Virus record (IMG/VR): IMGVR_UViG_3300027995_000005
Coordinates: 1 to 23,338 of that record
Source of the DNA: a virus
DNA: 23,338 bases
Direction: 5' to 3' (one strand)
Positions within the stretch are counted from its first letter, which is position 1. Each line of letters opens with the position of its first letter. Of this stretch, positions 1 to 23,338 are shown one piece after another. The translations under genes and the position numbers were made by a program. The notes beneath the pieces were generated by a model. It saw only the letters and a list, made by a program, of their open reading frames with translations, searched no databases and had not been told where the DNA came from.

Positions 1-3000
1 GTTGCCGATGCCGTTACCATCGCTGCGATACATGCCGGTCTCGACAATGCCACCGCCCAGGTTGGACGGTAGCACCTCGATCACGCGCTGCATACCGCGC
101 TGAAAGTCTTCGTTCTTGAGCCCGGGGATGAGATTCAGAATGCGCACGCCGTTGGGTGTGTACCCGGGCGCAGCGTCCCACGTACCGAACATCAGATTCA
201 TGCGGTCATACACCAGGCGCATTTCCGCCTCGGTGAGGGCGCGCGCGGTGCGAATCTCAACGGCGTTGCTCGCTTTTTTCGAGCTATCCCATACCGGCTT
301 ATGCCACCCCACCATGTCTTGCGAGAGGACGTAGCCGCGCAGGGCGCTATACAGATCGAGTCGTGATCTCGCCACGTCCTTCACGGCGCGCTTCGCGCCC
401 TGGCCTTCGCTCGGCACCGGGGTGAACTGCTGCACGCCTGCGCCGACATCTCCCTCCCAGGCGCTGAAGCCCTGCATTGAAATGCCCTGCGCCAAGCCGA
501 CCGCTTGCGCGACAAGATCCACACCGTTCTCGGTCAACGCGGCTTGCACGGCCTGCAGATACTCTGCTTTCTCGGCGGTGCTGGCTTTGTGGATGCCTGG
601 CAGCACGTTGCTCCGCACGCCCGGGGTCGCCTCCCACGAGATTTGCGCCGAGATCGCGTGCAGCGTATCGGCGTAATCCTGCTTTGCAGTGTTCACGGCC
701 GCATCGGTGATCTGCTGCGCCATGCCGAACGCGTGCGCGAAGCGGTAGTGATCGTACTTCTTCTCCTTCAGGACCGCGCCCTCGGTATCGAGCCAGCCTT
801 TTTTCTTCTCCGCCGCCTTCAGTTCATCGCGGTAAGGGTCAATGCGCGCACGCATCGCCGTCCAGATCGCCGCCTGCACCTGATGGGCGTTCCAGCCCAA
901 TTCATCACCAAGCAGCGCGATCTCGCGCTCCATGAAGCCGTAGCGCTCGCCCTGGCCGATCTTGTTGTAGCCGTAGTCGAACGCGATGGACATCCACATA
1001 TCCATCGTCGAGTTATCCTTGTTCAGCACGCTCGGGTCGATCTCGACCATAAGATTCTGATAGAACGAGTTGACCTTGGTGGACTCGACGATCTCGCCGC
1101 GATCCATCAACGCCTGCGCCTTCACGTCGTTCTTCGTAAAGCCGGCACTGATCGGCACGCCAGCTTTATGCTGGTAGTACGCGGTGAGCGCCATCGCGGT
1201 GTTCGCCGCGACAGTGGCGTTCGGCGAGTAGATCGCGATCAGCGCGGCCAGCTTCTGCGCTTCGATCTTGTCGCCACCGACCATATTCAGGATCGCGCGC
1301 GAGCTGTTCTCGTACCAGAAGCGGCCGGCCGCGCCCTCTATTGCGAGCTGCTTCAGCTTGGCGCGGAGCTGCTCCATCCCCTCCGCCGGGTCTGTCTCGT
1401 TCACCCACTCGGGGGCGCCGACGATGGCGCCCGGGCGTGCTCCGCCTTTGGTGATGCGATGCTCCGCCGCGAACTGCTTGCGCTTGCTGGCTTGTGCAAA
1501 GCGCGTGAAGTCAAGCGAGCGCTCATCGACCTGCGACTTGAGCCACTGTTCCAGATCCAGGTCTTCTTTCTCCCGTCCGCTTGGCCCCATCAAGCGCTGC
1601 AGCTCGTCGAACGATACAAGCTGACCATCGTCCAGGACGTAAGTCAGTTTGCGCGGATCTAACCGCTCGTCGACCATGACCTCCGCTGCGCGACCGCTGG
1701 CGCTCTGCGCTTCAGCGGGCACGAGATAGCCCACGCCTTCGCCGTACAGCGGGAAACCTTCCGGGTCGATCGGGGCGGCGCTGATGCCAGGCCGACCCTC
1801 AGCATCCTTGCCGATAACCAGGTGTCCGGTACGCGCAATCGTCGCCAGCTCTCGGGTGCTAGCGCCGCGGAACGCAGTCCCTGGCGCGATGCGGCCGGAT
1901 TGCAGGTGCGTAAGTAGTGCGGCCTTGGTGGCGTCTTTGCGCGCCTGCAATTGCGCCTGGCTAAACGTCGCTAAGTCCGGGGCGTCGGCCTGGATTTCGA
2001 CGGCGTACTGCCTGAAGAGAACATCGGGCGTTACGCCGACGCGATGCGCGGTCGTGACAAAGAAGTCGGTCATGAGAGACGCATACGCACTGTTCACGTC
2101 CTTGCTGAACCTATTCGCCTGCCGGAGCTGCGCGGTGATGGCGTCCTTCACCAGATTTGCGCCCTCCCGGAACGGTGTGTTCGCTTCGTACTTCGCGAGC
2201 GCCTCCTGCGCCGCCTGCGCGAATACCTGCTCCTGATTCTGGAGGATGGCCTCCGCTTCGGGTAGAGTGAGGCCATCCTCCGAAGTCTTCGCATACTGTG
2301 CCAAGCCCGGGGCTTGGTTGGCGACATGCGCCACGTACTCGCCCACGGGGATTTGCACGTCGCCGCCGAGAGCCATCGCCTTCGCCGCCGCCTCGCGCGT
2401 CTCTGGAGCCAATTGGTCTAGTCTGACTTGTCCTTTCTGCACGGCCTGCGCGAACTGCGGGCCGTCTACATACAGGTGCGTCAGCTTGGAACCGCTCTGC
2501 TCGGCTGTGCGCTGCAGGTGCTCGGCGAACATGGCCGGGTCGCGCTCATTCAACTTGAGCCCGGCCGCAGCGGTGAGCACCTCGTTCGCCAGTTCGGCGT
2601 CCTGCACCGTGTTCTCGGCTTTGCGGAACATCAGCGCGGTGGAGTTTACGGCGCTGAAGAAGCCGGACGCGACGAGCGAGCCAAGCGCGGTCTGGTACAG
2701 CTCGCCCGGAAGCTGATCGAACATCTGCGCCCAGGTCTTATCGGGATTCGCTATGGCAGTGTCGGTGATCTCCTGCGCCACGGTGGTCGCCAGCTCGCCG
2801 CCCATGTCGCGCGCGAGGAAATTCACCGCGAACTCGCCGAGCTTCGTCTTGCCGAGGTGCTTGGACAAGTAGCCCATCGGCAGGAATTCAAATGCCGCCT
2901 CGGCGCCGCCGTACAGAATCTCGCCCATCAAGGCGTCGGTGATCGAGCCGCCGCGCGCCCGGATCTCGTGGTATTCGCCCACGCCGGCCTGTAAGCCGCC

Positions 3001-3828
3001 AATAGAGACGCCCAGGACCGGCATGCCGGCGAGCGACAGCGCGATGGTCGGAACGGTCGCCGCGAGCGACTGGACACCGCCATAGAGCCCCTGTAGCGTG
3101 GCGTTCTCGAAGTCCGGGGTGTCTCCGATCTGACGCGCGAGCGACCGCATGCGCTCATAGCGCGCGCCTTCGGCCAGTTCCTGATTGCCTGTGATGTCGC
3201 CGATCTGCCCGATGATGCCGAGATTGGTCTGATGCAGGCTCTCGAAGAACGTAGTGCGGACGCCCTGTTTCATCGCCTCCAGCGACCAGAACGCCTCGTC
3301 GAGCGAGCCCCACTTCAGCTTCTCTTGCTTCGGGGGATCGACTTGCTCGCCCCGATCGCGCATGAACTGCAGCTTGTACTTATTCGCGAGCGCGAGATTC
3401 TGCGCGCGCTCAGCCGCGACGTTCCTACGTTCGCGCTCTTCGATGGTGGACCGCACCCGGCCCATTTTCATCTCGACATCAGCGAGCTGCGGGATCTCGT
3501 CGTGCGCGGTCGCAGCGAAATGCGGATTCGTCGCCACGCTCTGCTTCAGGCTCGGGGCGCCCTCCAAGAGTTGCGCGTAGGTGATGCTCGCAGCCGCCTG
3601 CTTACGCGTCGGGTCGGACTTCACCGCGCCGCGCGTGATTCCGAGCTGGCTCGCGACACGCCCGCTCTCCGCGTACTCGTCGGGATTGTTGGCAACGCCT
3701 GCGCGGAGGTTCGTGCGAACACTAGCACGCTCCTGCTCTGCGAGAATCGAGTCGGCGATCTCATCCGGCGTATCGCCGGCCGCGTCGTCAGCTAGGCTCT
3801 CGATGTCCAGGTCTTCGTCGAAGTTCAC
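1..3828 (-). CDS. Giant internal virion protein, gp16-like (C-terminus outside window)
   Basis: The frame is open from a GTG at 3828 to the window edge, giving at least 1276 residues. The GTG overlaps the stop of the upstream gene (GTGA), which fixes the start. The N-terminal 230 residues or so are charged and helical. A hydrophobic, glycine-rich stretch around residues 253-280 could cross or insert in a membrane. About residues 650-740 begin with an FRGAS motif and end with acidic and YVLDDG segments, loosely like an ADP-ribosyltransferase fold. About residues 836-990 begin with a FWYENSS motif and contain IYSPNATVAANT and TMDMWM; they look like a conserved module that I cannot name. Size, position after two other internal virion proteins and T7-like order suggest a gp16-type ejected core protein that helps form the DNA conduit through the envelope. 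No lytic transglycosylase motif is evident in the visible part. Confidence 0.75.
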   Translation of the reverse strand, partial: MNFDEDLDIESLADDAAGDTPDEIADSILAEQERASVRTNLRAGVANNPDEYAESGRVASQLGITRGAVKSDPTRKQAAASITYAQLLEGAPSLKQSVATNPHFAATAHDEIPQLADVEMKMGRVRSTIEERERRNVAAERAQNLALANKYKLQFMRDRGEQVDPPKQEKLKWGSLDEAFWSLEAMKQGVRTTFFESLHQTNLGIIGQIGDITGNQELAEGARYERMRSLARQIGDTPDFENATLQGLYGGVQSLAATVPTIALSLAGMPVLGVSIGGLQAGVGEYHEIRARGGSITDALMGEILYGGAEAAFEFLPMGYLSKHLGKTKLGEFAVNFLARDMGGELATTVAQEITDTAIANPDKTWAQMFDQLPGELYQTALGSLVASGFFSAVNSTALMFRKAENTVQDAELANEVLTAAAGLKLNERDPAMFAEHLQRTAEQSGSKLTHLYVDGPQFAQAVQKGQVRLDQLAPETREAAAKAMALGGDVQIPVGEYVAHVANQAPGLAQYAKTSEDGLTLPEAEAILQNQEQVFAQAAQEALAKYEANTPFREGANLVKDAITAQLRQANRFSKDVNSAYASLMTDFFVTTAHRVGVTPDVLFRQYAVEIQADAPDLATFSQAQLQARKDATKAALLTHLQSGRIAPGTAFRGASTRELATIARTGHLVIGKDAEGRPGISAAPIDPEGFPLYGEGVGYLVPAEAQSASGRAAEVMVDERLDPRKLTYVLDDGQLVSFDELQRLMGPSGREKEDLDLEQWLKSQVDERSLDFTRFAQASKRKQFAAEHRITKGGARPGAIVGAPEWVNETDPAEGMEQLRAKLKQLAIEGAAGRFWYENSSRAILNMVGGDKIEAQKLAALIAIYSPNATVAANTAMALTAYYQHKAGVPISAGFTKNDVKAQALMDRGEIVESTKVNSFYQNLMVEIDPSVLNKDNSTMDMWMSIAFDYGYNKIGQGERYGFMEREIALLGDELGWNAHQVQAAIWTAMRARIDPYRDELKAAEKKKGWLDTEGAVLKEKKYDHYRFAHAFGMAQQITDAAVNTAKQDYADTLHAISAQISWEATPGVRSNVLPGIHKASTAEKAEYLQAVQAALTENGVDLVAQAVGLAQGISMQGFSAWEGDVGAGVQQFTPVPSEGQGAKRAVKDVARSRLDLYSALRGYVLSQDMVGWHKPVWDSSKKASNAVEIRTARALTEAEMRLVYDRMNLMFGTWDAAPGYTPNGVRILNLIPGLKNEDFQRGMQRVIEVLPSNLGGGIVETGMYRSDGNGIGN

Positions 3829-5540
3829 TGTGCGCGCGCCTTACGACGTTGAAGTTGCCGCTTGAGCGCACTGCGATACGTCGCAAGCACGTTCGAGTCG
3901 TTCCAATGGTACACAAACGGCTGACCGTCCGGGCCTACGTCCTTGCGCCTGCGCGTCAGCTCGGCGGCGAACAACTCCAGCCGCTCCTGCGATGGCGTAA
4001 ACGCGTCGATCTCTTTGTCGCTGTCGAGCTGATATTCAGCCACGTCTGCCGCACGGCCGAACCACCCCGCGCCCTCCACGCTTTGCTTGGCGAGCGAGTT
4101 GTCTATAATGGTGCGAACCTCTTCGTCACGCAGATCCCGACCTAGTTCGTTGCGCATCGCCATCACCTGATCGGTGACGTGCGAACTGAGCTGGCCTCGC
4201 TTTTCCTGATTCGATAGCCCGCCCCACCCCAGCTCACTGAAGGTCTGTGAAAGCTGCTGTTGCATGGTTTGCAGATTCTTGAGCGGCTTACCGGCTTTGC
4301 CGGCCTTACCCGCCAGCTCCGCCTGGATCTGGTGAAGCTGAAACTTGTGCATGTCGCTAAGCTGGGGATATTCCTTGCGCAGATCGTACTTGATGAACTC
4401 GTCGGTGCGCGTGGTTGCCATCATCATGAGCCGGCCATAAGACTCGGGATCGGTCTTTTGCTTGATGCCTTCCGCGCGCTCGCGCGCGTAGTTCTGGAGC
4501 TGCTCGCGCTCGTGCCCATCCATCGCGGTCAACACGGCCGCCGGGATGTCGCTCAGCTTGTGCGTCCTCGCATAGATGCCCCACGCGGTGTCGGCAGCAT
4601 CGGTCTCCACTTTGCGGTCGGCTTGTTTCTGCTCATCATAGCGCGTCTTCACCGCGTTCACGGCCTGCTCGCGCGTCTCCGCATCGGCGGAGCCGAACTT
4701 CTCGCGCGTCTTCGCGAGCGCCTCGCTCTCCGACATCTTGCGGTAGTCCACTTTGTCGGCCCACGCCTGGCCGGTTTCGCGCGCACCCGCCAGCTTGAGG
4801 GTCTTCTCGATCTGCGGACGGGCATGCGGATCGATTTCGCCGCGCGTCGCGGCATAGTAGCCCTTGGCAAGCTGCGCATCCTGCGCCAGCATGTTGTCTA
4901 GAACGGCGATATGCGCCGCGCTGATTTGCTTTTCGGTTTCAGCCTTCAGCCGCGCGTCGTCCCAGCCATTCAGTTGCGCTACGCCTGCGAGCTGTGCGCG
5001 GATGTCACCGAGTCCTTTGGCAATCGCGGCCGGGTCGTTGATGTTGGAGGCGGCGAGATTGCGCGACATTTCTATGTTCGCCGAGGCGGCGCCTTCTAGC
5101 GCAATGCGGTTCTGCTGTTGCTCGTGCGTCGCGAGCATGTTGGTGTGTTGCAAGCCCAACTCGGTCGCATCACGCTGAAACGCCGTGCGCTGGCGGGGCG
5201 TCAACTTGCCAGCGATGTCATCGCTCTTCTTCTTGTAGTCCGAGGCCATGCGATCCGACATACCGCGCGCGTTCACCCCGAGCGTCTCTCGGGCCGAGCG
5301 CTGTTGCTCCAGAGTGAACTGTTTCAACTCCGTGCCCGCGCGCGTTACGGCGTCCGCGTCGGCTCGCATCTCCATATCCGCGTGGATCTTGGACATGGCC
5401 GCGCCCGCGCCCTCCACCGCCTGGCCGAGTTGCCCCAAAGCCCGCGCGGCCTCGTCCCCGATGCCGACGCTCGGGCCTTGGAAGCCAGCGGTAACATTCT
5501 GCTCGACGGTTGGAACCGTCGCCCGGATGATGGCGGCCAT
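3825..5540 (-). CDS. Internal virion protein, gp15-like
   Basis: This 571-residue protein starts at an ATG that overlaps the upstream stop (TAATG) and ends in GTGA with the giant protein gene. It is almost entirely predicted helix, rich in Ala, Gln, Glu and Lys, with no cysteine cluster and no membrane segment. The N-terminus (TVPTVEQNVTAGFQGPSVG) followed by a helical segment with alternating Ala, Gly and Met resembles internal core proteins of podoviruses. Place in the series tubular A, tubular B, small protein, gp14-like, this gene, giant protein matches T7 gene 15, whose product is packed in the head and ejected into the host periplasm. Function rests on synteny and composition, not on a catalytic motif. 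Confidence 0.7.
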   Translation of the reverse strand: MAAIIRATVPTVEQNVTAGFQGPSVGIGDEAARALGQLGQAVEGAGAAMSKIHADMEMRADADAVTRAGTELKQFTLEQQRSARETLGVNARGMSDRMASDYKKKSDDIAGKLTPRQRTAFQRDATELGLQHTNMLATHEQQQNRIALEGAASANIEMSRNLAASNINDPAAIAKGLGDIRAQLAGVAQLNGWDDARLKAETEKQISAAHIAVLDNMLAQDAQLAKGYYAATRGEIDPHARPQIEKTLKLAGARETGQAWADKVDYRKMSESEALAKTREKFGSADAETREQAVNAVKTRYDEQKQADRKVETDAADTAWGIYARTHKLSDIPAAVLTAMDGHEREQLQNYARERAEGIKQKTDPESYGRLMMMATTRTDEFIKYDLRKEYPQLSDMHKFQLHQIQAELAGKAGKAGKPLKNLQTMQQQLSQTFSELGWGGLSNQEKRGQLSSHVTDQVMAMRNELGRDLRDEEVRTIIDNSLAKQSVEGAGWFGRAADVAEYQLDSDKEIDAFTPSQERLELFAAELTRRRKDVGPDGQPFVYHWNDSNVLATYRSALKRQLQRRKARAQ

Positions 5541-6175
5541 TAGCCCCTCACTCCCACGGTCGTGCTATACCAGCGCCCCGAAACCCGCGTCGCACCAGTA
5601 ATGAGTTGTGTCAGAGCGCTGAGCCCCGGGCGCTCGGCTTTTGCGCGCAGCGCGAGCATGTTCGCGTCCATCGCCTTCGCGCGAGAGCGCTGAAGCAGGG
5701 CGTACACTTCGCGCTGCGTATCATCCTTCAGCGCCTTCATGTCCAGATCACCGATGTACTTCGTGTCGCCGACAATGGCCGCGGCCGAACCTTGGGCCAC
5801 ATCGCCGCCCGCCGCGGCGATCTGCGCGCGCTGTGTGCCCTCCAATTGGTTCTGCTTGAGGCGCATCTTGAACGCCTCCTCGCCACGCGCATGCGCCACG
5901 TCCACCGCGCGCTGGCTCTCCTGCTCGGCCGCCAGTCGGTTCAGCGCGGACTGCGCCTGCAGGTTCGCCTTGTTCGCCTTCGATTGGTAGAATGCGCCGA
6001 GTGTTTGTCCGGCAGCGCCGCCAATCTCCAGACCTAACCCAATCGAGCCGCCGTGCTTTTTGGCGAAGGACGTGATGCCGCTCTCGGCCTTGATCGGCTC
6101 ACTGGCCGGTGCGCCGACTCGCGACCAATCGTAGGCACCGCCGCCGGTCGTCACGCCAGGGCTACCGCTGCTCAT
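5540..6175 (-). CDS. Small internal virion protein, gp14-like
   Basis: The protein has 211 residues when started at ATG 6175. That start has a TGGAGG Shine-Dalgarno sequence 7 bases upstream and lies 2 bases past the stop of the previous gene. An in-frame GTG at 6217 would add 14 residues inside the previous gene and lacks a good ribosome site, so I reject it. The N-terminus is Gly/Ser rich. A glycine-rich hydrophobic patch (SIGLGLEIGGAAGQTLGAF) near residues 43-61 could insert in a membrane. It is followed by a long Gln/Ala helix with LEGTQRAQIAAAGGD. This layout, short protein with one hydrophobic patch and then a helix, fits T7 gp14-type internal proteins that help form the outer-membrane part of the ejection channel. 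The stop overlaps the next start (TAATG). Confidence 0.65.
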   Translation of the reverse strand: MSSGSPGVTTGGGAYDWSRVGAPASEPIKAESGITSFAKKHGGSIGLGLEIGGAAGQTLGAFYQSKANKANLQAQSALNRLAAEQESQRAVDVAHARGEEAFKMRLKQNQLEGTQRAQIAAAGGDVAQGSAAAIVGDTKYIGDLDMKALKDDTQREVYALLQRSRAKAMDANMLALRAKAERPGLSALTQLITGATRVSGRWYSTTVGVRG

Positions 6176-6177
6176 CT

Positions 6178-6657
6178 TTATGCCTCCACTTCCAGAACCA
6201 GCCCGGTGATCGTACACGGGGTCGGGTCGGAATTCCTAATGCTCACCTTACCTTCGACGTTCCAGTCACCGTCTAGCGGGATCTCGATGTAGCCCGTCTT
6301 CAGATCCGGTGGCGAGCCCCAGTCCTCGTCGCTGCGCTCAGGATACGGGCGGAGCTGATCAAACGTCGGGCCGGCGTACACCGTAACTGCATTGTGCACG
6401 CGGACGTATGCTTTGGTCAGGTTCTTCTCGAACGACTGCGCAAGCGCTTCCAGCCCCTCCCACCCGAGCGGCAGCGTCACCAGATCCTGGTTGTAGCGCA
6501 GCCCGACAATGACAACGTCTTCATCCTCAAGCGCGTCCGGCAGCTCAATCTCGCCCTCGGAGGAGACGGTTTGATCCGGCAGGACCGCGCCGTTGACTAC
6601 CACGGCCACCGTCTCGCCCGCTAGATGCCAGAGACCACGCAGGAGGTTGCTGGACAT
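6178..6657 (-). CDS. Conserved-position virion-region protein, 159 aa
   Basis: The ATG shares its A with the TGA of the tail tubular B gene (TGATG), so the two are probably translationally coupled. The 159-residue product is acidic and predicted mostly beta: the N-terminus runs through alternating hydrophobic strands (ETVAVVVNGAVLPDQTV, EDVVIVGLRYNQDLVTLPL) and the C-terminus has GYIEIPLDGDWNVEGKVSIR. The text resembles the C-terminal beta domain seen after tubular B-type proteins in many podoviruses (a repeated val-X-val strand pattern with a LPLG turn), which suggests a split-off nozzle or tail component. Its slot corresponds to T7 gene 13 by order only; I see no sequence reason to equate them. 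No catalytic motif. Confidence 0.6.
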   Translation of the reverse strand: MSSNLLRGLWHLAGETVAVVVNGAVLPDQTVSSEGEIELPDALEDEDVVIVGLRYNQDLVTLPLGWEGLEALAQSFEKNLTKAYVRVHNAVTVYAGPTFDQLRPYPERSDEDWGSPPDLKTGYIEIPLDGDWNVEGKVSIRNSDPTPCTITGLVLEVEA

Positions 6658-8525
6658 CAGCCTTCCTCCTCCTCGGTAAACGGTGCAAGCGGCGCCCCCG
6701 AGTCCACGAAGAAGTAATCAGCGCGGTTTGCTTGCCGGCGATTCTCCATGAACTCGATGTAGGTCCAATACTGAGCGCCGATGTAGCGCCGCACGGCGAA
6801 GTACGGCACGCTGCGGTTGCCCTCGCGCACCGTGCAGGCCGACATGAACAGTCCGGGGCCGCCGGCTGTGGGCGCGGTGACGTGGCGGTGCCACGCACTG
6901 ACCTCGTGCTCGGGGTGGTAGGTAAGTCCGATCACGGTCCCATCATTGCGCACGGCCCACAGGATCTTCCACGGGGACTTCGTGTAGGTCATGTCCACGA
7001 GCTGATAATCGTCGAACAGGTGCGGCGCGAGCACGCTGATGTCCTCGACGACGTACGAACTCTTTTGCCAAGAGTATTCCAGTTTGTTCAGCCGGGTGAG
7101 CGCCTCGTTCGCGTACACGATCGTGCCGGTACTCACGACTGGTGTCAGGTTGCCCGCGCCTTCAGCACTGTCCTGCTTCGGGAACGCGTTCGCAGGCGTC
7201 AACACGCCCGTCGAACCCGGATCAAACTTCCACTCGCCGCCGTTCGTGAGAAACACCAGATTGCCGAGCTGCAGCGCGTGGCGGATCGCGTGCACCTGGT
7301 TCGACCCGAGCGCGCCCGCAATCCCGTCATCGTCGCGCGTCGGGATCGAATAGTTCAGGTTCTTCTCCGTGCCGCTCACCGTCATCCAGAAGTTTTGCGG
7401 CAGGTTGATCGTGCCGGCGAAGATGCGCCGACCCTGAAAATACGTCACGGCCTGTGGGAAATTCCCGGTTCCCTGGAACGGATCGGTCGGGAACGGAAGC
7501 GTTTTCGAGAAGTCCGGAGTGATGTTGTCGTCGTCGACAGCTCCGCCTTCGGTCTGCGCGATGAAGCCGTACAGGCCGTTCTTCAGCTTGTAGACGTTGT
7601 AGCGGGCCGCGCCGGCAACGACCGCGGGCGTCACTCGGATCTTGTTGCCGGCGAGGGTCAAGTCGCGGCTGGCAGATACGGCCGGCGACGGTAGCGACTC
7701 TTCCTGGTTTCCCTCGGCAAGCGCAGTGACGCGGTAGAAGAAAGTAACCGGCGCGCCGCCCCCCGGCCCGAGAGCCACAACTGTCGGCGCCGCGGGTGTT
7801 GCGATCGTCGGACCGAAAGTGATGGTCGAGAGTGTCCAATCAAGCGGGCCGTTCCGGCGCAATTCTCGCGGCGGGTGGTTCGGGTGCGTGATCGTCAAGA
7901 TGTCATGCTTTTGTGCGAAGTGCAGGTCGAACAACTCCAAATCGCTATACGGCGACCCGATCTCGTACACCCGGCGTGCACGTGCGGTGCCATCCCAATC
8001 ATGCCACGCCGAGGAGTCGATCAAATTGCCCCGCAGATCCTGGATACGGATGGACTCGCCCGCGATGGCGTCGGTCACCACAACATAGCGGCCTTCAAGC
8101 CAGCGGCGGAACGAAATCGACGTGCTGAACTCGTCGAGATAGATCCAGTCACCGGCCACGTAGTTGTGCCCCGGAATGTAGATCCGACAGTGCGGCGCTT
8201 GTACGCCATCCGTGACGGTGAACTCTTCCTCTAGCAGCGTGCCGCCGAGCGCGTGAAAGCGGATGTATTGCTCTCCGAACTCCAGCACCCAATTCACGTC
8301 GTCCACATTCGCGCCATCGAAACTCACGAGGCGCATGAGGAAATCCGAATGCTTTGCCTGGATCACGTGCCGCAATCCGGCGCGATTCTGCGCGGGTCCG
8401 TGCGGCAGGATGATGTAGTTCTCGGCGAGCGTAACCCCGGTGGGGTACTTCGAGAGATCAAGTCGCGACCACAGCTCGTCGCTGACTTCACCGCCCTGAA
8501 AGCCGAAGCGTAGCTGCCGGGACAT
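6657..8525 (-). CDS. Tail tubular protein B-like (nozzle) protein
   Basis: The 622-residue product starts with the typical pattern of podoviral nozzle proteins: FGFQGGEVSDELWSRLDLSK, then a Y-x-T-G motif, ENYIILPHGPAQNRAGLRHV. In this family that segment reads as a gene product with few losses across tail tubular B and P22-type stabilisation proteins. Residues about 245-345 look like a fibronectin-type beta domain (FFYRVTALAEGNQEESLPSP, YNVYKLKNGLYGF). Residues about 360-480 (YFQGRRIFAGTINLPQNFW, then SNQVHAIRHALQLGNLVFLT) match the propeller-like part common in these proteins. It should form the distal tail tube that seals the DNA channel. The gene follows tubular A after 2 bases and overlaps the next gene by one base. 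The start has no competing upstream codon in the short junction. Confidence 0.85.
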   Translation of the reverse strand: MSRQLRFGFQGGEVSDELWSRLDLSKYPTGVTLAENYIILPHGPAQNRAGLRHVIQAKHSDFLMRLVSFDGANVDDVNWVLEFGEQYIRFHALGGTLLEEEFTVTDGVQAPHCRIYIPGHNYVAGDWIYLDEFSTSISFRRWLEGRYVVVTDAIAGESIRIQDLRGNLIDSSAWHDWDGTARARRVYEIGSPYSDLELFDLHFAQKHDILTITHPNHPPRELRRNGPLDWTLSTITFGPTIATPAAPTVVALGPGGGAPVTFFYRVTALAEGNQEESLPSPAVSASRDLTLAGNKIRVTPAVVAGAARYNVYKLKNGLYGFIAQTEGGAVDDDNITPDFSKTLPFPTDPFQGTGNFPQAVTYFQGRRIFAGTINLPQNFWMTVSGTEKNLNYSIPTRDDDGIAGALGSNQVHAIRHALQLGNLVFLTNGGEWKFDPGSTGVLTPANAFPKQDSAEGAGNLTPVVSTGTIVYANEALTRLNKLEYSWQKSSYVVEDISVLAPHLFDDYQLVDMTYTKSPWKILWAVRNDGTVIGLTYHPEHEVSAWHRHVTAPTAGGPGLFMSACTVREGNRSVPYFAVRRYIGAQYWTYIEFMENRRQANRADYFFVDSGAPLAPFTEEEEG

Positions 8526-8527
8526 GG

Positions 8528-9172
8528 CTAGTTGTTCAGGATGCGCGCGTCGGGCGCTGCTGACACTACACCCCTAGCCTTCAAATGCTCGGGCACATAG
8601 TGCTTGCGCCGATTCACGTTCGTGGACTGCGCATTCGCGCCGCGCGCGATCATGAGCTGGTTGAAGTATAGCTTCAGGGTGCTCTCGACGACGGCCGGTT
8701 TTTTGGTGATCGGCCCTGAGATGTAGTGCGCGAGCAAACGTGACACCGTGGTATTGAACAACGGCGTCCACTTGCCGGTGTCGATGACGCGGCGAATGTA
8801 CTTCAGCACGGCGTTCTCGACGTTGGTGTAGAGGATCAGGTTGCCGGCGAGCGTCGACTCGATGTCGTACGGCACGCCCTGGTCGTCGTCCGTGGACTCC
8901 GGCGGTAGTACGGCCAGAGCCCGGATGTAATCGTTCGGAAGCTGGTACGCGAACGCCCAGTTCGTGGAGGGGTTCACCACGGTCGCGAGCGAACGCCGCG
9001 CGGTCGCAAACGTCCAGTCGTGGGCTTCGAGAACCTCATCGCGCGCTTGATCGAAGAACTGCGCGCATACTTCCTCCACCGCATTGTTGCCCGGTGGGCG
9101 GATGCTGGTGACCGATGCGGCCTGCGAGATGTGGCTGAGAGACAAATTGCAGATTTGAACTTCGCTCGCCAC
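8528..9172 (-). CDS. Tail tubular protein A-like (head-tail adaptor)
   Basis: The gene encodes 214 residues from a GTG that has TTGGAG 7 bases upstream. The N-terminus (VQICNLSLSHISQAASVTSI) and the following FFDQARDEVLEAHDWTFATA pattern are the signature of T7 gp11/P22 gp4-type adaptors: a helical protein in which CNLaLshig leads to the conserved W of the DW-F/A motif. The YQLPNDYIRALAVLP segment also belongs to this pattern. The protein should sit as a ring below the portal and join it to the nozzle. A strong terminator ends just 11 bases upstream of the start codon, so expression must come by readthrough or from an unseen promoter. It precedes tubular B by 2 bases. Confidence 0.85.
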   Translation of the reverse strand: MASEVQICNLSLSHISQAASVTSIRPPGNNAVEEVCAQFFDQARDEVLEAHDWTFATARRSLATVVNPSTNWAFAYQLPNDYIRALAVLPPESTDDDQGVPYDIESTLAGNLILYTNVENAVLKYIRRVIDTGKWTPLFNTTVSRLLAHYISGPITKKPAVVESTLKLYFNQLMIARGANAQSTNVNRRKHYVPEHLKARGVVSAAPDARILNN

Positions 9173-9183
9173 GATCGATCTCC

Positions 9184-9216
9184 AAGAAAAAAGAGGGGGC
9201 AGTTGCCCGCCCCCTC
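9184..9216 (-). terminator. Strong intrinsic terminator between capsid and tail genes
   Basis: On the minus strand a perfect 8-bp stem, GAGGGGGC pairing with GCCCCCTC, encloses an 8-base loop and is followed at once by six T residues and then CTT. Arms are at 9209-9216 and 9193-9200; the T run is 9187-9192. It sits after the small 9258-9560 gene and before tail tubular A. A second, GC-only hairpin (7-bp arms at 9243-9249 and 9232-9238) lies just upstream without a T run. Position after the capsid block is like T7 T-phi, where partial readthrough sets the ratio of capsid to tail proteins. Confidence 0.9.
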
Positions 9217-9257
9217 ACGCACACAACGCTGCGCGCGGGGCGCCGCGCGGAGGTGGG

Positions 9258-9560
9258 TTACAGCACGTCGCTTCCGTCATCCTGCACGGCCATGCCGTGC
9301 GAGAGCGGTCGGACGGCCACGACCCCCGGGCGTTTCGGCCCGGCGGACGCTACGATGGCGCTCATCTCTTTCTGCTGGCCCTGACGCTTCAGGTCCGCGA
9401 TGTGCGAACGCGTAGCCGGGGTGGCGGGCGCGAGAACTTTCGGAAGGATGACATCCCCCTCCTCGTTCCTCTTACACTTCGAGGTGTCGTACTCGAACTC
9501 CTCGCCCGCCCGACGGCGTGACCCGCCGAAGAAACCCATCTCCAATGCGATGACCCGCAT
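9258..9560 (-). CDS. Small conserved capsid-region protein, 100 aa
   Basis: The 100-residue product starts at ATG 9560 with CAGGAG 6 bases upstream. Its N-terminus, MRVIALEMGFFGGSRRRAGE, followed by EFEYD, matches a pattern I know from short phage proteins encoded near the major capsid gene (a basic G-F/Y-GG-x-RRxGxxF turn that looks like a small beta barrel, SH3-like). Function is not known to me. The middle is charged (KCKRNEEGD) and the C-terminal half is low in order. It is the last gene before the strong terminator, so it belongs to the capsid transcription unit, and a head-completion or accessory role is a guess from position. Confidence 0.7.
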   Translation of the reverse strand: MRVIALEMGFFGGSRRRAGEEFEYDTSKCKRNEEGDVILPKVLAPATPATRSHIADLKRQGQQKEMSAIVASAGPKRPGVVAVRPLSHGMAVQDDGSDVL

Positions 9561-9586
9561 AGATGCTCCTGTGACGCCCTAGCCGG

Positions 9587-10054
9587 TTACGCCTGGCCCG
9601 GGGCGGGGTAGTGGACCTGCGACCCGATGTCGCGGCTCAGGAACGCGTGGACCGCGCCGGCCGTGAACGTTTGCAGGGCGGTGACGGCCTGGAGACCCAG
9701 GAAGGTCTCGTAGGGCTCGGCCCCGTCTTGTTGCACCGGCAGATCGAGAACGATCTTCAGGCCCGCGACCAGCTCCGCTTCGGCGAAGGCTTTGGACTTG
9801 ACGTGGATGCTCTGCGTGCCGTCGGTGGCAATGGACGCGGTGTTGTCGGATGCGACCTGGAACTGAATGGTGCCGTCGGTGCTCGGGGCGGCAAACGTTT
9901 CCGTGACGTAGATCACGACGCTCAGTTTGCCGCTGTCGCCGCCGCCGACTTCGCGGGCAACGCCCAGGGGGATTTGGTTTCCGACGTTCGCAGTGCCGGG
10001 GGCGTTCTGCACATCCACGTTATCCGCGAACTCGGTTCTCTTGTCAACCAACAT
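9587..10054 (-). CDS. Capsid cement protein, Bbp16-like
   Basis: I start this 155-residue protein at ATG 10054 (MLVDKRTEFADNVDVQ), which has GAGGAG 7 bases upstream. A longer reading from 10102 would begin inside a perfect hairpin and add 16 residues of unlikely sequence. The MLVDKxTEFsD opening, glycine-rich turns and alternating beta strands (LSVVIYVTETFAAP, TIQFQVASDNTASIAT) followed by a C-terminal FLSRDIGSQVHYPAP look like the jellyroll cement protein of Bordetella phage BPP-1. In BPP-1 that protein sits at capsid two-fold axes and secures the non-covalent chainmail. The gene follows the capsid gene directly, as in BPP-1, with a regulatory-looking hairpin between them. Confidence 0.8.
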   Translation of the reverse strand: MLVDKRTEFADNVDVQNAPGTANVGNQIPLGVAREVGGGDSGKLSVVIYVTETFAAPSTDGTIQFQVASDNTASIATDGTQSIHVKSKAFAEAELVAGLKIVLDLPVQQDGAEPYETFLGLQAVTALQTFTAGAVHAFLSRDIGSQVHYPAPGQA

Positions 10055-10090
10055 GGTGATACTCCTCGTGAGTGATGTGGTGTCTGTGGC

Positions 10091-10124
10091 GAACATCGGC
10101 ACTTAGCTGCAAGTGCCGATGTTC
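10091..10124 (-). promoter_or_regulatory. Perfect 14-bp hairpin between capsid and cement genes
   Basis: Arms 10111-10124 and 10091-10104 are exact inverted repeats (GAACATCGGCACTT and its complement) around a 6-base loop. It begins 9 bases after the capsid stop codon and ends 36 bases before the cement start. On either strand no T run follows, so a classical intrinsic terminator is unlikely. It could protect the 3' end of the capsid mRNA, be an RNase III cleavage site, or pause polymerase. Confidence 0.75.
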
Positions 10125-10133
10125 CTGCTTCGC

Positions 10134-11147
10134 TTACGCGACCGGATCTTCCGTGCTGGTCAGCGCATCCACCCGGCGAACCGGGATGCCATCGAAGGCG
10201 ATGACACGCTTGCCGGCCACTGTCTCCCAGGTCAGTTGGGCACTGACCTTGTCGAGAATCGCGAGCCGCAGGTTCTCCCGCACCTTGCGGTTGCAGTAGA
10301 ACACCGCACGGCCCATCCCCATCGTGGGGATGCGTTCGGTGGCGCGGATCATGGCGCGGATGATGCTGGTGGAGGCGGCGATCGCTTGCGTGCCGCTCAG
10401 CGTGACGAGATCGTCCACGTCGATGTTCGCGATACGCACGACATACCTCCAGTCCCGCAGCGTGAAGCCGCAGTCCCAGCGGTAGTGCGTCCGGTACACT
10501 TCCATCATCCCACCGTCGCCAGAAGCGGTTTCGCTGGTGACCTGGCCCTTGTCGGTCATCTGCAGACCGGCAGTCGAGCCTTTCGGGTAGATGCAGTGCG
10601 CGGTATTGCTGGACCACACGACGAGCCACATCGACGTGTTGCTGGCGGGGGTGGCACCTCCGCAGTCGATGATGTTGTCGGCGTTGCCGGCCCCCAGGTC
10701 GTTGTAGCGCGGGGCGAGGCCGGTGAACGCGGCGGGCTCACTGGACTCGTTCCCGTAGATCAGGGTCGAGGCGAACTCCTGGTTCATGCCCTCGATGAAG
10801 GCGCGCTCTTCCGACATGCGGAACGCGGCGGTGTTGCCGTTCAGATCGGCCAGGGCCTTGTCGACCTGCGCGTACTGCTCCATCATGCCGGTGTTGTCGG
10901 TCACTTGCGCGGTCGTACTCTTGCCGGGGTTGACGCCTTGGTACAGCTTGCGCCAGGTGGGCGTCGGCAGGCCGGTACGCACCGTGGTGCGGTGGCCGGT
11001 CGGCAGGTTGCCCTCGATGAAGGTCGCATCGTCGATGATCTCGTTCGTGAGATTCAGCAACTCCACGATCTTGTCGATGTTCCCATCCGGGTCGAGTCGC
11101 TTCGCGAGATCGAGCAGGGTGGGGTTCAGTGCACTGAGTGCGGTCAT
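10134..11147 (-). CDS. Major capsid protein
   Basis: The 337-residue product starts at ATG 11147 with GGAG 6 bases upstream. It opens with a helical N-terminus (LLDLAKRLDPDGNIDKIVEL), then FIEGNLPTGHRTTVRTGLP and TWRKLYQGVNPGKSTTAQVT. This N-arm, the G-x-P-xx-x-WR-x-L pattern, is typical of the HK97-fold capsid proteins of BPP-1-like and related podoviruses. SSEPAAFTGLAPRYNDL and a C-terminal VIAFDGIPVRRVDAL agree. No protease gene is adjacent and the protein has normal full length for that group, so the shell is probably assembled without cleavage. It lies between the scaffold-like gene and the cement gene, which is the usual arrangement. The stop is 9 bases from a perfect hairpin. Confidence 0.9.
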   Translation of the reverse strand: MTALSALNPTLLDLAKRLDPDGNIDKIVELLNLTNEIIDDATFIEGNLPTGHRTTVRTGLPTPTWRKLYQGVNPGKSTTAQVTDNTGMMEQYAQVDKALADLNGNTAAFRMSEERAFIEGMNQEFASTLIYGNESSEPAAFTGLAPRYNDLGAGNADNIIDCGGATPASNTSMWLVVWSSNTAHCIYPKGSTAGLQMTDKGQVTSETASGDGGMMEVYRTHYRWDCGFTLRDWRYVVRIANIDVDDLVTLSGTQAIAASTSIIRAMIRATERIPTMGMGRAVFYCNRKVRENLRLAILDKVSAQLTWETVAGKRVIAFDGIPVRRVDALTSTEDPVA

Positions 11148-11177
11148 CTTGTGCTCCGTTCAGAAAAGACGAGTTGG

Positions 11178-11822
11178 TTAGGATGCTTGGTGGTCGGACT
11201 TGTCGTAAGTGAACAGCGGCGATTTTTCCCCGTTTTGGCTGCCACCACCCCTCACGAACTTGTCCTCGCTCACGGCTTTGCCCACGCGGTAAAACGCGCG
11301 CAGAAACTCGGGATGATTCTCCAAGCCCGACTCTTTCATGATCGCGCGCAGCTCGGGCGACGCGGCGAAGTCCATGCCCTTCGCGGCAATCGCGCGGGAT
11401 TCGTCCAGCCTATCGCCGCCGATCTCCTTGTCGTTTGTCACCGCTTCGAGCCACTGCTTCGTGTTCGCAGAGTGCGCGGCGTCAAACTCCTGCTGCACCG
11501 ACTTCATGTGCCGTCCGGCCACGCCGTACAGCTTGTCGAGACCCTTCTGATTCAACCCCAGGTCCTTCGCCGCGGCGTGTAGCTCATCATTGAACGCCTG
11601 GGAGTACGTCGAGCCTTGAGGCGCGCTGTACTTGTCGGCAGTCCCATGATACTCGTTCGCCGCGCCAGCGCCCGCTCCCGCCCCCGTGCTTTGGGTGGCG
11701 CTCGCGTCAACGCTGACCTTCGTGTTACCGCTTGTCCCGGCGCCGCCTGCGCCGGTATTACCCGCACCCGCACCGTTTTCGCTACTCGCTGTTCCGGCCG
11801 CTGCGTCGTTTGGCGTCGTCAT
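11178..11822 (-). CDS. Capsid scaffold-like protein
   Basis: The 214-residue protein has an N-terminal 55 residues made almost only of Gly, Ala, Ser, Thr and Asn, then a helical acidic region. In the second half, QQEFDAAHSANTKQWLEAV, DKEIGGD and ELRAIMKESGLENHPEFLRA, with a final YRVGKAVSEDKFV, follow the pattern I know from scaffold-type proteins encoded directly before podoviral capsid genes. It should guide procapsid assembly and leave the shell. Its ATG at 11822 has AAGGAAG upstream and lies 41 bases inside the end of the preceding gene in another frame. The stop is 31 bases from the capsid start. The disordered N-terminus may be an extension without fold. Confidence 0.75.
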   Translation of the reverse strand: MTTPNDAAAGTASSENGAGAGNTGAGGAGTSGNTKVSVDASATQSTGAGAGAGAANEYHGTADKYSAPQGSTYSQAFNDELHAAAKDLGLNQKGLDKLYGVAGRHMKSVQQEFDAAHSANTKQWLEAVTNDKEIGGDRLDESRAIAAKGMDFAASPELRAIMKESGLENHPEFLRAFYRVGKAVSEDKFVRGGGSQNGEKSPLFTYDKSDHQAS

Positions 11823-12132
11823 GTGCTTCCTTCAGCATGATTGTGAACTGATCGGGCGCGATCTCGAAGATTTTCGTGAGGAGCATCTGTCCTTGATTCA
11901 TGGCCCCGCTCACGAACGAATGCTCGCTCGCGCTCGGACGCCACGGGTTGCGAAAGACACCCGCCTCACCCATCATCCACCAGACCAGCCGCCGTCCCTG
12001 TTTGTGGGCTAGCAACCACTTGAAGTCATCCTTGAACCGCGCGACCTCGAACTCTTCGAGGCGCTCGTTCTCGGCCTTGACCTGCTCTTGGCCGGCCAGG
12101 TCGATTGGATTGTAATCAGGGGGTTGAGCCAT
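11782..12132 (-). CDS. Bbp19-like phage protein
   Basis: I start this 116-residue protein at ATG 12132 (MAQPPDYNPIDLAG). A longer open frame to 12279 would begin with a Cys/Arg/Pro-rich stretch that covers the end of the previous gene, so I reject it. The core DDFKWLLAHKQGRRLVWWMM, then GEAGVFRNPW, a G-x-x-N-Q-G turn and FEIAPDQFTIMLKEA, is the pattern of the Bbp19 family of Bordetella phage BPP-1 and relatives (a basic RRxxWxxL helix, GVFR turn, helix ending in M-x-KE). Its role is not known; in those phages it is also encoded next to scaffold and capsid genes. It is preceded by an extended -10 promoter-like element that ends at its start codon. Confidence 0.8.
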   Translation of the reverse strand: MAQPPDYNPIDLAGQEQVKAENERLEEFEVARFKDDFKWLLAHKQGRRLVWWMMGEAGVFRNPWRPSASEHSFVSGAMNQGQMLLTKIFEIAPDQFTIMLKEAHDDAKRRSGRNSE

Positions 12133-12151
12133 ACTCACCCTAAGTATAGCA
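12133..12151 (-). promoter_or_regulatory. Promoter-like element (extended -10), copy A
   Basis: The minus strand reads TGC, TATACT, TAGGGTGAGT and then the ATG of the Bbp19-like gene. TGnTATACT is a good extended -10 for a host sigma-70 polymerase. A GAGACA 18 bases upstream is a weak -35. The same 16 bases with two transitions occur at 19856-19871. If transcription starts 7 bases after the -10, the message is nearly leaderless; otherwise AGGG is the ribosome site for a longer mRNA. Confidence 0.5.
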
Positions 12152-12157
12152 CGATTG

Positions 12158-12442
12158 TCAAGACTTTGTCTCGACTTCGTCAACTGGCTCCTCGGGTTCG
12201 GGGGCGGGGGGCTCCGGCGGGCGCAACCGGCGGGCCGCCTCCGCCTCCTGCAGCCACACCCAGGCCCGCAGATAGTCAAGCCGCGTCTCGATGGTGCTCA
12301 CCCGATCCTCGACCGGCTGTGCGCCCCGCGGTGCCCCGGCATTCCCATAATGGGTGCGCCCGTGTCCATCCTTCCATTTGTAGATCGGCTCCGCGTTCAC
12401 GGAACATGAACACAGCGCAAGAATAAACAGAGCAGTTCTCAC
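12158..12442 (-). CDS. Secreted DUF4124-like protein with Pro/Glu-rich tail
   Basis: The 94-residue product starts at a GTG that overlaps the upstream stop (GTGA). It has a clear signal sequence (MRTALFILALCSCSVNA); the LCSC part could be read as a poor lipobox. After it comes PIYKWKDGHGRTHYGNAGAP, which is the DUF4124 pattern (Y-K-W-x-D-x-x-G-x-x-H-Y-x). A helix (residues about 45-72) and a Pro/Glu-rich end (PPEPPAPEPEEPVDE) follow. It should act in the periplasm or at the outer membrane. DUF4124 proteins are common in proteobacteria and rare as named virion parts, so its role here is not known. A spanin-like lysis role is possible because of the secretion signal and Pro-rich end, but I see no partner. 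Confidence 0.65.
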   Translation of the reverse strand: MRTALFILALCSCSVNAEPIYKWKDGHGRTHYGNAGAPRGAQPVEDRVSTIETRLDYLRAWVWLQEAEAARRLRPPEPPAPEPEEPVDEVETKS

Positions 12443-13083
12443 CCCGAGCGCCCCCAGTTAGCAATCACCCTGCATTGCGTTAATGTCCAGGCGGCATTCG
12501 TCCCGGCGTTTATGGACAGCCCGATGAAAAGCCCCTGTTGCGCCGTGTTATCGAATCCAGCGCTGGTTCCTACCGCGACTGTCGTAGCGGTAGTGCAAAA
12601 CCCCACCTCGGTTCCAGCCCCGTTGTGTGCCCAGTTCACTGTACCTTGCAAGACCCCGGAAGCGGAAACGCTGCGCACGGTCAATCCAATCGTGCACACG
12701 CCTATATCCACGGCAGCACTTTGATTGGAGCCCGTTATAGCAAGACGGCTTGTATCTGCCGTAGTGCGCGCGGCGCCTATGCGAATGGTGTAAACCGGCG
12801 CGGCAGTGCCGGCGTTAGTTTTCGACGCGTTCAGAACCCACGTAATCGTGTCCCCGGGCTGCAGACCCCAAGACGGAATCTTTATGTCTGAGTTGGTTAC
12901 GTAGGTGTCGGTCGCGAATCCCGCGCCTTGTGAAGCGACAGAGGCGTTGTTCGAGCTTCCAAGTTTCACGTTGCCGTCAGTTATGAGCGCCAACACATCC
13001 GCGGTTGAATCCACCCATACGATACCTACTGCGCCGCCTGGCGCGGTTGGCGCAGTTTGTTGGTCTAGTGCGATATCGGCCAT
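12439..13083 (-). CDS. Fibre-type virion protein with all-beta head domain
   Basis: The 214-residue protein begins with a short linker (TAPTAPGGAVGIVWVDST, then ALITDGNVK) of the kind that opens phage fibre proteins. The rest is an all-beta domain: YVTNSDIKIPSWGLQPGDTI, WVLNASKTNAGTAAPVYTIR, TADTSRLAI, and a C-terminal GLFIGLSINAGTNAAWTLTQ. I know this composite from small tail-fibre or decoration proteins in many podoviruses; it occurs as a stand-alone gene or at the tip of fibres. It probably takes part in adsorption. The start follows the previous stop by one base, with an AGGA about 10 bases upstream. Its stop overlaps the next GTG. Confidence 0.7.
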   Translation of the reverse strand: MADIALDQQTAPTAPGGAVGIVWVDSTADVLALITDGNVKLGSSNNASVASQGAGFATDTYVTNSDIKIPSWGLQPGDTITWVLNASKTNAGTAAPVYTIRIGAARTTADTSRLAITGSNQSAAVDIGVCTIGLTVRSVSASGVLQGTVNWAHNGAGTEVGFCTTATTVAVGTSAGFDNTAQQGLFIGLSINAGTNAAWTLTQCRVIANWGRSG

Positions 13084-13084
13084 T

Positions 13085-14437
13085 TTAGATTATCCTAAGT
13101 CTAGCGGTTCCTTGAAGGGTCCAGCGTTGCGTAGATGTCAGCTCAAGTGTTTTGATATGCAACCGCGCAAAGCCGGTTGCAACGGTGTACGAGCCCGGGG
13201 CATACTGGTAGCGAACGTCGGCTTTGATAGATGGCGTCGGGTCGTCGTAGGTGAAATCCACCGTGGGGCTGTCGACAAGAATGCCGCCAACCGCGTCTTG
13301 TGCCTGCTCATCGGTGTAGCCACCCGTTGGCGCCGCCCATTTAGGGGGCGCAGCGCCTTGGTGCGTCAGAATATCGCCCGCGTTTCCGCCGAGCGCATTC
13401 ACGAACCACTCGCCGGTTGGTCCATCGATCTCAAGCGCATCAAGGGTGCCGCGGCCAATAAACACCGATCCGTGCTGTCCGCTATTTCCTGTACCCGAAT
13501 AGATGAAGACATCGCCACCAGTACCGCCTACGGCTTGCGCATTTCCGCCCTTCAGGCTGAGCAGGGCGCCGGTTCCGGCGCCGGATCTCGATTTCGGTTG
13601 TATCAGCACTGTGCCCGGCGCGGCCACAGAGCCGCTGGCGTTGACCGAGAACCCACCAGTGGATACGGTGTACGTGAACGAGGAGCTGGAAGAGAAGCCG
13701 CTCCCGGTGCCGTACACGATTTGGTTGGCCGGCTCAGAAAGCGTGACGTTGCCGGTGAGCGTGTTTGCGGGGTCGTTGTATGTCCAGGTCAGCCCCGTGC
13801 CGTTTTGAATCAGCGCGGCAACACGATCGTCGACGCGCTCATCCGTGAAGTAGAGATTGGCGCCTTCGGCCAGGTTAGTTGTGCTGAACGGCGCAAGACT
13901 GACATCGCCAGTGAGCGTGTTCGCTGGATCGTTGTACGTCCAGGCCAACCCCGTGCCGTTTTGAATCAGAGCAGCGACGCGGTCGTCGACGCGCTCATCT
14001 GTGAAGTAGAGGTTGGCGCCTTCGGCCAGGTCGGTCGTACTGAACGGTGCAAGCGTCACCGTCGGCGTGAGTGTATTTGCGTCGTCGTCGTAGACCCAGG
14101 AAATACCCGTTCCGTTTTGGATGAGCGCGGCAACCGCGTCTTGCGCCTGCTCACCGACGGTGGCTAACGCCGCGTCCACCGCATCAGCGAACTCTTGCAC
14201 GTCGTCTATGGCTGTCGAGAGAGATACCCAGCCAGAGCCGATGATGCCTATAGCGCTTGCGGTGTGCGCGCCGATAGCGTTGCCCGTGTGCGCGCTGACC
14301 AAAGCCTCTGCGTAGCTTCGCGCGGCGGCAAAAAACGCCGAATGCGCGTCGGGATCTACGTCGTGCGCAACAATCGTCCGCTCGACGAACGCGTGCAGCT
14401 CCGTGTAGAACGAAGGCCGCTCAATTTGGTGAGCCAT
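13085..14437 (-). CDS. Tail-fibre-type protein with 52-residue tandem repeats
   Basis: The 450-residue product begins with a helical head (residues 1-50), then the shared cassette module at residues 41-91 (GAHTASAIGIIGSGW, TAIDDVQEFADAVDAAL). Residues 95-234 are two complete and one partial copies of a 52-residue repeat, typified by DERVDDRVAALIQNGTGL, DPANTLTG, and LAEGANLYFT. A degenerate fourth copy is at about 376-403. Between them a glycine-rich beta stretch (residues 240-350) includes LIQPKSRSGAGTGALLSLKG and a FIGRGTLDALEIDGPTGEWF segment. The C-terminus (residues 410-450) is a separate small beta domain. The layout is that of a trimeric fibre shaft, with receptor-binding C-terminus. 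The ATG lies 17 bases inside the preceding small gene. Confidence 0.8.
   Translation of the reverse strand: MAHQIERPSFYTELHAFVERTIVAHDVDPDAHSAFFAAARSYAEALVSAHTGNAIGAHTASAIGIIGSGWVSLSTAIDDVQEFADAVDAALATVGEQAQDAVAALIQNGTGISWVYDDDANTLTPTVTLAPFSTTDLAEGANLYFTDERVDDRVAALIQNGTGLAWTYNDPANTLTGDVSLAPFSTTNLAEGANLYFTDERVDDRVAALIQNGTGLTWTYNDPANTLTGNVTLSEPANQIVYGTGSGFSSSSSFTYTVSTGGFSVNASGSVAAPGTVLIQPKSRSGAGTGALLSLKGGNAQAVGGTGGDVFIYSGTGNSGQHGSVFIGRGTLDALEIDGPTGEWFVNALGGNAGDILTHQGAAPPKWAAPTGGYTDEQAQDAVGGILVDSPTVDFTYDDPTPSIKADVRYQYAPGSYTVATGFARLHIKTLELTSTQRWTLQGTARLRII
13736..14155 (-). repeat. Tandem 156-bp coding repeats in fibre gene
   Basis: Two full copies (14000-14155, 13844-13999) and one partial (13736-13843) run head to tail with period 156 bases. 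The second and third copies keep long near-identical stretches at DNA level, such as GACGAGCGCGT near their starts, while the first is diverged (GISWVYDDDANTLTP rather than GLAWTYNDPANTLTG). Such repeats can expand or contract by recombination and set fibre length. Confidence 0.85.
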
Positions 14438-14618
14438 CTATGGTCACTTTTGCATGAGCGCCGCTTAACCTGGGCACGTTTGGCGGCAATGATTTCTCGC
14501 GCGGTTCCACTTTTAGCGGCGGTCTGACAGTTTTGGGCTTCGCAGGGCCGGGCGGGCGGCGGTTACGCTTCAGCCAACCGCCGCTCGCCTCGATAGCCGC
14601 TCGCGCGAGCGGGTGCAT
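14421..14618 (-). CDS. Small basic proline-rich protein, 65 aa
   Basis: The ATG overlaps the stop of the preceding fibre gene (TAATG), which supports coupled translation, and the end overlaps the next gene by 17 bases. The 65-residue product has a short helix (LARAAIEASGGWLKR) followed by a Pro/Lys/Arg-rich stretch (PPGPAKPKTVRPPLKVEPRE) and no membrane segment or cysteine. I do not recognise it. Small basic proteins between fibre genes are sometimes adaptor or chaperone proteins, but nothing in the sequence shows this. The alternative is a chance open frame; the stop-start overlap, in keeping with other junctions here, and filling of an otherwise empty 180 bases argue for a real gene. Confidence 0.55.
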   Translation of the reverse strand: MHPLARAAIEASGGWLKRNRRPPGPAKPKTVRPPLKVEPREKSLPPNVPRLSGAHAKVTIDGSPN

Positions 14619-16012
14619 TACACCGTCTCGCTCGGGCGGGTCAGCCCCGGAAACTCGGCGACGACAAGATCAATATGAAAGATTTCGTCGATCGCACCTG
14701 CGGCCGTCTCCTCGATGTGGAATAAGATGCTGCCGTTAGGCGCGTAAGTGTCGCCACTCGTGTCCAACGTGATGCGCGTAGTCCAGTTGATCCCGTTATC
14801 GCTCGTCTGGAAAAGCATCTCCTGTACGCTTGCCGAGAGGCTGGAGAACACGACCTTGTACCAGCGCCAGCGGCTAGTGCCGAGATCCCAGTGCGGATCA
14901 ACCCACACGCCCGACGTGGCCACAGGTGGACTCTTGCCTGAGCCTTGGATGGTGAGATACCATTCACCCGTGCTGTTGTCGAACACAGCGTGCGCCGAGC
15001 TATTGGTACCCGGAACGCCACCAACGCCCACAACCCATTCGGTGTCGCTATCGCCGGCAGGAATCTGCATGCGCCAGGACAACTCGAAGTCGGGCCAATC
15101 CATAGGGCGCCATCCGCCGATAGTCCGTATGAATGCCGTTGTGCTAGCGGCAAGCAGCCGCAAAAACCCAACGCCCACGGCAGGATCGGAGCCGTCGTCA
15201 GAGGAAAAAGTGTGACCGTAGATTGCGGCGATGGACCCAACATCCGCGTACACAAACCAGCGGCCTGTTTGGTTCAGTTCTTCAGGGTCGCCCGGTGTGT
15301 AGTCGCTCTTCTCCTGCGCCTCGAAGTCCTCCACCCACTTGAAGCTGGAAACGGTCGGGTCGTAGCCCTCGGTGATGCCCCCGAGCGCCGCGTCAACTTC
15401 GTCGGCCAGCTCCTGTACATCGTTGACGGCGGTCGGCAGCGTGGTGAAGCCAGCGCCCACAACGCTGATCGCCGAAGCGTCATGTGCGTCGGTTGGGTTT
15501 GCGATGTGCGCAGCAAGTGCTGTGACGTTCGCCTGGATCGCGGCCTCCACATCGGGAATCGCGCCCGCTTCCAGAGTGCCGGTGACGGTCAGATCCTCGA
15601 ACTCGATCCCGCCCGGGAACAGCGGACCGCTGTCTAGGATGCGCAACCACACATCACCGTCCGGCTTGCGGTGCTCAAGCTGTATGTCGTCGCCGCCCAC
15701 GGCGGTCACCAGCATGGTGCCGCTGGTGCGCTCGGACATGCGCACGCGCACGAAGGACGTGAAACGCGAACGGTTGAGCACTTCCACCGTCATCACGCTG
15801 CTCACGGTCGCGACCGGGGTCCACGGCCCCGAGAGCTGGCGCGACTTTTCGATCACTGCTACGGCGTTGAACGTGCCGCTGAACGTGAATTGAACCGTCT
15901 GCCCGTTCTCGTCAAACGCGCTGGCCGGACCGTCGAGCCGCACGTGTGGCGCGCTTGCGCCCACCGCGCTGAGCGCGTAGTTCGTGTAGATCGTTCCGTG
16001 CTGTCCGCTCAT
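14618..16012 (-). CDS. Fibre-type virion protein with lectin-like C-terminus
   Basis: The 464-residue product starts at an ATG that overlaps the stop of the 56-residue gene (ATGA). Residues 1-125 are a beta domain (VQFTFSGTFNAVAVIEKS, GPWTPV, VLNRSRFTSFVRVRMSERTS) that also ends with GGDDIQLEHRKPDGDVW. Residues about 162-211 are the module shared with its neighbours (DAHDASAISVVGAGF, TAVNDVQELADEVDAAL). Residues about 222-460 form a long all-beta domain with many Trp and Asp residues: FEAQEKSDYTPG, FELSWRMQIPAGDSDTEWVV, GEWYLTIQGSG, RWRWYKVVFSS and FQTSDNGINWTTRI. That pattern is like a concanavalin/laminin-G sandwich and would suit sugar binding. I see no hydrolase motif. Adsorption role is inferred. 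Confidence 0.75.
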   Translation of the reverse strand: MSGQHGTIYTNYALSAVGASAPHVRLDGPASAFDENGQTVQFTFSGTFNAVAVIEKSRQLSGPWTPVATVSSVMTVEVLNRSRFTSFVRVRMSERTSGTMLVTAVGGDDIQLEHRKPDGDVWLRILDSGPLFPGGIEFEDLTVTGTLEAGAIPDVEAAIQANVTALAAHIANPTDAHDASAISVVGAGFTTLPTAVNDVQELADEVDAALGGITEGYDPTVSSFKWVEDFEAQEKSDYTPGDPEELNQTGRWFVYADVGSIAAIYGHTFSSDDGSDPAVGVGFLRLLAASTTAFIRTIGGWRPMDWPDFELSWRMQIPAGDSDTEWVVGVGGVPGTNSSAHAVFDNSTGEWYLTIQGSGKSPPVATSGVWVDPHWDLGTSRWRWYKVVFSSLSASVQEMLFQTSDNGINWTTRITLDTSGDTYAPNGSILFHIEETAAGAIDEIFHIDLVVAEFPGLTRPSETV

Positions 16013-16179
16013 GGCTTCTTCCGCTTGCGCTGCATCGCCAACTTCACGTCTCCGTGCCCGCCACCGCGGTAGCCGTGGGCGTACGCCGCCCGTGCTTGCG
16101 CCTCAGCGCCCGCGCGAGAGGCATGGCTTCCGTGACCGGAACCCCACACCCAACGGCCACCTACCTTACGAATCGGCAT
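16009..16179 (-). CDS. Small basic phage protein, 56 aa
   Basis: Between the two fibre genes an ATG at 16179, 4 bases after the previous stop, opens a 56-codon frame ending in ATGA with the next gene. The product begins MPIRKVGGRWVWGSGHGSHA and continues SRAGAEAQARAAYAHGYR, ending in a Lys/Arg tail (MQRKRKKP). I know this pattern, a basic MP-x-x-x-V-x-GG-x-x-W-G-S-x-G start with A-x-A-E-x-Q-x-RA-x-Y-A-x-G, from very short proteins in many phage genomes, where it has no assigned function. Such genes are often missed because of length. The gene fills what would otherwise be a gap of 170 bases. Confidence 0.75.
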   Translation of the reverse strand: MPIRKVGGRWVWGSGHGSHASRAGAEAQARAAYAHGYRGGGHGDVKLAMQRKRKKP

Positions 16180-16183
16180 CGGC

Positions 16184-17050
16184 TTACGAGAACGTTACAG
16201 CGGCCGTCAGGCTGACTACGCCGGTCACGATCCAGCCCGCGCCGTTGCCTTCGACTTCGATGTAGTCACCTTCGGTGATCGTCGCGTCGTCGATGGTGAT
16301 CAGGTCGTCACCAGCGCCTGGTCCAAGCGTTCCGCCGGCTTGTATATCGAACACATAGCCCGCGAACTCAGACCCGGATACATTGGCGCTAATCGTGGCG
16401 TTGCCGACTAACCCACTCTGGCCCACGAATCGGAAGCGCACGCCCCCGCCCGGAGCGGGCAATTCGTACGCGTCGCCCCCGGTCAAGTAGAACGTCTTGC
16501 CGCTGTCGCGCGCGAGCAGTGTTACGGTGCCGCCCGCGCCGGCCTCACCCGCTGCGCGCCACATGGCCGCGTCGAGCGCCTCTTCGACAGTGTCGACCGC
16601 CGGGATGAAGCGGTCGTTGGTGTCGACGACGCTGATCGCGCTCGCATCGTGCGCATCGACGGCATCGGCCAAATGCGCGCTGAGATCCGCCCCCGCGCCT
16701 TCCGCGATCAGCTCCTCGACCATCTGCCGCGACATCGGCTCGAATCGATTGGGGACATTGATCTCGGTCAGCTCGAAAGCGATCGTTCCGCCACTCACGG
16801 CTGGAGCGAAAAGCGCGTAGTCGAAATCGAGTCCGCCAAGCGGATTGTCGATGAAGAAATCCTGCGCGACCGCGCCATTGAACGTCGCGCTCGGAATGGG
16901 GTACCACGCGTCACGTTGCGCGCGCGAACGCCAAACCTGCACGGGATCGCCAGTAAATCCGGCGGGCGTGGTAACGATGTGCACCCGGTGATCGTGGCGC
17001 ACGCGGACCAAAGCAGTTAGCCCGGGGCCGCTGATAGTGCCTGAAGTCAT
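16184..17050 (-). CDS. Fibre-type virion protein, first of cassette
   Basis: This 288-residue protein starts at ATG 17050 with AGGAGA 6 bases upstream, 12 bases after the portal stop. Residues 1-100 form a beta domain (VRVRHDHRVHIVTTPAGFTG, WYPIPSATFNGAVAQDFF) that resembles the N-terminal domain of the 464-residue neighbour in layout. Residues 121-163 are the shared module (SAHLADAVDAHDASAISVV, AVDTVEEALDAA). Residues about 175-288 are a short beta domain with GKTFYLTGGDAYELPAPGGG, RFRFVGQSGL, DLITIDDATITEGDYIEVEG and a final WIVTGVVS; such domains are frequent at the ends of phage fibre and tail proteins. Being encoded right after the portal, it could be the part that joins fibres to the head-tail junction; this is inference. 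Confidence 0.7.
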   Translation of the reverse strand: MTSGTISGPGLTALVRVRHDHRVHIVTTPAGFTGDPVQVWRSRAQRDAWYPIPSATFNGAVAQDFFIDNPLGGLDFDYALFAPAVSGGTIAFELTEINVPNRFEPMSRQMVEELIAEGAGADLSAHLADAVDAHDASAISVVDTNDRFIPAVDTVEEALDAAMWRAAGEAGAGGTVTLLARDSGKTFYLTGGDAYELPAPGGGVRFRFVGQSGLVGNATISANVSGSEFAGYVFDIQAGGTLGPGAGDDLITIDDATITEGDYIEVEGNGAGWIVTGVVSLTAAVTFS

Positions 17051-17062
17051 GATACTCTCCTG

Positions 17063-18805
17063 TTACGGCGTGTAGCCGGTGAACTGCTCGATACTGCCGG
17101 CGGGATTGCCGGCACTTATCTCCTGCGCTTCTGCCGCGGACTTCGCGGCCTGTGCCATCTGCGGCGCGGCCTCAGCCACCGCGGCGGCTTGCTGCTGTTG
17201 TGCGCGCGCCTGCCGAACGTACGCGACCTGATCACTGCTCACGATCAGCTCGGGGTCGATGGCGAGCATATCGGCGTACCTCTCGACCGCGTCATCCTTG
17301 TTGATTTTGTCCCACACACCCGGATCGCCGCTCGCCGTAGCAAGATTGCCCACGGTGCCGAGTAGCCGATCGAGCGCGCCCAGGCCCACCGCGCGCTGCG
17401 CTTGCGCGAGCACGCTGATGAACTCGATCTTGAGCGCCTGGTTCTCCAGCTCCGGCGGAGGCGGCGGAACCGCACCGGCCTCGACCAAATCCGAGAAGGT
17501 GATGTCGATCAGCGGCGAGAGTAGCTCATCGTGCAATCGCTCCAGCACCGGCCCGAGCATCAGCAGCTTCTCCTCGTGGCGCTCCGCGATCTCACTGGCA
17601 GTGACGCCAGCTTTGATCGGGCTGTTCGCGATCATGATGAACAGATCGGCGAAGAAGTGCTTGTTGATGCGCGTGCGCACATCCTGGATGTCGGCCAGCA
17701 AGGGCTGCAGCTCGATACGCACGTCGTACAGATTCTGGATCTTGGCGTTCGCGCCGCCCAGGTTGAAGTACGACATGCCGCCGGGTAGCGCATCGATCTC
17801 GCGGCCCTTCAGCTCGCCCGGGATCGCGACCGGCGGGCGCGCCATGTAGTCGATCGCCTGCGCCTTGCGCATCTGCTCCTGCTGTAACTGCTTGATCGAG
17901 CCGATCGCTTTCATGCCCGGACTGACGCCGTACACATCCCCGCCGCGCGTGTGCCAGCGCACGCCGAGCCCGGGGAAGTCCCGGTAGCCGCTGTCGCGCA
18001 GCACGCCTTTGTCGGGCGCCTCTTTGCCCGACTCGATGTAGACCGATTGCCACGGCATGTTGCGCGGGAGCTGGCGCGATTGGCGCGTGCTCATGTCCCG
18101 GTTCGCCATCGCGCGCGGCTGGATCAGGTGAACGACCGGGGCGCCCTTGTCGTAGTTGTGCGAATCCCACATATTCTTGACGGTGGGGCTCACGCGCGAC
18201 CAGTCCATCGAACCGTTCGGCTGCAGCACGAATTCCTCGACGAGTTGCTCGACCGTCATCTCGTACTCGCGCGCAATGGTGTTCACACGACCGCGTCTAT
18301 CGGTGGCGATGGCGAACTCGCCCGCTGTCAGCGCGTCGTGCCAGATGACGTACTCGTAGTCCTTGGAGATGATGTCGGCGGCAGTGCCGAACGCGCCAAG
18401 CTCCTCGTACATCGAGTGCAGGCTGCGATACGTGTTGCCATCGCGAAAGACGCGCTGGATCAGCTTGGTGACCTTGGAGAGCCACAGCTTGACGGCGTTC
18501 GACTCCATCAGGTCCTCGTCGGCGACACCCGCGCGGAACCACGGGCGGGCGGGACTCGACGTGCCGGACATCATGCCGGCGGTCAGGATGTCGAGCGCAA
18601 ACTGCGCACTCTCGTCGATGATGTTGTTGAACGTCTTGTCGCCCCGGTTCCGGTCAGTTGTCTGGAACCGCCCGTTGAACGGGAGAAGGTTGCGGCTGAT
18701 GTCCAGCCAACGCATGTCCCAGGACGAGCGTTCGCGGTACAGCGACTCCTTGCGCTTCTGTACCCGCTGGTAGAGCGTCAGCGGGATCGAGTCGATCGCC
18801 GCCAC
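17063..18805 (-). CDS. Portal (head-to-tail connecting) protein
   Basis: The 580-residue product starts at GTG 18805, 1 base after the previous stop, with GGGAGG about 6 bases upstream. The N-terminus (RVQKRKESLYRERSSWDMRW, LDISRNLLPFNGRF) and FNNIIDESAQFALDILTAGM with SGTSSPARPWFRAG are the pattern of the podoviral head-to-tail connecting family. The LHSMYEELGAFGTAADIIS and FAIATDRRGRVNT segments agree. Toward the C-terminus RPPVAIPGELKGREIDALPG and ITFSDLVEAGAVPPPPPELE are also typical, followed by an Ala/Gln-rich helix (residues about 530-560). It forms the dodecameric ring at the packaging vertex. Length is normal for the family. Confidence 0.9.
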   Translation of the reverse strand: MAAIDSIPLTLYQRVQKRKESLYRERSSWDMRWLDISRNLLPFNGRFQTTDRNRGDKTFNNIIDESAQFALDILTAGMMSGTSSPARPWFRAGVADEDLMESNAVKLWLSKVTKLIQRVFRDGNTYRSLHSMYEELGAFGTAADIISKDYEYVIWHDALTAGEFAIATDRRGRVNTIAREYEMTVEQLVEEFVLQPNGSMDWSRVSPTVKNMWDSHNYDKGAPVVHLIQPRAMANRDMSTRQSRQLPRNMPWQSVYIESGKEAPDKGVLRDSGYRDFPGLGVRWHTRGGDVYGVSPGMKAIGSIKQLQQEQMRKAQAIDYMARPPVAIPGELKGREIDALPGGMSYFNLGGANAKIQNLYDVRIELQPLLADIQDVRTRINKHFFADLFIMIANSPIKAGVTASEIAERHEEKLLMLGPVLERLHDELLSPLIDITFSDLVEAGAVPPPPPELENQALKIEFISVLAQAQRAVGLGALDRLLGTVGNLATASGDPGVWDKINKDDAVERYADMLAIDPELIVSSDQVAYVRQARAQQQQAAAVAEAAPQMAQAAKSAAEAQEISAGNPAGSIEQFTGYTP

Positions 18806-18806
18806 C

Positions 18807-19037
18807 CTAGCCTCCCAGGGTCTTCTTGATACCCAGGCCGAGCACGCTGTTCAGCACGGCCGCCGCGCCTTGGGAGAGCCCTGCTACGGCGCCGGGGACA
18901 CCTCCCGGGCCACCCACCGGGCCGCGCGCGCCTACTGTCGCGGCGTTACCGGCGCTCCCGTACACGGCCTGCTTCTCGATCTGCCGAGGGGGCGGGGCCT
19001 GATTGGTGATAGTGGTGCTGCTGCTTCCGCCGCCCAT
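18807..19037 (-). CDS. Small Gly/Ser-rich protein, 76 aa
   Basis: The ATG at 19037 follows the previous stop by one base and has GGAGGG about 8 bases upstream, one of the best ribosome sites in the window. The 76-residue product begins MGGGSSSTTITNQAPPP, then has GARGPVGGPGGVPGAVAGLS and ends VLNSVLGLGIKKTLGG. I know short MGGGSS-type proteins encoded before portal genes in podoviruses; their function is not known. The Gly/Pro-rich middle is probably disordered. The C-terminal 20 residues may be an amphipathic helix. It lies between another small protein and the portal, so a role in portal assembly or head completion is a guess. Confidence 0.65.
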   Translation of the reverse strand: MGGGSSSTTITNQAPPPRQIEKQAVYGSAGNAATVGARGPVGGPGGVPGAVAGLSQGAAAVLNSVLGLGIKKTLGG

Positions 19038-19038
19038 G

Positions 19039-19386
19039 CTAGTACCCTCCGCTTACTGGTTTCTTGCGTTGACCCGTGACCCCGAGGCTGAGTAGCGAGC
19101 CCTTCACGCCACTCGTGCCGGTGAGCAAGGTCTCGCTCGCGGGGTCGAAGGTGCTGGCGTTTGCGGCGGCCCGGCGCTTCTCGTCCTCAGCCGCGCCCTT
19201 CACGTTCGCCGCAGTCTCCTGTCCGGCCAATTGCCGTTCCTGCGCCCTCTGCTCCGCCTCGGCCTGAGCAATCGCCCGCTGCTGTTGCGCGGCCTGTTCC
19301 CTTTGCGCACTTGCGGCTTCAGTTGCCGCGTACACGGTGCCGGCCGCGCCTACCAGCGCGGAGATTAGTGGTACTGCTACGGCCAT
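19039..19386 (-). CDS. Small membrane-tipped coiled-coil protein, 115 aa
   Basis: I start it at ATG 19386 (MAVAVPLISALVGAAGTVYA), which has GTGGAG 8 bases upstream and lies 2 bases past the acetyltransferase stop. A start at 19419 would lie inside that gene and adds a poor N-terminus. The first 22 residues are hydrophobic and could be a signal anchor. Residues about 25-75 are a charged, Gln/Ala-rich helix (QREQAAQQQRAIAQAEAE, RAQERQLAG). The end TLLTGTSGVKGSLLSLGVTG follows a pattern I know from small proteins next to podoviral portals. The layout is also that of small ejected virion proteins. Function not known. Confidence 0.65.
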   Translation of the reverse strand: MAVAVPLISALVGAAGTVYAATEAASAQREQAAQQQRAIAQAEAEQRAQERQLAGQETAANVKGAAEDEKRRAAANASTFDPASETLLTGTSGVKGSLLSLGVTGQRKKPVSGGY

Positions 19387-19388
19387 CT

Positions 19389-19850
19389 TTAGCGCTCCAC
19401 GTCGAGTCGTCGACCCCATACAGTTCCGATGCTCTCGTAGCCGAGAGATGCGAGCAGGGGGCCGAAGTTGTGGGTGTGCTTCACGTGGTGGTAGACGACT
19501 TGCACACCCTCCTCGCGCAAGCGCTCGTCACACCAGGTGATGAACTCTAAGCCGACCTTGCGCCCGCGAAGTTCGGGCACGAGGAACAATACGTCCTGCA
19601 CGGCCTGAAGTGAATCAGCGTGCTGAGTGCTCCGCGTTACAAAGAATCCGGCGTAGCCTACTAAGATCCCGTCACTCCGCACCGTGTAGAGGCGGAAATG
19701 ACCGGCGCGCTCCATCGCGTCGTACAGGTACTCGCTGACGTTCAGCGGGATGTCCTGATAGTGCGCGATCTCGCGCCAATGACGCTCGGTCAGGGGTCTC
19801 AGATCAGGCCAGCATTCGTATACTCTCTCGCGGTCAAACGCATGTGCCAT
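19389..19850 (-). CDS. GNAT-family acetyltransferase
   Basis: The 153-residue product starts at ATG 19850. It has the GNAT layout: alpha helix at 39-50, strands RLYTVRSD and GILVGYAGFFVT, a long strand VQDVLFLVPELRGRKVG with the acetyl-CoA-binding loop R95-G-R-K-V-G100, helix LEFITWCDERLREEG, strand VQVVYHHV and then N-F-G-PLLASLGYESIGTVWGR, the usual end. Residues 95-100 stand in for the R/Q-x-x-G-x-G/A motif. It should transfer an acetyl group from acetyl-CoA to an amine; the target cannot be read. Similar proteins occur between TerL and portal in other podoviruses. It has a promoter-like element upstream and ends 2 bases before the next start. Confidence 0.8.
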   Translation of the reverse strand: MAHAFDRERVYECWPDLRPLTERHWREIAHYQDIPLNVSEYLYDAMERAGHFRLYTVRSDGILVGYAGFFVTRSTQHADSLQAVQDVLFLVPELRGRKVGLEFITWCDERLREEGVQVVYHHVKHTHNFGPLLASLGYESIGTVWGRRLDVER

Positions 19851-19855
19851 TGGTC

Positions 19856-19874
19856 ACTCGCCCTAAGTGTATCA
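19856..19874 (-). promoter_or_regulatory. Promoter-like element (extended -10), copy B
   Basis: The minus strand reads TGA, TACACT, TAGGGCGAGT, then GACCA and the ATG of the acetyltransferase gene. The TGA is also the stop of the preceding gene. TGnTACACT fits an extended -10. The 16 bases at 19856-19871 differ from copy A (12133-12148) only by two transitions, and bases further upstream also partly agree (GTG at the same distance). The AGGG may alternatively be the ribosome site. Confidence 0.45.
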
Positions 19875-20348
19875 CAGTTTTTCACGATCTGTGCGGCCGC
19901 GATTAAGTGGCGGTTTTCCCGGGGCTTTCTCCCATACCTCGTCGCCCGGGGTGTAGCCGCGGCGCCGCAGGGCCTCGCCCCCGACACCGTCCACCAGCGT
20001 GAAGGTGACGTAGTCGAACCGGCGTGCGTGCTCATCGAACGCGGCGAGCAGCCGCGCCGCTGCGCTCGTGTGCTTGTACTTGCGCGCCACCCACCAGAGC
20101 GCACACGACAGCGTGCGCATCTCACGGAAGAGATGCTGCCCGGTGAACGCCAGCAAAAACCCAACACGCTCGTGCGCGTTGTTGTAGCACACCAGCACGA
20201 GCTGTCCCTCGTCGATGTATTTGCGCAATCGCCACTCGGCGTACGGCCCTTCCGGGGTGATGTGATCGGCGTTGTGGTATTCGCTCAGCGCCATGCACTC
20301 CTGGATGATCCAGGGCACGTCACTCCAACTCGCGCGCTCGACTCTCAT
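19872..20348 (-). CDS. GNAT-like acetyltransferase, second copy
   Basis: The ATG overlaps the TerL stop (ATGA). The 158-residue product has a GNAT-type opening (MRVERASWSDVPWIIQECMA), strands around LVLVCYNNAHERVGFLLAF, and LSCALWWVARKYKHTSAAAR leading into a helix LLAAFDEHARR, strand FDYVTFTLV and an end with ALRRRGYTPGDEVWEK. The order strand, R-x-Y-K-x-x-S-x-A-A loop, helix agrees with the acetyl-CoA site, but the loop lacks the standard G-x-G/A, with T/S-A-A in its place. It may thus be a diverged or altered enzyme. It differs from its neighbour too much for a recent duplication. Target unknown. The last 15 residues are basic and probably disordered. Confidence 0.65.
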   Translation of the reverse strand: MRVERASWSDVPWIIQECMALSEYHNADHITPEGPYAEWRLRKYIDEGQLVLVCYNNAHERVGFLLAFTGQHLFREMRTLSCALWWVARKYKHTSAAARLLAAFDEHARRFDYVTFTLVDGVGGEALRRRGYTPGDEVWEKAPGKPPLNRGRTDREKL

Positions 20349-21925
20349 CTGCGTAGGACCTTCGGGTCGAAGGGGTTGTACTCGCGCGTCTTCGCCGCGC
20401 GCCCCAGGGCGGTGATGGCCTCCAGCTTAGGCGTCTCCATGCGCGCGTAGATGTACGCCGACGCCAGGTCAGGCGACTTGCCGAGACGCTTCGGGTCGAG
20501 CAGATCGTCGCGGCCCTCCACGTAGATCGACTTGCCTTTCAGCATCCAACGCGGCATGCATAGCTCGAACTCAAGCTGCTGATCAGGTGGCAGCGCGATG
20601 CCTCGATTGTTCTTGGGGTCGAGATCCTCGCGCATGCGCCACCACATGAGCGAGCGCAGGTTGTAGAACAGCAGCATACCCGACTGATCGGTCTGCCCCG
20701 GCGTACTCGTGGCGTTCTTGAGCCCGACTACCTGCAGTCCCTGCTCGTTCAGGAAGTCGTACGGACTCGCACCGATGCCGTCCACGTCGATGTGGATCAC
20801 CGCGCGGTCGCGCAGATGCATGATGCACAGTGCCGCCACCTTCGGGCCGTCGGGCGTCGCGAGCCCCGGATAGAGGAGCGGCACATCGTACCACGTGCCG
20901 TGGCGACGCGCGATCACAGTGCGGTCCGGCCCGCCGCGCGCCGGGTCGCACCCGAGCGAGTCCATCGGCTCGTAGCGATCGGGCTTTTTCCAGCGCGCCA
21001 TCGCGGCCTTCACCCACTCGCGCGGGATCACCTGCATCGCGTCGTCCTGAATCCCGGCGCTCATGTCGCCGTAGAGCATCTGCGAGCGCAGGGGCTCGGG
21101 GAGTGCTTGTAGCTGTGCCATATAGCCTGTCCCATGCAGGAAGGGATTGTGCCCCACGAGCGCGGGGATGAACGTGCGCGACTGCGGGATCACTAACTCA
21201 TCATTGAACACGAACTGCCGGCCGTCAAGCACCTCGCGTTCGCCGTCGACGCCTTTCATGAGCGCGAACCAGCGCAGTTCCCCCGGCATCGCAGGTAGCG
21301 GGTACGTCGGGTCGAGCCAGGGCGCGTAGAAATCGATGATCCACCGGCACTCCATGCGCGTCGGCGGGTTGAAGCACATGAGCGTCTGGCAGTGCTGCCG
21401 CGGGTCGACCGTGCGCACCCATCCCATGAGGAAGCGCACCGGGCCTTCGGTCCACTCGCCCGCCTCGTCGATCACGAGCTGGTCCTTCGGACGGCCGCGA
21501 TACTTGCGCTCGTCGCCGGGGTTGGGAACGCTGCCGAAGTCGAACTGCACGCGCCGACCGCGCGATGCGTGCGCGGGCACGCGCCAGATGCGGGACTGCG
21601 CGTTGAACCCGTCGCGCGAGCCGATGATCTCTTCCAGGCGATCGTACACGGCGGCCAACTCCGTGCCGTCCACGCGCATGTACTGAATGCGTTGATGCTT
21701 GCTGAGCCCCTTGCCGACTGCCAGGTCGGTCTTGCCCCCGCCCGCGCCACCACCGTAGCCGAGGATGTCGGCCATGCAATCGTACGCCAGGCGCTGCGGA
21801 CCCGGGAGGGGGCGCCACGGCTCGCGCAGCATGTCCTCGCCGACCAGCGAGAGTAGCTCCAGGCGCTCGCTCGCTGAGGCGTGCTTCAGTAGCTCACGGA
21901 CTTCGGCGGGGAATAGACGTGCCAA
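20345..21925 (-). CDS. Terminase large subunit
   Basis: The 526-residue protein has all key motor and nuclease motifs. The Walker A loop is GGGAGGGKT at residues 58-66. Walker B is LVIDEAGE (150-157) with the catalytic Glu after Asp. Motif III of the ATPase is near FNPP (185-188). The nuclease has GCDPARGGPD (325-334, with D327), HIDVDGIGAS (378-387) and SPDLASA (484-490). It packages DNA into the procapsid through the portal. The start is a TTG at 21925, one base from the previous stop; the next ATG (residue 32) would cut the N-terminal helix, so TTG is preferred, with GGTGG about 5 bases upstream. No small subunit is recognised upstream, which is unusual. Confidence 0.92.
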   Translation of the reverse strand: MARLFPAEVRELLKHASASERLELLSLVGEDMLREPWRPLPGPQRLAYDCMADILGYGGGAGGGKTDLAVGKGLSKHQRIQYMRVDGTELAAVYDRLEEIIGSRDGFNAQSRIWRVPAHASRGRRVQFDFGSVPNPGDERKYRGRPKDQLVIDEAGEWTEGPVRFLMGWVRTVDPRQHCQTLMCFNPPTRMECRWIIDFYAPWLDPTYPLPAMPGELRWFALMKGVDGEREVLDGRQFVFNDELVIPQSRTFIPALVGHNPFLHGTGYMAQLQALPEPLRSQMLYGDMSAGIQDDAMQVIPREWVKAAMARWKKPDRYEPMDSLGCDPARGGPDRTVIARRHGTWYDVPLLYPGLATPDGPKVAALCIMHLRDRAVIHIDVDGIGASPYDFLNEQGLQVVGLKNATSTPGQTDQSGMLLFYNLRSLMWWRMREDLDPKNNRGIALPPDQQLEFELCMPRWMLKGKSIYVEGRDDLLDPKRLGKSPDLASAYIYARMETPKLEAITALGRAAKTREYNPFDPKVLRR

Positions 21926-22114
21926 TCAAGCCACCATCTCCTCGTGGCACGTCGCGCACACCCAATGGCCCTCAGTCAGGTATCGCGCACCGCGCGGCTC
22001 ACCACACCCGTCGCAGTCGTACGCCACACACTCGCCCGGCCGGTGCGCCAGGTGAATGAACACGCGCCCCGTGGCCGTGTCCTTCACCTCGGCGCCGAGC
22101 GCTTGGCAGTTCAC
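21926..22114 (-). CDS. Small zinc-ribbon protein, 62 aa
   Basis: I start this frame at GTG 22114, whose bases overlap the upstream stop (GTGA); an in-frame start at 22225 would run through the previous gene with improbable sequence. The 62-residue product has a CDGC at residues 36-39 and a CATC at about 54-57, separated by 14 residues (GEPRGARYLTEGHW), which is a four-cysteine zinc ribbon. A further cysteine (GECVAYDC) precedes it. Such small ribbons bind nucleic acid or proteins. Sitting just before TerL, it could assist packaging or transcription, but the sequence does not show it. The stop is followed directly by the TerL TTG. Confidence 0.65.
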   Translation of the reverse strand: MNCQALGAEVKDTATGRVFIHLAHRPGECVAYDCDGCGEPRGARYLTEGHWVCATCHEEMVA

Positions 22115-22392
22115 TTGTGTCGCCACTTCACCGGCCTCCAGTCTAGCGGGAACCCGTACCGCGTCTCGTCCCCCGCGCACGCATACGCTCGGCAAGCCTG
22201 CGGTCGCGTCTCGAAGATGAGGCACCTGTTAGATCCGCTAATGTGGGGACAGGACCCATCCTTGCGCGGCGCGAATCCAATAGCGCGTACGTTCTCGGCA
22301 TCACGGCAGCAAGCAGCATTGCAACCACGAGCGAGGCCGTCGTCGCAATCCACGAGCTTCTCATGGTCCGGCGCCCTCACTTGGGCCATCAC
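22111..22392 (-). CDS. YkgJ-like cysteine-cluster protein
   Basis: The start is GTG 22392 (GTGA overlap with the upstream stop) or the ATG directly after it at 22389. The 93-residue product has the cysteine pattern of the YkgJ/UPF0153 family: C-x7-C-x3-CC near residues 16-29, then SCPHIS, RCLIFETRPQACRAYAC. The last part, C-x(7)-RP-x-x-CR-x-Y-x-C, is the family's strongest mark. The eight or so cysteines and the histidine should bind zinc or iron. Biochemical role is not settled for the family. In a phage, it might protect a metal site or modify a host protein; that is inference. It is followed by another zinc protein gene. Confidence 0.75.
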   Translation of the reverse strand: MMAQVRAPDHEKLVDCDDGLARGCNAACCRDAENVRAIGFAPRKDGSCPHISGSNRCLIFETRPQACRAYACAGDETRYGFPLDWRPVKWRHK

Positions 22393-22895
22393 GCGGGTGT
22401 TTGCTCGTCGCCCGGACCCATTGCACGGTAGAACTCCGCACTGTGGTCCACGTCATCGGTCTTCGGGTCATTGGGCGTGAGCGCCTCGGCCATGTTGGAC
22501 GCGGCCCGCAGTTCCCGGCCTGGTGCGGCCATGCTCGGGGCGGCGCTGAGATCCACCTGCACCTCGCCTTGCATGCCCGTCTGCCGATTGAGATGTTGTT
22601 GCATGTGCCACGCCTCAGTGCGGACGATCGCCTGCGTCTGCACCGCGAGGTACTGCATGATCGTCTTCGCGAGGATGAAGTCGGGCATGTTGCCGAAGTG
22701 CTGCTCCATGCTGTGCTTGTTGATCGCGACGCGCAGATCCTCCTGGAACGCGGCGAACTTCTCGCGCACCTGCTGCACCAGTGCCTCCTTCTCGGCGGCG
22801 AGCTTCTCGCGCATCTGCTGCGCCAGTACCGCCCTCTCGGCCGAGTCCATCTTGAGTTGTTGGATCTCGGCTTCCCTGCGTTTTGCTTCGCCCAT
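22389..22895 (-). CDS. MGEAKRR coiled-coil protein
   Basis: Two close ATG codons (22901 and 22895) are possible. AGGAG lies only 1-2 bases before the first but 7 before the second, so MGEAKRREAEIQQLKMDSAE is the better start, giving 168 residues. Residues about 10-60 are a heptad-type coiled coil with internal repeats (AQQMREKLAAEKE and VQQVREKFAAFQE). Next comes a helical segment with HFGNMPDFILAKTIMQYLAV and then a polar, probably disordered end. The MGEAKRR opening occurs in short proteins of many phages and bacteria without a known function. It lies three genes before TerL, so it could be an unrecognised small terminase (coiled coil, no DNA-binding motif seen), but that is weak. Confidence 0.65.
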   Translation of the reverse strand: MGEAKRREAEIQQLKMDSAERAVLAQQMREKLAAEKEALVQQVREKFAAFQEDLRVAINKHSMEQHFGNMPDFILAKTIMQYLAVQTQAIVRTEAWHMQQHLNRQTGMQGEVQVDLSAAPSMAAPGRELRAASNMAEALTPNDPKTDDVDHSAEFYRAMGPGDEQTPA

Positions 22896-22911
22896 CGTCA
22901 TGCTCCTGTGT

Positions 22912-22986
22912 TGGTTGCGGGGGCAGGAATCAAACCTGCGCCTAGCGGGTTATGGCCCCGCTGCTCTATCACTGAGCTACCCCGCC
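22912..22986 (-). tRNA. tRNA-Met (CAT), initiator-like, CCA encoded
   Basis: The minus strand folds into a full cloverleaf of 75 bases including CCA. Acceptor GGCGGGG pairs with CCCCGCA except for G1 x A72. The D stem is GCTC/GAGC and the T stem GCAGG/CCTGC. The anticodon arm is GCGGG, loop GCCATAA, CCCGC, with CAT at 22952-22954. Discriminator A73 and ACCA follow. The unpaired 1-72 ends, G2:C71, C3:G70, G4:C69 and three G:C pairs above the anticodon are the marks of bacterial initiator tRNA. Differences are C33 for U33, C11:G24 instead of purine:pyrimidine, and A19 with T56 in place of G19:C56. It starts 1 base after a stop codon. Confidence 0.9.
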
Positions 22987-22987
22987 G

Positions 22988-23323
22988 TTAGATCGTAACC
23001 CCGTTGCACTTCGCCTTGAGCCACTCGATGAAACCCTTGGCCTGGCGCCGCACGTACACCTCTGCAATCAGCGCGCGCAACTCTGCCGCATGCTCGGCGG
23101 TCACCTGGCCCTTTTCCTCGGCCTCGTCGATGACGGCCACCCACTCGTCCTGCGTGAGCAGCGGCGCCCACTCGGCTATCACCTCAGCCTCGCAGCGCGG
23201 CGTATCGCCGAGCGCGGCGTTTGCAGGGAGCGTGGCGAGAAACGCACCTGCGAGGCCACCAAGCGTCAGTACGAGCGCTATCACCAGGATCATCGCGTAC
23301 TCTTTTGCTCTCTCACTCCACAT
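22988..23323 (-). CDS. Small membrane or secreted protein, 111 aa
   Basis: The ATG at 23323 has TAGGAGG about 9 bases upstream. The 111-residue product has a short charged start (MWSERAKEY) and a hydrophobic segment AMILVIALVLTLGGLAGAFL that continues to ATLPANAALG. It is either a signal anchor with the rest outside, or a signal peptide cut near ANA-A. The rest is acidic and helical (EVIAEWAPLLTQDEWVAVID, TAEHAAELRALIAEVYVRRQ) and ends in a Lys-rich helix with one cysteine. The layout is also that of an inner-membrane spanin (N-terminal TM with helix), but I see no outer partner and no typical repeat. Not recognised. The stop codon is one base from the tRNA. Confidence 0.6.
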   Translation of the reverse strand: MWSERAKEYAMILVIALVLTLGGLAGAFLATLPANAALGDTPRCEAEVIAEWAPLLTQDEWVAVIDEAEEKGQVTAEHAAELRALIAEVYVRRQAKGFIEWLKAKCNGVTI

Positions 23324-23338
23324 GACAGCGTCCTCCTA

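Follow-up and report, generated by a model that had tools for sequence, protein, structure and literature searches.

The only tRNA gene in a linear virus record from IMG/VR raises the question of whether a phage tRNA with a CAU anticodon serves to start proteins or to extend them. The window, the whole stretch of 23,338 nt that was analysed (63% GC), comes from a phage of the Burkholderia BcepC6B / Bordetella BPP-1 type by protein similarity: the major head protein is 66.7% identical to that of BcepC6B, and the portal protein is about 51% identical to that of BPP-1. Any assignment of a host draws solely on these two phage relatives. ARAGORN finds a single tRNA in the window, Met(CAT) at 22912-22986 on the minus strand, and Rfam RF00005 matches it with 53 bits (E 5.5e-9). 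A preliminary description of the locus proposed a hybrid initiator on the strength of G1xA72, G2:C71, C3:G70, G4:C69, A73, three G:C pairs in the anticodon stem (3GC), an elongator-like C11:G24 and C33; each of these bases is correctly read. The tRNA lies on the same strand as the structural genes, and its parts and neighbours are as follows.

22912 to 22986, minus strand: tRNA(CAU), 72 nt plus encoded CCA, chimeric, the acceptor end and 3GC stem being of initiator type and the body of elongator-Met type
22980 to 22986, minus strand: 5' acceptor strand GGCGGGG, G1 unpaired with A72
22915 to 22922, minus strand: 3' acceptor strand CCCCGCA plus A73, with A72 opposite G1 and pairs C71:G2, G70:C3 and C69:G4
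22963 to 22977, minus strand: D arm GCUC-AGUGAUA-GAGC, with elongator-type C11:G24; A19 replaces G19
22945 to 22961, minus strand: anticodon arm GCGGG-GCCAUAA-CCCGC, with a complete 3GC stem and G32 C33 C34 A35 U36 A37 A38
22923 to 22939, minus strand: T arm GCAGG-UUUGAUU-CCUGC; U56 replaces C56 and can pair with A19
22988 to 23323, minus strand: upstream gene of 111 aa, with AGGAGG 8 nt before its ATG
22389 to 22895, minus strand: downstream gene of about 168 aa, with AGGAG between the tRNA CCA and its ATG
20345 to 21925, minus strand: terminase large subunit, whose relatives have no CAU tRNA beside it

In full, the molecule reads GGCGGGG UA GCUC AGUGAUA GAGC A GCGGG GCCAUAA CCCGC UAGGC GCAGG UUUGAUU CCUGC CCCCGCA A CCA, and its 3GC pairs are G29:C41, G30:C40 and G31:C39. 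Beyond the bases already described, it carries G32, A19:U56 in place of G19:C56, and an encoded CCA. The loop GCCAUAA followed by CCC at 39-41 was found in IMG/VR only in this phage, including its second contig. Predicted folding (-36.2 kcal/mol, z -3.1, with 0 of 200 shuffles as good) forms the pairs from 2:71 to 7:66 and leaves 1:72 open. The elbow is informative about upkeep. Only 10 of about 2,300 classified tRNAs have U56, and GA in the D loop accompanies it in 9 of 10 cases, compared with 9 of 2296 tRNAs with C56, so the pair covaries and the window tRNA has both halves. This double change argues for a tRNA that has been kept functional and able to fold. Across several amino-acid types, about 9 of 2,300 tRNAs appear to have exchanged the near-universal G19:C56 for A19:U56, a compensated change that recurs.

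For class assignment, cellular CAU tRNAs were drawn from five groups, each being the phylum or class to which a named starting genome belongs. Unsupervised clustering splits them cleanly into 49 initiators and an elongator/Ile2 cluster (79 plus one outlier). Log-odds were calculated per position with each scored tRNA left out of training; three ambiguous cellular tRNAs (L479, L480 and L585) were excluded from the training sets, and an acceptor-sequence rule, rather than experiment, separated the Met and Ile2 sets. The acceptor of the window tRNA scores +14.9, within the initiator range and above the best cellular elongator (+6.1), and combines the absence of a Watson-Crick 1:72 pair with the initiator-type G2:C71, C3:G70, G4:C69 and A73. 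All 80 tRNAs of the elongator/Ile2 cluster are paired at 1:72, where G:C or G:U is the elongator state. A complete 3GC stem, also present here, is found in 40 of the 49 cellular initiators and in 1 of 83 cellular CAU tRNAs without R11:Y24; that sole exception, L480, is itself initiator-like at 1:72. None of the 80 cluster members unites a 1:72 mismatch, the full 3GC stem and C33, the last standing where elongators have U33.

The rest of the molecule points the other way. The initiator pair R11:Y24 (A11:U24) is replaced by C11:G24, the D arm, variable loop and T arm together score -37.3, in the elongator range (initiator minimum +24.8), and the anticodon arm falls in the overlap zone at -2.0. 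Over all positions the score is -24.3, against 26 to 91 for initiators (minimum +26.0) and -144 to -31 for elongators. Covariance models built here give 71.1 bits for elongator-Met, 63.2 for initiator and 58.5 for Ile2. Between these two models, held-out elongator-Met tRNAs show a difference of 12 to 33 bits in favour of elongator-Met and held-out initiators one of 28 to 30 bits in favour of initiator; at 8 bits, the window tRNA is intermediate. The preliminary description had suggested such a comparison, with placement among elongator or Ile2 tRNAs counting against an initiator; the elongator-Met model is indeed favoured, weakly, and Ile2 is disfavoured. The proposed hybrid initiator thus stands as anatomy (acceptor +14.9, body -37.3) and falls short as a whole-molecule class. 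A sound description is a chimera in which an initiator-type acceptor and 3GC stem are joined to an elongator-Met D arm, variable loop and T arm. The covariance ranking makes the tRNA look like an elongator by descent, with initiator elements gained.

Bacterial tRNA-fMet (for example E. coli metY) shares the 1:72 mismatch, G2:C71, C3:G70, G4:C69, A73, 3GC, CAU and CCA; the window tRNA differs from it in C11:G24 rather than A11:U24, in G32 C33, in G1 (0 of 49 sampled cellular initiators) and in its elongator-type A26, G27:C43, U44 and D arm. Among cellular sequences the closest is an elongator tRNA-Met (L528, GGCGGUG UA GCUC ... GAGC A GCGGA AUCAUAA UCCGC ... CACCGCU), 12 differences away, with a G1:U72 wobble and a GCGGA/UCCGC anticodon stem. 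The two share the D stem, A26, G27:C43, the T stem GCAGG/CCUGC and the acceptor strand GGCGG.G, and differ at A72/U72, G31:C39/A31:U39, G32 C33/A32 U33, A19:U56/G19:C56 and the variable loop. Among INPHARED phages, the nearest tRNA is that of Bradyrhizobium phage BDU-MI-1, with G1:C72 and U33. An engineered E. coli elongator tRNA-Met with C1xA72 and 3GC combines the same two kinds of change with an elongator body (PMC7949028); the window tRNA is natural and phage-borne, has G1xA72 instead of C1xA72, and adds C33.

Start-type tRNAs are common in phages; the hybrid build of the window tRNA is unusual. Phage-borne initiator features are known from the tRNA-fMet of T5 and cyanophages (PMC4810235), and Sinorhizobium prophages also encode tRNA-fMet (PMC12429752). 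IMG/VR scans add many more; their patterns require CAUAA and a variable loop of 5 nt, their fractions are estimates, and their counts are inflated by related contigs. A mismatched 1:72 is seen in an estimated 32 of 90 distinct viral CAU tRNAs, about a third, among the matches listed in a scan unselected for stem or base 33, and for CAU tRNAs the earlier statement that most phage tRNAs are elongators goes too far. A scan requiring 3GC returns mostly A11:U24 molecules, among at least 120 viral contigs, and most of these A11:U24 phage initiators differ from the window tRNA in keeping the initiator D arm and U33. G1xA72 makes up a quarter of the viral mismatched CAU tRNAs (8 of 32), compared with 0 of 49 cellular initiators. 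The closest phage hybrids (L781, L451, PfAn1 (L003), L783, L805, L789, L795 and L798) share an elongator-type D stem, a mismatched 1:72 and C33. Among them only Pseudomonas phage PfAn1, whose 1:72 is a weak U1:A72, has GGG/CCC at 29-31/39-41 (loop CCCAUAC), and none has the GCCAUAA loop. L781 (IMG/VR 3300037852_000521) and L451 (3300003187_000009) have G1xA72 and lack the full 3GC stem. No other tRNA with all of the unusual marks was found in these scans; each mark recurs in phages.

C33 had been presented as a vertebrate-like base unusual for bacteria. Initiators of Weissella, Leuconostoc, Fructobacillus, Erysipelotrichaceae, Phycisphaerae, Patescibacteria and archaea have it natively, which rules it out as a vertebrate-like or phage-only mark. 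Convivina, Fructilactobacillus and Thermoplasmata/DPANN archaea (L242, L244, L253, L274 and others) also have C33 initiators. CAU tRNAs with C33 are absent from 398 Pseudomonadota genomes, each with about three matching CAU tRNAs by an earlier sample, and C33 occurs in 8 of 80 phage loci with 3GC, about 10% among the matches listed. In viral CAU tRNAs, C33 accompanies a mismatched 1:72 (38 of 49, compared with 30 of 87 with U33; Fisher p 2e-6, ignoring relatedness) and A11:U24 (34 of 49, compared with 22 of 87). Among those with an elongator D stem, the mismatch is found in 8 of 23 with C33 and 2 of 28 with U33 (p 0.03, again ignoring relatedness). C33 in phages therefore tracks initiator traits and is not diagnostic of them: 12 of the 23 elongator-armed C33 tRNAs keep a G:C pair at 1:72, which weakens C33 as proof of initiation.

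The gene fits tightly into an operon. The TAA stop of the upstream gene ends 1 nt before tRNA position 1, and the downstream gene, which has no match in a PHROG comparison, has its AGGAG only a few bases beyond the CCA and starts 10-16 nt past the tRNA. The same phage is represented by a second contig, with 99.7% identity across 6 kb, that carries an identical tRNA; the tRNA was found only in these two. None of 79 terminase-related contigs, many but not all of which reach 1-4 kb upstream of the terminase gene, has a CAU tRNA near it, indicating that the tRNA is an accessory gain; its restriction to one phage and a near-identical contig shows no long-term conservation.

EF-Tu disfavours tRNAs that are open at 1:72, and U33 matters mainly in A-site decoding. 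The favoured reading of the window tRNA, held with a probability of about 0.6 and resting on sequence comparison, is a converted elongator tRNA-Met, charged with methionine through CAU and used mainly for initiation as an accessory initiator. From an elongator tRNA-Met ancestor, the changes U72 to A72, A31:U39 to G31:C39 and U33 to C33 would account for the initiator-like marks. Opening the top acceptor pair with A72 would give a formyltransferase substrate disfavoured by EF-Tu, G31:C39 would complete the 3GC stem and help P-site use, and C33 would be compatible with P-site use. The direction of this presumed descent and the order of changes are taken from the profile and the closest sequence rather than a tree, for which 75 nt carry too little signal. 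The tRNA would be co-transcribed in the operon and cut out by RNase P, and would enlarge the fMet-tRNA pool while phage proteins are made; boosted initiation may be the plainest benefit to the phage.

Published transplants bear on this reading. Moving a mismatched 1:72 and 3GC into E. coli elongator tRNA-Met or tRNA-Gln leads to initiation, 3GC acts in the step from the 30S to the 70S complex, and formylation is helped by G2:C71, C3:G70 and A11:U24 (PMC7949028, a review), while CAU is enough for MetRS (PMC9976931). From the transplants and the sufficiency of CAU, the phage tRNA should take methionine, probably be formylated, perhaps more poorly without A11:U24, and act at start codons. Use as an initiator is favoured by the joint presence of every acceptor and anticodon-stem initiator element, by the encoded CCA and by the tight fit of the gene in its operon; the lead of the elongator-Met model and the replacement of a formylation helper by C11:G24 count against it. 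The further idea that the phage biases host starts, offered with a claim of many GTG and TTG starts, finds no support: a crude Shine-Dalgarno-based call in 27 genes gives about 19 ATG, 6 GTG and 2 TTG, nothing striking at 63% GC.

The same elongator-Met scores for body and whole molecule would suit a tRNA that still elongates, or serves both uses, and has drifted, with G1xA72 and G31:C39 incidental and internal AUG codons as its targets. The nearest cellular tRNA is an elongator, the paired 1:72 and U33 of the BDU-MI-1 tRNA fit this account, and where Fmt is low even true initiators elongate (PMC7949028). It is unlikely nonetheless, given acceptor log-odds above all control elongator/Ile2 tRNAs and a set of marks found in none of those 80, each paired at 1:72. 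An Ile2 identity, with lysidine at C34 and AUA as the codon read, shares the CAU anticodon and has precedents in the T4 and T5 lists (PMC4810235); the lowest of the three covariance scores leaves it very improbable.

Two further readings concern why the gene is carried. The tRNA might replace a host initiator that is cut by defence nucleases or blocked by toxins, its G32 C33 loop (instead of C32 U33) being resistant. This is compatible with a converted elongator, since it would give a reason for carrying an initiator, and it draws on VapC, which cuts the tRNA-fMet anticodon stem-loop, on AtaT, which acetylates Met-tRNA-fMet (PMC7180214), on the anticodon-loop changes of many phage tRNAs, proposed to evade nucleases (PMC10264068), and on the recurrence in phages of a base absent from the Pseudomonadota genomes. 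It is nevertheless improbable: VapC cleavage falls inside the anticodon or 3' of it (PMC7180214), where A37 A38 C39 are unchanged, phages generally avoid encoding tRNA-fMet where an fMet-specific VapC exists (PMC10264068), and no specific toxin, nuclease or host is tied to this phage. Alternatively, the gene could act in processing, as a tRNA-shaped RNase P site that splits the upstream from the downstream operon message, or be a passenger, a captured gene in decay. Either would suit a gene that begins 1 nt past one stop, leaves 10-16 nt to the following start and is missing from related phages; intact stems, the compensated elbow pair, the CCA in the gene and an initiator set unneeded for mere processing make this reading quite improbable.

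Read as a converted elongator, the window tRNA is an apparent natural counterpart of the classic engineering in which an elongator is made to initiate through 1:72 and 3GC, and it directs attention to a broad array of initiator-like tRNAs in phages, among which C33 accompanies initiator traits. A bolder generalization, speculative and on balance improbable, is that phages have repeatedly made private initiators from elongator tRNA-Met, with 1:72 opened, the anticodon stem strengthened and U33 replaced, and that the altered loop would permit starts when the host initiator is cut or blocked by defence toxins.

Elsewhere in the window, a block of plus-strand reading frames (505-3795) runs opposite to the structural genes and has no match in Pfam or PHROG. 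Two adjacent GNAT acetyltransferase genes (19389-19850 and 19872-20348, minus strand) lie between the terminase and portal genes, and contig L127 has relatives of both. A tie to initiator-acetylating toxins was considered for them and dropped; BPP-1 has one GNAT gene in the same position, so a GNAT gene there is a trait of this phage type.
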